From NCBI RefSeq assembly GCF_006716565.1, contig NZ_VFPG01000001.1, positions 806,001 through 870,000 of the forward strand: DNA of 64,000 nt, read 5' to 3'. A program made the translations under genes and the position numbers. The notes under the pieces were generated by a model. The model saw only the letters and a program-made list of their open reading frames with translations, ran no database searches and was not told the origin of the DNA. Positions within the stretch are counted from its first letter, which is position 1, and every line of letters starts with the position of its first letter. This document shows, piece by piece, positions 1-64,000 of this stretch. The stretch is from Nocardia bhagyanarayanae. Lineage in GTDB: Bacteria > Actinomycetota > Actinomycetes > Mycobacteriales > Mycobacteriaceae.

Positions 1-1173
1 GGCTCTTTCGTGTTGCAGCCCTTCGACGTCGAGGCCGCGCCCGCACTGCCGGATACCCCGTCTCCACAACCGGTGACGGTGGGCTCGGCGGGCGACGCCG
101 ACGTCCAGTGGCGGGTGATGACCGTGCAGAGCCACGAAACGACCACCACCATCGCGCTGCCGCTCACCCAGAACCAGGAGACCGTGCGGCGACTGATGAT
201 GCTGCAACTGGTGATCGGCGCCGCCGTGCTCGCCGCGCTGGCACTGGCCGCGTATTTCGTGATCCGCCGCAGCCTGCGCCCGCTGCGCCGGGTGGAGAAC
301 ATCGCCGCGGCCATCGCCAGGGGCGACCTGCACCGCCGAGTTCCCGTGCGCGGCACCAACACCGAGGTGGACCGGCTGTCTCGCTCGTTGAACGGCATGC
401 TGGCGCAGATCCAGTCGGCGTTCGCCGCGACCGAGGCATCGGAGGCGGCTGCCAAACGTTCCGAGGCGAAGATGCGCCGCTTCGTCGCCGACGCGAGCCA
501 CGAACTGCGCACCCCGCTCACCACCATTCGCGGTTTCGCCGAGCTTTACCGGCAGGGCGCGAACACCGATCCCGCGATGTTCATGGACCGGATCGAACGC
601 GAGGCGCAGCGGATGGGTCTGCTTGTCGAAGACCTGCTGATGCTGGCCAGGCTGGACGCGCAGCGCCCGCTGGAGAGCGGCACGGTGGATCTGCTCGCGG
701 TCGCCAGCGACGCGGTGCACAACGCGCGCGCGCTCGCCGCGGCCGCCGACCCGGACGGACCCCGGCGTCCGATCGCGCTCGAAGTGAACTCCGGCTCAGG
801 CACTTTGGAGGTCCGGGGCGACGAGGCCAGATTGCGCCAGGTGCTGGCGAACCTGCTGAACAACGCCCTCACCCACACCCCGCCGGACGCCTCGGTGACG
901 GTTCGCCTCACCCCTGCCGACGGCGAAGTGCTGCTCGAGGTGGCCGACACCGGCCCGGGCCTGCCGCAGGAGGAGGCCGACCGCGTCTTCGAACGCTTCT
1001 ACCGCACCGACACCTCACGGGCCCGCGCCAGCGGCGGCACCGGCCTCGGTCTCTCCATCGTGCAGGCGCTGGTCGTCGCGCACGGCGGCACGGTCCGGGT
1101 CACGAGTGTTCCCGGCGAAGGCGCCACCTTCACGGTGCGGTTGCCGCGCGAGGACGAGGCCCGCGACAGCTAG
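1..1173 (+). CDS. Two-component sensor histidine kinase, 5' truncated by window edge
   Basis: The frame is open from base 1, so the true start lies upstream. The visible part begins in the extracellular sensor region. A membrane segment of about 25 residues (LQLVIGAAVLAALALAAYFVI) is followed by a HAMP linker, a HisKA dimerisation domain with H-box DASHELRTPLTT (phospho-accepting His near residue 167 of the visible protein), an N-box (NLLNNALTHTP), and the G boxes DTGPGLP and GGTGLGLSI of the ATPase domain. This is a complete kinase core of the mycobacterial TrcS/TcrY/PhoR type. Its response regulator is presumably just upstream, outside the window. The stimulus cannot be inferred. It converges on the TetR gene that follows. 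Confidence 0.9.
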   Translation, partial: GSFVLQPFDVEAAPALPDTPSPQPVTVGSAGDADVQWRVMTVQSHETTTTIALPLTQNQETVRRLMMLQLVIGAAVLAALALAAYFVIRRSLRPLRRVENIAAAIARGDLHRRVPVRGTNTEVDRLSRSLNGMLAQIQSAFAATEASEAAAKRSEAKMRRFVADASHELRTPLTTIRGFAELYRQGANTDPAMFMDRIEREAQRMGLLVEDLLMLARLDAQRPLESGTVDLLAVASDAVHNARALAAAADPDGPRRPIALEVNSGSGTLEVRGDEARLRQVLANLLNNALTHTPPDASVTVRLTPADGEVLLEVADTGPGLPQEEADRVFERFYRTDTSRARASGGTGLGLSIVQALVVAHGGTVRVTSVPGEGATFTVRLPREDEARDS

Positions 1174-1287
1174 ATGTTGCCGGCCAGGAGGTTGTTGACG
1201 TTGGAACTTCGTAAGCCTGGCAGATGATCGGATGATGCCGGAAGCCTCGAGGAGCGATCGGCACCCAAGCGCGCACAGGACGAGTGT

Positions 1288-1899
1288 CTACGGGGTTCTT
1301 GTGAGCGCGGGCCAACCGGTCATCGCGCCTGTGACGACGTCTTCCAGTTCGGCGCGCGTCGCACCATCGCGAGCTTGAATCGACAGACCCTGCACGATTG
1401 TGGCGTAAAAGCGTGCGACCGCGTCGATGTCGACCCCGCTCGCTGTGAGTTCGCCCTCGTCGATCCCGCGTTGCAGCCGATCCCTTATCGCCATGAACTG
1501 CGACCGCCGGATGTCAGCCAGGAACTCGCGGATGGGCTCGTTCTCGATCGCGCCAGTGGGTGCGGCGAGGATGAGCATGCAGTAGTGCGGAGCGTCGGAC
1601 CGCGTGATCTGGTCGACCGTCGCGCGCAGCATGGCGTGGATCGCCTCTCGCACGGCCGAGTGCTCGTCGAGTGCGTTGCGTGGCGGTGCCCCGGCGGTCG
1701 CGCCGTAGCGGTCCATGACCTGACGGAAGAGGCTTTCCTTGCTGCCGAAGTAGGAGTAAATGCTCGCCGACGCAATCCCCATCGCCCGAGTCAGATCACT
1801 GAGCGATGTGCCCTCGTAGCCGCGCTCCCAGAAAACCTCGAGCGCCTGCTGCAAGGCGGTGTCGGGGTTGAACGTAAGCGGCCGCCCGCGACTGGCCAT
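1288..1899 (-). CDS. TetR/AcrR family transcriptional regulator
   Basis: 203 residues. The N-terminal helix-turn-helix (DTALQQALEVFWERGYEGTS...IYSYFGSKESLF) is typical of TetR_N, and the C-terminal part is a variable all-helical ligand domain. The RGRP...ALEVFWERGYEGTS pattern matches the subfamily that controls neighbouring oxidoreductases. It is divergent from the MDR-family reductase at 2011, with only 111 bases between the starts and a palindrome there, so local control of that gene is the simplest reading. Ligand unknown. Confidence 0.88.
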   Translation of the reverse strand: MASRGRPLTFNPDTALQQALEVFWERGYEGTSLSDLTRAMGIASASIYSYFGSKESLFRQVMDRYGATAGAPPRNALDEHSAVREAIHAMLRATVDQITRSDAPHYCMLILAAPTGAIENEPIREFLADIRRSQFMAIRDRLQRGIDEGELTASGVDIDAVARFYATIVQGLSIQARDGATRAELEDVVTGAMTGWPALTRTP

Positions 1900-1974
1900 A
1901 TCGGTGCGCCTCCATACTTTTTTGTCGTTCGATAAACATTAGCTTGACCGACTCCAGGCCTCGTGACACGGTTT

Positions 1975-1996
1975 ATTTGTCAATCAACAAACAAAT
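1975..1996. promoter_or_regulatory. Candidate operator between TetR gene and MDR reductase
   Basis: An inverted repeat ATTTGT-N10-ACAAAT lies 15 bases upstream of the reductase start; a TTTGTC motif recurs at 1921-1926. The region is clearly AT-richer than its flanks. Position and symmetry suit autoregulation by the divergent TetR protein; no binding data can be inferred. Confidence 0.45.
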
Positions 1997-2010
1997 CTGA
2001 TCGGATGGTC

Positions 2011-3027
2011 ATGAGCATTCCTGCAACGATGCGTGCCCTGCAGCAGTCGTCCCTGGACGGGCCCAAGAGTCTTCACCTGATACCTGATGCGCCGGTTCCG
2101 ACTCCCGGCCCGGGCGAGGTGCTGATCCGGGTTGGCGCCGCGGGCGTCAACTTCGTCGACATCTCGCAGTCCCATGGCGTGTTCGCCGGTGGCCCACAAC
2201 CTCCATACGTGGCGGGCATCGAGGCAGCCGGCGAGGTTGTCGCGCTCGGCGAAGGCGTATCCGGCGTCGAACTCGGTACCCACGTCATTGGCGTCACGAT
2301 CATGGGAGGGGCATTCGCGGAGTACGCCGTGCTGATGGCGGCTGGGACAGTGTCGTTGCCACCAGGTTGGACCGACGAGCAGGCGTTGGGTCTGGTCGTG
2401 TCCTGGCCGACCGCCTTGGCCGCGCTGAAACCGCTGGGGCAGCTCGAATCGGGGCAGACGGTTCTGATCCACGCGGCCGCCGGAGGAACCGGTCAAGTAG
2501 CCGTGAAGCTCGCCAAGCACTACGGCGCGACGGTGATCGCCGCGGCGTCTCCCGACAAGCACGAGGTGGTCAAGAAGCTGGGCGCGGATCACCTCATGGA
2601 CTCACGCAGCAGCGAACTTGTTACCGAGGTCCTTCGCCTGACCGACGGTGCGGGCGTCGACCTCGTGCTGGAGTCGGTCGGCGGCGCCACCTTCGAGGCG
2701 AGCCTGGCCGCCGCAAAGCGGATCACTGGCCGCGTCGTCGTGTTCGGCCTCGCCGACGGCGAGGCTTCGATCACCAACTGGGACCTCGTCTACAAGCACC
2801 AAGTCCACCTCATCGGGCTGAACATCGGGAGCCTGATCCAGTCCGCGCCGCACATCTTCGGCCAGGTGATGGGAGAGATGTTCGGCCTCATCGCGAGCGG
2901 GGTCCTCGGCCCAGGCGCTCCCACGGCCCGCGAATTGTCGGACGGCCCGCAAGCACTCCAGGAACTCGAGGCGCGGACCACAGTGGGAAAACTCGCGCTC
3001 CTGCCGTCACCATCGCTCCCGGCGTAG
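2011..3027 (+). CDS. NADPH:quinone oxidoreductase-like MDR family protein
   Basis: 338 residues from the ATG at 2011; an in-frame ATG at 1963 lies upstream of and would read through the operator, so it is less likely. An N-terminal GroES-like domain (PGPGEVLIRVGAAGVNFVD) precedes a Rossmann domain with the nucleotide-binding AAAGGTGQVAVKLAKHYGA segment and the characteristic GADHLMD turn. The zinc-binding cysteines of alcohol dehydrogenases are missing, as expected for the zeta-crystallin/QOR branch. Probable reaction: NAD(P)H-dependent reduction of a quinone or enone. Divergent TetR partner at 1288-1899. Confidence 0.85.
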   Translation: MSIPATMRALQQSSLDGPKSLHLIPDAPVPTPGPGEVLIRVGAAGVNFVDISQSHGVFAGGPQPPYVAGIEAAGEVVALGEGVSGVELGTHVIGVTIMGGAFAEYAVLMAAGTVSLPPGWTDEQALGLVVSWPTALAALKPLGQLESGQTVLIHAAAGGTGQVAVKLAKHYGATVIAAASPDKHEVVKKLGADHLMDSRSSELVTEVLRLTDGAGVDLVLESVGGATFEASLAAAKRITGRVVVFGLADGEASITNWDLVYKHQVHLIGLNIGSLIQSAPHIFGQVMGEMFGLIASGVLGPGAPTARELSDGPQALQELEARTTVGKLALLPSPSLPA

Positions 3028-3054
3028 GCCCCTCCGGGGTCGAAGAACCATTCC

Positions 3055-3200
3055 ATGACGCACAAGAAAGCACCGCTGACCCCGGAGGCCGATGGTGGCT
3101 TATCGCTACAAGCAGTTCGGCGAACTGCGCACACAACGGAGAGCCGCCCGCCTCGACGACACCGTCACGTGTCAACAACGTCCTGGCCGCCTACAGCTAG
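3055..3200 (+). pseudogene. Possible IS481-family transposase scrap
   Basis: In one frame an ATG gives MTHKKAPLTPE, which resembles the N-terminus of IS481-type transposases; about 80 bases later another frame reads NGEPPAS...SRVNNVLAAYS and stops at 3200, resembling their C-terminus. The catalytic core is gone. An 11-base inverted repeat (CCTCCGGGGTC at 3031, GACCCCGGAGG at 3078) overlaps the start. This is recognition of short motifs only, so it is tentative. It sits just beyond the end of the mce operon. Confidence 0.35.
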
Positions 3201-3215
3201 ACGTGCGTCAGGGCT

Positions 3216-3704
3216 CTAGATCGGCGTCACCGCGTCCACGAGCCAGCGGTCGTCGGTCTTGTCCAGCGTGACCCGCACCCGGCTGCCGGTGGTGGTGCCC
3301 TGCGGCGACTCCTTGCTGGTGGTCACCTGGTTCAGGTACAGCAGCACCACCGCGTGGTCGCGGTCGGCGGAGACCACGCCGCTCGCCTGGGTGGTGGCCT
3401 TGACGGTGAGCTGCTTCTCCTTGGCGCCCGGCGCGATGGCCTGGGTGATCAGCTTCAGGTAATCCTCGCGGAAGTCGGCGGACAGGTTGTCCGCGGCCTT
3501 CGGCAGTTCGGTGTCCACGCTGGCGAAGTCGTAGCTGAACATGGCCGAGACGGCTCGGTCGGCCGCGGTGACCGCGTCCTGCCGCGCCTGCTCGTCCTGC
3601 CGGTCCGACCAGTACCCGAATCCATTGATCGCCATGACGATCACCGCCGCGAGCGCTACCGCGCCTGCGGCGCCCGCCACGATCAAACCCCGTGTTCCAC
3701 TCAT
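3216..3704 (-). CDS. Mce-associated membrane protein, second of pair (Rv3492c-like)
   Basis: 162 residues. One N-terminal membrane helix (about residues 6-27) is followed by an extracytoplasmic alpha/beta domain of the Mam/Mas family (AADRAVSAMFSYDFASVDTELPKA...LSADFREDYLKLI...DRWLVDAVTPI), similar in fold to nuclear-transport-factor-2-like domains. Last gene of the mce operon; its ATG overlaps the preceding stop as ATGA (3701-3704). Such proteins are thought to stabilise the Mce4 complex, as shown for orthologues near mce1 and mce4 in mycobacteria; the exact role here is inferred from position. Confidence 0.82.
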   Translation of the reverse strand: MSGTRGLIVAGAAGAVALAAVIVMAINGFGYWSDRQDEQARQDAVTAADRAVSAMFSYDFASVDTELPKAADNLSADFREDYLKLITQAIAPGAKEKQLTVKATTQASGVVSADRDHAVVLLYLNQVTTSKESPQGTTTGSRVRVTLDKTDDRWLVDAVTPI

Positions 3705-4675
3705 GGCACGAACTCCACATTCGAGGCGGACAGGCCGGAATCGCCGCGGGTCACGGTGACCCGGAACCGGTAATACCGCGTCTGCGGCTCGGCTTGGCCC
3801 GCGTTGGTCAGGGTCTGCTTGGCGGCGACAAGCACCTTCGCCGAATCGTCGGCGTCGCTTTCCAGGGCCGCCTCGACGATCTCGCCGTTGGAGACGACCT
3901 TGGCCTGCTGCACGATGCTCAGGAAGGGGTCGACCCGGCCGTCGAATTCGGTCTTGAACTGGCCGGAGGCCATCGAGAGGATCCGGTCGATGTCCTCTTT
4001 GGCGGAGTCGGCCCGGATGGTGGTCAGATTCAGGATCGCCTGCCGCGCGGTCTGCACGTATTCGGTGCGGCGCTGCTCGCGCGCGTCGGCCGACCGCGCG
4101 ACGATCGTGGAGACGACGGCGCCCGCGACGAGTGCGAGGACGAGGACCGCCGACGCCGCCATCGCGACGATGCGTCCGATGCCGAGCTGGTCGCGCGAGG
4201 AGTCCGCGGACGCGTCGTCGGGCTCGTCGGAATCGGCGGCGGCCGACTTCGCAGCCTCCGACTTACCGAGGTCGACCGATGGCGAACCGGCGGAATCCGA
4301 ATCCTTCGCCGAGTCGGCCGAACCGGCCTTCGCCGCCTCACCCTTCGTCAGCCCGACGGAATCGGCGCTCTCGGCGCCAACGCTCTTCGTCAGCTCGACC
4401 GAATCGGCGCTCTCGGCGCCAACGCTCTTCGTCAGCCCGACGGAATCGGCGCGCTCGGCCCTGACCTCCCGGCTGACGGAATCGGCCTCACGCACAGTCG
4501 CGCCGCTCTCGGCGCCGACGCCCTTCGCGGCCCCAGCACTTCCCGCGCCCTGCACCGCTGCGGCACCGACCCGCTCGGTGACCTTCTCCGTCACCGAGGA
4601 CGCGTCCTCCGGCGGGCCCGCCGACCGACTGGCCCGCCTGCGCGCGCGATGTGCATCTCCGTTGATTTCACTCAT
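3701..4675 (-). CDS. Mce-associated membrane protein with long Ala/Ser/Asp-rich N-terminus (Rv3493c-like)
   Basis: 324 residues from the ATG at 4675, which overlaps the mce4F stop (ATGA 4672-4675). Residues 1 to about 165 are low-complexity and charged and contain a 14-residue tandem repeat (ADSVGLTKSVGAES, about 2.5 copies). A single membrane helix follows (IVAMAASAVLVLALVAGAVVSTIVA), then an extracytoplasmic Mam-type domain (REQRRTEYVQTARQAILNLTTI...FKTEFDGRVDPFL). Positive-inside topology puts the repeat tail in the cytoplasm. The family domain is clear; the repeat tail looks like a lineage-specific extension. Confidence 0.8.
   Translation of the reverse strand: MSEINGDAHRARRRASRSAGPPEDASSVTEKVTERVGAAAVQGAGSAGAAKGVGAESGATVREADSVSREVRAERADSVGLTKSVGAESADSVELTKSVGAESADSVGLTKGEAAKAGSADSAKDSDSAGSPSVDLGKSEAAKSAAADSDEPDDASADSSRDQLGIGRIVAMAASAVLVLALVAGAVVSTIVARSADAREQRRTEYVQTARQAILNLTTIRADSAKEDIDRILSMASGQFKTEFDGRVDPFLSIVQQAKVVSNGEIVEAALESDADDSAKVLVAAKQTLTNAGQAEPQTRYYRFRVTVTRGDSGLSASNVEFVP
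4343..4450 (-). repeat. 42-base in-frame tandem repeat
   Basis: The motif CTTCGTCAG recurs at 4343, 4385 and 4427, exactly 42 bases apart, with near-identical sequence between. It encodes the 14-residue repeat in the cytoplasmic tail of the Mce-associated protein. Copy number could differ between strains. Confidence 0.85.
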
Positions 4676-6090
4676 CGTTGCTGCTCCTCGAGCATCGCCT
4701 GCCAGGTCGACGGTACCGTGCCCGAACCGCCCGGTCCGATATCGCCCTGCCGGTAGGTGCGACCGTCGGTGCCGATGTACACGCCGGTGGCCGGATCGTA
4801 GGACTTGGCCGCCGCGGGCGTGCTGAACGACGCGGGCGCGACCTCGGTCCCTTCGGGGGCGGAACCGCTCGCGGGCGCCACCGGTCGCGGCGGGCCGAAC
4901 GGCGGGTTGTCGCCCTCGGGAACGTAACCGGTGCGGCACAGCTCCGGCGTCGGCGCGCGCACGCCCGGGTATTCCATGCAGGGCGTGTTGCGGATGCCGC
5001 GCACCTCGATGGGCGAGTCCTGCGGGATCTTGCAGTAGAGCCCGGGCGGCGTGTCCACGAAGTCCAGTTCGCTCGGCGAGCGGCGCTCATCTTCGGGAAG
5101 GAAGCCGGTGGTGCAGGCCGGCGGATCGTTGACGGTGGCCATGAAGTCGACGAGCACGCCGTATTCGACCGGGCCGCGCACGGCCGTCATCAAAGCGGCG
5201 ACCAGCGGCGGGTACACCACGAGCAGCTGCTCGAGGCCCGCGTGGTAGATCGTGGAGACCTGTCCGACGCTGACCAGGTTCGCGAGCACCAGCGGCAGTG
5301 TCGGCTTCAGATCCTGGAACTGCGTTGTCACCCGCTGCATGGCGGCCGGGCCGTCGCGCAGGATGCCGGTCAGCGCCGGGTCGTGCGCGCGCAACTGATC
5401 GGTGACGGTGGCCAGGTCGGCGGTCCACGACCGGATCGCCGCGTCCGAACGGATCTGGGTGTCCAGCAGCGGACCGATCTGCTCGATCAGCTTCTTGGTC
5501 GGCTCGGTGCTGTTCTGCGCCTCCTGCACGAGCAGCGAGGCGGAGTCGATGAAGCGCTGCAGATCCGGGCCTGCGCCGTTGAAGGCGCGGAAGGCCTCGT
5601 CGATGACCTGCCGCAACCGCGTGTCGGCCACGCTGGAGAGCAGGCGATCGGTCTGGTCGAGCAGTGTGCCGACGTCCTGCGGGAGCTTGGTGCGATCCTG
5701 CGGAATCACCGCGCCCGCAGCCAGATTGCCGCCCTTGGGGCTCGCCGCGGGAATCAGATCGACGTACTGTTCGCCGACCGCCGAGACGCTGCGCACCCAG
5801 GCGTCGACGTCGGAGGGAATCTTGTAGTCGCTGTCGATGGACAGCTTCGCCTCGACGCCCTCGGGCGTGAGCCGAACCTCCTCCACCTTCCCGACATTGG
5901 TGCCGCGGTAGGCGACGTTGGCGTGCGGGTAGAGGCCGCCGGTCGCCGCCAGCTGCACGGTGACGTCGTAACGTCCGATGCCGAACATGGCGGGCAGCTG
6001 CACATAGGTGCCCGCCATGATGGTCAGGCCGATGACGGTCAGCACGGCGAAGATGCCGAGCTGAACGCGGACGAATCGGGTCAGCTTCAT
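4672..6090 (-). CDS. mce4F: Mce4F, MCE-domain subunit of sterol importer
   Basis: 472 residues. An N-terminal signal anchor (FVRVQLGIFAVLTVIGLTIMAGTYVQL) is followed by the MCE domain (YDVTVQLAATGGLYPHANVAYRGTNVGKVEEVRL) and the helical needle region, then a long Pro/Gly-rich C-terminal tail ending in a GVYIGTDGRTYRQGD motif seen in MceF proteins. It is the sixth of six MCE subunits that form the periplasm-spanning channel of the Mce4 importer. Start ATG at 6090 overlaps the mce4E stop (ATGA). The mce4 assignment rests on operon order and the adjacent hsd4A-fdxD-fadE26 synteny. Confidence 0.88.
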   Translation of the reverse strand: MKLTRFVRVQLGIFAVLTVIGLTIMAGTYVQLPAMFGIGRYDVTVQLAATGGLYPHANVAYRGTNVGKVEEVRLTPEGVEAKLSIDSDYKIPSDVDAWVRSVSAVGEQYVDLIPAASPKGGNLAAGAVIPQDRTKLPQDVGTLLDQTDRLLSSVADTRLRQVIDEAFRAFNGAGPDLQRFIDSASLLVQEAQNSTEPTKKLIEQIGPLLDTQIRSDAAIRSWTADLATVTDQLRAHDPALTGILRDGPAAMQRVTTQFQDLKPTLPLVLANLVSVGQVSTIYHAGLEQLLVVYPPLVAALMTAVRGPVEYGVLVDFMATVNDPPACTTGFLPEDERRSPSELDFVDTPPGLYCKIPQDSPIEVRGIRNTPCMEYPGVRAPTPELCRTGYVPEGDNPPFGPPRPVAPASGSAPEGTEVAPASFSTPAAAKSYDPATGVYIGTDGRTYRQGDIGPGGSGTVPSTWQAMLEEQQR

Positions 6091-7337
6091 CGGCCCGGAC
6101 TCCCTTGCGGCGCAGTGTTTCCCGCCCCCGGCAGCGGCACGGTCAAACCTGGAATGGCGGGAAGACCGGGTATCGGCGGCAAACCGGGGATGGTCGGCGT
6201 CGGCTGCTGGCCAGGGGGCGGGGCCTGCAGCGGGCCGGTCGCCGGGTTGCCGCTGTCGCTCGCGGTGGGCGGGGCGAAGCTGCCGACCACGCCCTCGACG
6301 CCGCCGAACCGGCCGCCGAGCGGGGTGCCGGTGAGCCAGTTCGAGTCGAGGCGCTTGGCCGTCATGTCCACCGTCATGAACAGATTCAGGTAGTCGCCCT
6401 TGATCGCCTTGTCGATGTTCTTCATCGGGAACGGGAAGGTGAGCAGGATCTTCAGCGACTCGACGAGGTTGTTTCCGGTGTCGGACAGCTGCTGGAGCAC
6501 CGGCTCGAGGCTGGCGAGGTTCGCCTTCAGGTTCTCCCCGCTCATGCTGACGACCCGCTGGGTGACGTCGCTGAGCTCACCGAGCGCGGTGATGGCGTGG
6601 GTGATGTTCGCCGTGCGGTCGGCCAACACGGTCAGCGCCGGATGGATGCGCTCGATCGCGCCGCCGAGGACGTCGCGCTGTTGTGCCAGCTGCCCGCCGA
6701 GACGATCGAGGCCTTCCAGCGCGGCGATGATGTCGCCGGTCTGCGCCTGCAGGTTGGTGGTGAGCTCGTTCAACTGCGGAATCAGGTCGCGGATCGCTTC
6801 CTCGTTTCCGCTCAGCGCGGCGTTCAGCTCGCGGGTGATGGTCTCGAGCTGCGCGACGCCGCCGCCGTTCAACACCACCGACAGCGAGGAGAGCACCTGC
6901 TCGGTGGTCGGAAAGGCACCGGCCCGGTCCAGCGGGATGACGTCGCCCGCCTTCAGCTCGCCTTCCGGCGGTGCGTCGGTCGGCGGACCGAGTTCGATGT
7001 GATTGCTGCCGAGCAGACTGGTCTGGCCGATCTTGGCGACCGCGTTGGCGGGCAGTTTCACGTCGCGGTTCAGCGAGACGGTCACCAGCGCGTGCCAGTT
7101 CTCCACCTCGATGCCGGACACCGTGCCCACCGGGACGTCGTCCACGCGCACCGGCGAATTCTGGGTCAGCGTGGTGACATTCGGCATCTGGATGCGGATC
7201 TGGTACGAGCCCTCGCCGGTGCCCTCGGCGCCCGGCATCGGCAGCGAGTTCAGGCCGTCCCACTGGCAACCGGTGGCGCCGAGCGTCAGCGCGATGCCCA
7301 TCGCGAGGATGGCCGCCTTTCGCGAAGGTCGCATCAT
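6087..7337 (-). CDS. mce4E: Mce4E, lipoprotein subunit of sterol importer (LprN-like)
   Basis: 416 residues from the ATG at 7337 (ATGA overlap with mce4D; a second ATG at 7334 is possible). The leader MMRPSRKAAILAMGIALTLG ends in a lipobox with the acceptor Cys at residue 24, as in other MceE proteins. The MCE domain follows (SYQIRIQMPNVTTLTQNSPVRV), then long helices and a low-complexity C-terminus of IPGLPPIPGLP type. It anchors the Mce needle in the outer leaflet of the inner membrane in current models of the complex. Confidence 0.88.
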   Translation of the reverse strand: MMRPSRKAAILAMGIALTLGATGCQWDGLNSLPMPGAEGTGEGSYQIRIQMPNVTTLTQNSPVRVDDVPVGTVSGIEVENWHALVTVSLNRDVKLPANAVAKIGQTSLLGSNHIELGPPTDAPPEGELKAGDVIPLDRAGAFPTTEQVLSSLSVVLNGGGVAQLETITRELNAALSGNEEAIRDLIPQLNELTTNLQAQTGDIIAALEGLDRLGGQLAQQRDVLGGAIERIHPALTVLADRTANITHAITALGELSDVTQRVVSMSGENLKANLASLEPVLQQLSDTGNNLVESLKILLTFPFPMKNIDKAIKGDYLNLFMTVDMTAKRLDSNWLTGTPLGGRFGGVEGVVGSFAPPTASDSGNPATGPLQAPPPGQQPTPTIPGLPPIPGLPAIPGLTVPLPGAGNTAPQGSPGR

Positions 7338-8596
7338 CGCCCTCCTCCCGGGATGGCCAGGCCCGCAAGGCCTTGCGGCACGGTGATCGGCGCGGTCTGC
7401 GGCGTCGGCGCGGGCGCCTGCTCCGCCAGGCTCGGCGGGCTGTACGTCAGCTGGTTGGGGAAGGCGTGCACGCCGGTGGCCGGGTTCGTCATGATCGGGA
7501 CGTAGTTCATGGCCAGCGAGTCGATGACCGGCGCGAGGTAGGTGGCGCACAGGTCGGCGGAGCGATCGGAATCGTTCTCCTCCAGCGCGCGCACCGAACC
7601 GCACAGGAAGCTCAGTGGGTCGGCCGTGTTGTTGAGCGCGACCGCGCCGGTGATGGTGCCCTGGGCGGGCTTGTAGAGCTGGTAGAAGTTCACCAGCGCC
7701 GTCGGGCCCGAGTGCAGCACCCGTTCCAGCTCGGGGCGCTTGTCCACCAGGATCTGGGTGACCTCGGCCAGTCGCTGCACGCCCTCGGTGAGCTCGGCTC
7801 CGCTGCCGTCGAGGAACCGCTTGACATCGGCCATCGCGATATCCAGATTGTCCAGTCCCGCACCGAGATCCGTCGAGACGCCGGCCAGCACCGAGGACAC
7901 CGAGGCGAGCCTGCCGCCGAACTGCACGATCTGCTCGTTGCTCGCCGAGAGCACCTCGACGAACTGCTGCAGGTTGCGGATGGTGCCGAACAGGTCGGTG
8001 CGCCCGTCGGAGAGCGTGCTCAGGGTGGCGGAGAGTTCGCGCAGGGTCTCGCGCATCCGCTCGCCGTTGCCGTCCAGGTTGTCCGCCGCGGTGTTGACGA
8101 AGCGTCCGAACGAGCCCTGCTCGTCGTCACCGACCGGGCCGAGAGTCGTGGCCAGCTTGGACAGTTCGGCCTTGATGTCGTCCCACTCCACCGGAACCGC
8201 CGTGCGCTCGATCGGAATGGTCGCGCCGTCGGTCAGCTTGGGCCCGCCGGTGTAGGCCGGGGCCAGCTGGATGTAACGCGCAGAGACCAGCGAGGGCGAG
8301 ATGATCACCGCGCGCGCGTCGGCGGGGATGTCGATGCCGCGATCGATGGTGAACTCGACCCTGACCTGATCGCGACCGGGCTCGACCTTGTCGATCCTGC
8401 CGACGGCGACGCCGAGCACCCGCACGTCGTCGCCGACGTAGAGGCCCGTGGTGGACGGGAAGAACGCGGTGACGGTCGTGGTCCCGATCTTGGTGATGCC
8501 GCGGTACGTGCCCGCGAGCACCAGCGCGGCGACCAGCACGCCCGCGAGCACCCACGCCCAACGTGGGCCCTTCTGAACAACTTTCGGCATTTTCAT
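7334..8596 (-). CDS. mce4D: Mce4D, MCE-domain subunit
   Basis: 420 residues from the ATG at 8596 (MKMPKVVQKG), which overlaps the mce4C stop as ATGA. Signal anchor WAWVLAGVLVAALVLAGTY, MCE domain with TTTVTAFFPSTTGLYVGDDVRVLGVAVGRI, a helical needle segment with regularly spaced hydrophobics, and a C-terminus with PQTAPITVPQGL. Length is close to that of mycobacterial Mce4D. Operon context as for its neighbours. Confidence 0.88.
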   Translation of the reverse strand: MKMPKVVQKGPRWAWVLAGVLVAALVLAGTYRGITKIGTTTVTAFFPSTTGLYVGDDVRVLGVAVGRIDKVEPGRDQVRVEFTIDRGIDIPADARAVIISPSLVSARYIQLAPAYTGGPKLTDGATIPIERTAVPVEWDDIKAELSKLATTLGPVGDDEQGSFGRFVNTAADNLDGNGERMRETLRELSATLSTLSDGRTDLFGTIRNLQQFVEVLSASNEQIVQFGGRLASVSSVLAGVSTDLGAGLDNLDIAMADVKRFLDGSGAELTEGVQRLAEVTQILVDKRPELERVLHSGPTALVNFYQLYKPAQGTITGAVALNNTADPLSFLCGSVRALEENDSDRSADLCATYLAPVIDSLAMNYVPIMTNPATGVHAFPNQLTYSPPSLAEQAPAPTPQTAPITVPQGLAGLAIPGGGR

Positions 8597-9657
8597 CGCG
8601 GCGGCTCCTGGACCGCAGGCCCGATCGAGGGTGGCGGGTTCAAGAAGAAGTTGCGTAGATCGTCGGGCAGGTGCTGCGGCCACACCAGCGCGTCGACCAG
8701 CGGCTGCAGACCGACGGACGTCGCGTTCACCACGTAGGCGTTGAACCACGGGCCGTTGCCGACCTGCTCGCCGAGCGCGGCGGCGAACGGACCGAGTCCG
8801 TCGAGAGCCTGGGTGATGTTGTCACGGTTGCGCTGGAGCAGGCCGAGCACCGAATTCAACCGGTCCAGCGCCGGTTTGAGCTGCGCCTCGTTGTCGGCGA
8901 CCAAACCGGTCAGCTGCTGCGCGAGGCTGTTCACATAGACGATGAGCTGCCCGATCGCGGTGCGGCGGCGGTCGAGTTCGCCGAGCAGTTCGTTGCCGTC
9001 CAGCAGCAGCGCGTTGATCTGGGCGCTGCGGTCGGACAGGATCTTGGTGACGTTCTGCGCCCGCCGCAACAGCTCGGACAGCGCCTCGTCGCGCGCGTTG
9101 ATACTGCGCGAGAGCTGCGTGATGCCGTCCAGCGCCGAACGCAGCGGAGCCGGGGTGTCGGCGAAGGTGGCCGAGAGGGCGTCCAGTGTCTCGTCGACCT
9201 TCTGCATGTCCAGCCCCTGCACCGTGCCCGCCAGATCGCCGAGCGCCTCGTTGAGCGAGTACGGCGAGGTGGTGCGGTCCAGCGGGATGGTGTCGTCGCG
9301 GCGCAGCGCGCCCTGGCCCTGCGGCAGCAACTCCAGCGACTTGCGGCCGAGCACGGTGTTGGTCTTGATGGCCGCGGAAGTCTTGTCGCCCAGGATGATC
9401 GACTCGTCGAGGGTGAACTTCACCAGCACCTTCGCGCCGTCCAGCTCGACGTCGTCGACCCGGCCCGAGCGCACGCCGGCGACCTGCACCGGGTCGCCGG
9501 GCACCAGCCCGCCCGCGTCGGCGAAGTAGGCGGTGTAGAGGGCGCCGCCGCGGATGAACGGCAGCCGGTCGAACTGCAACGCCGAGAGCGCCACCGCTAT
9601 CGCGACGACGATGCCGACGATGCCGATCGTGACGGCCGGGGATCGCTGCTCGTTCAT
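8593..9657 (-). CDS. mce4C: Mce4C, MCE-domain subunit
   Basis: 354 residues from the ATG at 9657 (MNEQRSPAVTIGIVGIVVAI), overlapping the mce4B stop as ATGA. Single signal anchor, MCE domain (ALYTAYFADAGGLVPGDPVQVAGVRSGRV), then a long coiled/helical region (LSRSINARDEALSELLRRA...NELLGELDRRRTAIGQL) and a conserved C-terminal block ending NPPPSIGPAVQ. Part of the hetero-hexameric channel. Confidence 0.88.
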   Translation of the reverse strand: MNEQRSPAVTIGIVGIVVAIAVALSALQFDRLPFIRGGALYTAYFADAGGLVPGDPVQVAGVRSGRVDDVELDGAKVLVKFTLDESIILGDKTSAAIKTNTVLGRKSLELLPQGQGALRRDDTIPLDRTTSPYSLNEALGDLAGTVQGLDMQKVDETLDALSATFADTPAPLRSALDGITQLSRSINARDEALSELLRRAQNVTKILSDRSAQINALLLDGNELLGELDRRRTAIGQLIVYVNSLAQQLTGLVADNEAQLKPALDRLNSVLGLLQRNRDNITQALDGLGPFAAALGEQVGNGPWFNAYVVNATSVGLQPLVDALVWPQHLPDDLRNFFLNPPPSIGPAVQEPPR

Positions 9658-10679
9658 TCCGGAGCACACCTTCCCGTTTCCTGCCCGCCGGGCATGTTGA
9701 TGTGCAGCGGCTGTCCGTTCGGCCCGTCGATGATGAAGTTCGTGCTGCACACGTAGAGCGCGAGGAACGAACCGTAGGAACCGATGCGGATCAGCTTCCG
9801 GTAGGTCTCCGGCAACCGTTCCAGCACCCACTGGACGGTGTCGGAACCGTCGTCCAGGTTGGTGGCCAGGCGTCCGGTCTGCTCGATGGTGCCGCGCAGA
9901 TCCGGGCGGGCCTGCGCGAGCAGGTCGGTGAGATCGCCGGTGGCGCCCGCGATCCTGGGCAGCGCGTCGCCGATCGGGTCGCGGTCGGCGGCCAGACCGC
10001 TGACCAACCGCTGCAATTCGGTGAGCGTGGTGTCGAACTGCTCGCCGCGCTCGTCGATGGTGGCCAGCACCGCGTTCAGGTTGTCGATGACGCTGCCGAT
10101 CAGCGCGTCACGCTCGCCGAGCGTCTTGGCGAACGAGCCGCCGCTGTTGAGCAGCGAGACCAGCGTGCCGCCCTGGCCCTGGAAGATCTGCAAGAGCGCG
10201 TTGGTCAGATCGTTGACCTGGCCCGGATCCAGGCCGCGCAGCAGCGGTTTGAAGCCGCCGAGCAGCATGTCCAGATCCAGCGCGGGCGCGGTCTTGTCCG
10301 TGCCGATGGTGCCGCCCTCGCGCAGTTTGTCGGCCGAGCCCGGCCCGTCGAGGAGTTCCATGTACCGATCGCCGACCAGGTTCTCGTACTTGATCGTCGC
10401 GCGGGTGCTGGTCAGCAGCTGGTACTTGCGGTCGACGTCGAACTCGACGTGCGCCAGGTTGTCCTTGCCCACCTTCACCGAGGTGACCGAGCCGACCGGC
10501 ACGCCCGCGATGCGCACCTTGGCCCCGGGCAGCATGCCCGAGGAGCTGGTGAACACGGCGTGGTACCCGTACTCCCTCGCGAAACGCATCTGGCTGAACA
10601 CGATGGTCAGTCCGGCGAAGATCAGCGTCATCACCAGGGTGAAGATGGCCAGCTTCACCGTCGTCGCGGTGTTCTTCAC
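9654..10679 (-). CDS. mce4B: Mce4B, MCE-domain subunit
   Basis: 341 residues from a GTG at 10679 that overlaps the mce4A stop as GTGA. Signal anchor (VKLAIFTLVMTLIFAGLTIVF), MCE domain (YGYHAVFTSSSGMLPGAKVRIAGVPVGSV), helical region and a C-terminal CSTNFIIDGPNG...GRCAPE block with two Cys that also occurs in MceB proteins. Part of the Mce4 channel. Confidence 0.88.
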   Translation of the reverse strand: MKNTATTVKLAIFTLVMTLIFAGLTIVFSQMRFAREYGYHAVFTSSSGMLPGAKVRIAGVPVGSVTSVKVGKDNLAHVEFDVDRKYQLLTSTRATIKYENLVGDRYMELLDGPGSADKLREGGTIGTDKTAPALDLDMLLGGFKPLLRGLDPGQVNDLTNALLQIFQGQGGTLVSLLNSGGSFAKTLGERDALIGSVIDNLNAVLATIDERGEQFDTTLTELQRLVSGLAADRDPIGDALPRIAGATGDLTDLLAQARPDLRGTIEQTGRLATNLDDGSDTVQWVLERLPETYRKLIRIGSYGSFLALYVCSTNFIIDGPNGQPLHINMPGGQETGRCAPE

Positions 10680-11845
10680 GGCGCGCTCACCCCCGGCAGC
10701 CCGGCGAACAGCAGCTGGAACACCTTGGGGCCGTTGAATTCGATCTTCATCGACGGCACGTAGGGCGCGCCCTCGCTGGTGTCGGTGACGACGTAGTTCG
10801 CGTGGCTGCCCGGCACTCGATCCTCGAGCCCCTCGCAGCGCGGGCCGCCGGTAGCGTTCACCTTCGGCAGGTCCTCCGGGTACTTGTACGGCTCGGCGCC
10901 GAACATGAAGTTGGTGTTCATCGTGACGCCGGGCTGCATGCCGCCGAACATCGCGTCGGCGACCGGCATCAGCCGTCCGATCGCGTTGATCATGCAGTTC
11001 AGGCCGGGCACGTACTCCTCGAGCAGCGCGGTGGTCGGGCGCAGCAGATCGAGCGCGGTGCCCAGGTTGTTCTCGTTCTCGCGCAGCACCGAGCCCGTCG
11101 TGTCGGCGAGGCCGACCACGTTGGCGAGCACGTCGTCGAGGCCCTGCTGTTCGTCGACCAGCGTCTCGCCGGTGGTGACCGCGTTGTCCACGGTTCGCAG
11201 CAAATCACCAACGGTGTCGGCGTAGATGTTCGACACGTCGGCGGTGGCCGCGAAATCCTGCTGCAGCGTCGGCAGCGTCGGGTTCATCTCGCGCAGGTAG
11301 ACGTCGAGGTTCACCAGCAGCTCGCCGAGCGTCTCGCCGCGGCCCTGCAACGCGGTGCCCAGCGCGGAGAGCGTCGCGTTCAGCTTCTCGGGCTCCACCT
11401 TGGCGAGCACGTCGGACAGGTGCTGGAAGAGCGTGTTGAACTCGACGGTCACCTTCTCGGCGACGACGGTCGCGCCGGGCTTCAGCGAATTCGACGAAGG
11501 CTCTTCCGGCACAACGAAGTTGACGTACTTCGCGCCGAACACGGTGGTCGACCTGATGTCGACGCCCGCGTTGGCGGGCACCAGCTTCAGCATCTCGGGA
11601 TCGACCGCCAGCTTCAGCCGGGCGCCGTCGGCCTGCTGGGTCACCTCGGCGACCCGGCCGATCTCGACGCCGCGCACCTTCACCTTCGCGTCGGGGTCGA
11701 GCACCAGGCCGCTGCGCGGCGCTTCGACCAGCACCTCGGCCGTTTTGGTGAACCCGCCGACGAACATGGTCAGCGCGATCGCGACCACCGCGACCAACAC
11801 GATCACCATGCCGAGCCCGGCGAGTTTGTACTTGATCTTTTCCAT
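10676..11845 (-). CDS. mce4A: Mce4A, MCE-domain subunit
   Basis: 389 residues. Signal anchor (LAGLGMVIVLVAVVAIALTMFVGGF), MCE domain (AEVLVEAPRSGLVLDPDAKVKVRGVEIGRV), the conserved GAKYVNFVVPE block, a helical needle region, and a C-terminal section with single Cys residues at CMINAIGR and GPRCEGL. First of the six MCE genes. Its start is 7 bases beyond the yrbE4B stop. Confidence 0.9.
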   Translation of the reverse strand: MEKIKYKLAGLGMVIVLVAVVAIALTMFVGGFTKTAEVLVEAPRSGLVLDPDAKVKVRGVEIGRVAEVTQQADGARLKLAVDPEMLKLVPANAGVDIRSTTVFGAKYVNFVVPEEPSSNSLKPGATVVAEKVTVEFNTLFQHLSDVLAKVEPEKLNATLSALGTALQGRGETLGELLVNLDVYLREMNPTLPTLQQDFAATADVSNIYADTVGDLLRTVDNAVTTGETLVDEQQGLDDVLANVVGLADTTGSVLRENENNLGTALDLLRPTTALLEEYVPGLNCMINAIGRLMPVADAMFGGMQPGVTMNTNFMFGAEPYKYPEDLPKVNATGGPRCEGLEDRVPGSHANYVVTDTSEGAPYVPSMKIEFNGPKVFQLLFAGLPGVSAP

Positions 11846-11851
11846 ACCGCC

Positions 11852-12703
11852 CTACCCGGAAAGATGGAAGTTGCCGGAGGTGCCGTAGATGGCCAGCGAG
11901 ATCAGCAGGGTCACCGTGACCACCGCGACCAGCGAGGCCCGCACCGCGTTGCCGACCGCCACACCCACGCCGACCGGGCCGCCCGCGGCGTAATAGCCGT
12001 AGTAGGTGTGGATCATCATGACCGCCAACGCCATGAAGATCGCCTGGGCGAAGGACCAGAGGATGTCGCTCGGGATGAGGAACGTCGAGAAGTAGTGGTC
12101 GTAGACGCCCGCCGACTGCCCGTAGATCACCACGGTCGCGAACCGGGCCGCCACGAACGAGGCGATCACGGCCAGCGCGTAGAGCGGCACGATCGCGATC
12201 ATCCCGGCCAGCACCCTGGTGCCGACCAAGAACGGGATCGGGCGGATCGCCATGGTCTCCAGCGCGTCGATCTCCTCCGAGACCCGCATGGCGCCGAGCT
12301 GGGCGGTGGAACCCGCGCCGATGGTGGCGGCAAGGCCGATGCCGGAGATGACCGGAGCGGCGATGCGCACGTTGATGAAAGCGGAGAAGAAGCCGGTCAG
12401 CGCCTCGACGCCGATATTGCCCAGCGAGCTGTAGCCCTGCACCGCGATGGTGCCGCCCGCGAACAGCGTCAGGAAGCCGACGATCACCACCGTGCCGCCG
12501 ATGACGGCGAGCGCGCCGGTGCCCATGCTGATCTCGGCGATCAGCCGGATGGTCTCGGTCCGGTAGTGGATCAGGGCGCGCGGCATCGAGGCCACCGCCT
12601 GCGCGTAGAACACGGCGTGCTTGCCCACCGCGTCCAGCGAATCCGACATCCGGCGCACCCGGCGCACCGCGCGGGGGAAGCGGGACTGGATCACGAAGGC
12701 CAT
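11852..12703 (-). CDS. yrbE4B: YrbE4B, MlaE-type permease of Mce4 importer
   Basis: 283 residues, five to six membrane helices. The MlaE/YrbE permease signature is clear: the EEIDALETMAIRPIPFLVGTRVLAG cytoplasmic coupling segment that contacts the ATPase, preceded by STAQLGAMRVS. With YrbE4A it forms the membrane permease under the MCE needle. The ATPase (MceG/Mkl) is not in the window and is usually encoded elsewhere. Confidence 0.92.
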   Translation of the reverse strand: MAFVIQSRFPRAVRRVRRMSDSLDAVGKHAVFYAQAVASMPRALIHYRTETIRLIAEISMGTGALAVIGGTVVIVGFLTLFAGGTIAVQGYSSLGNIGVEALTGFFSAFINVRIAAPVISGIGLAATIGAGSTAQLGAMRVSEEIDALETMAIRPIPFLVGTRVLAGMIAIVPLYALAVIASFVAARFATVVIYGQSAGVYDHYFSTFLIPSDILWSFAQAIFMALAVMMIHTYYGYYAAGGPVGVGVAVGNAVRASLVAVVTVTLLISLAIYGTSGNFHLSG

Positions 12704-12707
12704 CGCG

Positions 12708-13472
12708 TCACCGCACCGTGAACTTGATGCCGACGGCGGTGACCACCACGTTCACCACGAACAGGGCCATGAAGGCGAAGACGACGGTCTGATTCACCGC
12801 ATCACCGACACTCTTGGGACCGCCTTTGACGTTCAAGCCGAGGTAACAGGCCACCATTCCGGCGATCAGCCCGAACAATCCGGCCTTCACTTCGGAGATG
12901 ATCAGCTCGGGCAGGTGGGTGAGCAGCGTGATGCCGTTGACGAACGCGCCGGGGTTCACGTCCTGGAGATAAACGGAGAACAAGAAGCCGCCGACGATGC
13001 CGATCGTGCACACCAGGCTGTTGAGCAGGAGCGCGACGAACATCGAGGCCAGCACCCTCGGCACCACCAGCCGCTGGACCGGGTCGATGCCCAGGACGCG
13101 CATCGCGTCGATCTCTTCCCTGATGGTTCGAGCGCCGAGATCCGCGCAGATCGCGGTGGCGCCCGCGCCCGCCACGATGAGCACGGTGACGATCGGTCCG
13201 ACCTGGGTGACCGCGCCGAACGCCGCGCCCGCCCCGCTCAGGTCGGCCGCGCCGATCTCGCGCAAGAGAATGTTCAGCGTGAAGCTCACCAGGACGGTGA
13301 ACGGGATCGCGACCAGCAGGGTCGGCACGATGGACACGCGCGCGATGAACCAGGACTGATCGATGAACTCACGCGCTTGAAAGGGCCTGCGGACGCTCGC
13401 GCGGGCGACTTCCGCGGTGAGTTCGAAGAACCCACCGACGGCCCGCAACGGGACAGCAAGGACCTCGTTCAT
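12708..13472 (-). CDS. yrbE4A: YrbE4A, MlaE-type permease of Mce4 importer
   Basis: 254 residues, same family as YrbE4B with the coupling segment REEIDAMRVLGIDPVQRLVVPRVLA preceded by CADLGART. First gene of the operon; the GAGATCCTCC-type Shine-Dalgarno (complement of GGATCCTCC) lies just upstream. A KstR-like box sits 77 bases upstream, so expression is probably repressed by KstR and induced by sterol CoA thioesters, as in mycobacteria and Rhodococcus. Confidence 0.92.
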   Translation of the reverse strand: MNEVLAVPLRAVGGFFELTAEVARASVRRPFQAREFIDQSWFIARVSIVPTLLVAIPFTVLVSFTLNILLREIGAADLSGAGAAFGAVTQVGPIVTVLIVAGAGATAICADLGARTIREEIDAMRVLGIDPVQRLVVPRVLASMFVALLLNSLVCTIGIVGGFLFSVYLQDVNPGAFVNGITLLTHLPELIISEVKAGLFGLIAGMVACYLGLNVKGGPKSVGDAVNQTVVFAFMALFVVNVVVTAVGIKFTVR

Positions 13473-13548
13473 CCGCGATCCTCCTTGCTCAACTGCACGT
13501 ACTGCTGCATGGCGCGACTCGGCACCATGGCCGCGTCGCCGGATTGAT

Positions 13549-13562
13549 TAGAACATGTTCAC
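13549..13562. promoter_or_regulatory. KstR-like operator upstream of mce4 operon
   Basis: TAGAACATGTTCAC fits TnnAACnnGTTnn of the known KstR consensus (TnnAACnnGTTnnA), differing only at the last base. It lies upstream of yrbE4A in an AT-rich gap of about 300 bases that holds no gene. Confidence 0.75.
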
Positions 13563-13770
13563 ATGGTCGTCGTGCGGTTTTCTTCACATTTGAACTGCAC
13601 GTTTTCTAGATGACGGCCCTCGAATATGAAACGTGTGTCATACGTGGGCGGTGACGCCTTTGTGAGGCGTCACACACCGGTCACCCATGTCTACCAAGTG
13701 CCGGACTCATGATCAACAGCTGGACAGTTGATCAGTTACCTCTTCGACGACCGCGGCGCGCGGCCGGCGA

Positions 13771-14676
13771 TCAGCCGAGTTCGGTCAGCGAGGAGGCCGA
13801 GAAGGTCTGCCCCGCAGGTCGCTCGGCGAAGTAGCCGGACAGCGTGGCGGCGAGATCGCCGGAGTCCCACGCGTCGCCCGCGGCATCGAAGCGCCGCTCC
13901 ACGACGGGCGCCGCCATCAGCGCCACCATCGGTCCGTAGACCACGAACAACTGCCCGTTGACCGCGTCGGCCGCGGGCGAGGCGAGATAGGCGACGAGCC
14001 GCGCCACGTGATCGGGCGAGAGCGGGTCGGTGCCGGACTCGGGAGCCGCGCTGAACACCGCCTCGGTCATCGCCGTGCGCGCGCGGGGCGCGATCGCGTT
14101 GGCTCGCACGCCGTAGCGCGACAGAGCGCGGGCAGCCGAGAGAGTGAGGGCGGTGATGCCCGCCTTGGCCGCGCCGTAGTTGGCCTGCCCCTCCGGACCG
14201 AGCAGGCCCGCCTCGGAGGAAGTGTTGATCAGGCGGCCGTAGACCGGCGCGCCCGCCTCCTTAGACTTCGCGCGCCAGTAGGCGGCGGCGTTGCGCGACA
14301 AGAGGAAATGGCCGCGCAGGTGGACCGCGAGCACCGCGTCGAAGTCCTCGTCGGACATGTTGAACAGCATCCGGTCGCGGGTGATGCCCGCGTTGTTGAC
14401 CACGATGTCCACGCTGCCGAACGCCTCGTTCGCGGTGCCGATCAGCGCGTCGGCCGTCGACCGTTCGGCGATGCTGCCCGCGACGAACTCCGCCTTGGCG
14501 CCGAGCGCCCGGATCTCGGCGAGGGTCTCGGCGACCGCGTCGGATTCCGCGAGATCGTTGACCACCACCGAGGCGCCGGCGCCCGCCAGTGCGAGCGCCT
14601 CGGCCTTGCCGAGTCCCGCGCCCGCGCCGGTCACGATCGCCACACGGCCCGCCAAGCTCAGATCAGTTTCGTTCAC
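13771..14676 (-). CDS. hsd4A: 17-beta-hydroxysteroid dehydrogenase-type SDR (Hsd4A, Rv3502c-like)
   Basis: 301 residues. Classical SDR with the GAGAGLG nucleotide-binding motif, NNAG, catalytic Ser (NTSSEAG) and YGAAK, plus the C-terminal extension shared with the dehydrogenase domain of peroxisomal multifunctional enzyme 2. In Mycobacterium the orthologue oxidises 17-hydroxy steroids and 22-hydroxy side-chain CoA esters. Gene order yrbE4A-hsd4A-fdxD is the same as in M. tuberculosis. A KstR box lies 12 bases upstream of its ATG. Confidence 0.88.
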   Translation of the reverse strand: MNETDLSLAGRVAIVTGAGAGLGKAEALALAGAGASVVVNDLAESDAVAETLAEIRALGAKAEFVAGSIAERSTADALIGTANEAFGSVDIVVNNAGITRDRMLFNMSDEDFDAVLAVHLRGHFLLSRNAAAYWRAKSKEAGAPVYGRLINTSSEAGLLGPEGQANYGAAKAGITALTLSAARALSRYGVRANAIAPRARTAMTEAVFSAAPESGTDPLSPDHVARLVAYLASPAADAVNGQLFVVYGPMVALMAAPVVERRFDAAGDAWDSGDLAATLSGYFAERPAGQTFSASSLTELG

Positions 14677-14687
14677 CGGGCCGACTT

Positions 14688-14701
14688 TAGAACGTGTTCC
14701 A
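14688..14701. promoter_or_regulatory. KstR-like operator upstream of hsd4A
   Basis: TAGAACGTGTTCCA is a full match to TnnAACnnGTTnnA, in the 44-base gap between the fdxD stop and the hsd4A start. Confidence 0.82.
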
Positions 14702-14720
14702 ACCTACTGGCAAGAAACTT

Positions 14721-14909
14721 TCACTGAAGCTTCAGCGCGGCTTTCGGGCACTGCGCCACCGCATCCTCGACATCGCCGAGACGGTCCTCCGCCACGTCGG
14801 CCGTCAGGATGTGCAGCTGGTCCTCGTCATCGAGTTCGAAGACGTCGGGGGCGATTCCCACACAGATTCCGTTCGCCTCGCACAGATCCAGATCGACGCT
14901 GACCTTCAT
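14721..14909 (-). CDS. fdxD: Small [3Fe-4S]-type ferredoxin (FdxD, Rv3503c-like)
   Basis: 62 residues from the ATG at 14909, with GGAG-type ribosome site (AAAGGAGTTTCC). Three cysteines only (C10, C16, C54) in the pattern LCEANGIC...QCPKAAL fit a single 3Fe-4S cluster. This class usually feeds electrons to cytochrome P450s or Rieske oxygenases; CYP125 at 31.2 kb is a possible partner, by inference. Upstream in-frame ATGs exist, but homology begins at this Met. It shares a control region with fadE26. Confidence 0.85.
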   Translation of the reverse strand: MKVSVDLDLCEANGICVGIAPDVFELDDEDQLHILTADVAEDRLGDVEDAVAQCPKAALKLQ

Positions 14910-14995
14910 GGAAACTCCTTTACTGCGACTCTTATCGAAGCCTACAAGCCCGCACTGCCACGCGCGCCGCCATCGGCCGGATTCCTCGGCAATAC

Positions 14996-15009
14996 TGGAA
15001 CATGTTTCA
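14996..15009. promoter_or_regulatory. KstR-like operator between fdxD and fadE26
   Basis: TGGAACATGTTTCA is a full match to the KstR consensus, inside the nearly symmetric CTGGAACATGTTTCAG. It lies between divergent fdxD and fadE26 and could control both. Confidence 0.82.
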
Positions 15010-15060
15010 GTCGATATGCAATCATCGGGACAAGCGAATCGAAGGACACGAGGTTTTGCC

Positions 15061-16254
15061 ATGCGCATTGCGTACACGCCGCAGCAAGAAGAGCTCCGCG
15101 CCGAGTTGCGCGACTACTTCGCGCGGCTGATCACACCGGAGCGCCGGGCCGCGCTGAGCGCGACGACCGGTGAGTACGGGCACGGCAATGTCTACCGCGA
15201 GATCGTGCAGGAGATGGGCCGCGACGGCTGGCTGACGCTGGCCTGGCCCAAGGAGTACGGCGGCCAGGACCGGCCGACCATGGACCAGCTGATCTTCACC
15301 GACGAAGCCGCCATCGCGGGCGCCCCGGTCCCGTTCCTGACCATCAACTCGGTGGCGCCCACGATCATGCACTACGGCAGCGAGGAACAGAAGAAGTTCT
15401 TCCTGCCCAAGATCGCCGCGGGCGAGCTGCACTTCTCCATCGGCTACTCCGAGCCCGGCGCGGGCACCGACCTGGCCAGCCTGCGCACCTCCGCGGTGCG
15501 CGACGGCGACGAGTACGTGATCAACGGCCAGAAGATGTGGACCAGCCTGATCGCCTACGCCGACTACGTCTGGCTCGCGGTGCGCACCGACCCGAACGCC
15601 AAGAAGCACAAGGGCATCAGCATGCTCATCGTGCCGACCACGGCCGATGGCTTCTCGTGGACGCCGGTGCACACCATGGCGGGCCCCGACACCAGCGCCA
15701 CTTACTACCAGGACGTGCGCGTTCCGGTCAGCTCGCTGGTCGGCCAGGAGAACGGCGGCTGGGCGCTCATCACCAACCAGCTCAACCACGAGCGCGTCGC
15801 GCTCACCTCGGCAGGGCCGCTGACCGTCGCGCTGAACCAGACCCTCGAGTGGGCGCGCAACACCAAGGCGGGCGACGGCTCGCGCGTCATCGATAAGGAA
15901 TGGGTGCAGCTGAATCTGGCCAAGGTGCACGCCAAGGTCGAGTACCTGAAGCTGCTCAACTGGGAGATCGCCAGCCGCGCCGACGCGGGCGGCGACGCGG
16001 CGCCGCGCCCGTGGGACGCCTCGACCTGCAAGGTGTACGGCACCGAGCTGGCCACCGAGGCGTACCGGCTGCTGATGGAGGTTCTCGGCCCGCAGGCCTA
16101 CCTGCGCCAGGACTCCCCCGGCGCCGAACTGCGCGGCCGCCTGGAGCGCTTCCACCGCGCCGCGCTGATCCTGACCTTCGGCGGCGGCACCAACGAGGTG
16201 CAACGCGACATCATCGCCATGACCGCCCTCCGCCAGCCCGCCGCCGCGCGCTGA
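15061..16254 (+). CDS. fadE26: Acyl-CoA dehydrogenase FadE26 (ChsE4), sterol side-chain oxidation
   Basis: 397 residues from the ATG at 15061 (MRIAYTPQQEELRAELRDYF); the open frame extends upstream through the operator, so later initiation is chosen. ACAD fold with YSEPGAGTDLASLRT (FAD/substrate loop), GQKMWTS and the C-terminal GGGTNEVQRDIIA motif. In M. tuberculosis FadE26 and FadE27 form an alpha2-beta2 dehydrogenase for 3-oxo-cholest-4-en-26-oyl-CoA, the first side-chain beta-oxidation step. fadE27 follows after 20 bases. Confidence 0.9.
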   Translation: MRIAYTPQQEELRAELRDYFARLITPERRAALSATTGEYGHGNVYREIVQEMGRDGWLTLAWPKEYGGQDRPTMDQLIFTDEAAIAGAPVPFLTINSVAPTIMHYGSEEQKKFFLPKIAAGELHFSIGYSEPGAGTDLASLRTSAVRDGDEYVINGQKMWTSLIAYADYVWLAVRTDPNAKKHKGISMLIVPTTADGFSWTPVHTMAGPDTSATYYQDVRVPVSSLVGQENGGWALITNQLNHERVALTSAGPLTVALNQTLEWARNTKAGDGSRVIDKEWVQLNLAKVHAKVEYLKLLNWEIASRADAGGDAAPRPWDASTCKVYGTELATEAYRLLMEVLGPQAYLRQDSPGAELRGRLERFHRAALILTFGGGTNEVQRDIIAMTALRQPAAAR

Positions 16255-16274
16255 GCAGAAAGCAGAGAACCACC

Positions 16275-17378
16275 ATGGATTTCACTCCCACCGAAGCTCA
16301 GCTCGACCTGGCCCGACTGACCGGCGAGGTGTGCGGCAAGCTCGTCACCGCCGATCGGCTGCGCGCGCTCGACGTGGCGGGCCGGTTCGACGAGCCGCTG
16401 TGGAAGTCGCTGGCCGAGACCGGGATTCTGGCCGCGGCGCTGCCGGAGAACGTCGGCGGCAGCGGGCTCGGCGCGCTCGAGCAGACCGCGGTGCTTCGCG
16501 AGCTCGGCAAGTCGGTCGCCGCCGTTCCGTACCTCTGGTCGATCGTGGTCGGCGCAGGCGCGCTGGCGCGGTTCGGTTCCGAGAGCCAGCAGGCGCTGGC
16601 CGCTCAGGCGGGCGAGGGTTCGGCGATCCTGACCGCGGCGCTGGCCGAGGAGCACAACTACGAACCCGCCAAGCCGACCACCGTCGCCCGGGAGAGCGAC
16701 GGCGCGTGGCGGCTGACCGGAACCAAGACCACGGTGCCCTACGCCGATCGCGCGGCCCGGATCCTGGTGCCCGCCACGGTTTCCGGCGTGCCCGCGGTCT
16801 TCCTCGTCGATCCCGCCGACGCGTCGGTGTCGGTCACCGCCCAGCAGGTGGTTGATCTCAGCGCGGAGTTCGGCGTCGAATTCACCGACACCCCTGCCGA
16901 ATTGGTCGGCACCGTGGACGGCGGCGCGGAGCTGCTCGACTGGATCCTCACCCGCGCCTGGCTCGGACTCAGCGCCCAGCAGTTGGGCACCGTCGAGAAG
17001 GCGCTGGAACTCGTCGCCGATTACGCGCGCGAACGCGAGCAGTTCGGCAAGGCCGTCGGCAGCTTCCAGGCGGTCGCGCAGCGCCTGGCCGACGCCTACA
17101 TCGACGTGCAGGGCTTGCGCCTCGCGGTCACCCAGGCGGCATGGCGGCTCGCCGAAGACCTGCCCGCCGCCGAGGCCGTGCACACGGCCAAGTTCTGGGC
17201 CGCCGACGCGGGCCACCGCGTCGCCCACACCGTCGTCCACGTGCACGGCGGCGTCGGCATCGACCGCGACCACATCGTGCACAACTACTTCACCGCCGCC
17301 AAACACAACGAGTTCGCCCTCGGCGCAGCCACCGACCACCTCCGCGCCCTCGGCGCCCTCCTCGCCACCCCATCCTGA
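16275..17378 (+). CDS. fadE27: Acyl-CoA dehydrogenase FadE27 (ChsE5)
   Basis: 367 residues from the ATG at 16275 (MDFTPTEAQLDLARL). Shorter, more divergent ACAD subunit; conserved REQFGKAVGSFQAVAQRLADAYID helix and VHVHGGVGIDRDHIVHNYF C-terminal segment. Partner of FadE26. In M. tuberculosis fadD17 would come next; here it is replaced by an unrelated TetR/monooxygenase pair. A strong hairpin follows its stop. Confidence 0.9.
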   Translation: MDFTPTEAQLDLARLTGEVCGKLVTADRLRALDVAGRFDEPLWKSLAETGILAAALPENVGGSGLGALEQTAVLRELGKSVAAVPYLWSIVVGAGALARFGSESQQALAAQAGEGSAILTAALAEEHNYEPAKPTTVARESDGAWRLTGTKTTVPYADRAARILVPATVSGVPAVFLVDPADASVSVTAQQVVDLSAEFGVEFTDTPAELVGTVDGGAELLDWILTRAWLGLSAQQLGTVEKALELVADYAREREQFGKAVGSFQAVAQRLADAYIDVQGLRLAVTQAAWRLAEDLPAAEAVHTAKFWAADAGHRVAHTVVHVHGGVGIDRDHIVHNYFTAAKHNEFALGAATDHLRALGALLATPS

Positions 17379-17405
17379 ACCCCAGCGGCACAACCGCCCC
17401 CACAC

Positions 17406-17436
17406 ATCGGCCCGTCGGCACAACCGACGGGCCGAT
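17406..17436 (+). terminator. Hairpin after fadE27
   Basis: Perfect 13-base stem ATCGGCCCGTCGG / CCGACGGGCCGAT with a 5-base loop, between convergent fadE27 and the TetR gene. No T-run, as is common for actinobacterial terminators. Confidence 0.7.
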
Positions 17437-17456
17437 CGCCGTTGGGGGCCTGCGAA

Positions 17457-18068
17457 CTAGCTTCCGCCACCGTTCGATGGCTGGGCGGGGGGTGGGGTGG
17501 AGGTCAGGTAGCGCTGGAGGGTGGGGGCGATGTCGGCGATGAGTTGGGGTGGGGTCATGGCGACGACCGGGGGGAGCCGGAGGACGTAGCGGCACAGGGC
17601 CAAGCCGAGGAGTTGGGTGACGACGAGGCCGCTGCGACGGGGGGCGTCGGCCGGGTCGCCGAAGCGGAGGACCGCGGGGAGCACCTGCTCGGCGAAGACC
17701 TGACGGAAGCGGTCGGAGACGGCGTCGTCGGTGATGGACGAGCGCAGCAGGATCAGCAGGACGGTGTTCTGCTGATCCTCCCAGATCGCGAGGAAGCGGC
17801 GGATCAGCAACTCGCCCAACGTGTCCGGCTCGGCGGCGGCCAGATCGGGCAGTTCGAGATCGATGTCGACGGCCGCCGCGAACAGGCCGTCCTTGCTGCC
17901 GAAATAGCGCATCACCATGGACGGATCGATGGCGGCGTCGGCGGCGATGGCCCGGATCGTGGCTCTGCGGAATCCCTCGGCGGCGAAACGCGCCCGTGCC
18001 GCCTCGAGAATCGCGGCGCGGGTCGCGTCGGAGCGGCGGGCGGGTGGCTGATCAGACAACTCTGTCAT
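17457..18068 (-). CDS. TetR/AcrR family regulator of flavin monooxygenase
   Basis: 203 residues. HTH region TRAAILEAARARFAAEGFRRATIRAIAADAAIDPSMVMRYFGSKDGLF is a textbook TetR_N domain; a TetR_C-type domain follows. Divergent from the FAD monooxygenase at 18170. Its own start codon lies inside one of two inverted 32-base repeats, so it very probably represses itself and the monooxygenase. Ligand unknown, perhaps the monooxygenase substrate. Confidence 0.88.
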   Translation of the reverse strand: MTELSDQPPARRSDATRAAILEAARARFAAEGFRRATIRAIAADAAIDPSMVMRYFGSKDGLFAAAVDIDLELPDLAAAEPDTLGELLIRRFLAIWEDQQNTVLLILLRSSITDDAVSDRFRQVFAEQVLPAVLRFGDPADAPRRSGLVVTQLLGLALCRYVLRLPPVVAMTPPQLIADIAPTLQRYLTSTPPPAQPSNGGGS

Positions 18069-18158
18069 GCCAACAATTGTAGGCCAACAACTGTTGACTT
18101 CTGGACTCGCGGGGCCCTATCGTTATGCCAACAAGCGTTGGCCTACAGTTGTTGACAT
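18067..18158. promoter_or_regulatory. Paired inverted TetR operators
   Basis: Two 32-base sequences, 18067-18098 and 18127-18158, are inverted copies of each other (26 of 32 positions match by eye). Each contains an outer arm with CAACA-N-TGT and an inner palindrome; the second includes perfect GCCAAC-AAGC-GTTGGC. One overlaps the TetR start codon, the other ends 11 bases before the monooxygenase ATG. Confidence 0.75.
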
Positions 18159-18169
18159 AGGAGCCAGAC

Positions 18170-19351
18170 ATGACCGCCACCCCGCTCCCCACCACCACCT
18201 CGGTACTCGTCGTCGGTGCCGGACCCGCCGGACTCACCGCCGCCATCACCCTCTTGGACGCGGGCGTCGACGTGGTCGTCCTGGATCGACTCAGCGAGGG
18301 CGCCAACACTTCTCGCGCGGCCGTGGTGCACGCGCGCACCCTCGAGGTACTCGCCGAACTCGGTATCGCCGACGAACTGATCCTGCGGGGCATCCAGGTT
18401 CCGCGCTTCACCGTGCACGACGGCGCGCGCACTCTAGCGACCATCGAGTTCGGCAACCTCCCGACCCCGTACCCGTACACCCTGATGACCCCGCAGGACA
18501 CCACCGAAGCGGTGCTGCTCGAGCGTCTGCACAAGGCGGGCGGACAAGTGCGCCGGCCGTACGTGGTCACCCGCGTCGTGAACGAAAAGGACGGGGTCAC
18601 CGTCGAATACACCGATGCCGCGGGCGTCGCGGGTGCCATTCGCGCCGATTACGTCATCGGCGCCGACGGCATGCACAGCACCGTGCGCGAGCAAGCGGGG
18701 ATCGGCTTCACCGGCGACACCTACCCCGCCTCGTTCGTCCTCGCCGACGTGCGGATGGCCTGGCCGATCGCCAGAGACGAAGTAGCGCTGCACCTTTCGC
18801 CGGAGGGCGTGACCGTCGTGGCGCCGCTGCCCGACACCGCGGAACCCGACCGCTACCGGGTGGTCGCCACACTGGACGAGGCGCCCGAGCATCCCACCGT
18901 CGACGACATTCAGGCGATCCTGGACGCGCGCGGCCCCGGCGGCGACATTCGCGTGCGGGAAGTGCTGTGGTCGTCGCGATTCCGTGTGCACCACCGGGTG
19001 GCCGACCGTTACCGCGCGGGTCGGATCCTGCTGGTCGGCGACGCCGCGCACGTGCACAGCCCGGCGGGCGGTCAGGGCATGAACACCGGCATCCAGGACG
19101 CGGCCGCCCTCGGCCCGCTGCTGGCGCGGGTGCTGGCGGGCGAGCCGCAGACCCTCTTGGACGAGTACGAAGCCACCCGCCGCCCTGTCGCCGTGGGGGT
19201 GGTGGCGTTCACCGACCGCATGACGAAGATGGCCACCCTCCGTCCCCGCGTCGCGCGGCTCGCGCGCAACACCGTGCTCTCGGTGCTGACCCGAATCCCC
19301 GCGGTCCGCAGCCGCCTCGCCTTCCGCTTGGCCGAGCTGACGACCCGCTGA
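18170..19351 (+). CDS. FAD-dependent aromatic monooxygenase (PheA/TfdB, UbiH class)
   Basis: 393 residues. Rossmann motif VVGAGPAGLTAAI (residues 14-26), the DG motif (YVIGADGMHSTVRE) and the second FAD motif GDAAHVHSPAGGQGMNTGIQDA identify a class A flavoprotein monooxygenase. It probably hydroxylates a phenolic or polyketide-like compound with NAD(P)H and O2. The C-terminal thioredoxin-like domain of phenol hydroxylases is missing. Under the adjacent TetR; no sign of sterol (KstR) control. Confidence 0.87.
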   Translation: MTATPLPTTTSVLVVGAGPAGLTAAITLLDAGVDVVVLDRLSEGANTSRAAVVHARTLEVLAELGIADELILRGIQVPRFTVHDGARTLATIEFGNLPTPYPYTLMTPQDTTEAVLLERLHKAGGQVRRPYVVTRVVNEKDGVTVEYTDAAGVAGAIRADYVIGADGMHSTVREQAGIGFTGDTYPASFVLADVRMAWPIARDEVALHLSPEGVTVVAPLPDTAEPDRYRVVATLDEAPEHPTVDDIQAILDARGPGGDIRVREVLWSSRFRVHHRVADRYRAGRILLVGDAAHVHSPAGGQGMNTGIQDAAALGPLLARVLAGEPQTLLDEYEATRRPVAVGVVAFTDRMTKMATLRPRVARLARNTVLSVLTRIPAVRSRLAFRLAELTTR

Positions 19352-19362
19352 TCGAAAGCAAG

Positions 19363-19393
19363 AAGGGCCGCCGCGATCTACGCGGCGGCCCTT
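19363..19393. terminator. Bidirectional terminator between monooxygenase and fadD19
   Basis: Perfect 13-base stem AAGGGCCGCCGCG / CGCGGCGGCCCTT, 5-base loop, between convergent genes. Confidence 0.8.
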
Positions 19394-19405
19394 CCGTTCT
19401 GCCGA

Positions 19406-21055
19406 TTACTTGGCGCCGGCCTCGGCGTGCTCGTCCGCCGGACGCGCCTCGGTTTGCGCCTTGGCCCACCGGTAGTCCGGCTTACCCGCGGGGGAACGCT
19501 TGATCTCCTCGACGTACCAGAGGCTGCGCGGGAGTTTGTAGGGTGCGATCTCCTGAGTCAGCACCGGCCGCAACTCCTCGAGGGTGGGGCGGTTGTCGCC
19601 GCGACACTGGACGACCGCGACGACGCGCTGGCCCCAGCGATCGTCGTCGACGCCGACCACCAGGGCGTCGAAGATCTCGGGGTGCGACTTGAGCGCGCCC
19701 TCGACCTCTTCGGGGAAGATCTTCTCGCCGCCGCTGTTGATGCTGACCGAACCGCGGCCGAGCATCGTGACGGTGCCGTCCTCCTCGACCCGCGCGTAGT
19801 CGCCGGGGATCGAGTAGCGAATCCCGTTGAACTCTTTGAAGGTCGCGGCGGTCTTGGCCTCGTCCTTGTAGTAGCCGAGCGGAATGTGGCCCTTGCGCGC
19901 GAGGATGCCGATCTGGCCGGACCCGGGAACCACCGGATTGCCCGCCTCGTCGAGCACCTCGGTGGAGGCGTCGATCTTGACCCGCGGTCCGCCCGTGTGG
20001 GCCTCGCCCTTCGTGACCATGCTGAGCCCGCCGAACCCGGTCTCGGAGGACCCGATCGAGTCGGTGATCATCCGGTTCGGCAGCAGATCGAGCAGCTTCT
20101 CCTTGATGGCGGGCGAGAAGAGCGCCGCGCTGCTGGCGATCGCGAAGAGCGTCGAAAGGTCGTACGGCTTACCGGTTTCCGGGTTGCCCTCGATCAGCGC
20201 GTCCAGCATCGGCCGGGCCATCGCGTCGCCGGTGATGAAGATGAGGTTGATGCCGTGCCGGTCGATGTGCTGCCACACACCGTGTCCGGTGAACTCCGGG
20301 ATCATCACGGTCTTGCCGCCGCCGAACAGGCTCTGGAAGGTGGCCCACTGGGAGCCGCCGTGGATCATCGGCGGAATCGGGAACCGGGTCATCGGCGGGT
20401 TGGCCGCGCCGAGCTTGGCGAGATCCCATTCGTCGGCGACGTATTCACCGGTGAGGAAGTTGATGCCGCCGCCGAGCACGCGCCACACGTCCTCCTGCCG
20501 CCACATCACGCCCTTGGGCATGCCGGTGGTGCCGCCGGTGTAGAGCATGTACAGGTCGTCGGGCGAACGTTCGCCGAAGTCGCGCGCGGCGGAGGACTGC
20601 GCGAGGGCCGCCTCGTATTCGACCGAATCGGCTGCGGTGGGGATCGTGCCGGTCGTATCGTCGTCCACGACGATGACGGTGCGCAGCTTCTCGATCGCAG
20701 GCCGGACCGCGGCCACCTTGTCGCTGTAGCGGCGCTCGTGAATCAGCGCGACCATGTCCGAATTGTCGAAGATGTATTGCAACTCGTTCTCGACGTATCG
20801 GTAGTTCACGTTGATCATCACGGCGCGGGCTTTGAACACCGCGACCATGGCCTCGACGGCCTCGATGGTGTTGCGCGAGTAGATGCCCACCTTGTCGCCC
20901 GGCTGAACACCGTGTTCCAGCAGGTAGTGGGCCAATTTGTTGGCGCGCTCCTCCAGCTGGGCATAGGTCACCTCACGGCCGTCGTCGGCCAGCGCGACGC
21001 GATCGGGCATGAGGTCGATGGCATGTTCGACGAGGTCGGCTATGTTGTGGCTCAC
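19406..21055 (-). CDS. fadD19: Steroid side-chain CoA ligase FadD19
   Basis: 549 residues, essentially the length of M. tuberculosis FadD19 (548). ANL adenylate-forming enzyme: P-loop [15 protein letters not shown]5-type [22 protein letters not shown] and the hinge/catalytic Lys region ([10 protein letters not shown]). FadD19 activates the C26 (or C24-branched) carboxylate of sterol side chains to CoA thioesters and is essential for C24-branched sterol breakdown in Rhodococcus. Divergent from echA19 with a KstR box between. Confidence 0.9.
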
Positions 21056-21065
21056 ACGCTAAAAA

Positions 21066-21079
21066 TAGAACGTGTTACT
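21066..21079. promoter_or_regulatory. KstR-like operator between fadD19 and echA19
   Basis: TAGAACGTGTTACT matches the KstR consensus except the last base; only 60 bases separate the two divergent starts. Confidence 0.78.
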
Positions 21080-21115
21080 GTTCTTGACAAGGCTCGAAAG
21101 TCAGGAGAATCAGCA

Positions 21116-21898
21116 ATGCCGCACTGCCTCGTCGAGAAGCGCGACCACGTTCTCATCGTCACCATGAACCGGCCCGAGGCCCGCAACGCGCTGTCGGCCG
21201 AAATGATGGCGATCATGCGCGACGCCTGGGACCAGGTGGACAGCGATCCGGATATCCGGGTGGCGATCCTGACCGGCGCGGGCGGCGCGTTCTGCGCGGG
21301 CGCGGACCTCAAGGCGATGACCGCCCAGCACCCCGGCGATTCGTTCAAGGGCGGCGGCTGGGACCTGTCCAAGATCGAGGCGCTGCTCAAGGGCCGCAGG
21401 CTTACCAAGCCGCTGATCGCGGCGGTCGAGGGCCCGGCCATCGCGGGCGGCACCGAGATTCTGCAGGGCACCGACATCCGCGTGGCAGGCGAGAGCGCGA
21501 AGTTCGGTGTGTCCGAGGCGCGTTGGGGCCTCTTCCCGCTCGGCGGCTCCGCGGTGCGCCTGGTGCGCCAGATCCCCTACACCGTCGCGGCCGACATCCT
21601 GCTCACCGGCAGGCACGTCACCGCGGCGGAGGCCAAGGAGATCGGCCTGATCGGGCACGTCGTCCCGGACGGCACCGCGCTCGACAAGGCGCTCGAACTG
21701 GCCGATCTGATCGCGGCCAACGGTCCGCTCGCGGTGCAGGCGATTCTGCGCACTATCCGCGACACCGAGGGCATGCACGAGGAAGAGGCCTTCAAGATCG
21801 ACGCCGAACTCGGGACCGAGGTCTTCAAGTCGGCGGACGCCAAGGAGGGCCCGAAGGCTTTCGCGGAGAAGCGCAAGCCCACTTTCACCGGCAACTGA
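21116..21898 (+). CDS. echA19: Enoyl-CoA hydratase EchA19 (steroid side chain)
   Basis: 260 residues from the ATG at 21116, preceded by TCAGGAGAATCAGCA. Crotonase fold: [13 protein letters not shown], oxyanion-hole segment [14 protein letters not shown] and [11 protein letters not shown]. The [21 protein letters not shown] segment matches EchA19. In M. tuberculosis it hydrates steroid enoyl-CoAs in the first two side-chain cycles. Same divergent arrangement with fadD19 as in M. tuberculosis. Confidence 0.9.
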
Positions 21899-21913
21899 GC
21901 GCCGGATACGGCT

Positions 21914-21944
21914 CGGCCCCCGGCGCGTTCGCGTTCGGGGGCCG
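21914..21944. terminator. Bidirectional terminator between echA19 and VOC gene
   Basis: 9-base perfect stem CGGCCCCCG / CGGGGGCCG with a 13-base loop between convergent genes. Confidence 0.65.
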
Positions 21945-21959
21945 CGTTGTCTTCGGGCG

Positions 21960-22379
21960 TCAGTTGGCGCCGGGGTAGTCCATCCAGAACGGCTCCCACT
22001 GGTGGCCGTCGGGGTCGATGAAGGTGCGGCCGTGCATGCCGACCTGGGCCTCCTGGGCGCGCTTCTCCTCGTTGACCTCCTCGGTCGCGCCCGCGGCGAC
22101 GGCGGCGTCGGTCAGCTGGTCGACCTCCTGCGCGCTGGACAGCGACAGCGCGTACGCGGCGGCCGTGGCCGAGACGGTGTCGGCGATCGGGCGCTTGCTG
22201 AAGGTGGTGAAGTATTCCCTGGTCAGCAGCATCAGGCAGATGTTGTCGTCGACGACGATGCACGAGGCGTTCTCGTCGGTGAAGTCCTGGTTGACCTTCC
22301 AGCCCAGTGCCTCGTAGAAGGCCTTCGACCGGTCCAGATCGGTGACCGGAAGGTTGATGAAGATCATCTTGCTGCTCAT
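21960..22379 (-). CDS. VOC superfamily (glyoxalase/bleomycin-resistance-like) protein
   Basis: 139 residues from the ATG at 22379 (MSSKMIFINLPVTDLDRSKAFYEALGW). Typical single-chain VOC protein of two beta-alpha-beta-beta-beta modules; ends GRTFIDPDGHQWEPFWMDY, the motif of the DUF1428/PhnB-like lactoylglutathione-lyase group. Substrate unknown. Divergent from a SigG-like sigma factor, an arrangement that suggests joint stress control (inference). Confidence 0.83.
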   Translation of the reverse strand: MSSKMIFINLPVTDLDRSKAFYEALGWKVNQDFTDENASCIVVDDNICLMLLTREYFTTFSKRPIADTVSATAAAYALSLSSAQEVDQLTDAAVAAGATEEVNEEKRAQEAQVGMHGRTFIDPDGHQWEPFWMDYPGAN

Positions 22380-22557
22380 GTTCTCGTCCTCTCGGGGCGC
22401 GTCGGCGTGTTCACAGGTAGAGACGGACCCGGCCGCGAGAACTAATCGCTGCGGCCGCGTGTGACTACGGTCACCCCGTTTCCGGCCGATCTTGGTCCAG
22501 GTGCCGGCCGGTTTTCGGGCCTGTTTTGTGTCGGTGGGCTGTGGCATGGTGGCACCC

Positions 22558-23550
22558 ATGAGCGAACCGTCCACCTCGTCCACCACCCTCTCCCCCGACG
22601 TTCTCGCGTCGTTCGAGGGTCACCGGCGGGAGCTGTGCGCCTACGCGTACCGCATGCTCGGCTCGTCCTTCGAGGCCGAGGACGCGGTGCAGGAGACCTT
22701 CACGAGGGCGTGGAAGTCCTACGGCTCCTTCGAGGGCCGGGCCAGCCTGCGATCCTGGCTGTACCGCATCGCCACCAACGTCTGCCTTGACATGCTCGAC
22801 GGTCCCCAGCGGCGAGCCAGGCCGATGGACCTCTCCGGCCCCGGCACGCCGGATTCGCCGCTACCCCCGCCGCAGCCCGACTACGTCTGGATCGAGCCGA
22901 TCCCGAATGCCCTTGCCTTCGGGGCGGATCCGGCCGAACACGCCGCCACCAAGGACACCCTGCGCCTGGCTTTCGTCGCGGCATGTCAGCATCTGCCCGC
23001 GACCCAGCGCGCCATCCTGATCATGCGCGAGGTGCTGCGCTTCTCGGCGAGCGAGACCGCCGAGGCGCTGACCATGTCGCCCGCCTCTGTGAACAGCGCC
23101 CTGCAGCGCGCCCGCGCCACCATGTCCAAGGTGCAGCCCACCAGCACCGACGGCTACGACGATTCCGACGACGATCAGCGCAAACTCGTCGACGACTTCG
23201 TCGCCGCTTTCGAGGCCTACGACATGGACGCGCTGACCACACTCCTGAAAGCCGATGTGGCACTGTCCATGCCGCCCTTCGACCTGTGGATTTCCGGCCC
23301 GGAGAACGTCGCCGAGTTCATGCTCGGCACCGGCAGCGCTTGCGCGGGCTCGCGGATGGTGCGGCTGGAGGGGGCGAACGGTCTGCCCGCGTTCGGACAT
23401 TACAAGCCGAGCGAGGAGCCGGGGGTGTTCGTGCCGTGGTCGATCACGGTGCTGGAGCTGGATGGGGAGACCATTTCTGGGCTGAACTTCTTTTTGGATA
23501 CGGAGCGGTTGTTCCCGTTGTTCGGGTTGCCGATGGAGTTGCGCGACTAG
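22558..23550 (+). CDS. ECF sigma factor of SigG type with C-terminal SnoaL-like domain
   Basis: 330 residues from the ATG at 22558. Sigma-70 region 2 (HRRELCAYAYRMLGSSFEAEDAVQETFTRAWKSYGSF) and region 4 (ACQHLPATQRAILIMREVLRFSASETAEALTMSPASVNSALQRAR) precede an NTF2/SnoaL-like C-terminal domain (VDDFVAAFEAYDMDALTTLLKADVALSMPPFDLW...FFLDTERLFPLFGLP), the layout of M. tuberculosis SigG. No anti-sigma gene adjoins; in such ECFs the C-terminal domain takes over regulation. Downstream is the repeat island. Confidence 0.88.
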   Translation: MSEPSTSSTTLSPDVLASFEGHRRELCAYAYRMLGSSFEAEDAVQETFTRAWKSYGSFEGRASLRSWLYRIATNVCLDMLDGPQRRARPMDLSGPGTPDSPLPPPQPDYVWIEPIPNALAFGADPAEHAATKDTLRLAFVAACQHLPATQRAILIMREVLRFSASETAEALTMSPASVNSALQRARATMSKVQPTSTDGYDDSDDDQRKLVDDFVAAFEAYDMDALTTLLKADVALSMPPFDLWISGPENVAEFMLGTGSACAGSRMVRLEGANGLPAFGHYKPSEEPGVFVPWSITVLELDGETISGLNFFLDTERLFPLFGLPMELRD

Positions 23551-23696
23551 TCGGGCGGGCGTTTGGTCGCGATCGGAGGGTGCGGCGGTCGGGCGGGTTC
23601 CTGCCGGGGCGAAAGGTTGGGGTCGGTGGTCCGGTTGGGTCACGTAATCCCGGGTCGACTTGTCCAAATAGTTTGCCTACCAGTGTTTTCCTCGAA

Positions 23697-24249
23697 CAGT
23701 GCTGGGCGCGTTGGGTGCCGTACCCGGCTTACCTCCCGCAGTTGGTGGGCGTAGGTGCGGCTTCCGGCGTGGTCATCTGGCTGTGGTTGCGTCTAGAGAG
23801 GGCAGCCGGAGGAGTTGGTGGGGTGGGCTGCGGTGTGTGTGGGTGGGTCGGCGTGCGTAGCGCGTGCACTCTCCGCGCAGGCTCCGGTGGCGCGGGGCGG
23901 TGGCGGCGGGGGGCTGCCCTAGGTGGCGGTAGCGCGTACAGGGCGGGCGGTGGCGGGCCCGGATCCGGCGGTGGCGCGCTCCGGGGCGGGTGCTGGGGAG
24001 CCGGGGAAATCGACGGTAGTCAAATGGTTGCTATTTGATCTTCGAAAGCCACCATTTGACTACCGTCGAAACCATTTCACTATCGACGGTAGTCAAATGG
24101 TGGTTGGGCCCTTGACAGGCTGAGAGCTCTCTTCCCGTTTGCGCACTCTCTAGACGCAACCAGAGCCGGTCGACCACGCCGGAAGCCGAACCCCGCGCAC
24201 CTGACTGCGGGAGGTAAGTCGGGTACGGCAGACGACGTGCCCAGCACTG
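23697..24249. repeat. 104-base inverted repeat pair enclosing noncoding DNA
   Basis: 23697-23800 and the reverse complement of 24146-24249 align without gaps; about 80% of positions match by eye, including CAGTGCTGGGC, GTACCCG-CTTACCTCCCGCAG, GGCTTCCGGCGTGGTC and TGGTTGCGTCTAGAGAG. About 345 bases lie between, containing a G-rich stretch and the covarying hairpin. No credible gene is present from 23551 to 24634. This could be a nonautonomous mobile element or remains of an inversion. Confidence 0.72.
24010..24101. repeat. REP/MITE-like hairpin element, copy A
   Basis: A perfect 19-base stem (TCGACGGTAGTCAAATGGT at 24010-24028, complement at 24051-24069) closes a 22-base loop; a third, direct copy of the arm is at 24083-24101. 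A second copy of the element is at 43618-43709, with one base changed in both arms so that pairing is kept. Confidence 0.85.
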
Positions 24250-24265
24250 CTCAGAGGCAAACCTG

Positions 24266-24575
24266 GGTAGGCAGACATCCTGGGAACCCGCAACATTGGG
24301 ATGAAACCCTGGTAGGCAGACATCCTGGGAACCCACAACATTGGGATGAAACCCTGGTAGGCAGACGCCCTGGGAACCCACAACATTGGGATGAAACCCT
24401 GGTAGGCAGACCATCCAGGCACCTGCAACATTGGGATAAACCCTGGATAGGCAGAACATCCTGGGAACTCACAACATTGAGATAAAACCCTGGTAGGCAG
24501 ACCATCCGGGCACCTACAACATCGGGATGAAACCTAGGTAGGCAAACCCTCTTGGCCACCCGCAACATTGGGAAC
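24266..24575. repeat. Tandem array of seven 44-47 base units
   Basis: The motif GGTAGGCAGAC starts at 24266, 24311, 24356, 24401, 24445 (variant), 24492 and 24537. Units share CAACATTGGGATGAAACCCT and a more variable central 14 bases; later units diverge. Read on the minus strand it gives a 15-residue periodic frame (CLPGFHPNVVGSQD), but no start signal or gene-like features support translation. Not CRISPR: there are no unique spacers. Confidence 0.85.
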
Positions 24576-24634
24576 CGTCAACCAACCCAACCCTCGCGCT
24601 CAACCGAGCCGGTAGGCACCCCCTCGCACCACCC

Positions 24635-26191
24635 CTACGACGCCGCCACGTACCTCTCCCGCAACTTCCGCTTGTACAACTTCCCATTCGGATCCCGCGG
24701 AAGCTCCGCCAGGTAATCAACCGACCGCGGCATCTTGTACTTGGCCAATTGCGTTGCCGCGAAACCAAGCAACTCAGCGGTGAGCTCCGCACCGGCCTCC
24801 ACCCCATCCGCGGGCTGAACCACCGCCTTCACCTCCTGCCCCCAATCGGGATGCGGGATACCGAAGACAGCCACGTCGGCGACCTTCGGATGCGTGACGA
24901 GCACACTCTCGATTTCGGCCGGATAGATGTTCACCCCGCCGGAAAGAATCAGATCCGAGCGCCGGTCGCAGAGGTAGAGGTAGCCGTCCTCGTCGAGGTA
25001 GCCGATGTCGCCGACGGTGAACAGGTCGCCGACGCGCGCGTCCTCGGTCTTGGCCTTGTCGTGGTGGTATTCGAAGCTGGAGGCGCCCATCTTCATGTAC
25101 ACCAAACCGGTTTCGCCCGCGGCGACCTCGCTGCCGTCCTCCTCGCTGAGCACCTTGATCACCGACCACGGCCACGCCTTGCCGACCGAGCCGGGCTTGC
25201 GCAGCCAGTCGGCGCCGTTGATCACCGTGCCGCCGCCCTCGGTCGCGGCGTAGTACTCGGTGACCGTCGGTCCCCACCACTCGAGCATCTGGCGCTTGGT
25301 CTCCCGCGGGCACGGCGCCGCGCCGTGCACCATGCTGCGCAGCGAGGTGACGTCGTACTTCGCGCGCACTTCCGCGGGCAGCGCGAGCAACCGGTGGAAC
25401 TGAGTGGGCACCATGTGGCTGTGGGTGACCCGGTACTTGTCGATCAGGCGCAGCATCTCCTCGGGTTCCCACTTGTCCATGAGAACGAGGGTGTGCCCCA
25501 ACTGGATCGAGATGGTCGCGAAGTTCAGCACCGCGGTGTGGTACAGCGGTGAACCGCAAATGTGCACGTGATCGTCGTAGGGCGCCAGCTCGAACAAGCC
25601 GAAGAAGGCGGTGGTGTGCGGCGGGATGGCGTCGGGGTCGGCGCCGGTGAGCGGACGGCGAACTCCCTTGGGCCGCCCCGTGGTTCCCGAGGTGTAGAGC
25701 ATCGGCGCGCCGGTGCTGCGCTCGGACGGACGACCGGTGTCGGCCGCCCCGAGCCAGGCCACCGACTTGAAGCCGTCGATCTCGCCGACCGAAAAGCGCG
25801 CGGACGCAGGCAAACCGGCCTCGTCGGCGGCCGCCTTGGCCGCGGCGGCGAACCGGTCGCTCGCGATGAACGCCTTGGCCTCGCTGTCCTGGAGGATGTA
25901 GGCCACCTCGGGACCGGTGAGGTGCCAGTTCACCGCAACGATGTACAGGCCGGACTGGTAGGCCGCGAAGTAGGCGGCGACCGCCTCGACGCAGTTGTGC
26001 ACCATGCTCACCAGCACGTCGCCGGTCCGCAGGCCGAGGGCGCGCAGCCCGTTGGCGTAGCGGTTGGCGAGCGTGGCCAGTTCACGATAGGTCACCTCCC
26101 GGCCCGAGGGATCGACCATGGCGATCCGATCGGGTTCGGCGTTCGCGATGTTCCACAGACCGAGAATTTGCACTGACTCCTGCGCCGTCAC
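24635..26191 (-). CDS. Acyl-CoA synthetase (FadD4-like), KstR-box linked
   Basis: 518 residues from a GTG at 26191; a TTG at 26227 would place the KstR box inside the gene. ANL enzyme with P-loop YTSGTTGRPKGVRRP, the adenylate segment TEYYAATEGGG, GDIGYLDEDGYLYLCDRRSDLI and the catalytic Lys region PRDPNGKLYKRKLRERY. VHGAAPCPRETKRQMLEWWGP is typical of the FadD4/bile-acid-ligase-like group. It is not FadD17, which has a different sequence. It probably activates a steroid or fatty acid; substrate unknown. No clear ribosome site at the GTG, so a leaderless mRNA is possible. Confidence 0.8.
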   Translation of the reverse strand: MTAQESVQILGLWNIANAEPDRIAMVDPSGREVTYRELATLANRYANGLRALGLRTGDVLVSMVHNCVEAVAAYFAAYQSGLYIVAVNWHLTGPEVAYILQDSEAKAFIASDRFAAAAKAAADEAGLPASARFSVGEIDGFKSVAWLGAADTGRPSERSTGAPMLYTSGTTGRPKGVRRPLTGADPDAIPPHTTAFFGLFELAPYDDHVHICGSPLYHTAVLNFATISIQLGHTLVLMDKWEPEEMLRLIDKYRVTHSHMVPTQFHRLLALPAEVRAKYDVTSLRSMVHGAAPCPRETKRQMLEWWGPTVTEYYAATEGGGTVINGADWLRKPGSVGKAWPWSVIKVLSEEDGSEVAAGETGLVYMKMGASSFEYHHDKAKTEDARVGDLFTVGDIGYLDEDGYLYLCDRRSDLILSGGVNIYPAEIESVLVTHPKVADVAVFGIPHPDWGQEVKAVVQPADGVEAGAELTAELLGFAATQLAKYKMPRSVDYLAELPRDPNGKLYKRKLRERYVAAS

Positions 26192-26202
26192 CCCATTGAA
26201 TC

Positions 26203-26216
26203 TAGAACGCGTTCTA
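26203..26216. promoter_or_regulatory. KstR-like operator upstream of the acyl-CoA synthetase
   Basis: TAGAACGCGTTCTA is a perfect palindromic match to the KstR consensus. It overlaps the stop codon of the upstream F420-type gene by three bases and lies 12 bases before the ligase GTG. Confidence 0.85.
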
Positions 26217-27251
26217 CTGATCGACAAGGGGTGCGAGCCGGTGCAATTGCGCCACGTCCGGAACCGACACCAGCATCATGGTGACGCCTGCGGCCTCCCA
26301 GACCTTCAATTGCTTACGCACATGCTCCTCGTCGCCGATGATGGCGGTGTCCAGGATCAGCTCGTCCGGGACGACGGCCGCCGCCTCGGCCTTCTTGCCC
26401 GCCTGGAACAGCCTGCCGATCTCGTCGACCTCGCGGTCGTAGCCCATCCGGCGATAGACCTGCGCGTGGAAATTCAGCTCCGGCGCGCCCATGCCGCCGA
26501 TGTAGAGCGCCATGATCCAGCGCATCCGCTCCAACTCTGCGGCGGGGTCGTCGGTGATCACCACCTGGCAGCTCGCCGCGATCTCGAAGTCCTCGCGCGA
26601 CCGGCGAGCGCCCGCCCTGGCAAATCCCTCGTCGAGCCAGTCGTTGTACATGTTCGCCAGGCGCGGCGCGTAGTAGATCGCCAGCCAGCCGTCGGCGATC
26701 TCGGCGGTGAGCGCCACGTTCTTCGGGCCCTCCGCGCCGAGCCAGATCGGCAAATCCGCACGTAGCGGGTGCACGATCGGCTTGAGCGGCTTACCGAGCC
26801 CGATCGAACCCGGCCCGGTGTACGGCAGCGGGTAGTGCGGGCCGTCGCTGGTCACCGGCGCCTCCCGCGCGAGGACGCGGCGGATGATGCCGACGTACTC
26901 GCGGGTGCGCTGCAAGGGTTTGGCGAACGGCTGCCCGTACCACCCCTCCACCACCTGCGGACCGGAAACCCCGAGCCCGAGGATCGCCCGACCGCCGCTG
27001 AGGTGGTCGAGGGTCAGCGCGTGCATCGCGGTCGCGGCGGGCGTGCGCGCCGACATCTGCACCACCGAGGTGCCGAGCCGCACCCGCTCGGTGGACGAAC
27101 CCCACCAGGTGAGCGGACCGAAGGCGTCCGAGCCCCACGACTCCGCGGCGAACACGGCGTCGAAGCCCGCTTTCTCGGCCGCGACGACCAACTCCCCGGC
27201 GTTCTGCGGCGGCTGCGCCATCCAATATCCGAGTTGCAATCCGAACTTCAT
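26214..27251 (-). CDS. LLM-class (F420-dependent-type) oxidoreductase, Rv3520c-like
   Basis: 345 residues from the ATG at 27251 (MKFGLQLGYWMAQPPQNAGELV), ribosome site GGAAAGGGACGATC. Bacterial-luciferase-like TIM barrel: AESWGSDAFGPLTWWGS, LGTSVVQMSARTPAATAMHALTLDHLSGGRAILGLGVSGPQV, and IWLGAEGPKNVALTAEIADGW near the cofactor site. These features are typical of F420-binding rather than FMN-binding members. Same place in the sterol cluster as Rv3520c; its reaction is not established. A KstR-like box lies 40 bases upstream. Confidence 0.85.
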   Translation of the reverse strand: MKFGLQLGYWMAQPPQNAGELVVAAEKAGFDAVFAAESWGSDAFGPLTWWGSSTERVRLGTSVVQMSARTPAATAMHALTLDHLSGGRAILGLGVSGPQVVEGWYGQPFAKPLQRTREYVGIIRRVLAREAPVTSDGPHYPLPYTGPGSIGLGKPLKPIVHPLRADLPIWLGAEGPKNVALTAEIADGWLAIYYAPRLANMYNDWLDEGFARAGARRSREDFEIAASCQVVITDDPAAELERMRWIMALYIGGMGAPELNFHAQVYRRMGYDREVDEIGRLFQAGKKAEAAAVVPDELILDTAIIGDEEHVRKQLKVWEAAGVTMMLVSVPDVAQLHRLAPLVDQ

Positions 27252-27290
27252 GATCGTCCCTTTCCGAGCCACGTCCCTTGCCACCAGAAT

Positions 27291-27304
27291 AAGAACCTGT
27301 TCTA
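27291..27304. promoter_or_regulatory. KstR-like operator, F420-type gene / DUF35-ltp operon
   Basis: AAGAACCTGTTCTA matches the KstR consensus except the first base. It lies between the divergent F420-type gene and the DUF35-ltp4-ltp3 operon. Confidence 0.72.
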
Positions 27305-27471
27305 CTCGATAGCGTGACCAAGGGGAATACCGCGTCCGGCGTATTCACGGGTGGGGGCCCGACGGGATGAGCACCGCCGCGAGCTGGGCGGGACGAACCC
27401 GCCCTGGCGCGCGGCGCGACGACGGCCGCCGGAACAGCGGCGGGTGATGAACAGCTGAGAGAGGGTCGGAA

Positions 27472-28437
27472 TTGGACACCAGCACGGCACCCGATGTGCT
27501 GAGCGCCCCACTGCGGGCGCGATTCGACTACACACGGTCGGTGGGACCGACCATCGGCCGATTCCTGACCGGTCTGCGGAGCCGCAAGGTGGTCGGCGTG
27601 CGCGGGACGGACGGCCGGGTCCTGGTGCCGCCGCCCGAATACGACCCGGTCACCAGCCTGCCGCTGACGGATTTCGTCGACGTCGCCGACACCGGCGTGG
27701 TCGCCTCCTGGACCTGGGTGCACGAGCCGCTCCCCGGCCAGCCCTTCGACCGGCCCTTCGCCTGGGCGCTGATCCAGCTGGACGGCGCGGACACCAGCAT
27801 GCTGCACGCCGTCGATGTCGCCGCGCCGGACCAGATTCGGACCGGCATGCGGGTGCGCGCGCGGTGGGCCGAGCAGACCGAGGGCACCATCAAGGACATC
27901 GTCTGCTTCGAGCCGGGCGAGCAGTCCGCCGCCGAGCCCGCCGCCGAGAGCGGCGAGCCGGTCACGATGATCGTGACGCCGGTCGACCTGTCCTACAAGC
28001 ACACCGCTTCCCCGCAGGAAACCGTCTACCTGCGCGGACTCGCCGAAGGCAAGTTGATCGGCGCGCGCACCGACGCCCAGGGCAAGGTGTACTTCCCACC
28101 GCGCGGGGCCAACCCGACCGACGGTAGGCCGACCGACGACTTCATCGAGCTGTCCGATCACGGCACGATCACCACCTTCTGCATCGTGAACGTCCCGTTC
28201 CTCGGGCAGCGCATCAAACCGCCGTACGTCGCGGCCTACGTGCTGCTGGACGGCGCCGACATCCCGGTCCTGCACCTCGTACTCGGTTGTGACGCAAGCG
28301 AAGTACGGATGGGCATGCGCGTGAAGGCGGTGTGGAAGCCGCGCGAGGAGTGGGGTCACGGTCTGGAGAACGTCGACCACTTCGAGCCGAGCGGCGAGCC
28401 GGACGCCGACTACGAGACCTACAAGCACCACCTGTGA
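27472..28437 (+). CDS. Tandem DUF35 OB-fold protein (Rv3521-like), aldolase partner
   Basis: 321 residues from a TTG at 27472 with GAGAGAGGG upstream. Two DUF35/ChsH2-type OB modules (about residues 30-145 and 165-305) each have a conserved core (RVLVPPPEYDP...VDVADTGVVASWT; KVYFPPRGANP...IELSDHGTITTF) but lack the zinc-binding cysteines of the rubredoxin-like part. DUF35 partners associate with Ltp retro-aldolases in steroid side-chain removal. It is followed by ltp4 after 12 bases, so a complex with Ltp4/Ltp3 is likely. Confidence 0.83.
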   Translation: MDTSTAPDVLSAPLRARFDYTRSVGPTIGRFLTGLRSRKVVGVRGTDGRVLVPPPEYDPVTSLPLTDFVDVADTGVVASWTWVHEPLPGQPFDRPFAWALIQLDGADTSMLHAVDVAAPDQIRTGMRVRARWAEQTEGTIKDIVCFEPGEQSAAEPAAESGEPVTMIVTPVDLSYKHTASPQETVYLRGLAEGKLIGARTDAQGKVYFPPRGANPTDGRPTDDFIELSDHGTITTFCIVNVPFLGQRIKPPYVAAYVLLDGADIPVLHLVLGCDASEVRMGMRVKAVWKPREEWGHGLENVDHFEPSGEPDADYETYKHHL

Positions 28438-28449
28438 GAGGCGCTTACG

Positions 28450-29480
28450 TTGACTGACAACGCCACCGACATCGCGGTCGTGGGCTTCGCCCACGCGCCG
28501 CACGTGCCGGAGACCTTCGGCACCACCAACGGTGTCGAGATGCTGGTGCCCTGCTTCCAGCAGCTCTACGCCGACCTCGGCATCACCAAGTCCGACATCG
28601 ACTTCTGGTGCTCGGGCTCCTCCGATTACCTTGCCGGACGCGCCTTCTCGTTCATCTCGGCGGTGGACGCCATCGGCGCCGTGCCCCCGATCAACGAGTC
28701 GCACGTCGAGATGGACGCCGCGTGGGCGCTGTACGAGGCGTTCGTGAAACTGAAGTCCGGGCAGGCCCGCACCGCGCTGGTCTACGGCTTCGGCAAGTCC
28801 TCGGCGGGCACGCTGCGCCAGGTGCTCACCATGCAGCTCGACCCGTACCTCGTCGCTCCCCTGTGGCCGGACGCGCTGTCCATCGCGGGCCTCCAGGCTC
28901 GGGCCGGTCTGGACGCGGGCCGCTGGACCGAGCGCGACATGGCCGCGGTCGCGGCGGGCGGTTCCGGTGACGTCGAAAGCCTGCTCGCCACACCGTATGT
29001 GGCCGATCCACTGCGCGCGCACGACTGCGCGCCGATCACCGACGGCGCGGCCGCCATCGTGCTCGCGGTCGGCGACCGCGCCCGCGAACTGTGTGAGCGC
29101 CCCGCCTGGATCACCGGCATGGCTCACCGCATCGACACCCCCGTGCTCGGCGCCCGCGACCTCACCGTCTCCCCCTCGACTTCGGCTGCCGCGCAGGCGG
29201 TTACCGGCGGCGACCTGAGCGGCTTCGATATCGCCGAACTGCACGCGCAGTTCAGCCACCAGCAGCTGATCCTCACCGAGGCAATCGGATTGAAGCCGGA
29301 GACCACGGTGAATCCGTCGGGCGGTGCGCTGGCCGCCAACCCGATGTTCGCGGCGGGACTGGAGCGCATCGGCTTCGCGGCCGAAGCCATCATGGCCGGC
29401 AACGCCAACCGCGCGCTCGCCCACGCCACCAGCGGCCCCGCGCTACAGCAGAATCTTGTGACCGTTTTGGAGGCGCACGC

Positions 29481-29484
<4 letters not shown>
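28450..29484 (+). CDS. ltp4: Thiolase-fold steroid side-chain lyase Ltp4
   Basis: 344 residues from a TTG at 28450. Thiolase-fold protein of the SCP-x class (DITDGAAAIVLAVGD-type segment APITDGAAAIVLA; NPSGGALAANPMFAAGLERIGFAAEAI near the C-terminus). No Cys is visible at the usual nucleophile position; the local sequence is PINESHVEMDAAWALYEA. This fits a retro-aldolase rather than a thiolase. In Rhodococcus, Ltp3 and Ltp4 are aldol lyases for C24-branched sterol side chains. The stop overlaps the ltp3 start (ATGA). Confidence 0.85.
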
Positions 29485-30646
<1,162 letters not shown>

Positions 30647-30650
<4 letters not shown>

Positions 30651-31066
30651 CCACTACGACGGAGCACCCCGCCCGCCTCGCCGGACTCGCGTCCCAAGCC
30701 GCCGTACGGGCACGGGACAAGGACGCGTGGCTGGATCTCTTCGCGACCGACGGCATCGTCGAAGACCCCATCGGCCCTTCGGGTTTCGATCCGGAGGGCA
30801 AGGGGCATCGCGGGCGCGACGCCATCGCGGCGTTCTGGGACAAGGCGATCGCGCAGACCGAATCGATCGAGTTCCTTTTCGACGATTCCTTCGCCTGCGG
30901 CAAGGAGGTGGCCTTCACCGGCACCATCCGCACCCGCATCGGCGGGCACGAGATCGACGCCGAGGGCGTGTTCACCTACAAGGTCGACGACGCGGGCAAG
31001 ATCGCCGCTCTGCGCGCGTTCTGGGAGGTCGACCGGGCCGTGAAGACCACCCGGCGCGTCGACTGA
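30647..31066 (+). CDS. SnoaL-like (NTF2 fold) protein in ltp operon
   Basis: 139 residues, ATG at 30647 overlapping the ltp3 stop. NTF2-like fold: long N-terminal helix (RARDKDAWLDLFATDGIVEDPIG), HRGRDAIAAFWDKAI, and VFTYKVDDAGKIAALRAFWEVD. The fold is shared with ketosteroid isomerases and limonene-epoxide hydrolases. Translational coupling to ltp3 suggests a steroid-pathway role such as isomerase or hydratase, but no specific activity can be read from the sequence. Confidence 0.78.
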
Positions 31067-31101
31067 GACCTGCTGCCCGCTCCACTCTCGGGCAGCACAC
31101 A

Positions 31102-31143
31102 AAAGGCCCTCGAACCGGCTGGGTACCCGGTTCGAGGGCCTTT
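31102..31143. terminator. Strong bidirectional terminator
   Basis: Perfect 17-base stem AAAGGCCCTCGAACCGG / CCGGTTCGAGGGCCTTT with an 8-base loop, between the convergent SnoaL-like gene and cyp125. A/T runs at both edges support use on both strands. Confidence 0.92.
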
Positions 31144-31151
31144 CTCGTCCG

Positions 31152-33712
<2,561 letters not shown>

Positions 33713-34075
33713 CAACTTCAACCATTTTCGCACCCGTTGGTTGAACGTTCATCCCAAAGCCCGCAAAACGTGTCGTACGCCACACAATGGCCAGTACAGC
33801 CGACTAGATGAGATGTCAGCTATCTTTTCGCTATCATTGCCTCGTCCGGGAAGAACCCCGCGACGGGCCAGAACCGGGTCGTACCGCCCTTGGACTAGAG
33901 ACGTTGGCGCGACCCGCAAACGCAACCGTCTCAGTGACTTCGCCGACGGCGCACCTAGAAGCTTCAAGGAAATCCTGAATCAGGCGTAGGTTTTCAGTTA
34001 CTGAGCCGCTAATATCAATGATACGTATCCGAGATAACGACTGTTAGTACAGCGAAGGGAATTGGGCGGCTCACA
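33713..34075. other. AT-richer intergenic region before EspR-like gene
   Basis: 363 bases with no convincing gene. It holds two short perfect palindromes: TGAACGTTCA (33742-33751) and GATACGTATC (34020-34029), the latter 47 bases before the EspR-like ATG. The drop in GC against both flanks fits a promoter region or the edge of an inserted segment. Confidence 0.5.
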
Positions 34076-34492
34076 ATGGCTGATTTCGCGGCGCGGCTGA
34101 ACAAGCTGTTCGAAACCGTGCATCCCCCGGGGCGCAAGCCGCACACCAACGCGGAGGTTGCGGCTGCGCTGACGGCCTCCGGGCATCCGATCTCGAAACC
34201 GTATCTCTCGCAGTTGCGGTCGGGCCAGCGGACCAACCCGTCGGACGAAACGGTGGCTGCACTGGCCAAGTTCTTCAAGGTCAAGCCGGACTACTTCTTC
34301 AACGACATCTATGCCGCCAAGATCGATCACGATCTAGAGCTGCTGTCCCAGCTGCAGGGCTACGGACTGCGTCGGCTGTCGAGTAGGGCGTTCGATCTGT
34401 CCGAAGAATCGCAGAACCTCCTCACCTCCATGGCGGAGAAGCTTCGGGCCAGCGAGGGCTTGCCCGAAATTCCTCCGGATGGAACCGAATAG
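34076..34492 (+). CDS. EspR-like HTH nucleoid-associated regulator
   Basis: 138 residues. N-terminal ADFAARLNKLFETVHPPGRKPHTNAEVAAAL, then an HTH with SKPYLSQLRSGQRTNPSDETVAALAKFFKVKPDYFFND and a C-terminal helical dimerisation part (RLSSRAFDLSEESQNLLTSMAEKLRASEG). This is the layout of M. tuberculosis EspR (132 residues), an architectural regulator with a C-terminal dimerisation domain. It is likely a paralogue dedicated to the neighbouring island. It converges on the membrane protein/metalloprotease operon. Confidence 0.85.
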   Translation: MADFAARLNKLFETVHPPGRKPHTNAEVAAALTASGHPISKPYLSQLRSGQRTNPSDETVAALAKFFKVKPDYFFNDIYAAKIDHDLELLSQLQGYGLRRLSSRAFDLSEESQNLLTSMAEKLRASEGLPEIPPDGTE

Positions 34493-34505
34493 GGTTCTCC
34501 CACAG

Positions 34506-34542
34506 CGCAGCACAGTGCGGCCATCGGTCGCACTGTGCTGCG
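34506..34542 (+). terminator. Hairpin after EspR-like gene
   Basis: Perfect 14-base stem CGCAGCACAGTGCG / CGCACTGTGCTGCG with a 9-base loop, starting 14 bases after the stop codon. Confidence 0.8.
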
Positions 34543-34917
34543 TTGTGCGCGAGCCAGTCCGTGACCGGGCCGAGACCGTCGACGGCGCAGACCTTTCCGC
34601 CGAAGTCAATTCGGCGGCGTAGTCGCATTCCGTAGTTCCGCGGATTGCGTTCGCAACGATTCGCAATCCGCGCTGCGCAAGAACGTTTGAAAGTGCATCG
34701 CCGATCGATACTGCGGCGGACGTGATCGCCATTGCGCAAACGCGTGTCACACAACGTCATCGGAGCCGAGACAGTTCTGTCTCTTTTCGGTCGCCCCTAT
34801 TTCCAGGGGCATTCCCATTCCCTCCATGGACACCGGTCCAACTTCAGGTATGCCTCGCTGTCGTCACGGTGACGGATACCATCACCGCCCGGCCGTCAGC
34901 GCTGTGAGCGGGTCGGG
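34543..34917. other. Intergenic region between convergent genes with a second hairpin
   Basis: No gene is supported. A perfect 11-base inverted repeat CGCGGATTGCG (34639-34649) / CGCAATCCGCG (34662-34672) with a 12-base loop is present; it might serve the minus-strand operon as terminator although it lies about 250 bases past that stop. Confidence 0.45.
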
Positions 34918-35940
34918 TCATCGGGAGGCGGAGCGCTCCGCGTGCGCGCCCGTTGTGGATTGGTAGGCGCGAGCGATCGCCTGCACCCAGCCGCGCGGAC
35001 TGACGCCTTCCGGCGGAGCGATCCAGCGCGCGTCGATCACTATGTCGCCCAAGGGATTTCGCGCCCAATGCGCCACCCGATCAGCGCGGTCGGCCACGGC
35101 GGCAGGCGGCGCTCCCGCGGCGACCAGCTCGACACCGCCGCCCGATTGCAGGTAGAGCGCGTCCATGATCTGGGCGACCTGGTCCGAAGCCCGCAGCTGC
35201 GTGGAGGTTCCGGTCTGCTCGTGCGCCACCACTTCTGGGAACCGGCCCACCATCAGGCGGTGCAGCGGCCGAATCCGGCGCAGTAGCACCCTCGCTCGCA
35301 CCCACAGCTCCACCACGATCCACACGGCGCCGAAAGCGACTAGGAGAGCGGCGATTTCCCACGCGGGCCAGCCCCACGTCGGTTCACCCGCGGGCGCGCG
35401 CGGTTCGTCGGCAAGCGCGCGCTGAACATGAAGGGCCGCGAGCACGCCGACCAGCGCGGTGCCCGCGGTGTAGATGGCGATGCCGCGGCCGAGTGTGGTC
35501 CAGTCCAGGTTCCGCAGACCGGTCACGACGACGAAGATCGCGCCGAGCACCACGAGGCCCCAGCCGAACGTGTACGACAAGGCAAGCGCGAGGGCCACGG
35601 CGGTGGCGCCCGCCGCGTAGATCACCATCGCGATCTGGCGCAGGTTGCGCCGGGAGACCACCGGCCACGCCGCGGCGGCCACCACCGAGGTCGCGGTGAC
35701 GAACGCGAGCCAGGCCGACACCACGACGCCATCGGACAGCAGTCCCGAGCGCAGGCCGTGCGGGCGCAGATCGTCTATGGCGAGGGCGATCTCGGGCACC
35801 GCGACCGTCGCGCCGAGCGCGACCGCGGCCACCGCGACGACGATCGCCACCCGCGCCGTCGTCGCGGGCTTCACCAGCACGCGCCCCACGCGCGCGCCCG
35901 CGGCGACCCACACCAGCATGGCCGTCAACCAGAGCGTCAT
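34918..35940 (-). CDS. Seven-helix membrane protein, MAB_1171c/DUF6545-like
   Basis: 340 residues. About seven membrane helices (near residues 2-18, 28-50, 70-95, 103-120, 123-140, 152-172, 188-212) are followed by a cytoplasmic C-terminal domain (RRIRPLHRLMVGRFPEVV...QVAQIMDALYLQSGG). This fits the actinobacterial family annotated as MAB_1171c putative transporter, whose function is unknown and which is often found with XRE regulators and ImmA/IrrE proteases. ATGA overlap with the metalloprotease gene (35937-35940) implies tight co-expression. Confidence 0.75.
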   Translation of the reverse strand: MTLWLTAMLVWVAAGARVGRVLVKPATTARVAIVVAVAAVALGATVAVPEIALAIDDLRPHGLRSGLLSDGVVVSAWLAFVTATSVVAAAAWPVVSRRNLRQIAMVIYAAGATAVALALALSYTFGWGLVVLGAIFVVVTGLRNLDWTTLGRGIAIYTAGTALVGVLAALHVQRALADEPRAPAGEPTWGWPAWEIAALLVAFGAVWIVVELWVRARVLLRRIRPLHRLMVGRFPEVVAHEQTGTSTQLRASDQVAQIMDALYLQSGGGVELVAAGAPPAAVADRADRVAHWARNPLGDIVIDARWIAPPEGVSPRGWVQAIARAYQSTTGAHAERSASR

Positions 35941-36452
35941 CCGAGTGCCTCATCGAATCGTAGGACCGAGACGCCTGCGCCTCGGCTGTTGAAGACGCGC
36001 AGCCGGGTCATCAGCATGGCGGCGAAGGTCTCGGCCTCCCACTCGGCGAGTTCGTCGGCGCCGTCGTCGACGATCTGCTGATGGGCCCGCTGGCTCAGCA
36101 TGTAGGCGATCAGGTCGTCGCTGGCCTCCAGCGTCACCTCGGGCGCGGGCGCGCCCTCGTGATCGAAGACGATGTGGCCGAGTTCGTGTGCCAGCGTGTG
36201 ATCTCGGCTTGGCAGCGCGGTCGCCAGCACGATGACGTCGCGATCGGGATAGAACCTGCGCTGTCCGCATACGCCGGGACCCAGTTGCGCGCTGGCGATC
36301 TCGATTTCCCGCTTGCGTTCCGCGGCGACCGCGGCGACCACTTCGTCCAGGGTGGTCGCGTCGAAGTCGGCGGCCACGGCGCACACCGCGTCGACCGCGG
36401 CCGCCACCCGCCGATAGGACCGGGAGCTGCTCTGGGTCCTGCTCTCACTCAT
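35937..36452 (-). CDS. ImmA/IrrE-type zinc metalloprotease
   Basis: 171 residues. Zinc site HELGH at residues 89-93 in HTLAHELGHIVFDHEG, with a downstream ExE-type acidic ligand region (ELAEWEAETFAAML, around residues 134-147). No HTH is attached, unlike fused IrrE proteins. Known members cleave XRE repressors (ImmA-ImmR, IrrE-DdrO), so the EspR-like protein at 34076 is an obvious but unproven target. It starts 10 bases after the repeat-protein stop and overlaps the membrane protein gene. Confidence 0.85.
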   Translation of the reverse strand: MSESRTQSSSRSYRRVAAAVDAVCAVAADFDATTLDEVVAAVAAERKREIEIASAQLGPGVCGQRRFYPDRDVIVLATALPSRDHTLAHELGHIVFDHEGAPAPEVTLEASDDLIAYMLSQRAHQQIVDDGADELAEWEAETFAAMLMTRLRVFNSRGAGVSVLRFDEALG

Positions 36453-36462
36453 CGCTGCTCCC

Positions 36463-37518
36463 TCACGACCTCGGGCCGAAGAACTGGGCGCGGGCGGCGT
36501 CCACCCTGGCCTGCGCGGCGGAGGCGCTCTGGAAACTCACCGCGCCGGAACCGGTTCCGGCGAGCGCGAGCGCGATGAGGCCGCCGACGACCGAGAGCAT
36601 GTCCGGTTCGGGCAGTCCGTCGTCGGCGCTCGTCGGGCGCACGTCGTGGTCCGGTTTGGCGGGCGCCTGCGGCGCGGGAGGCGGTGGTGGGGGCGCCTGT
36701 TCGGGGACCGCCTCGGGAGCGTGCGGCTCGGCGACGAGGACCGGCGCGAGTTGCGGAGCCTGGATGTTCGGCACCGGCACGGGCGGAATGACAAGGGGCA
36801 CGGCGGGAATCGTGGGCGGGGCCGGGAGCGGGATCAGCAGGAGCAACAGGGGCGACGCGGAACCTACCGCGGCCGAACCGACGGCGGCGGAGCCGAGACC
36901 CGCGGAACCAACGCCCGCAGAGCCGACACCTGCGGAACCGACGGCGGCGGAACCAACGCCCGCCGAACCGACACCCGCCGAACCGACTGCGGCGGAACCG
37001 ACTCCGGCCGAGCCAACGCCAGCGGAACCCACGGCCGCGGAACCCACAGCGGCCGAACCGGTTCCGAGCAACGCACCCACTCCGGCCGAACCGGTGCCGA
37101 GCAACGCACCCAAACCGGCAGACCCGGTACCCAGCAGCGCACCCAATCCCGCAGACCCGGTACCGAGCACAGCGCCGAGCCCGGCCGAACCGGCCGCGCC
37201 CGCCGAACCGAGCCCGGCGGAACCCGCGGCGCCAGCCGAGCCGAGGCCTGCGGAACCCGCGGCGCCGGCGGAACCCAGTCCAGCGGAACCTGCGGCACCG
37301 ACCGAACCGGTACCGGACGAACCGATTTCCGCGGCGGCGGGTTCGGGGGTCATGGGGACGAGGGGCAATCCAGGGCCCGGGGCGGGAATGCTCGGTTGTG
37401 CCGGTTCCTCGAGCGGTATGCCACCCGGTTGCGCGACGGCGGCGACGGAGCCGAGTAGCGCGAAACCGGTCACCGCTCCGGCTAGAGCCAACGCACGGAC
37501 AGTGCGACCAACGGCCAT
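36463..37518 (-). CDS. Secreted Gly/Ala/Ser/Val-repeat protein
   Basis: 351 residues, strong ribosome site GGGGAAGG before the ATG at 37518. Signal peptide residues 1-29 (cleavage likely after AVA). Residues 71-222 are repeats: four 11-mers of GSAGAAGSAGL type, four 11-mers of GALLGTGSAGL type, then about twelve pentamers GSA(A/G)V in a period of three. A Pro-rich stretch (residues 223-290), a short hydrophobic segment (308-322) and a charged tail follow. No family recognised; probably a cell-envelope filament or wall-spanning protein. First gene of a three-gene operon with the metalloprotease and membrane protein. Confidence 0.75.
   Translation of the reverse strand: MAVGRTVRALALAGAVTGFALLGSVAAVAQPGGIPLEEPAQPSIPAPGPGLPLVPMTPEPAAAEIGSSGTGSVGAAGSAGLGSAGAAGSAGLGSAGAAGSAGLGSAGAAGSAGLGAVLGTGSAGLGALLGTGSAGLGALLGTGSAGVGALLGTGSAAVGSAAVGSAGVGSAGVGSAAVGSAGVGSAGVGSAAVGSAGVGSAGVGSAGLGSAAVGSAAVGSASPLLLLLIPLPAPPTIPAVPLVIPPVPVPNIQAPQLAPVLVAEPHAPEAVPEQAPPPPPPAPQAPAKPDHDVRPTSADDGLPEPDMLSVVGGLIALALAGTGSGAVSFQSASAAQARVDAARAQFFGPRS
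36853..37308 (-). repeat. Coding repeats of 33 and 15 bases
   Basis: DNA for residues 71-222 of the secreted protein: eight 33-base units followed by about twelve 15-base units, in phase. Such arrays are prone to length change by slippage. Confidence 0.85.
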
Positions 37519-37865
37519 GCGCCAGCCTTCCCCTCTTCGTACAGCGCAGATCTATGCCCGGTCGCAACACCTCATCCGGGACTTTTCGACGACGGGTGCC
37601 AATAGTAAACCCCCGTTCCGAACCTCGCAGTAAAAGGTTGGGCGCGCTGGGCGACATCCCGAGCGACGCGCGGCTCGAATCACTCGGGTTAGCCCGAACT
37701 TCACTGGAGGACGCGCAGGGCCGCCTAGCAAACGCACCTGCACGAAGGCCTTCACAGCACGTGGTCCGTCAGAGATCAAGGCGGAGATGCGCCCCCGGCC
37801 GCGCAGGGCTGGAGCGCGGGCAGGGAACGCCCCCTGACGGACGCAGGTCATCGGTAGCCGCGCAT

Positions 37866-38145
37866 GGCCGGAAGCAACCGGGAGGGACGCCCAACCGAAA
37901 TCGCAGGCACAACTCCGTCGATCGCCCGGCCGAAGGAGCAGGTACGCCCGGCAGATACGGGCGAACGCAGTCCGTCCTCGGCCCGTCGTCGGCCGGAGCC
38001 AAGGCGGAGGCACGTCTGGCGGATACGGACGGGCGCAGTCGCCTTCAGCGGGCGCACGGCCGAAGCAAAGCGTAGGTATGCCCGGCGACACCGACCAATG
38101 CAGTCCGCCCTCAGCTCCAGTACTACGGAGCGAAGGCGGATCTAC
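37866..38145. repeat. Degenerate intergenic repeat array, 62-69 base units
   Basis: Units begin with GGCCGAAG-like sequence at 37866, 37928, 37991, 38058 and a partial one at 38127; shared features are AGG-ACGCCCGGC, ATACGG-CG and CGCAGTCCG-CCTC. The gap 37519-38148 (630 bases) has no supported gene; open frames on both strands reflect GC bias. A more diverged unit may lie near 37778. Confidence 0.6.
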
Positions 38146-38148
38146 ACC

Positions 38149-39057
38149 TCACGCCCCGTAAACCGGCTCCGGCGGAACAGCTTTCGCGATGAGGTCGGCA
38201 ACGACCGGCCCCAACTCCGCGGGTTCCCAGCGCGCGCCCCGATCCACCGCGACGCCGTGCCGCCAGCCGTCGGCGAGCGCGACCTTGCCGCCCTCCACCT
38301 CGAACATGCGGCCGGTGACCCCGGCGGACTGCGGGCTGCCGAGCCAGACCACCAGCGGCGAGATGTTCTCCGGCGCCATGGCGTCGAACCCGTCCTCCGG
38401 CTTGGCCATGGTCTCGGCGAACACGGTCTCGGTCATCCTGGTGCGGGCGGCGGGCGCGATCGCGTTGACGGTCACGCCGTAGCGGGCGAACTCGGCGGCC
38501 GCGGTGAGGGTCAGACCGGCGATGCCCGCCTTCGCGGCGCCGTAGTTGCCCTGGCCGACGCTGCCCTGGAGACCCGCGCCGGAGCTGGTGTTGATGATGC
38601 GGGCGTCGACCGGGCGGCCCGCCTTGCTCTCACCGCGCCAGTACTCGATGGCGTGGCGCATGGTGGCGAAATGGCCCTTGAGGTGGACGCGCACGACCGC
38701 GTCCCACTCGTCCTCGCTCAGGTTGACGAGCATTCGGTCGCGCACGAAACCGGCGTTGTTGACGAGCACGTCCAAGCCGCCGAAGGTGTCGACGGCCTGG
38801 CGGATGAGGTTGCGCGCGCCCTCCCAGTCCGCGACATCGTCGCCGTTGGCCACGGCCTGCCCGCCCATCGCCTCGATCTCGCCGACCACCTGCTGGGCCG
38901 GGGTCTCGGCGGTGGCCGCGCCGTCGAGGGCCGAGCCGAGGTCGTTGACCACCACGCGCGCGCCCGCGGCCGCGAAGGCCAGCGCGTGCGCCCGGCCGAT
39001 GCCGCGGCCCGCTCCGGTGACGATGACGGTGCGCCCGGCGCAGATCTGCTCGCTCAT
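38149..39057 (-). CDS. Short-chain dehydrogenase, Rv3548c-like
   Basis: 302 residues from the ATG at 39057 (MSEQICAGRTVIVTGAGRGIGRAHA). TGAGRGIG, NNAG, catalytic Ser in NTSSGAGL and YGAAK are all present; the C-terminal extension is like that of MFE-2-type hydroxyacyl-CoA dehydrogenases. Its place next to the Rv3549c- and echA20-like genes matches M. tuberculosis. It probably acts on a C/D-ring or side-chain CoA ester; the exact step is not established. Confidence 0.85.
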   Translation of the reverse strand: MSEQICAGRTVIVTGAGRGIGRAHALAFAAAGARVVVNDLGSALDGAATAETPAQQVVGEIEAMGGQAVANGDDVADWEGARNLIRQAVDTFGGLDVLVNNAGFVRDRMLVNLSEDEWDAVVRVHLKGHFATMRHAIEYWRGESKAGRPVDARIINTSSGAGLQGSVGQGNYGAAKAGIAGLTLTAAAEFARYGVTVNAIAPAARTRMTETVFAETMAKPEDGFDAMAPENISPLVVWLGSPQSAGVTGRMFEVEGGKVALADGWRHGVAVDRGARWEPAELGPVVADLIAKAVPPEPVYGA

Positions 39058-39089
39058 TACCTGTTGTCCTCTTTCGTTGGCGTTCGGTA

Positions 39090-39881
39090 TCAGGCCCGCT
39101 GCTGGTCGTGCGCCGCGGTGGACGCGGCGAGGAAGGCGGGGCGCTCGCCACCGCCGTGCACCGGCAGCGACGCGCCGCTGACGTAGGCGGCCAGGGGCGA
39201 GGCGAGGAAGGCGGCCGCGCGGCCGATGTCCTCGGGTCGCGCCATCCGGCCGAGCGGAACCGTCGCGGCGACGGCGTCGACGCCGTCGCGATCGCCGTAG
39301 TGCATCTCGCTCAGTTCGGTCTCGACCAGGCCGACCACCAGCGAGTTCACCCGGACCTTCGGTGCCCACTCGACGGCGAGCGACTGCGTCAGATTGTCGA
39401 TGCCCGCCTTGGCCGCGCCGTAGGCCGCGGTGCCAGGCGAGGGCCGGTGGCCGCTGACGCTGGAGATCATCACGATCGATCCGCCGTCGGCCTGCTTCTG
39501 CATCACCGCATTCGCGGCCTGCGAAACCAGCAGCGGCGCGAGCAGGTTCAGCTCGACGATCTTGGCGTGGAAGTTCTTGCTCGCCTCGGCGGCGAGCGCG
39601 AAGGGTGCGCCGCCCGCGTTGTTCACCAGCGTGTCCAGCCGACCGTGGCGGGCGAGCACGGAATCGATCATGCCTTGGACCGCGTCGCCGTCGCGGACGT
39701 CGCAGGGCAGGTATTCGATCTCACGGCCGTCGTACGCGACCGGGGCGTCGGCCGGACGCCGCGCGCAGGCGACGACGGTCGCGCCGGCGGCCAGAAACGT
39801 CTTGCTGATGCCGGCGCCGACGCCGCGCACGCCGCCGGTGACCAGAACGACGCGATCGGTCAGATCGATTTCGAGTCCCAC
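39090..39881 (-). CDS. Short-chain dehydrogenase, Rv3549c-like
   Basis: 263 residues. SDR motifs TGGVRGVGAGI, NNAGG, SSVSGHRP and YGAAKAG. Divergent from echA20, with a KstR2-like palindrome between, so likely part of the KstR2 regulon for methylhexahydroindanedione propionate (HIP) degradation. Substrate unknown. It is followed by the Rv3548c-like gene after 32 bases, probably in one transcript. Confidence 0.85.
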   Translation of the reverse strand: MGLEIDLTDRVVLVTGGVRGVGAGISKTFLAAGATVVACARRPADAPVAYDGREIEYLPCDVRDGDAVQGMIDSVLARHGRLDTLVNNAGGAPFALAAEASKNFHAKIVELNLLAPLLVSQAANAVMQKQADGGSIVMISSVSGHRPSPGTAAYGAAKAGIDNLTQSLAVEWAPKVRVNSLVVGLVETELSEMHYGDRDGVDAVAATVPLGRMARPEDIGRAAAFLASPLAAYVSGASLPVHGGGERPAFLAASTAAHDQQRA

Positions 39882-39893
39882 CGTGCTAACCTA

Positions 39894-39908
39894 CCAAGCA
39901 ACTGCTTG
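39894..39908. promoter_or_regulatory. KstR2-like operator upstream of echA20-ipdABC
   Basis: CCAAGC-AACT-GCTTG: half-sites CAAG and CTTG are 6 bases apart, unlike the 2 bases of the published KstR2 consensus AnCAAGnnCTTGnT. It lies between the divergent SDR and echA20 genes. Confidence 0.65.
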
Positions 39909-39967
39909 CTTTGCCAATGCCGACATACTTCGGCACGCACCACGAGCTCAGAAACGAAGGACATGCG

Positions 39968-40732
39968 ATGGGGATCAACCGTCACTCCGAATCAACCGGC
40001 ATCACCGTGGTCACGGTCGACTACCCGCCGGTCAACGCCATCCCGACCGACGGCTGGTTCGCCATCGCCGACGCCGTGCGCGCAGCGGGGCGCGACCCCG
40101 AGACCAAGGTCGTGGTGCTGCGGGCGGAGAACCGCGGCTTCAACGCGGGCGTCGACATCAAGGAGATCCAGAGCAAACCGGGCCATCAGGCGCTGATCGA
40201 CGCCAACCACGGCTGCTTCGAGGCGTTCGCGGCGGTGTACGACTGCCCGGTGCCGGTCATCGCGGTGGTGCAGGGCTTCTGCCTCGGCGGCGGCATCGGC
40301 CTGGTCGGCAACGCCGATGTCGTCGTCGCCTCCGACGACGCCACCTTCGGCCTGCCCGAAGTGGACCGCGGCGCGCTCGGCGCGGCCACCCACCTCTCCC
40401 GGCTGGTCCCCCAGCACCTGATGCGCGCGCTGTTCTACACCGCGAGCACCATCACCGCCCAGCAGCTCCAGCACTACGGCTCGGTGTACCAGGTGGTGCC
40501 GCGCGCCGAACTCGACGCCGCCGCAATGGAAGTCGCCAAGAACATCGCGGCGAAGGACGGCCGGGTGATCCGGGCCGCCAAGCGCGCGCTCAACGGCATC
40601 GACGTGCAGGACGTGCACCGCAGCTACCGCTACGAGCAGGGTTTCACCTTCGAGCTGAACCTCGCGGGCGTCGCCGACGAGATCCGCGCCAGGTTCGAAG
40701 ACGACCTCGCGGCGCGCAAGGCCGACAAGTAG
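39968..40732 (+). CDS. echA20: Crotonase-family C/D-ring hydrolase EchA20
   Basis: 254 residues from the ATG at 39968, GAAGGA upstream. Crotonase fold with AENRGFNAGVDIKEIQ and VQGFCLGGGIGLVGNADVVVASDD; GLPEVDRGALGAATHLSRLVP. In M. tuberculosis EchA20 opens the D ring of the HIP-derived CoA ester (HIEC-CoA) to give COCHEA-CoA for IpdAB. First gene of the echA20-ipdA-ipdB-ipdC operon. Confidence 0.9.
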   Translation: MGINRHSESTGITVVTVDYPPVNAIPTDGWFAIADAVRAAGRDPETKVVVLRAENRGFNAGVDIKEIQSKPGHQALIDANHGCFEAFAAVYDCPVPVIAVVQGFCLGGGIGLVGNADVVVASDDATFGLPEVDRGALGAATHLSRLVPQHLMRALFYTASTITAQQLQHYGSVYQVVPRAELDAAAMEVAKNIAAKDGRVIRAAKRALNGIDVQDVHRSYRYEQGFTFELNLAGVADEIRARFEDDLAARKADK

Positions 40733-40758
40733 CCCGCCCACCGGATACAGGAGAACAC

Positions 40759-41637
40759 ATGCGGGACAAGCGAATGTCGCTCGACGACGTGGTCGGCGAG
40801 CTGCGCAGCGGAATGACCATCGGCATCGGCGGCTGGGGTTCCCGGCGAAAGCCGATGGCCTTGGTGCGAGCCATCCTGCGCTCGGATCTCACCGATCTGA
40901 CGGTGGTCGGCTACGGCGGGCCCGATCTGGGTCTGCTGTGCTCGGCGGGCAAGGTGCGCAAGGCCTACTACGGCTTCGTGTCGCTGGATTCGGCGCCGTT
41001 CTACGATCCGTGGTTCGCGAAGGCGCGCACCGAGGGCGCGATCACGGTCCGCGAGATGGACGAGGGCATGGTCAAGTGCGGCTTGCAGGCGGCGGCGGCG
41101 CGGCTGCCGTTCCTGCCGATTCGCGCTGGGCTCGGCTCCGCGGTCATGGATTTCTGGGAGGGCGAGCTGAAGACCGTCGAGTCCCCCTACCCCGCCGCCG
41201 ACGGCCGCACCGAAACGCTCGTGGCGATGCCCGCGCTGAATCTCGATGCGGCACTGGTGCATCTGGATCTCGGCGACAAGCACGGCAATGCCGCCTACAC
41301 CGGCGTCGACCCCTACTTCGACGATCTGTACTGCCTGTCGGCCGAGCGCCGCTACCTGTCGGTGGATCGGCTGGTCGAGACCGAGGAACTGGTGAAAGCC
41401 GTTCCGCAGCAGGCGATCATCCTCAACCGCATGATGGTGGACGGTGTCGTCGAGGCCCCGGGTGGCGCGCACTTCACCTTCTCCGGCAGCTACGGCCGGG
41501 ACGAGAAATTCCAGCGCCACTACGTGGACGCCGCCAAGACGCCCGAGTCGTGGGCCGAGTTCAAGGCCACGTACCTGGACGTCTCCGAAGACGAATACCA
41601 GGCGGCCGTCCGCGCTTTCGCCACGCAGGAGGGCTGA
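40759..41637 (+). CDS. ipdA: COCHEA-CoA hydrolase alpha subunit IpdA
   Basis: 292 residues, ribosome site CAGGAG. CoA-transferase family I fold (GMTIGIGGWGSRRKPMALVRAIL; LVAMPALNLDAALVHLDLGDKHGNAAY). IpdAB resembles CoA transferases but acts as a hydrolase that opens the last steroid ring (C ring). Length matches Rv3551. ipdB begins 4 bases after the stop. Confidence 0.92.
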   Translation: MRDKRMSLDDVVGELRSGMTIGIGGWGSRRKPMALVRAILRSDLTDLTVVGYGGPDLGLLCSAGKVRKAYYGFVSLDSAPFYDPWFAKARTEGAITVREMDEGMVKCGLQAAAARLPFLPIRAGLGSAVMDFWEGELKTVESPYPAADGRTETLVAMPALNLDAALVHLDLGDKHGNAAYTGVDPYFDDLYCLSAERRYLSVDRLVETEELVKAVPQQAIILNRMMVDGVVEAPGGAHFTFSGSYGRDEKFQRHYVDAAKTPESWAEFKATYLDVSEDEYQAAVRAFATQEG

Positions 41638-41641
41638 TTCG

Positions 41642-42400
41642 ATGACCGAGACCACCACCAGCACCCGCGCCGAAGTCTGCGTCGTCGCCTGCGCGGAGAT
41701 CTTCCGCGGCGCGGGCGAGATCATGGCGAGCCCGATGTCGCCGGTCACCACGATCGGCGCGCGCCTGGCCCGCCTCACCTTCGAACCGGATCTGCTGCTC
41801 TCCGACGGCGAGGCGCTGTACCTGGCCGAGACTCCCGCGCTCGGCGCGAAAGCCCCTATCGAGGGCTGGATTCCGTTCTCCAAGGTGTTCGACGTCGTCG
41901 CCTCCGGACGGCGGCACGTGGTCATGGGCGCCAACCAGATCGACAAGTACGGCAACCAGAACCTGTCCGCCTTCGGCCCGCTGCAACGGCCGACCAGGCA
42001 GATGTTCGGTGTCCGTGGCGCGCCGGGCAACACCATCAACCACGCCACCAGCTACTGGGTGCCCAAGCACAACAGGCGGGTGTTCTGCGAGCAGGTCGAC
42101 ATCGTCTCCGGCATCGGCTACGACAAGGTCGACCCGGCGAACCCGGCTTTCCGCTTCCACCACCTGCACCGGGTCGTGAGCAATCTGGGCGTCTTCGATT
42201 TCGGCGGGCCCGACCACACGATGCGGGCGCTCTCGCTGCACCCGGGCGTCGGCGCCGACGAGGTCGCGGAGAACACCGCGTTCGAGATCGCCGGGCTCGG
42301 CGAGGCGGGTGAGACGCGGCTCCCGACCGAGGAAGAGCTGCGGATCATCCGAACTGTGCTGGATCCCAAGGGTATTCGCGACAAGGAGGTAGCCGCATGA
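41642..42400 (+). CDS. ipdB: COCHEA-CoA hydrolase beta subunit IpdB
   Basis: 252 residues. CoA-transferase beta-type fold (CVVACAEIFRGAGEIMASPMSPV; RHVVMGANQIDKYGNQNLSAFG; MFGVRGAPGNTINHATSYWV), which in IpdB lacks the transferase glutamate. Heterotetramer with IpdA. The stop overlaps the start of a 26-codon open frame (ATGA at 42397). Confidence 0.92.
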   Translation: MTETTTSTRAEVCVVACAEIFRGAGEIMASPMSPVTTIGARLARLTFEPDLLLSDGEALYLAETPALGAKAPIEGWIPFSKVFDVVASGRRHVVMGANQIDKYGNQNLSAFGPLQRPTRQMFGVRGAPGNTINHATSYWVPKHNRRVFCEQVDIVSGIGYDKVDPANPAFRFHHLHRVVSNLGVFDFGGPDHTMRALSLHPGVGADEVAENTAFEIAGLGEAGETRLPTEEELRIIRTVLDPKGIRDKEVAA

Positions 42401-42477
42401 CCGAGTCAGGGCCCGGAGGAGGCAGCTTGCGTAACCACGTAGGGCCCCTCGGGCATGCGAGAAAGGACACGGCATGA
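42397..42477 (+). CDS. Small 26-residue open frame coupled between ipdB and ipdC
   Basis: ATG at 42397 overlaps the ipdB stop as ATGA, and its TGA (42475-42477) overlaps the ipdC ATG as ATGA. Peptide begins MTESGPGGGSLRNHV and ends HARKDTA. Without translation of this frame ipdC would be about 73 bases from the nearest upstream stop codon. It could be a coupling peptide that hands ribosomes on to ipdC, or chance. An AGAAAGGA ribosome site for ipdC lies within it. Confidence 0.45.
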   Translation: MTESGPGGGSLRNHVGPLGHARKDTA

Positions 42478-43550
42478 CCCGCCTGCGCACCCCGCTGACC
42501 GAGCTGGTCGGCATCGAGCATCCCGTCGTGCAGACCGGCATGGGCTGGGTGGCGGGCCCGAGCCTGGTCTCGGCCACCGCCAACGCCGGCGGGCTCGGCA
42601 TTCTCGCCTCGGCGACCATGACCTTCGAGGAGCTGGAAGCGGCGGTCGCGAAGACCAAGGCGCAGACCGACAAGCCGTTCGGCGTGAACATCCGCGCCGA
42701 CGCCAGCGACGCCAACGAGCGCATCGACCTGCTGATCCGGGAGAAGGTGAAGGTCGCGTCGTTCGCGCTCGCGCCGAAGCAGGATCTCATCGCGAAGCTG
42801 AAAGACGCGGGCGTCGTGGTGATTCCGTCGATCGGCGCGGCCAAGCACGCGGTGAAGGTGGCCTCCTGGGGCGCCGACGCCGTCATCGTGCAGGGCGGCG
42901 AGGGCGGCGGGCACACCGGTCCGGTGGCGACCACCCTGCTGCTGCCCTCGGTGCTCGACGCGGTCGACATCCCGGTCGTCGCTGCGGGTGGCTTCTTCGA
43001 CGGACGCGGCCTGGCCGCCGCCCTCGCGTACGGCGCGGCGGGCGTCGCGATGGGCACCCGCTTCCTGCTGACCCAGGAGAGCTCGGTGCCCGACGCGGTG
43101 AAGCAGGAGTACCTGCGCAGGCAGTTGCAGGACACCGTGGTCTCACTGAAGGTCGACGGCATGCCGCACCGCGTGCTGAACACCGAGCTGGTGCAGAAGC
43201 TGGAGAATTCGGGCCGTTGGCGCGGATTCGCCGCCGCGGTGTCGAACGCGGCGCGGTTCAAGAGCATGACCGGCATGAAGTGGTCGACCATGGTTCGCGA
43301 CGGGCTCGCCATGCGAAAGGCCAAGGACCTGAGCTGGTCCCAGGTCGTCATGGCCGCCAACACCCCGATGTTGTTGCGCGCCGGGCTCGTCGAGGGCAAC
43401 ACCCAGGCGGGTGTGCTGGCCGCGGGGCAGGTCACCGGAATCATCGAGGATCTGCCGACCTGCAAGGAGTTGATCGAGCGGGTGGTCACCGACGCGGTCG
43501 CGCGGATCGAAGAGATCTCGGCGCTGACCGGTCAGACGGCTGCTCACTGA
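42474..43550 (+). CDS. ipdC: FMN-dependent C/D-ring reductase IpdC
   Basis: 358 residues. Nitronate-monooxygenase-like TIM barrel: GIEHPVVQTGMGWVAGPSLVSATANAGGLGILASATMT, VQGGEGGGHTGPVATTLLLPSVLDAV and AAGGFFDGRGLAAALAYGAAGVAMGTRFLL bind FMN. The sequence follows Rv3553 throughout. IpdC reduces a hydroxy-HIP CoA intermediate before ring opening by EchA20 and IpdAB. Last gene of the operon. Confidence 0.92.
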   Translation: MTRLRTPLTELVGIEHPVVQTGMGWVAGPSLVSATANAGGLGILASATMTFEELEAAVAKTKAQTDKPFGVNIRADASDANERIDLLIREKVKVASFALAPKQDLIAKLKDAGVVVIPSIGAAKHAVKVASWGADAVIVQGGEGGGHTGPVATTLLLPSVLDAVDIPVVAAGGFFDGRGLAAALAYGAAGVAMGTRFLLTQESSVPDAVKQEYLRRQLQDTVVSLKVDGMPHRVLNTELVQKLENSGRWRGFAAAVSNAARFKSMTGMKWSTMVRDGLAMRKAKDLSWSQVVMAANTPMLLRAGLVEGNTQAGVLAAGQVTGIIEDLPTCKELIERVVTDAVARIEEISALTGQTAAH

Positions 43551-43569
43551 TTCCCGATCACCGCCGACA

Positions 43570-43602
43570 AGGCTGCTCGGCCCCCTCGGCCCCGGGCAGC
43601 CT
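43570..43602 (+). terminator. Weak hairpin after ipdC
   Basis: AGGCTGC / GCAGCCT, 7-base stem with a 19-base C-rich loop, 20 bases after the ipdC stop. Confidence 0.4.
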
Positions 43603-43617
43603 GTCAACCCCCTGACC

Positions 43618-44106
<489 letters not shown>

Positions 44107-44363
44107 TGAATGCTGTTGCCCGGAGTCGGGAGGTCTCCGAGTCGTGCCCCGACCAGCTTGGCAGTTGGCCTCGACGTTGACCGCCGAACTTGCCGAGGAG
44201 ATCAACCATTCCCAGAGGACCACCTCGACGAGGCCGCGCTCCAGCGCGTCGGCGGCGGCGTCCGCCGTGCGAGAAAGCGTCACGCATGAGATCTGGCGGG
44301 TTGCCCAAGGCCGCGTACGTGGCGGCGCCCTGCACGCAGGACCGCACCGACAATGCACCTAGC

Positions 44364-44381
44364 ACCAAGCAAACGCTTGGT
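44364..44381. promoter_or_regulatory. KstR2-like operator upstream of kstR2
   Basis: Perfect inverted repeat ACCAAGC-AAAC-GCTTGGT ending 6 bases before the kstR2 ATG. CAAG and CTTG are 6 bases apart, as in the ipd site. Placement over the start fits autorepression. Confidence 0.75.
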
Positions 44382-44387
44382 TGTATT

Positions 44388-45005
44388 ATGGCCCTCGTGA
44401 CCGCACCAGACGCCTCGAAATCAGCACGGCGCAACGAACTGCTCGCGCTGGCGGCCGAACTGTTCGCCGAGCGCGGCTTGCGCGCGACCACGGTGCGCGA
44501 TATCGCCGACGCGGCCGGAATCTTATCGGGCAGCCTCTATCACCACTTCGATTCCAAGGAGTCGATGGTGGACGAGATTCTGCGCGGCTTCCTGGACGAC
44601 CTGTTCGGCCGCTACCGCGAGATCGTCGGCTCCGGCCTCAGCTCGCGAGACACCTTGGAAGCCTTGGTGACCGCGTCCTACGAGTCGTTCGACCGCTTCC
44701 ACGCGGCGGTCGCGATCTACCAGGCCGAGGCCAAGCGGCTGCGCGATGCCGAGCGGTTCGCCTACATCGAGGAATACAACCGCGAGTTCCGCGAACTGTG
44801 GCACCAGGTGCTGACCAACGGTGTCAAGGACGGCAGCTTCCGCCCCGAGCTCGACGTCGAACTCGCCTACCGCTTCCTGCGCGACACCGTGTGGGTCGCC
44901 GTGCGCTGGTACCAGCCGGGCGGACCCATCACCGTCCAAAACCTCGCCAAGCAGTACCTCACCATCGTGCTCGACGGTCTCACCGTCTCGCGGCACACCG
45001 ACTAG
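44388..45005 (+). CDS. kstR2: KstR2, TetR repressor of C/D-ring degradation
   Basis: 205 residues from the ATG at 44388 (a GTG nine bases later is the alternative). HTH AAELFAERGLRATTVRDIADAAGILSGSLYHHFDSKESMVDEILRGFLDDLF is nearly identical to M. tuberculosis KstR2, as is RFLRDTVWVAVRWYQPGGP in the ligand domain. KstR2 is released from DNA by HIP-CoA. No ribosome site at the ATG, so the message may be leaderless. It is followed by fadA6 after 8 bases. Confidence 0.92.
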   Translation: MALVTAPDASKSARRNELLALAAELFAERGLRATTVRDIADAAGILSGSLYHHFDSKESMVDEILRGFLDDLFGRYREIVGSGLSSRDTLEALVTASYESFDRFHAAVAIYQAEAKRLRDAERFAYIEEYNREFRELWHQVLTNGVKDGSFRPELDVELAYRFLRDTVWVAVRWYQPGGPITVQNLAKQYLTIVLDGLTVSRHTD

Positions 45006-45013
45006 GAGTCTTC

Positions 45014-46198
45014 ATGTCTGCACCTTCCGCCCGCCGCCCGTACACCCCGCTGCGGGACGCCTATGTGATCGACGCGGTGCGCACCCCGGTCGGCAAGCGC
45101 GGCGGCGCGCTCGCCGGTGTGCACCCGGCCGATCTGGGTGCGGCCGCGCTGCGAGGTCTGCTCGACCGCAACCCGGTCGACCCGATCAACGTCGACGACG
45201 TGATCGTCGGCTGTGTAGACAATGTCGGTCCGCAGGCGGGCAACATCGGCCGCACCATGTGGCTGGCCGCGGGTTACCCGGAGGAAGTCCCCGGCGTCAC
45301 CGTCGACCGGCAGTGCGGATCTTCCCAGCAGGCCATCAACTTCGGCGCGCAAGCCATCATGAGCGGCACCGCCGAGGTGATCGTCGCGGGCGGCGTGCAG
45401 AACATGAGCGCCATCCCGATCTCGGCCGCCATGCTCGCGGGCAAGGAGTACGGCTTCGAGTCGCCGTTCGTCGGCGCGCAGGGCTGGGACCACCGCTACG
45501 GCACCGACGAGGTCTCGCAGTTCCGCGGCGCGCAGCTCATCGCCGAGAAGTGGGGCATCAGCCGCCAGGACATGGAGCAGTGGGCGCTGCGCAGCCACGA
45601 GCGCGCCCGCCAGGCCATCAAGGAAGGCAAGTTCGACAACGAGATCGTCCCGGTCGGCGACTTCTGGATCGACCAGGGTCCGCGCGAGACCTCGCTGGAG
45701 AAGATGGCCTCGCTGCCCGCGCTCGCCGAGGGCAGCCCGCTGACCGCCGCCGTCGCCAGCCAGATCTCCGACGGCGCGAGCGCCACTCTGCTCGCCTCGG
45801 AATGGGCGGTGCAGGAGTACGGCCTGAAGCCGCGCGCCCGCATCCACCACGTCAGCGCCCGCGGCGCCGACCCGATCTTCATGCTCACCGCCCCGATCCC
45901 GGCCACCAAGTGGGCGCTGGAGAAGACCGGCCTCACCATCGACGACATCGACGTGGTCGAGATCAACGAGGCGTTCGCCCCCGTGGTGCTCGCCTGGCTG
46001 AAGGAGACCGGCGCCGACCCGGAGAAGGTCAACGTCAACGGCGGCGCCATCGCCCTCGGCCACCCCCTCGGCGCCACCGGAGCCAAGCTCTTCGCCACCC
46101 TGCTCAACGAGCTCGAGCGCCGCAACGGACGCTACGGCCTGCTCACCATCTGCGAAGGCGGCGGCACTGCCAACGCCACCATCATCGAGCGGTTGTAA
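45014..46198 (+). CDS. fadA6: Thiolase FadA6, C/D-ring degradation
   Basis: 394 residues, AGGAG upstream of the ATG at 45014. Thiolase with the nucleophile in VTVDRQCGSSQQAINFGAQ, NEAFAPV, GGAIALGHPLGATGAKLF and a C-terminal CEGGGTANATIIERL. Orthologue of Rv3556c in the same order next to kstR2; thiolyses a late ring-opened CoA ester in the HIP pathway. Confidence 0.9.
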   Translation: MSAPSARRPYTPLRDAYVIDAVRTPVGKRGGALAGVHPADLGAAALRGLLDRNPVDPINVDDVIVGCVDNVGPQAGNIGRTMWLAAGYPEEVPGVTVDRQCGSSQQAINFGAQAIMSGTAEVIVAGGVQNMSAIPISAAMLAGKEYGFESPFVGAQGWDHRYGTDEVSQFRGAQLIAEKWGISRQDMEQWALRSHERARQAIKEGKFDNEIVPVGDFWIDQGPRETSLEKMASLPALAEGSPLTAAVASQISDGASATLLASEWAVQEYGLKPRARIHHVSARGADPIFMLTAPIPATKWALEKTGLTIDDIDVVEINEAFAPVVLAWLKETGADPEKVNVNGGAIALGHPLGATGAKLFATLLNELERRNGRYGLLTICEGGGTANATIIERL

Positions 46199-46213
46199 GA
46201 GGCAAAACACGAT

Positions 46214-46246
46214 CCGCGCCGGGCGAATGCTGTTCGCCCGGCGCGG
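46214..46246 (+). terminator. Terminator after fadA6
   Basis: Perfect 14-base stem CCGCGCCGGGCGAA / TTCGCCCGGCGCGG, 5-base loop, then TTTTC; 15 bases after the fadA6 stop. Confidence 0.92.
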
Positions 46247-46377
46247 TTTTCATTGCGCGCACCTGTCCGCCGCCCGCTCCACCCACGCGTGCTCTACCCC
46301 TGAGGACACGCTCGGCCGCATCGGCCTGTCGGATCGAATCAGCCGTGTCCTGGCACTCCGGGTGCAGACGGGATTGC

Positions 46378-46920
46378 TCAGCCGTTGATGTCGTCCGAGT
46401 TGTTGTCGATATCGATATCTCGGGGGCGCGGTGGCCACGGTGGAGCATCGATCCGTTGTCCGGTCCACGGGTCGACTGCAACGACGGAGAAATCTGCGTG
46501 GCCGACCAAGCCAGAGCGATTCCATATCGGGGAGTCACCGAAGAATACGGCGGCCGACACCTCGGGGTGCCGGTCGGAAACGAAGAGTTTCCATCCATTA
46601 CCGAAGGCGAGTCTCATGCCTCCAGATTTGAAGAGGACCGGGGAGAGAATCGGTGCGGACACCATCCGCTCGACTTCGCTCCTCATCCAATGATTGATCG
46701 GGTGACGAGCGGGGGCGTCCTCAGCGATAGACCCGTGCGCCATCTCAGCTCGGTACCCGACAACGATTCGGAATGAAGTATCCGTCTCGAACTCGACCTG
46801 TTCGGTATGCCAGATCGTATGAACGATATGGCCTCCGCGCATGGGCTGCAGGACCCATCTGTCTTCGTACTCTTTGATCTCCGATCGGGTATTCTGCGTC
46901 ACGTTATTCATCCAACTCAT
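46378..46920 (-). CDS. DUF6188-like protein, probable immunity partner
   Basis: 180 residues from the ATG at 46920 (177 from the ATG at 46911). Visible core: DRWVLQPMRGGHIVHTIWHTEQVEFETDTSFRIVVG and VLFKSGGMRLAFGNGWKLFVSD, resembling DUF6188-type proteins found beside polymorphic toxins. No signal or membrane segment, so cytosolic. It starts inside the 3' end of the putative toxin gene, indicating coupled translation. Base composition is lower in GC than the sterol genes. Confidence 0.6.
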   Translation of the reverse strand: MSWMNNVTQNTRSEIKEYEDRWVLQPMRGGHIVHTIWHTEQVEFETDTSFRIVVGYRAEMAHGSIAEDAPARHPINHWMRSEVERMVSAPILSPVLFKSGGMRLAFGNGWKLFVSDRHPEVSAAVFFGDSPIWNRSGLVGHADFSVVAVDPWTGQRIDAPPWPPRPRDIDIDNNSDDING

Positions 46921-47257
46921 CGAGAATGTTCCCGAGGCTGTCCTCGGACACTTCACCGCCAGGAAGCTTCACATACACCTCGCCTGTGTCCAAGTCCACG
47001 ACAACATCCGGATTCTTGTTGGCACCATCCCCGCGCCAACCACCTTGCGCCTTGATTTTGTGAATTGCTTGCCTCACTTCCTCTGCGGGGACTCCGTAGT
47101 AACTCGCGATCTTGTTGACCTTGGTCGTCAGCGAGGCATTTGTGAAGGCTCCACTCGGACTTCCCGAGTTGATGTCCTCGGCGTCATCGGCATCGAGATA
47201 CACCTTCATGACGACGATAGCGGCGAGTTTGGTAGCGATGTCGGTGAGGGAGGGCAC
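46904..47257 (-). CDS. Small protein like a polymorphic-toxin C-terminal domain
   Basis: 117 residues, possibly N-terminally truncated. The C-terminal half (KIKAQGGWRGDGANKNPDVVVDLDTGEVYVKLPGGEVSEDSLGNILDEL) has the NPDVVVD-TGEVY-...-GNI signature of small C-terminal toxin domains of secreted polymorphic toxins. The N-terminal half is helical. No secretion signal or carrier domain is encoded upstream, so this is an orphan toxin domain or decayed cassette. The downstream overlapping gene is the likely immunity protein. Function inferred from motif and context only. Confidence 0.5.
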   Translation of the reverse strand: MPSLTDIATKLAAIVVMKVYLDADDAEDINSGSPSGAFTNASLTTKVNKIASYYGVPAEEVRQAIHKIKAQGGWRGDGANKNPDVVVDLDTGEVYVKLPGGEVSEDSLGNILDELDE

Positions 47258-47338
47258 CTTGTCGAACGCCCGGCTCGTGCTGCACAGCCGGTGGCGTCAC
47301 CGACAGCGGGAACCACCGACCGCGACTCTGGAGTGAAA

Positions 47339-48070
47339 CTAGCGCAGGGAGTAGCGGATCGGGGAGGAGACGGAGAGGTCGGCGAGGAGGCGGTCGCAGA
47401 TGATGACCGGGGAGACTCCGGCGCGGGCCATGCGGGCGACGAGGGCCAATCTTCTTTCGGGGGTGTCCCATTCGACGGTGAGTGGTCCGCGGCCGGGGCC
47501 CGCGTCGACGGTCGCCATGACCCGGGGCGGGCCGTATGGGACGGGTTCTTCGATGAGTTTCAGGACCATGCCGCGCTGCCAAGCGTGGTAGGCGTCCATG
47601 TCGGCGCCGACAACCAGCTTGTCGGTGGCGGCGCACAGACCCTGGGCGATCTCGTCGGCGACGGCGCCGCGGTCGTAGTGGTGCTTGCGGCAGCGGCGCA
47701 GCACCTCGATCAGGTCGGCGCGGACCTCGCGCAACAGGGCGGTCTGGCGCTGTCGCCGCCGATCCTGCTCGGAAGGAACGCCGGCGGGAGATTTCAATCC
47801 GATCCGCCGGGCGCGGGCGTTGTCGCGCATCATGTCGGCGCGCAACGCGGCCCTCGGATCGCGCTCGACTTCGTTCTCGTCGACCGCGTACAACTCGAGA
47901 ATCTGGGCGGCGCGGCGCGCTGTCGCCCGCGTGGATTCGTGGTTCATCAGTTCGGCGCCGAGTGTCAAGGCGGCTAGAACCATGCTGTCGAGCCGACGTC
48001 TGGCCAGCACGACCTCGCGCACGACGTCGAGTTCCAGTTGTTCGCGGGCAGGTGGGCGATCCAGGCCCAT
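47339..48070 (-). CDS. Hypothetical protein
   Basis: 243 residues from the ATG at 48070 with AAGGGG 8 bases upstream; an in-frame TTG at 48076 is less likely. Soluble and Arg-rich, mostly helical (LELDVVREVVLARRRLDSMVLAALTLGAELM; RRRQRQTALLREVRADLIEVLRRCR), with a C-terminal part MATVDAGPGRGPLTVEWDTPERRLALVARMARAGVSPVIICDRL. No family recognised. Lies between the toxin-like gene and ipdF on the same strand. Confidence 0.55.
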   Translation of the reverse strand: MGLDRPPAREQLELDVVREVVLARRRLDSMVLAALTLGAELMNHESTRATARRAAQILELYAVDENEVERDPRAALRADMMRDNARARRIGLKSPAGVPSEQDRRRQRQTALLREVRADLIEVLRRCRKHHYDRGAVADEIAQGLCAATDKLVVGADMDAYHAWQRGMVLKLIEEPVPYGPPRVMATVDAGPGRGPLTVEWDTPERRLALVARMARAGVSPVIICDRLLADLSVSSPIRYSLR

Positions 48071-48216
48071 AGCCAACGCCCCTTACGAAATTGCGGGATC
48101 CGTCCATCCCCAGCATGGCACACCCCGGCCCCCAGCGCGCCACCCTTTTTCACCTGATCGGGCGCCCATTTCCTGGTACGGAAGCGGACGCCCGAAGGCG
48201 ATCTCAATCGGGCGCC

Positions 48217-49017
48217 TCAGGCCCGCTGACTGCTCACGGAAACCACCTCGCCGGTGAGGTAGCTGGTGTAATCGCTGGCCAGCATCGCGATGGTCGCGGC
48301 GACCTCCCACGGCTCGGCCGCGCGGCCGAAGGCCTCCCGTTCGGAAAGCTGATCCAGCAGTTCCGTCGAGCTGACCTTGTCGAGGAAGGCGTGCCTGGCG
48401 ATGCTCGGCGCGACGGCGTTGATCCGCACGCCGAGTTCGGCGGCCTCGATCGCGCTGCACCTGGTCAGCGCCATCACACCCGCCTTGGCGGCCGCGTAGT
48501 GCGCCTGACCGTACTGCGCGCGCCAGCCGAGGACGCTGGCGTTGTTCACGATGACGCCGCCGTGCCCGGCCGAACGGAAGTAGGACAGCGCGGCGCGGGT
48601 GCAGCGGAACGTGCCGTTGAGCGTGATGTCCAGGACGCGGTCCCACTGCTCGTCGGTCATGTCGACGACCGGCGTCTCACCGCCGAGGCCCGCGTTGTTC
48701 ACCATGATGTCGATGCGGCCGAGCGCTTCGGCGGCATCGCGGACCAGCGCGTCCACCTGCTCGGTGCTCTGCACGTCGCAGGCGATCGCGGCGACCCTGC
48801 GATCCGGGAATTCGCCCTTCAGCTCGACCTCGGTCTCGGCGAGCCGGCGCGCGTGCCAGTCGGAGACGACCACGTCGGCGCCCTCGGCGAGCAGCCTGCG
48901 CGCGGTGGCCGAGCCGATCCCGGTCCCGGCGGCCGCGGTGACGACGGCGACGCGTCCGGTCAGCAGGCCGTGCCCGGCGACGGGCTCGGGGGCGACCGAA
49001 AGGGGCCGCGCGGTCAC
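48217..49017 (-). CDS. ipdF: SDR IpdF, hydroxy-HIP-CoA dehydrogenase
   Basis: 266 residues from a GTG at 49017 that overlaps the fadE30 stop (GTGA). SDR with an unusual glycine motif VVTAAAGTGIGSATA, NNAGLGG, NASVLGW and YAAAKAG. Same order (fadE30-ipdF) as Rv3560c-Rv3559c. IpdF oxidises the 5-hydroxyl of the HIP CoA ester. Transcribed with fadE30 from the KstR2-controlled divergent promoter at 50.2 kb. Confidence 0.87.
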   Translation of the reverse strand: MTARPLSVAPEPVAGHGLLTGRVAVVTAAAGTGIGSATARRLLAEGADVVVSDWHARRLAETEVELKGEFPDRRVAAIACDVQSTEQVDALVRDAAEALGRIDIMVNNAGLGGETPVVDMTDEQWDRVLDITLNGTFRCTRAALSYFRSAGHGGVIVNNASVLGWRAQYGQAHYAAAKAGVMALTRCSAIEAAELGVRINAVAPSIARHAFLDKVSSTELLDQLSEREAFGRAAEPWEVAATIAMLASDYTSYLTGEVVSVSSQRA

Positions 49018-50207
49018 GGCCGAGCCTCGCGCGGCAGACCGAGCACGCGCTCGGAGATGATGTTGCGCTGCACTTCGTTCGAACCTCCGTAGATGGTGTC
49101 GGCGCGGGTGAACAGATACAGCCGCTGCCATTCGTTGAGATCGTCGTCCTCGTCGGCCACCAGGCCGCGCGCGCCGAGCACGGCCATGGCCAGCTCCCCG
49201 AGGCCGCGGTGCCAATTGGCCCAGAGCAGTTTCGCCACCGACGCCTGCCCGCCGTCGTCGACGCCGGTGCCCTCCATGGTGCGCAGCGCGTGCGCGCGCA
49301 ACACTCGCAGACCCACCCAGGCCCGGTCGATCCGGTCCGCGATGAGCGGGTCGTCGGCCGCGCCGATGCGGCGGGCCAGCGCTTCGATGTCGGCCAGCTC
49401 GCGCGCGAAGCGGATCTGCTGGCCGAGGGTGGAGATGCCGCGTTCGAAGGTCAGCGTGCCCATCGCGATGCGCCAGCCGTCGCCGGGCGCGCCCACGACC
49501 AGGTCGGCGGCGGTGCGGGCGTTGTCGAAGAAGACTTCGTTGAACTCCGACGTCCCGGTGAGCTGGATGATCGGACGCACCTCGATGCCCGGCTGCTTCA
49601 TGGGAACCAGCAGGTAGGACAGGCCCTTGTGGCGGGACGAGCCCTTCTCGGTGCGGGCGACGACGAAGCACCAGTCGGCCACGTGGGCCAGCGAGGTCCA
49701 GATCTTCTGGCCGTTGATGGACCATTCGTCCCCGTCGAGGTGCGCGGCCGTGCTGATCGCCGCGAGGTCCGAACCCGCGCCCGGTTCCGAGTAGCCCTGG
49801 CACCACAGCTCGGTCACATTGCGGATGCCGGGCAGGAACCGGTCCTTCTGCGCCTGGGTACCGAAGGCGAGCACGGTCGGGCCGAGCAGCTCCTCACCCA
49901 CGTGTGAGACCCGCGCGGGCGCGTTGGCCTTGGCGTACTCCTCGTGGAAGATCACCTGCTGGCGCACGGTGGCCTCGCGACCGCCGTACTCCTTGGGCCA
50001 GCCGAGGCAGGTCCACCCGGACGCGGCCAAGTGCCGGTCCCAGGCCAGGCGTTCGTCGAACGCCTCGTGTTCGCGGCCGGGACCGCCTAGTCCGCGCAGT
50101 TCGCGGAATTCTCCGTTGAGATTCTCGGCCAGCCATTCCCGCACTTCGGCGGAAAACCGCGCGTCCTGCGCGGCAGTGTCGGAATCTGAGGTCTGGATCG
50201 CAACCAC
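49014..50207 (-). CDS. fadE30: Acyl-CoA dehydrogenase FadE30
   Basis: 397 residues from a GTG at 50207 (VVAIQTSDSDTAAQDARF). ACAD signature YSEPGAGSDLAAISTAA, NGQKIWTSLAHVADW and C-terminal GGSNEVQRNIISERVLGLPR. FadE30 catalyses the first dehydrogenation of 5-hydroxy-HIP-CoA in M. tuberculosis. The start is 15 bases from the KstR2 box and has no obvious ribosome site, which suggests a leaderless transcript. Confidence 0.9.
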   Translation of the reverse strand: MVAIQTSDSDTAAQDARFSAEVREWLAENLNGEFRELRGLGGPGREHEAFDERLAWDRHLAASGWTCLGWPKEYGGREATVRQQVIFHEEYAKANAPARVSHVGEELLGPTVLAFGTQAQKDRFLPGIRNVTELWCQGYSEPGAGSDLAAISTAAHLDGDEWSINGQKIWTSLAHVADWCFVVARTEKGSSRHKGLSYLLVPMKQPGIEVRPIIQLTGTSEFNEVFFDNARTAADLVVGAPGDGWRIAMGTLTFERGISTLGQQIRFARELADIEALARRIGAADDPLIADRIDRAWVGLRVLRAHALRTMEGTGVDDGGQASVAKLLWANWHRGLGELAMAVLGARGLVADEDDDLNEWQRLYLFTRADTIYGGSNEVQRNIISERVLGLPREARP

Positions 50208-50221
50208 GCCGGTAGGATAAC

Positions 50222-50243
50222 CTACCAAGCACTTGCTTTGTAG
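50222..50243. promoter_or_regulatory. KstR2 operator between fadE30 and fadD3
   Basis: ACCAAGCACTTGCT at 50224-50237 is a full match to AnCAAGnnCTTGnT; symmetry extends to CTAC/GTAG at both ends (22 bases). Controls fadE30-ipdF and fadD3 onward. Confidence 0.88.
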
Positions 50244-50284
50244 AGTGCATGCATAAGTACTCGCGTGAACGGTGAGGAACACCC

Positions 50285-51844
50285 GTGACAACCCCTGCAC
50301 AAACGACACCAATGGCCCTGCACGATGCCGCGCGGACCTTCGGCGCCGCCCCGGCACTGGCCGACGGCGACGTCCGTCTGGACTGGACCCAGCTACTCGG
50401 CGCGGTCCAGGAGACGGCGCGCGCGCTGATCGCGCGCGGCGTGCAGTCCGGCGACCGGGTGGCCATGTGGGCGCCGAACACTTATCACTGGGTGGTCGCC
50501 GCGCTGGCCGCGCACTACGCCGGCGCGGCCATGGTGCCGCTGAACACCCGCTACGTCGCCGACGAGGCCGCGGACGTGCTGTCCAGGGTCGACGCGAAGG
50601 CGCTGTTCATCGCGGGGACCTTCCTCGGCCGCGACCGCCTCGCGGAACTGCGTGCAGCCGCACCGGAATTGGCCATTCCCACCATCGTCGTGATCCCCGT
50701 CGAGCCCGGCGGGGAGGTGACGAGCGGCGACGAAGCCGTGCTGAACTGGTCGGATCTCCCGGTGATCGCCGAGACCATCCCGGTCGAGGACGCCGAGAAG
50801 CGCGCCGCCGCCGTGGACGCCGAGGACATCTCCGACATCCTGTTCACCTCCGGCACCACAGGTCGCAGCAAGGGCACGCTGGTCGCGCACCGGCAGGCGC
50901 TGTCGGTGGTGCGGGCATGGGCCGAGTGCGCAACGCTGAACAGCGACGACCGCTACCTCATCGTCAGCCCGTTCTTCCACAACTTCGGTTACAAGGCGGG
51001 CATCCTCGCGTGCCTTGTCACCGGCGCGACGATCATCCCGCAGGCCACCTTCGACGTGCCGCAGACGATGCGGCTGGTCGGCCAGGAGAAGATCACCGTG
51101 CTGCCCGGCCCGCCGACGATCTACCAGACGATCCTGGACTTCCCGGACCGCGACTCCTACGACCTGAGCACCCTGCGGGTGGCGGCCACCGGCGGGGCGA
51201 CGGTGCCGGTCGTGCTCGTCGAGCGGATGCGGTCGGAGCTCGAATTCGCCGTCGTCCTCACGGCTTACGGCCTTTCCGAAGCCGCCGGGTTCGGCACCAT
51301 GTGCCGCCCCGACGACGACGCCGAGACCATCGCGACCACCTGCGGCAGGCCGATCGCCGACTTCGAGCTGAAGCTCAGCGACGCGGGCGAGGTGCTGCTG
51401 CGCGGCCCCAACGTCATGCTCGGCTACCTGGACGATCCGAAGAGCACCGCCGAGACCATCGACGCGGACGGCTGGCTGCACACCGGCGACATCGGCACGC
51501 TCGACGAGCGCGGCTATCTCCGGATCACCGACCGGCTCAAAGACATGTACATCTCCGGCGGCTTCAACGTCTATCCGGCCGAGATCGAGCAGGCGCTGGC
51601 CCGGCTCGACGGCGTGGCCGAGTCGGCGGTGGTCGGCGTGCCCGACACCAGGATGGGCGAGGTCGGCAAGGCCTACGTGGTGCGCAAGCCCGGCTCGGCG
51701 CTGACCGAGGACCAGGTGCTCGCCCACGCCACCACCGTGCTGGCGAATTTCAAGGTGCCGCGCTTCGTCGAATTCCGCGACGAGCTGCCCTACAGCGCCG
51801 CCGGGAAAGTGCTCAAGCGTCAACTACGTGAGGAGAAGTCGTAA
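50285..51844 (+). CDS. fadD3: HIP-CoA ligase FadD3
   Basis: 519 residues from a GTG at 50285 with GTGAGGA upstream. ANL enzyme: P-loop FTSGTTGRSKGTLVAH, LTAYGLSEAAGFGT, GDIGTLDERGYLRITDRLKDMYISGGFNVYPAEIE and the catalytic Lys segment SAAGKVLKRQLREE. FadD3 activates methylhexahydroindanedione propionate with CoA, producing the KstR2 effector and opening C/D-ring degradation. First gene of a five-gene operon ending with fadE33; TAATG overlap with the next gene. Confidence 0.92.
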   Translation: MTTPAQTTPMALHDAARTFGAAPALADGDVRLDWTQLLGAVQETARALIARGVQSGDRVAMWAPNTYHWVVAALAAHYAGAAMVPLNTRYVADEAADVLSRVDAKALFIAGTFLGRDRLAELRAAAPELAIPTIVVIPVEPGGEVTSGDEAVLNWSDLPVIAETIPVEDAEKRAAAVDAEDISDILFTSGTTGRSKGTLVAHRQALSVVRAWAECATLNSDDRYLIVSPFFHNFGYKAGILACLVTGATIIPQATFDVPQTMRLVGQEKITVLPGPPTIYQTILDFPDRDSYDLSTLRVAATGGATVPVVLVERMRSELEFAVVLTAYGLSEAAGFGTMCRPDDDAETIATTCGRPIADFELKLSDAGEVLLRGPNVMLGYLDDPKSTAETIDADGWLHTGDIGTLDERGYLRITDRLKDMYISGGFNVYPAEIEQALARLDGVAESAVVGVPDTRMGEVGKAYVVRKPGSALTEDQVLAHATTVLANFKVPRFVEFRDELPYSAAGKVLKRQLREEKS

Positions 51845-52740
51845 TGCCAGACCAACCGGAGAACGGCTCGGTGCCGGACGAAGGCGAGGTCGTCACCTAC
51901 GAGCGGCGCGGGCGGGTCGCCATCGTCACGATGAACCGGCCCGACTACCGCAACGCGCAGAACTCGGTGATGACCTACGCGCTCGACGCCGCCTTCCAAC
52001 GAGCCGTCGAGGACGACGAGGTCGGCGTGATCGTGTTGGCGGGCAACGGCAAACACTTCAGCGCCGGGCACGACATCGGCACTCCGGGTCGCGACCACCA
52101 CGTGCGCTACGAGAACAAGGCGACGCTGTGGTGGGACCACGTCGACAAGCAGGGCGGCGACCAGCGCTTCGCCAGGGAGTCCGAGGTCTACCTGGGCATG
52201 TGCCGCCGCTGGCGGGAGATGCCCAAGCCGACCATCGCCATGGTGCAGGGCGCCTGCATCGCGGGCGGGCTGATGCTGGCCTGGGTCTGTGATCTGATCG
52301 TCGCCTCCGAGGACGCGTTCTTCTCCGATCCCGTGGTGCGCATGGGCATTCCGGGTGTGGAGTACTTCGCGCACCCGTGGGTGATGGGACCGCGCGCGGC
52401 CAAGGAGTTCCTGTTCACCGGCGACCGCTTCGGCGCGGCGCAGGCCAAGGAATGGGGCATGGTCAACCGGGTGGTCCCGCGCGCCGAACTGGAGGCCGAG
52501 ACCATGGCGCTGGCCGAGAAGATCGCCGCCATGCCGCGTTTCGGTCTCGCGCTCACCAAGAAGGCCGTCAACCAGGCCGAGGACCTGATGGGCATGCGCA
52601 CCGGCATGGATTCGGTCTTCGGGCTGCACCACTTCGCGCACGCGCACAACGCCGAGGTCGGCGCGGACTCACTGGGCGGCATGAACGCCAAGACGATGAA
52701 GGCCAGCGCGAGCACGGCCGAACAGAACGGGACGACGTAG
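51844..52740 (+). CDS. Enoyl-CoA hydratase/isomerase family protein in fadD3 operon
   Basis: 298 residues. Crotonase fold with MNRPDYRNAQNSVM, AGNGKHFSAGHDIGTPG and VQGACIAGGLMLAWVCDLIVASEDAFFSDP. An internal insertion (RYENKATLWWDHVDKQGGDQRF) makes it longer than typical EchA proteins; the EchA13-like group shares this. Coupled to fadD3 (TAATG) and fadE31 (TAGTG). It has no counterpart between fadD3 and fadE31 in M. tuberculosis. It probably acts on a ring-opened intermediate. Confidence 0.82.
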   Translation: MPDQPENGSVPDEGEVVTYERRGRVAIVTMNRPDYRNAQNSVMTYALDAAFQRAVEDDEVGVIVLAGNGKHFSAGHDIGTPGRDHHVRYENKATLWWDHVDKQGGDQRFARESEVYLGMCRRWREMPKPTIAMVQGACIAGGLMLAWVCDLIVASEDAFFSDPVVRMGIPGVEYFAHPWVMGPRAAKEFLFTGDRFGAAQAKEWGMVNRVVPRAELEAETMALAEKIAAMPRFGLALTKKAVNQAEDLMGMRTGMDSVFGLHHFAHAHNAEVGADSLGGMNAKTMKASASTAEQNGTT

Positions 52741-53882
52741 TGGATCTGGATCTGGACCAGGCGACACAGGAATTCCAGCGGGAGGTCCGCGAATTCCTGG
52801 CCGCCGAGAAACCCTCGACACCGCTGCCTTCGATGGACACGAAGGCCGGGTTCGAGGCGCACCGCGACTGGGAGCGCAAACTGGCCGACGCGCGGCTGTC
52901 GGTGGTCTCCTGGCCGAAGGAGTACGGCGGGCGCGACGCCTCGCTGCTGGAATGGGTGCTGTTCGAGCAGGAGTACTACGCCGCGGGCGCGCCGGGGCGG
53001 GTCAGCCAGAACGGCATCTTCCTGCTCGCGCCGACGTTGTTCGAGCACGGCACCCCCGAGCAGCTCGACCGCATCATGCCGCGCATGGCGCGCGGCGACG
53101 ACATCTGGGCGCAGGCCTGGTCGGAGCCCGAGGCGGGCAGCGACCTGGCGGGCATCCGGTCGACGGCGCGGCGCACCGAGGGCGGCTGGCTGCTCAGCGG
53201 TCAGAAGACGTGGAGTTCGCGAGCGGCCTTCGCGGACTGGGCCTTCGGCCTTTTCCGCAGCGATCCGGAGGCGGAGCGGCACAAGGGACTCACCTATGTG
53301 ATGTTCCCGCTCACCGCCGACGGCGTCTCGGTGCGGCCGATCCCGCAGCTGGACGGTGAGCCCGGTTTCGCCGAGATCTTCCTCGACGACGTCTTCGTGC
53401 CGGACCGCGACGTGATCGGCGCGCCGGGCGAGGGCTGGCGGGTCGCCATGAGCACCTCGAGCAACGAGCGCGGTCTCTCGCTGCGCAGCCCCGGCCGGTT
53501 CAGCGCCACCGCCCGACGACTGGTCGACCTGTGGCTGGACAGCGGCGACCGCACCAACACCGCCCAGCGCGACGCCGTTGTCGACGCGTGGATCGGCAGC
53601 GAGGCCTACCGCCTGCACACCTTCGGCACCGTCACCCGGTTGAACGAGGGCGGCAAGCTCGGCGCGGAATCCTCGATCACCAAGGTGTTCTGGTCCGAGC
53701 TCGACATCGCCATGCACGAGACCGCGCTGGACGTGCTCGGCGCGACCGGCGAACGGTCCGGGCCGTGGACCGACGGCTACCTGTTCTCGCTGTCCGGCCC
53801 GATCTACGCCGGTACCAACGAGATCCAGCGCAACATCATCGCCGAGCGAATTCTCGGCCTGCCGAGAGGGAGTAGCCGATGA
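52740..53882 (+). CDS. fadE31: Acyl-CoA dehydrogenase FadE31
   Basis: 380 residues from a GTG at 52740 within TAGTG (one-base overlap). ACAD signature WSEPEAGSDLAGIRSTARR, SGQKTWSSRAAFADW and GTNEIQRNIIAERILGLPR. Homology starts at DLDLDQATQEFQREVREFLAAE, supporting this start. Orthologue of Rv3562; FadE31-FadE32-FadE33 act late in C/D-ring degradation, FadE31 and FadE32 probably as a heteromer. Confidence 0.88.
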   Translation: MDLDLDQATQEFQREVREFLAAEKPSTPLPSMDTKAGFEAHRDWERKLADARLSVVSWPKEYGGRDASLLEWVLFEQEYYAAGAPGRVSQNGIFLLAPTLFEHGTPEQLDRIMPRMARGDDIWAQAWSEPEAGSDLAGIRSTARRTEGGWLLSGQKTWSSRAAFADWAFGLFRSDPEAERHKGLTYVMFPLTADGVSVRPIPQLDGEPGFAEIFLDDVFVPDRDVIGAPGEGWRVAMSTSSNERGLSLRSPGRFSATARRLVDLWLDSGDRTNTAQRDAVVDAWIGSEAYRLHTFGTVTRLNEGGKLGAESSITKVFWSELDIAMHETALDVLGATGERSGPWTDGYLFSLSGPIYAGTNEIQRNIIAERILGLPRGSSR

Positions 53883-54910
53883 GATTCGCGCTCAGTCCGG
53901 AACAGATCGATTTCGCGGCCAGCGTGCGCAAACTGCTGGACGCCGGACGCACGCCGACCGCGGTGCGCGCCTGGGCGAGCGGTGACTCGCGGCCGGGTCG
54001 CGCGCTGATTCAGCAGCTCGCCGGTTCGGGTGTGCTCGGCCTCGCGGTCGACGAGGCGCACGGCGGTGTCGGCGCGGATCCGATCGATCTCGTCGTCGCG
54101 TTCGTCGAGATCGGCCGGTCCGCGGCCCCTGGACCGCTGGTCGAGACCGCCGCCGCGATTCCCGTTCTGCTGCAATCCCTCTCGGATTCCGCGGCGGCCG
54201 AGCGCTGGCTGCCCGGGCTCGCCGAGGGCACCGCGCTGGGCACGGTCGCCTTCGCCACCCCCGGCGTAGATCCGGTCGCGCTGGACGCCGACGTCGCCGA
54301 CGTGACGCTGCTCGTCGACGGCGCGCAGGTGTTCCTCGGCGAGCGCGGCGCGGCGATCCGCTCGGTGGACCCCGCACGGAAGCTGTTCGCGGTGACGGCC
54401 GCCGAGCTGGTCGCCAACGACGACCGGGTGCTGGAGGCGGGCGCGCTGGCGTTCGACACCGGTGCGCTGGCCGCCGCCGCCCAGCTGCTCGGCGCCGGTC
54501 GTGCCCTGCTGCACGCCGCAACCGAATACGCGAAGCAGCGCAAGCAGTTCGGCAAGCCGATCGGTGAATTCCAGGCCGTGAAGCAGAAACTCGCCGACGT
54601 GCTGATCGCGCTCGATCTGGCCGAGCCGCTGCTCTACCGCGCCGCGCTCACCATGGGCGAGCCGACCCGCAGCCGCGACGTGTCGGCCGCGGTGCTGGCC
54701 TGCGGCGACGCCGCGCACACCGCCGCGCGGGCCGCCTTGCAGGTGCACGGCGCGATCGGCTACACCGCCGAGTACGACCTGTCGCTGTGGCTGACCAAGG
54801 TCACCGCGCTGCGCGCCGCGTGGGGCACGCCGGACCTGCACCGCGCCAGGATTGCCCGCGCCCTGCGCGACGAGGCGGTCCGGGACCGAGCGATCAGGGG
54901 CACCGCATGA
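53879..54910 (+). CDS. fadE32: Acyl-CoA dehydrogenase FadE32
   Basis: 343 residues, ATGA overlap with fadE31 at 53879. Short ACAD subunit with RKQFGKPIGEFQAVKQKLADVLIALDLAEPLLYRAAL and VHGAIGYTAEYDLSLWLTKV. The EPGAGS-type FAD loop is replaced by a divergent segment, typical of non-catalytic or half-site ACAD subunits. Orthologue of Rv3563. Confidence 0.88.
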   Translation: MRFALSPEQIDFAASVRKLLDAGRTPTAVRAWASGDSRPGRALIQQLAGSGVLGLAVDEAHGGVGADPIDLVVAFVEIGRSAAPGPLVETAAAIPVLLQSLSDSAAAERWLPGLAEGTALGTVAFATPGVDPVALDADVADVTLLVDGAQVFLGERGAAIRSVDPARKLFAVTAAELVANDDRVLEAGALAFDTGALAAAAQLLGAGRALLHAATEYAKQRKQFGKPIGEFQAVKQKLADVLIALDLAEPLLYRAALTMGEPTRSRDVSAAVLACGDAAHTAARAALQVHGAIGYTAEYDLSLWLTKVTALRAAWGTPDLHRARIARALRDEAVRDRAIRGTA

Positions 54911-55953
54911 GGGAACACGAGGAATTCGCCGCCTCGGTGCGCGCGCTGCTCGCCAAACACGCGGGCCGCGACGCCGTGCGCGCCGCGATGGACACCGAAC
55001 TCGGCTACGACCCGAAGCTGTGGCGGCTGCTCTGCGAGCAGATCGGTGTCGCGGCGCTCGCCGTGCCAGAGGAGTACGGCGGGTTCGGCGCCTCGTTGGT
55101 CGAATCCCTGCTGGTGGTAACCGAATTGGGCCGCACCTTGGCGGGTGTGCCGATGCTCGGTTCGGCCGTGCTCGGCGCGCAGGCCGTGCTGCTCTCCGGC
55201 GACGAGGACGCCTGCGCGCGGCTGCTGCCCGGCGTCGCGGAAGGTACGACGACGCTCGCGGTGTGCTGGGCGAGCGAGACCGGCTGGGACGTGCCCGGAG
55301 TCCGCGATGACGGCGAGAAGCTCACCGGCACAGCACATTACGTGCTCGACGGCGCGCATGCCGATACGTTGATCGTGGTCACCGCGAGCGGGTTGTTCGA
55401 GGTCGAGGCGGGCGCCGCCGGGATCACCCGGCGTCCGGTCGCGACCATGGACCCGACGCGCAAGCTCACCGAGATCGGCTTCGAGGGCATCGCCGCGCGC
55501 AAGCTCGGCACCGGCGATCCGCTCGCTGTCGCGACGAGGCTGCGGGAGATCGCGTGGGCCGCGGTGGCCGCCGAACAGGTCGGGGCGGCCGAGCAGTGCC
55601 TCGAGATGACGGTCGAGTACACCAAGTCCCGGGTGCAGTTCGGGCGCGCGATCGGCAGTTTCCAGGCGCTCAAGCACCGGATGGCCGATATGTACGTGCT
55701 GCTCGAGGCGGCCAAGTCGGCGTCGTACGCCGCCACCACCGCGGTCGCCGAGGGGCTGCCGTCGGCCGCCGAGGACGTGTGGGTCGCGCGGACGCAGTGC
55801 TCCGAGGCGCTCACCGAGATCGTGTCCGAGACCGTGCAACTGCACGGCGGCATCGCCATCACCTGGGAGCACGACGCGCACCTGTTCTTCAAGCGCGCGC
55901 ACGGCGACGCCCAGCTCTTCGGCACGCCGCACCGGCCGCTGGCGCACACCTAG
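54907..55953 (+). CDS. fadE33: Acyl-CoA dehydrogenase FadE33
   Basis: 348 residues, ATGA overlap with fadE32 at 54907. Like FadE32 it is a short ACAD: VPEEYGGFGASLVESLLVVTELGRTLAGVPML, RVQFGRAIGSFQALKHRMADMYVLLEAAKSA and QLHGGIAITWEHDAHLFFKRA. Orthologue of Rv3564; last gene of the fadD3 operon, closed by a strong hairpin. Confidence 0.88.
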   Translation: MREHEEFAASVRALLAKHAGRDAVRAAMDTELGYDPKLWRLLCEQIGVAALAVPEEYGGFGASLVESLLVVTELGRTLAGVPMLGSAVLGAQAVLLSGDEDACARLLPGVAEGTTTLAVCWASETGWDVPGVRDDGEKLTGTAHYVLDGAHADTLIVVTASGLFEVEAGAAGITRRPVATMDPTRKLTEIGFEGIAARKLGTGDPLAVATRLREIAWAAVAAEQVGAAEQCLEMTVEYTKSRVQFGRAIGSFQALKHRMADMYVLLEAAKSASYAATTAVAEGLPSAAEDVWVARTQCSEALTEIVSETVQLHGGIAITWEHDAHLFFKRAHGDAQLFGTPHRPLAHT

Positions 55954-55967
55954 CGCATCCGACCCCC

Positions 55968-56002
55968 AAGGCCCCGGTGAGTCCTCGACTCGCCGGGGCC
56001 TT
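55968..56002 (+). terminator. Terminator of fadD3-fadE33 operon
   Basis: AAGGCCCCGG / CCGGGGCCTT, extended by GAGT/ACTC towards a 5-base loop (CCTCG), 14 bases after the fadE33 stop. Confidence 0.88.
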
Positions 56003-56149
56003 CGTGTTGCCAGGTAGCTCTGGTGCGGTTCTCTCGGCCATGCCGCAACGCTGCCCTGCCGGTCGCGGTGCGCAGCTCGGCCGAGGCACGCCGAGGGCGG
56101 TGGGCTATCTCACGGAAAATAGATAGTTAGCTTATGTAATAATATTTGG

Positions 56150-56617
56150 GTGCAGCATGCTCCCGAGACGACAGCCGACATCGTGGTCGATCTCCTCGTC
56201 ACCGCGGGCAGGCTGACCCGGCTGGCCGGGGTGATCGGCGACGACGATCTGCCGCGAGCCGCGCTGCGGGCCCTTGCCGTCCTCGACGAGCACGGCGCGG
56301 TGCGGGTCAGCGAATTCGCCAGGATCGATCGATGCTCCCAACCGGCGGCAACGGCGCTGCTCGGCAGGCTCGTCGAGGACGGATTCGCGACGAGGACCAA
56401 GGACCCCGAGGACTCGAGGGCGGTCGTCGTCGACCTCACCCCGGCCGGACGCGAGCGACTGGCCCGAGCCCGTGCCGCTTACGGCACGGCCATGGCCTCT
56501 CGGCTCGCCGATTTCGACGTCGAACGACTCGCGCGAATGGAAACCGATCTGAACGAACTGCTGGAAGCGCTGAAAAAGGCCGCTCCCCAGCACGATCCGT
56601 CGAGGGAACACCGATGA
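56150..56617 (+). CDS. MarR family transcriptional regulator
   Basis: 155 residues from a GTG at 56150. Winged-helix MarR domain: AALRALAVLDEHGAVRVSEFARIDRCSQPAATALLGRLVEDGFATRTKDPEDSRAVVVDLTPAGRERL. Preceded by a strikingly AT-rich stretch (about 56115-56149) with TTAGCTTATGTAAT, likely promoter plus operator. The stop overlaps the MFS start (ATGA), so it probably controls the transporter. Confidence 0.88.
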   Translation: MQHAPETTADIVVDLLVTAGRLTRLAGVIGDDDLPRAALRALAVLDEHGAVRVSEFARIDRCSQPAATALLGRLVEDGFATRTKDPEDSRAVVVDLTPAGRERLARARAAYGTAMASRLADFDVERLARMETDLNELLEALKKAAPQHDPSREHR

Positions 56618-57855
56618 GCACCGTAATCACCCGCGCCGGCACCGGAGCGCCGGCATCGACCAGACAGCCGAAAGCGGTCTGGGCGGTCGCCTTCGCCAGC
56701 GTCATCGCCTTCATGGGCATCGGCCTGGTCGACCCGATCCTCAAGCCGATCGGCGAGCAACTGCACGCCTCGCCGTCGCAGGTCTCGCTGCTGTTCACCA
56801 GCTACATGCTGGTGACGGGCATTGCGATGCTGATAACGGGCGTCGTGTCCAGCCGCTTCGGCGCGAAGAAGACGTTGCTCGCGGGCTTGGCCATCATCGT
56901 GGTCTTCGCGACGCTGGCGGGCATGTCCGGCACCGTCGGGGAGATCGTCGGCTTCCGCGCGGGCTGGGGTCTTGGCAACGCGCTGTTCATCGCGACCGCG
57001 CTGGCCACCATCGTCGGCGCGGCGAGCGGCGGCGTCGCGCGCGCCATCATCCTGTACGAGGCGGCGCTCGGCATCGGCATCGCGACCGGCCCGCTGGTCG
57101 GCGGCGTACTGGGCGGAATCAGTTGGCGCGGACCGTTCTTCGGCGTCTCGGTGCTGATGGCGATCGCGTTCGTCTGCATCGTCGTGCTGCTGCCCGAGGG
57201 CCCCAAGCCCGAGCACCGCACCTCGCTGGCCGCGCCGTTCCAGGCGCTGCGCCACCGCGGGCTGCTCACCGTCAGCATCACCGCGCTGCTCTACAACTTC
57301 GGCTTCTTCACCCTGCTCGCCTACACGCCGTTCCCGCTGGACATGGGCACTTACGCGATCGGGTTCATCTTCTGCGGCTGGGGCATTCTGCTCGCGCTCG
57401 CTTCGGTCTTGCTGGCGCCCGGTTTGCAGCGCCGGTTCGGGACGCTGCCGATGATGGGTCTCGCGCTCGGGTTGTTCGCCGCGGACCTGGCGGTGATGGC
57501 GCTGTTCGCGGAGAACAAGACGGTGTTGATCGTCGGCACGGTGCTCGCCGGCCTGTTCCTCGGCGTGAACAACACCCTCATCACCGAGGCCGTGATGATC
57601 TCCGCGCCGGTGGAGCGTTCCACCGCGTCGGCCGCCTACAGCTTCGTTCGGTTCGCGGGCGGCGCCGCCGCGCCGTGGTTGGCGGGCAAGCTCGGCGAGC
57701 ACAGCATCGCGCTGCCGTTCTGGGTGGGCGCCGCGTGCACCGCGGCCGCCGTGCTGGTGCTCGTCGTCGGACGCGCCGCGCTCGCCCACATCGACGAGCA
57801 CGATCCCGCGCCGCACTCGATCGAAGAGGCGCAGGCGATCACCGTCGGCGACTGA
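56614..57855 (+). CDS. MFS drug/H+ antiporter-like transporter
   Basis: 413 residues, about 12 membrane helices. DHA1-type features: motif A-like GVVSSRFGAKKTLLAGL between helices 2 and 3, motif C-like ALGIGIATGPLVGGVLGGISWRGPFFGV in helix 5. Translationally coupled to the MarR gene, a common layout for efflux of small toxic compounds. Substrate unknown. Confidence 0.88.
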   Translation: MSTVITRAGTGAPASTRQPKAVWAVAFASVIAFMGIGLVDPILKPIGEQLHASPSQVSLLFTSYMLVTGIAMLITGVVSSRFGAKKTLLAGLAIIVVFATLAGMSGTVGEIVGFRAGWGLGNALFIATALATIVGAASGGVARAIILYEAALGIGIATGPLVGGVLGGISWRGPFFGVSVLMAIAFVCIVVLLPEGPKPEHRTSLAAPFQALRHRGLLTVSITALLYNFGFFTLLAYTPFPLDMGTYAIGFIFCGWGILLALASVLLAPGLQRRFGTLPMMGLALGLFAADLAVMALFAENKTVLIVGTVLAGLFLGVNNTLITEAVMISAPVERSTASAAYSFVRFAGGAAAPWLAGKLGEHSIALPFWVGAACTAAAVLVLVVGRAALAHIDEHDPAPHSIEEAQAITVGD

Positions 57856-57866
57856 GATTTCGGCGT

Positions 57867-57896
57867 CGAACGGGCCCCTGCGGCGGGGCCCGTTCG
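57867..57896 (+). terminator. Terminator after MFS gene
   Basis: Perfect 12-base stem CGAACGGGCCCC / GGGGCCCGTTCG with a 6-base loop, 11 bases past the stop. Confidence 0.85.
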
Positions 57897-57938
57897 GCCT
57901 GCGGAACATGTCACCCGTTCGGCGTACCGTCGAGAGGT

Positions 57939-58691
57939 ATGACCGAAGAGCAGCGAGGCCGCGTCAAGGTCGCGACCAGCCAGAAGCGAGTCCGGGCTTA
58001 TCTCGGCGGGCACCTGGTGGCCGATACGGACCGCCCGGTGCTGGTATGGGAGATCCCCTACTACCCGACCTACTACATTCCCGTCGCCGACGTGCACGCC
58101 AAACTCGAGCCGAACGGCGAGACCACCCACTCCCCCAGCCGTGGCGAGGCCACGATCTACGACGTGATCGTCGACGGCGTCACCGCGCCGGGCGGTGCGC
58201 TGCGCTACCACGATTCCCCGCTACCGGAACTGAACGAGCTGGTCCGGCTGGACTGGGACGCCATGGGCGAGTGGTTCGAGGAGGACGAGCCGGTGTACGT
58301 CCACCCGCGCGACCCGTATTCGCGCGTCGACATCCTCGCCAGCTCCCGGCACATCCGGGTCGAGATCGGCGGCGTCGTCGTCGCGGACTCCCACAGCCCG
58401 CGCATCCTCTTCGAAACCGGCCTTCCCGCACGCTATTACCTCCCTCTCACCGACGTGCGCTTGGACCTCCTGCAGCCCTCCGACACCCACTCCCGCTGCC
58501 CCTACAAGGGCACCGCCGACTACTGGACCGTCCGCATCGGCGACAAGGAATACCCCGACATCGCCTGGATCTACCGCACGCCGCTCCCCGAGAGCCAGAA
58601 GATCGCGGGCCTGGCCTGCTTCTACAACGAGAAGGTGGACGTCTGGATCGACGGCGTCCTCGAAGAACGCCCCCGCTCCCCCTTCAGCTGA
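57939..58691 (+). CDS. Tandem DUF427 protein
   Basis: 250 residues from the ATG at 57939, GAGAGG upstream. Two DUF427 modules (about residues 8-110 and 125-240), each with the pattern RVRAYLGGHLVADTDRPVLVWE...YYIPVADV and HIRVEIGGVVVADSHSPRILFETGLPARYYLPLTDV; the second has the conserved CPYKGTADYW and VDVWIDG ends. Small beta-barrel-like domain of unknown function, common in actinobacteria. The first module lacks the CPYKG motif (SPSRGEATIY instead). Confidence 0.85.
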   Translation: MTEEQRGRVKVATSQKRVRAYLGGHLVADTDRPVLVWEIPYYPTYYIPVADVHAKLEPNGETTHSPSRGEATIYDVIVDGVTAPGGALRYHDSPLPELNELVRLDWDAMGEWFEEDEPVYVHPRDPYSRVDILASSRHIRVEIGGVVVADSHSPRILFETGLPARYYLPLTDVRLDLLQPSDTHSRCPYKGTADYWTVRIGDKEYPDIAWIYRTPLPESQKIAGLACFYNEKVDVWIDGVLEERPRSPFS

Positions 58692-58718
58692 ACTCGGCGA
58701 CGTGGTTGACTTCGGTCC

Positions 58719-59663
58719 ATGCTGGTCGGTACGCACGAGGTCGAGGTTTTCGAAAATGCCAGGGCGCGTTTGGAAGCGATCGCGTACCGCCTGCTGGGTT
58801 CGGCGAGCGACGCCGAGGACGCGGTGCAGGATACGTTTCTGCGCTGGCAGGTCGCCGACCGCGAATTCGTCGAGACGCCGGACGCGTGGCTGACGAAGGT
58901 GCTCACCAACATCTGCCTCAACCGGCTCACCTCCGCGCGGGCGAAGCGGGAGACCTACGTGGGCCAGTGGCTACCCGAACCGGTCTTCGCCTCGGACCGC
59001 ATGCTCGGGCCTGCCGACACCGTCGAGCAGCGGGAATCGGTCTCGATCGCGATGCTCACGCTGATGGAGCGACTGTCGGCCAAGGAACGCGTGGTGTACG
59101 TGCTGCGCGAGGCGTTCGGGTACTCGCACGGCGAGATCGCCGAGGTACTCGACCTGTCCGAGTCGAACTGTCAGCAGATCTACCGACGGGCCAAGCAACA
59201 TGTGGCCACCGACCGGACTCGCGTTGCGGTCGACGAGGCCGCCGCCCGCAAGATCGTCGAGGAGTTCCTCGCCGCGGCACTGAGCGGCAACACCGACTCG
59301 CTGGTACGGCTGCTGACCGACGACACCATCAGCGTCGGCGATGGCGGCGGCGTTGTCGTGTCGCTGCCGGAGCCGATCACGGGCGCACTGCGGGTCGCGC
59401 GATTCCTGCGCCGCCTTTTCGAACCCTCCGCCGACAAGTGGGCGATGATCGGCGGTCGTGCCGACATGTTCGCCGCGCTGGTCAATGGCGTGCCCGCGGT
59501 GGTGATCGTGGTCGGCGATCGGGTCGTCGGCGTGATCGCCCTCGAGGTGACCACCGAGGGGATCGCGGCCATTCACACCCAGGGCAACCCGGCCAAGCTC
59601 GAACGCGCCACACGCCACTGGGTCGCCTCCGAGCACGGGGAACCCCTCGTCGAGAATTGGTGA
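58719..59663 (+). CDS. ECF41-type sigma factor (SigJ-like) with SnoaL-like C-terminal domain
   Basis: 314 residues. Region 2 (ARLEAIAYRLLGSASDAEDAVQDTFLRW), linker WLPEPV, region 4 (LSAKERVVYVLREAFGYSHGEIAEVLDLSESNCQQIYRRAKQHV) and a C-terminal SnoaL-like domain with the ECF41 hallmarks GDGGG and NPAKL. ECF41 members have no anti-sigma factor; the C-terminal domain is the switch, and they usually control a neighbouring oxidoreductase-type gene. Here the next gene is a flavoprotein that is frameshifted. Confidence 0.9.
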   Translation: MLVGTHEVEVFENARARLEAIAYRLLGSASDAEDAVQDTFLRWQVADREFVETPDAWLTKVLTNICLNRLTSARAKRETYVGQWLPEPVFASDRMLGPADTVEQRESVSIAMLTLMERLSAKERVVYVLREAFGYSHGEIAEVLDLSESNCQQIYRRAKQHVATDRTRVAVDEAAARKIVEEFLAAALSGNTDSLVRLLTDDTISVGDGGGVVVSLPEPITGALRVARFLRRLFEPSADKWAMIGGRADMFAALVNGVPAVVIVVGDRVVGVIALEVTTEGIAAIHTQGNPAKLERATRHWVASEHGEPLVENW

Positions 59664-59673
59664 GCTAGATCAC

Positions 59674-59744
59674 ATCTCACTTCTGTCAGGGTTCGGGCCG
59701 CTGTCCGGTTCAGGTAGCGAACACCACCCAGACAGGAGTGAGAT
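59674..59744 (+). promoter_or_regulatory. Inverted repeat that can mask a ribosome binding site
   Basis: ATCTCACTTCTGTC (59674-59687) and GACAGGAGTGAGAT (59731-59744) pair at 13 of 14 positions across 43 bases. The 3' arm contains the AGGAG ribosome site of the flavoprotein ATG at 59746. It may also be a DNA operator. Confidence 0.5.
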
Positions 59745-59745
59745 C

Positions 59746-60929
59746 ATGACCCACCGCATCGTCGTTCTCGGGGCCGGATACGCCGGAGCCACGCCGCCGG
59801 TCGCCTTGCCAAGCGACTGCACCCCGCCGACACCGAGATCACCCTCGTCAACGCCGATCCGGAGTTCGTCGAGCGGGTCAGGATGCATCAGCTGGCGACC
59901 GGTCAGGACCTGAAGCGCCGCCTGCTGACCGACGTTTTCGCCGGCACGGGCGTGCGAGTTCGGCTGGCGCGGGTGACCGCCGTCGACGCCGAACGCAAGA
60001 TCGTCGATGTCGTCGACGCCGACGGCCCGAGCGAGATCGCCTACGACACCCTCGTCTACGCCCTCGGCAGCGCCGTCAACGACTTCGGCGTTCCCGGCGT
60101 GGCCGAGCACGCCTACGACCTGGCGGGCAAGCAGTCCGCGCAGCGGCTGCGGGACCGCCTGGCCGAGCTCGCCGCCGGCGCGTCCGTGCTGGTCGTCGGC
60201 GGTGGCCTCACCGGCATCGAAGCGGTCACCGAGATCGCCGAAGCCCGCCCGGACCTCGAGGTCGCACTCGCGGCCCGCGGCGTCCTCGGCGACTGGCTGA
60301 GCGAGAAGGCCCAGCGGCACCTGCGCAAGGCCTTCGACCGGCTCGGCATCACCGTGCACGAGCACACCGACATCGCGGGCGTTCAGGCGACCGGCGCGCG
60401 CACCGCCGACGGCCGCACGATCCCGGCCCAGGTCACGGTGTGGACGGCCGGTTTCGCCGTGCATCCCCTCGCCGCGGCCACGACCCTGCGGGTTTCCGAG
60501 ACCGGGCAGATCGTCGTCGACGACACGATGCGGTCGGTCTCGCACCCCGACGTATACGCCATCGGCGACGCCGCATTCGCGCCCGGGGCGAGCGGCGATC
60601 CGCTGCGCATGTCCTGCGCCTCGGGAGTCCCGACGGCCTACCAGGCGGCCGACGCCATCGCCGCACGTCTCACCGGCCGCGAGGTCCCCCGCAACTCGAT
60701 CGGCTACACCGGTCAGTGCATCAGCCTCGGCCGCCGCGACGCCATCGTGCAGTGGGTCACCCCCGACGATCAGCCCAAGCCGTCCGCCCTCACCGGCACA
60801 GCGGCCGCACGCCTCAAGGAACTGATCTGCAAGTCCGCGGCCTGGAGCATCTCGCATCCGACGTCGATGCTCCCGTCGCGCCGCCGCCGCATCACCGGGG
60901 CTCCGAAGACCACCGTGACCACCGCGTGA
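59746..60929 (+). pseudogene. NDH-2-like flavoprotein with early frameshift
   Basis: The ATG at 59746 with AGGAG gives MTHRIVVLGAGYAGAT, the FAD-binding start of an NDH-2-like protein. At about 59793 the frame must shift by one base: the continuation AGRLAKRLHPADTEITLVN is in the next frame, consistent with loss of one G in a GCC-rich run. From 59883 the frame is open and intact, with a second nucleotide motif VLVVGGGLTGIEAVTEIAE and DVYAIGDAAF, to the stop at 60929. It is an intact gene apart from this base, so either a recent mutation or a sequence error. A paralogue is at 62050-63231. Confidence 0.8.
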
Positions 60930-61293
60930 TCTTCGATCGGCATACCGAACTGGACGAGTTCCTCCGATCGCGGCGCGCCAGGCTCCGCCCGGAGGAATTC
61001 GGCCTGACCTCCCACAGACGGCAGCGCCGGACACGGCGCGCCCGTCTGCCCCTGCTACTGCCCAAGCTGTACTGATCGAGGAACTGTCGGCCGCAAGCCA
61101 AGAGTGCCGCGAGATCTGGGCCGAGCACGACATCATGGCCCCGGCGCACGGTAGCCACCGATACCGGCATCCGCTGGTCGGCGAGATCGAATCGACCTAC
61201 GAAACGCCCCGGCTGCCACACCATCCCGACCTTTTCCTGGTCGTCCACAGCGCGGTGGAGGGATCTCCCGCCGAGAAAGCACTCGCATTTTGA
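60926..61293 (+). pseudogene. MmyB-type HTH regulator, internally deleted
   Basis: A GTG at 60926 overlaps the flavoprotein stop and gives FDRHTELDEFLRSRRARLRP, the conserved N-terminus of XRE/MmyB regulators, ending at a stop near 61075. From 61078 another stretch gives ELSAASQECREIWAEHDI and PRLPHHPDLFLVVHSAVEGS, the C-terminal part of the MmyB ligand-binding domain, to a TGA at 61293. The HTH and most of the ligand domain between are missing. Confidence 0.72.
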
Positions 61294-61315
61294 GGCAGTC
61301 CTCGGGCTGGGGTCC

Positions 61316-61905
61316 GTGCGCCGCGAGGTCGAGGACTCCCTGCGGTGGCTGAGGGCCGACCACATCGCCTGTATCAGATGCACTATCCCGACACCGGCGA
61401 ATCGCTGGAGTAGGCCGGCGGCGGCTTCGGCGCCGTGTCGCCCAACGCCACCCCGCTGGTGCCGTTCTCGGCGACCAACCGGTCGTCCGCCGCTGAGTTC
61501 GCCTGGGCGCGCATGAGACCGGTGTGATCGTGTACTCGCCACTGCAATCCGGCCTGCTCGCCGGAAAGTTCGTCCGCTGAGCGTGTGGCCGGTCTGCCCA
61601 CCGAGGATCGGTGCAAGGGCCCACCACTACTTCACGACCGACCCGACCGCCAATCTGCGGCCCGCCGAGGCACTGCGGCCGATCGCGCAACGCCATGAGC
61701 GCACCGTGGCCGAGGTGGCTATCGCCTGAGCGCTCGCTTGGCCCGGCGTCTCCGGGGCGATCGTGGGCGCGCGCAAGGCTGCCCAGGTGGACGGCTGGAT
61801 CGGCGCGGGAGCCTTCGAGCTGACCCCTGCCGACATCGGGGAGATCGCCACCGCCATCACCGGTTCGGCGCGGGCAGCGTTCCCGTTCGCGTCGTGTCGG
61901 CCTGA
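61316..61905 (+). pseudogene. Decayed aldo/keto reductase
   Basis: Fragments in shifting frames: REVEDSLRWLRADHI, LYQMHYPDTGESLE then stop, VIVYSPLQSGLLAGKFVR then stop, LRPIAQRHERTVAEVAIA then stop, and GVSGAIVGARKAAQVDGWIG. Order and spacing follow an aldo/keto reductase of the YajO/AKR11 type, with several stops and frameshifts and a deletion of the N-terminus. The region 61294-62049 holds no intact gene. Confidence 0.75.
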
Positions 61906-62049
61906 ACCCCTTCGTCGCAGGCATTTCGACGCGCCGCATCAACCGCTTCGCAGCGGGAGCGGGTGGCGCGGGCGGAGCTGAGACGGTTCAGCCCGGACGT
62001 CCAGCGGGCCGAGGAACCCAGTGGTTCCTCGGCCCAGGACTTCGGATCG

Positions 62050-63231
62050 TCATGCGGTCTTACGGGTGGCGCGTCCGCCCTTCGACAGCTGCACCGGAAG
62101 TTTCACGTAGCGGCTCAGTTTGGCGGCCACCGGCGGGGTGCCGCTGACCTGCTCCTTGTAGACGACCGCGGCTTTGCCCTTCAGGTACCACCGATTCGGG
62201 GTGTCGTCGGCGTTGGTGAACTGGATGACCGCGTCCTTGCGGCCCAGGCTCACCGGCTGGTGGAAGTAGCCGAATCGCAAGGGCTTCACGGTCTTTCCGC
62301 GCACCAGCCGGGCGATGACCGCGGCGGTGTAGTCGGCGGTGACGACGCCGCTCTGGCAGGTGCCGTGCAGCTGTCCCCAGGCCTGCCGCACCAGGGCGGC
62401 GTCGCCGATGGCGTGGATCTCCGGGTGCGACACCGAGCGCAGGGTGGGGTCGGTGATGATGAGACCCTTTGCGTCGGTGGCGATTCCGGCCTGGGCGGCG
62501 AGCGGCGATACGCGCACGCCGGTGGTCCACAGGATCAGGTCCGAGGCGACGAGTTCGCCGGTGTCCAACCGCACGGCGTCGGGCAGCACCTTGGTGACCT
62601 TCACCCCGACCGTGCGCACAACACCGAGCCGGTCCAGGACACGGTTCAGATAGGCGCGAGCCTTCTCGCCCATCATGGAGCCGGGTTCGGCGGCGCTGAC
62701 GAGCTCGACGGTCAGACCTGGATGCGCCTCGGCGATTTCGGCGGCTGCCTCGATCCCGGTGAGCCCGCCACCGCAGACGGTGACCGTGCCGCCCGCGGCG
62801 GCGATCTCGGGCAGCCGCCGCGAGAAGTGGTGCGCCAGAAGGGGATCGTTCAGTGTCCAGGCGTGTTCCGCCGCGCCCGGAACGGTGCTCGTGTCGGTGG
62901 TGCTGCCGAGTGCGTAGACCAGCCGGTCGTAGTGCAGGACCGCGCCGTCGTCGAGGGTGACGGCGCGGGCGGCGGTATCGATCGCCGTGGCGGCGGCCCG
63001 GTGGAATTCCACCCCGGTGCCCGCGAGCAGCTCCGGGATCTGGAAGTCGGTCAGTTCCTGACCCGCGGCGACCTGGTGCATCCGCAGCCGCTCGACGAAG
63101 CGCGGCGAGGGGTTCACCAGGGTGATGCGGGTGTTCAGCTTGCGGGTGTAGCGGGCCAGCCGAGCCGTGGCGATCAGGCCGGTGTAGCCGGCGCCGAGGA
63201 CAACGATCTCGTGGGTGTTGTTGGTGCTCAT
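62050..63231 (-). CDS. NDH-2-like NAD(P)/FAD-dependent oxidoreductase
   Basis: 393 residues. FAD motif EIVVLGAGYTGLIATARLARY, second Rossmann motif TVTVCGGGLTGIEAAAEIAEA and the C-terminal FAD loop EIHAIGDAALVRQAWGQLHGTCQSG. The RFVERLRMHQVAAGQ segment is shared with the frameshifted paralogue upstream. No clear C-terminal membrane helix, so a soluble or peripheral NADH dehydrogenase/disulfide-reductase-family enzyme. Divergent from the TetR gene at 63394. Confidence 0.86.
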   Translation of the reverse strand: MSTNNTHEIVVLGAGYTGLIATARLARYTRKLNTRITLVNPSPRFVERLRMHQVAAGQELTDFQIPELLAGTGVEFHRAAATAIDTAARAVTLDDGAVLHYDRLVYALGSTTDTSTVPGAAEHAWTLNDPLLAHHFSRRLPEIAAAGGTVTVCGGGLTGIEAAAEIAEAHPGLTVELVSAAEPGSMMGEKARAYLNRVLDRLGVVRTVGVKVTKVLPDAVRLDTGELVASDLILWTTGVRVSPLAAQAGIATDAKGLIITDPTLRSVSHPEIHAIGDAALVRQAWGQLHGTCQSGVVTADYTAAVIARLVRGKTVKPLRFGYFHQPVSLGRKDAVIQFTNADDTPNRWYLKGKAAVVYKEQVSGTPPVAAKLSRYVKLPVQLSKGGRATRKTA

Positions 63232-63360
63232 CGCGTGCTCCCTGCGGGGCTCGTTCGTTGGGGTCGGCTATGGGACAAGGCAGCCCCGAAGAACGTGACG
63301 ATCCGCCGCTGTGATTCGCGCCACAGGCAGATCACCGCCCGGCAGGTGTAGCCTCTTTCA

Positions 63361-63380
63361 TTGAATGAACGTTTAGTCAA
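63361..63380. promoter_or_regulatory. TetR-type operator candidate
   Basis: TTGAATGAACGTTTAGTCAA is a near-perfect 20-base palindrome centred on AACGTT, 13 bases before the TetR ATG and in the control region shared with the flavoprotein gene. Confidence 0.7.
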
Positions 63381-63393
63381 TCAGGTGGGTCAC

Positions 63394-64000
63394 ATGGGCA
63401 GCAGGCGAGAGCAGGCCGAATGGCGACGCGAGCGGTTGCTGGACGCGGCATTGGACGCGTTCGCCGCGAAAGGAATCGATGGGACCTCGGTCAAGGACAT
63501 CGCGGCCGCGGCGGAGGTGACACCGGGCCTGCTGTATCACTACTTCGCGAGCAAGCAGGATCTGGTGATCGCCTTGCTGCGAGAACGGGGTTTCTCGCAG
63601 CAGTTGCGCGAATCGCTGGCGCAGGCGGGAGGGCGTTCGGCGGTCGAGGTCGTTCCGCAGGTGATGCGGAAGTTCGACACCCTGCTCGCCGATAACGCCA
63701 AGCTGGTCGCACTGTTCCTCGCCGCCGGTCGTTCACATCAGCCGGTGCGGACCGCGTTCGCGGAGTTCCTCACCGAGGGACAGTCGGCGCTGGCGGAATA
63801 TCTGCGTTCACGAGTCGAGGCCGGCGAATTGCGCGCACACGATCCGCGCACGATCGCCACCGCTCTGTTCGCACCTCTTGCCGTCGCGCACAGCTCCGGC
63901 CTCGTCATCGACGTCGAAGAACTGGCCGGCCTCGTGCTGCACGGGCTTGTTCGATCCGATGCCGATACGCCCACGGAAGGGAACGAAGACAATGCAGGTT
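63394..64000 (+). CDS. TetR/AcrR family regulator, 3' end outside window
   Basis: 202 codons visible from the ATG at 63394 with no stop before the window edge. TetR_N domain ERLLDAALDAFAAKGIDGTSVKDIAAAAEVTPGLLYHYFASKQDLVIALL. Divergent from the NDH-2-like gene with an operator between. An ATG at 63992, 9 bases from the end and preceded by GGAAGGGAACGAAG, may be the start of an overlapping downstream gene. Confidence 0.88.
   Translation, partial: MGSRREQAEWRRERLLDAALDAFAAKGIDGTSVKDIAAAAEVTPGLLYHYFASKQDLVIALLRERGFSQQLRESLAQAGGRSAVEVVPQVMRKFDTLLADNAKLVALFLAAGRSHQPVRTAFAEFLTEGQSALAEYLRSRVEAGELRAHDPRTIATALFAPLAVAHSSGLVIDVEELAGLVLHGLVRSDADTPTEGNEDNAG

What the first reader, a model, noticed from the sequence alone, without database searches (positions are those of the whole stretch)
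34020..37518. EspR-like regulator, ImmA/IrrE protease, seven-helix membrane protein and secreted GSAGV-repeat protein as a possible signalling module
Four genes lie between the otherwise neighbouring fadA5 and Rv3548c-like genes. The repeat protein, protease and membrane protein form an operon (10-base gap, then ATGA overlap), and the EspR-like gene converges on it. Known ImmA/IrrE proteases relieve repression by cutting an XRE-type regulator; EspR-type proteins are architectural HTH regulators. A chain can be imagined in which a membrane protein senses the envelope state, the protease acts on the EspR-like regulator, and a cell-wall repeat protein is the output. The association of XRE, ImmA/IrrE and MAB_1171c-type genes is seen in other actinobacteria; the added secreted repeat protein seems undescribed. 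The mechanism is inference.
Basis: partly seen in the sequence, partly recalled or inferred. Interest (0 to 1): 0.72.

Follow-up and report, generated by a model that had tools for sequence, protein, structure and literature searches.

The report
Protease-linked EspR membrane signalling module
A relative of EspR, a global DNA-binding regulator known from the tuberculosis bacterium, sits beside a protein-cutting enzyme and two membrane proteins across many related bacteria, which suggests that EspR-type regulators may be controlled by cutting that is triggered at the cell envelope.

Summary
The four genes are real and correctly placed, and the neighbourhood is not local. Of 59 Nocardia genomes (own included), 52 carry protease and membrane protein, and 58 the EspR-like gene. 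In 201 genomes of the family, 52 of 52 strong protease matches lie within 3.42 kb of an EspR-like gene, in several chromosomal settings, whereas the EspR-like gene often stands alone (53 of 85 with protease). In mycobacteria the partner is the EspR orthologue: 16 of 28 genomes hold the operon between espR and its downstream neighbour. The 'secreted repeat protein' is better read as a single-pass membrane protein: variable stalk, conserved transmembrane segment and short inner tail, at 44 of 49 loci. In 12 protease-less mycobacterial loci EspR residues 96-112 are 4.4 times more diverse than in 23 protease-bearing ones; its first 80 residues and two of three neighbours are not. Other lineages that lost the protease do not show this clearly. 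Best reading: an IrrE/ImmA-type protease, governed by a seven-helix protein and a stalk protein, cuts the EspR-like regulator. Cleavage is untested.

The parts
33986..34135 (+). Leader of the EspR-like gene: about 90 bp upstream plus first 20 codons, nearly frozen at nucleotide level in Nocardia
   Evidence: 33986-34075 mean 96.8% identity to the window in 29 Nocardia loci; synonymous-codon identity 0.99 for codons 1-10 and 0.92 for codons 11-20 in 30 loci, against a fadA5 mean of 0.64 and best 10-codon block of 0.79; one ImmA 10-codon block reaches 1.00
33994..34004 (.). Perfect inverted repeat TCAGT-T-ACTGA, candidate operator for autoregulation
   Evidence: Sequence; also in L134 and L136 of two other genera, one base different in L135; the 24-base pattern with TAATAT occurs once exactly in the genome, one other site at 3 mismatches. 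Binding is inferred
34010..34015 (+). TAATAT, possible -10 element next to the inverted repeat
   Evidence: Sequence and conservation; not among the sites of the promoter scan; promoter role inferred
34076..34492 (+). EspR-like HTH regulator, 138 aa
   Evidence: PDB EspR 3qf3 E=6e-38, Foldseek 3qf3 E=3e-11, Pfam HTH_3 2.8e-7; 98-100% identical in 58 of 59 Nocardia genomes
34376..34402 (+). Residues 101-109 (with RAFDLS, 104-109), end of helix 7 and loop before helix 8: predicted cleavage region
   Evidence: Helices 98-104 and 110-126 in the model, pLDDT under 50 at 99-106; the aligned region is nearly fixed in protease-bearing and diverse in protease-less mycobacterial loci. Cleavage is inferred by analogy with DdrO L106/R107 (PMC8072749, passages)
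34506..34542 (.). 14-bp perfect hairpin (9-nt loop) just after the EspR-like stop, facing the convergent operon: candidate bidirectional terminator
   Evidence: Sequence; self-complementary match 34493-34555; not reported by the terminator scan, which asks for a T-run
34918..35940 (-). Seven-helix membrane protein, 340 aa, with C-terminal helical domain (about residues 213-340, probably cytosolic)
   Evidence: AlphaFold2 pLDDT 92.8, helices 2-23, 28-46, 68-90, 97-120, 123-143, 149-176, 191-233; distant to the MAB_1171c family
35937..36452 (-). ImmA/IrrE-type (M78) zinc metalloprotease, 171 aa
   Evidence: Pfam M78 3.6e-6, PADLOC capP 8e-8, invariant motif residues
36174..36188 (-). HELGH zinc-binding motif (residues 89-93)
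   Evidence: H89, E90, G92, H93 invariant in 26 aligned sequences
36463..37518 (-). Stalk protein, 351 aa: hydrophobic N-terminus like a signal peptide, GSAGV-type repeats, Pro-rich part, transmembrane segment, conserved tail
   Evidence: C-terminal plan at 44 of 49 loci
36466..36594 (-). Conserved C-terminal transmembrane segment (about residues 309-327) and inner tail (SFQSASAAQARVDAARAQFFGPRS)
   Evidence: Hydropathy maximum 1.65 starting 43 residues from the end, and tail alignment across genera
36856..37309 (.). Repeat array coding for the GSAGV-type stalk
   Evidence: Tandem Repeats Finder

Best explanation
The locus is an envelope-linked proteolytic switch on an EspR-type DNA-binding protein. 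Shown by comparison or model: four genes form a conserved neighbourhood; the protease keeps an M78 zinc motif; the membrane protein has seven transmembrane-type helices and a further helical domain (model); the stalk protein keeps a transmembrane segment and short tail while its middle varies; strong protease matches always lie near an EspR-like gene but not the reverse. Inferred: the stalk protein reaches into the cell envelope and its tail, with the helical domain of the seven-helix protein, restrains or activates the protease; on a signal, the protease cuts the EspR-like protein near the loop between its last two helices, which breaks the dimer and lowers its hold on DNA, as IrrE does to DdrO; the EspR-like gene resets its own level through its frozen, palindrome-bearing leader. 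The signal is unknown.
For: 1) One-way dependence: 52 of 52 protease matches with E<=8e-30 in 201 family genomes lie within 3.42 kb (start to start) of an EspR-like gene, while 53 of 85 EspR-bearing genomes have a protease within 5 kb; 21 of 21 at order level (by eye). 2) The pair is kept in different settings: beside fadA5 in Nocardia and some other genera, between espR and an Rv3850-like gene in mycobacteria, elsewhere in others; convergent in most loci, co-directional at 6 of 6 loci of two genera. G245 keeps a solitary EspR-like copy and a second copy with the protease. 3) EspR residues 96-112: diversity 0.064 in 23 protease-bearing and 0.280 in 12 protease-less mycobacterial loci (ratio 4.4); residues 1-80 ratio 1.1; Rv3847-like 0.84, Rv3850-like 0.93; 92 of 20000 position permutations reach the difference (the stretch was chosen after seeing the alignment). 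4) Related pairs work by cleavage: IrrE-DdrO (PMC8072749, passages) and ImmA-ImmR (PMC2701414, passages). EspR dimerises through its C-terminal domain and binds upstream of its own gene (PMC3315491, passages). 5) Stalk tail conserved across genera.
Against: No cleavage or interaction was tested. The EspR diversity result: the protease-less loci form two adjoining clades, possibly one loss; the 4-sequence clade alone has 0.118 at 96-112, close to the 0.095 maximum of protease-bearing subsamples; the strongest 17-residue window is 91-107 and several windows from 81 on exceed 96-112; residues 61-80 are also more diverse (0.107 against 0.043), and SodA has a ratio of 1.48. Other loss lineages do not clearly show it: C/N divergence ratio 0.69 in g6, 2.17 in g10, against 0.96 (g23), 0.94 (g22, g9) and 1.56 (five other genera) with protease; in Nocardia with protease the ratio is 12.75 because the N-terminal part hardly varies, so the ratio alone does not follow the protease. 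DdrO resembles the EspR-like protein only in the HTH part. The stalk gene is absent at 5 of 49 loci that keep the protease and not detected at 5 of 16 mycobacterial ones (three loci are in both counts). Foldseek gives no significant relative of the seven-helix protein.
Confidence: 0.5

Rival explanations
1. The protease and membrane protein form a sensing unit whose substrate is something else; the EspR-like nucleoid-type protein regulates the operon as one of many targets, and the neighbourhood reflects regulation, not proteolysis.
For: EspR-like is far more conserved than its neighbours (98-100% against 64-78% for the membrane protein) and survives loss of the operon, as expected of a global regulator; M. 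tuberculosis EspR is a nucleoid-associated protein (PMC3315491, passages).
Against: Does not by itself explain why strong protease matches never occur away from an EspR-like gene (52 of 52), nor the localised diversity in EspR of protease-less mycobacteria.
Confidence: 0.25
2. The stalk protein is the output: a cell-envelope repeat protein whose expression is controlled by the switch, with the tail only an anchor or a wall-sorting signal.
For: It is first in the operon and repeat-rich, with a hydrophobic N-terminus like a signal peptide. A knockout of MAB_1171c, a distant relative of the membrane protein, lowered biofilm by about half (PMC8707978, passages).
Against: The tail, not the exposed stalk, is the conserved part; stalk composition differs between genera. 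No LPXTG-like motif is shared between genera in the alignment (read by eye).
Confidence: 0.2
3. A toxin-antitoxin-like or mobile-element remnant of the XRE-COG2856 kind.
For: XRE-COG2856 pairs are abundant on phages, prophages and plasmids (PMC2701414, passages); distant paralogous modules in Nocardia lie near genes that look, by eye, like phage recombination (L064) and integrase (L065) genes.
Against: The orthologous module keeps fixed flanks at the Nocardia loci read and no toxin gene of a known kind was recognised in it; EspR-like persists without the protease.
Confidence: 0.07

Closest known systems
IrrE-DdrO (Deinococcus radiation response)
   Same: M78 metalloprotease plus an XRE-type regulator of about 130 residues; cleavage in the C-terminal dimer domain (PMC8072749, passages)
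   Different: Here the regulator is of the EspR type; two membrane proteins belong to the locus; IrrE has a further GAF-like domain, the window protease is only 171 aa; the C-terminal halves of the regulators do not match
ImmA-ImmR of ICEBs1 and CapP-CapH of CBASS
   Same: Protease and XRE gene side by side; window protease matches PADLOC capP 8e-8, regulator capH 7e-5
   Different: Those sit on mobile elements or in defence systems (partly recalled); here chromosomal, with membrane partners and a strongly conserved regulator
EspR of Mycobacterium tuberculosis
   Same: Same protein family, about 53% identity to the window protein; mycobacterial loci with this module hold an EspR that is 82-89% identical to the copy in L117
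   Different: No protease partner turned up in the paper searches made; the PDB EspR sequence has the protease-less type of loop
MAB_1171c family / DUF6545 membrane proteins
   Same: Two mycobacterial module proteins match MAB_1171c at 1e-10 and 9e-9; a paralogous Nocardia module protein at 3e-27, 95.6 bits
   Different: All below the curated cut-off of 100 bits; the window protein only 12.5 bits

Membership tests
EspR family | Full-length similarity to EspR incl. N-terminal HTH and C-terminal part | tested here: met
   PDB 3qf3 E=6e-38, residues 3-129 of 138; Foldseek E=3e-11
EspR family | Nucleoid-associated, genome-wide binding | not testable with these tools
   Known for M. tuberculosis EspR (PMC3315491, passages); no data here
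ImmA/IrrE (Peptidase_M78) | Profile match above curated cut-off | tested here: met
   Window protein 27.2 bits against cut-off 22; the mycobacterial orthologue in L112 scores 16.3 and the paralogue in L066 18.3, both below it
ImmA/IrrE (Peptidase_M78) | HEXXH zinc motif and downstream Glu | tested here: met
   HExGH, E137, E141 invariant in 26 aligned sequences
ImmA/IrrE switch | XRE-type gene adjacent | tested here: met
   52 of 52 strong matches within 3.42 kb
ImmA/IrrE switch | Protease cleaves that regulator | not testable with these tools
   Inferred only
MAB_1171c family (NF042915) | Score at or above curated cut-off 100 bits | tested here: not met
   12.5 bits, E=0.055; hhalign with two family-like proteins 74% probability, E=2.7e-5 over 128 columns
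DUF6545 (PF20182) | Score at or above cut-off 24.4 bits | tested here: not met
   16.9 bits, E=0.0094 over residues 213-308
Secreted repeat protein | Free export, no membrane anchor | tested here: not met
   C-terminal hydrophobic segment and conserved tail at 44 of 49 loci, by hydropathy and alignment only
Toxin-antitoxin | Antitoxin partner may outlive the toxin, toxin not the antitoxin | tested here: inconclusive
   EspR-like persists without protease, not the reverse; this fits a protease toxin as well as a protease with one substrate, so it does not separate them

The most novel reading that the evidence does not exclude
EspR did not arise as a free-standing nucleoid protein but as the target of an envelope-sensing protease relay (stalk protein, seven-helix protein, M78 protease); the EspR of protease-less mycobacteria is a former switch that lost its cutter and whose cleavage region then drifted.
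Probability: 0.4. Interest if true: 0.85.

Novelty: new variant of a known kind. Interest (0 to 1): 0.73.

Why it matters
EspR is a well-studied global regulator of M. tuberculosis, known to be autoregulated. If its family is the target of an IrrE-type protease wired to the envelope, that gives a testable route from envelope state to gene control in Nocardia, Rhodococcus and many mycobacteria, and would give a role to two uncharacterised membrane protein families. It would also extend protease-XRE switches, known from mobile elements, defence and radiation response, to a nucleoid-associated type of protein.

Tried and rejected
Repeat protein as a free secreted output: not first choice, because the anchor and tail are the conserved part. 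Stalk operon promoter carrying the same palindrome as the EspR-like leader: looked for by exact patterns in 22 Nocardia upstream stretches (that of L051 was misplaced), none found. Rfam families in 33700-37800: none up to E=1. Simple promoter and terminator scan: two promoter-like and two terminator-like sites, none used. Structural relatives of the seven-helix protein: 404 Foldseek matches up to E=10, none at E<=0.001; the GPCR hits at the top (E 0.18 and up, TM by query 0.23-0.43 in the 50 listed) are taken as generic seven-helix bundles. PDB relatives of the protease by sequence: only chance hits (E 0.15-0.18; profile E 0.05-0.07). Literature searches: EspR with ImmA, no paper; EspR with metalloprotease and XRE, one unrelated paper; DUF6545, none; MAB_1171c, one; ImmA with Nocardia and metallopeptidase, none; ImmA IrrE family with Rhodococcus and HTH, none; a first search by word starts returned unrelated papers. 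They cover only the open library held. Of PMC8707978, PMC2701414, PMC3315491 and PMC8072749 I saw passages only.

Counts dropped or limited: one search used the 60 strongest of the 82 protease rows. Among the 52 Nocardia protease orthologues, G035 is only a fragment at a contig end and G037 has protease and membrane protein on two contigs. G004 and G055 have contigs that end beside the EspR-like gene or in the membrane protein, so their loss of the operon is unresolved; remnants between intact flanks are in G005, G026, G039 and G053; G023 lacks the EspR-like orthologue as well. One row (L108) passed the filter by chance and is not counted; L039 and L055 were added; L051 shows its tail in another frame than its repeats and is counted as present. 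In one search a hydrophobic stretch (over 1.5) within the first 45 residues is seen in 34 of 43 ORFs as called; in the other 9 the longest start had been taken or the ORF was short or spurious.
Full report
What is there. The window lies in a 7.56 Mb genome. The species is not known. Between a fadA5-like thiolase and a short-chain dehydrogenase lie four genes: an EspR-like regulator (34076-34492, +) and, converging on it, an operon of a repeat protein, an ImmA/IrrE-type protease and a membrane protein (37518 down to 34918).

What the parts are. The regulator matches M. tuberculosis EspR over residues 3-129 at E=6e-38. The protease matches Pfam M78 above cut-off, and its HExGH motif and two downstream glutamates are invariant in 26 aligned sequences. 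The membrane protein is modelled with seven transmembrane-type helices and a further helical domain at mean pLDDT 92.8; it is only distantly related to the MAB_1171c/DUF6545 families and fails both curated cut-offs, though two mycobacterial versions match MAB_1171c at 1e-10 and 9e-9 and hhalign finds a partial match.

The repeat protein is re-read. The ORF upstream of the protease was taken at 49 protease loci. At 44 of them (24 of 24 Nocardia, 20 of 25 others) it ends in a hydrophobic segment that starts 34-51 residues from the end, followed by a tail of the type FxxAxAxQARxxAARAEFFGP. The middle is of low complexity: GSAGV repeats in Nocardia; Thr/Pro-, Gly/Asn- or Pro-rich elsewhere. A hydrophobic N-terminus like a signal peptide is seen in 34 of 43 ORFs as called. 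The mycobacterial tail is shorter and only loosely similar; the tail was detected at 11 of 16 mycobacterial protease loci. This is the plan of a type I membrane protein with a variable outer stalk and a conserved inner tail. Topology is predicted, not shown.

How widely the neighbourhood is kept. In 59 Nocardia genomes, own included, 52 have the protease orthologue (one a fragment at a contig end) and the same 52 the full membrane protein, in one case on another contig; 58 of 59 have the EspR-like protein at 98-100% identity, against 64-78% for the membrane protein. In 201 genomes of the family, 85 have an EspR-like match at E<=1e-25; the 52 protease matches at E<=8e-30 all lie within 3.42 kb of one, and 53 of the 85 genomes have a protease within 5 kb. 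At order level, 21 of 249 genomes have the protease at E<=1e-15, all in this family and beside an EspR-like gene (pairs checked by eye); weaker relatives were not sought there. The setting differs: fadA5 in Nocardia and some other genera, other genes elsewhere, and at the 6 loci read of two genera the EspR-like gene runs in the same direction upstream of the operon. One genome (G245) has a solitary EspR-like gene and a second one with the protease. So the protease seems to depend on the EspR-like gene, but not the reverse.

Mycobacteria. In genus g29 the EspR-like gene is the EspR orthologue: EspR of L117 matches M. tuberculosis EspR at 2e-68, with SodA nearby (PDB 1ids, 5e-133) and genes I recognise from recall as Rv3847-, Rv3848- and Rv3850-like. 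Of 28 g29 genomes with EspR, 16 have protease and membrane protein between espR and the Rv3850-like gene; in the other 12 these two genes are direct neighbours. That M. tuberculosis itself lacks the operon is recalled, not tested here; its EspR sequence in the PDB has the protease-less type of loop.

A possible trace of the enzyme in its proposed substrate. I compared EspR from 23 mycobacterial loci with the protease and 12 without. Residues 1-60 are about equally diverse (0.056 and 0.071 with, 0.054 and 0.049 without, for 1-30 and 31-60). From 61 on the protease-less set is more diverse: 61-80 0.043 and 0.107, 81-95 0.096 and 0.297, 96-112 0.064 and 0.280, 113-132 0.241 and 0.339. Residues 96-112 span helix 7 and the loop before helix 8. 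Of 500 subsamples of 12 protease-bearing loci none exceeds 0.095 there. Ratios without/with are 1.1 for EspR 1-80, 0.84 for the Rv3847-like and 0.93 for the Rv3850-like neighbour, 1.48 for SodA (12 and 7 sequences). Of 20000 permutations of positions, 92 reach the difference at 96-112. IrrE cuts the 129-residue DdrO at 106/107, in the loop between its last two helices (PMC8072749, passages). Against this: the stretch was chosen after the alignment had been seen, and the strongest 17-residue window is 91-107; the protease-less loci form two adjoining clades, so one loss may explain all, and the smaller clade alone has only 0.118; g6, g10 and Nocardia that lost the protease show little or no such drift; DdrO and EspR are alike only in the HTH part.

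The leader of the EspR-like gene. In Nocardia about 90 bp before the gene (mean 96.8% identity in 29 loci) and its first 20 codons are almost frozen, synonymous sites included (0.99 and 0.92, against a fadA5 mean of 0.64). The stretch holds a perfect inverted repeat, TCAGT-T-ACTGA, beside TAATAT; the combined pattern occurs once exactly in the genome. EspR of M. tuberculosis binds upstream of its own gene and appears autoregulated (PMC3315491, passages), so an operator is likely; an RNA-level function is not excluded, though Rfam finds nothing.

Mechanism proposed. The stalk protein and the seven-helix protein sense the envelope and control the protease through the tail and the helical domain; the protease cuts the EspR-like protein in its dimerisation half; loss of dimers changes its regulon; the leader resets its level. 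Supported by comparison: partnership, one-way dependence, membrane anchoring, and, in mycobacteria, local constraint. Inferred: signal, contacts, cleavage, outcome.

Known or new. M78 protease with XRE regulator is a known pair (IrrE-DdrO, ImmA-ImmR; CapP-CapH recalled, with PADLOC matches). Makarova and co-workers (PMC2701414, passages) list XRE-COG2856 pairs and set aside three gene pairs of XRE repressor and membrane protein. My searches found no paper that links EspR with such a protease. I file it as a new variant of a known kind.

Noticed in passing
window 33986-34135: Leader and first 20 codons of the EspR-like gene are nearly invariant in Nocardia at the nucleotide level, synonymous sites included; more than a simple promoter may need.
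   Followed up: partly
L064, L065, L066, L067, L068, L069, L071, L077: Distant paralogous sets of ImmA with a nearby EspR-like gene and/or a MAB_1171c-like gene in Nocardia, no stalk-like ORF seen upstream of the protease; by eye, L064 lies by phage recombination genes and L065 by an integrase-like gene.
   Followed up: partly
L059, L060, L061, L062: Nocardia loci in which the operon is reduced to fragments between intact flanks while the EspR-like gene stays 99-100% identical.
   Followed up: partly
G121:C2 72362 and 146594 (L182): A 174 kb contig of a Nocardia genome carries two further EspR-like copies (77%); no protease was matched near the one read (L182).
   Followed up: no
window 24259-24573: Array of seven 45-bp tandem repeats.
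   Followed up: no
window 4343-4459: 42-bp tandem repeat, 2.8 copies.
   Followed up: no
L051 (Nocardia G049): Stalk gene with repeat part and conserved tail in different frames; a frameshift or a sequence error in the repeats.
   Followed up: no
protease C-terminus, window 35940-35954: The last residues (DEALG in the window; E168 nearly, A169 and G171 fully invariant in 26 sequences) are conserved to the C-terminus; a possible docking end.
   Followed up: no
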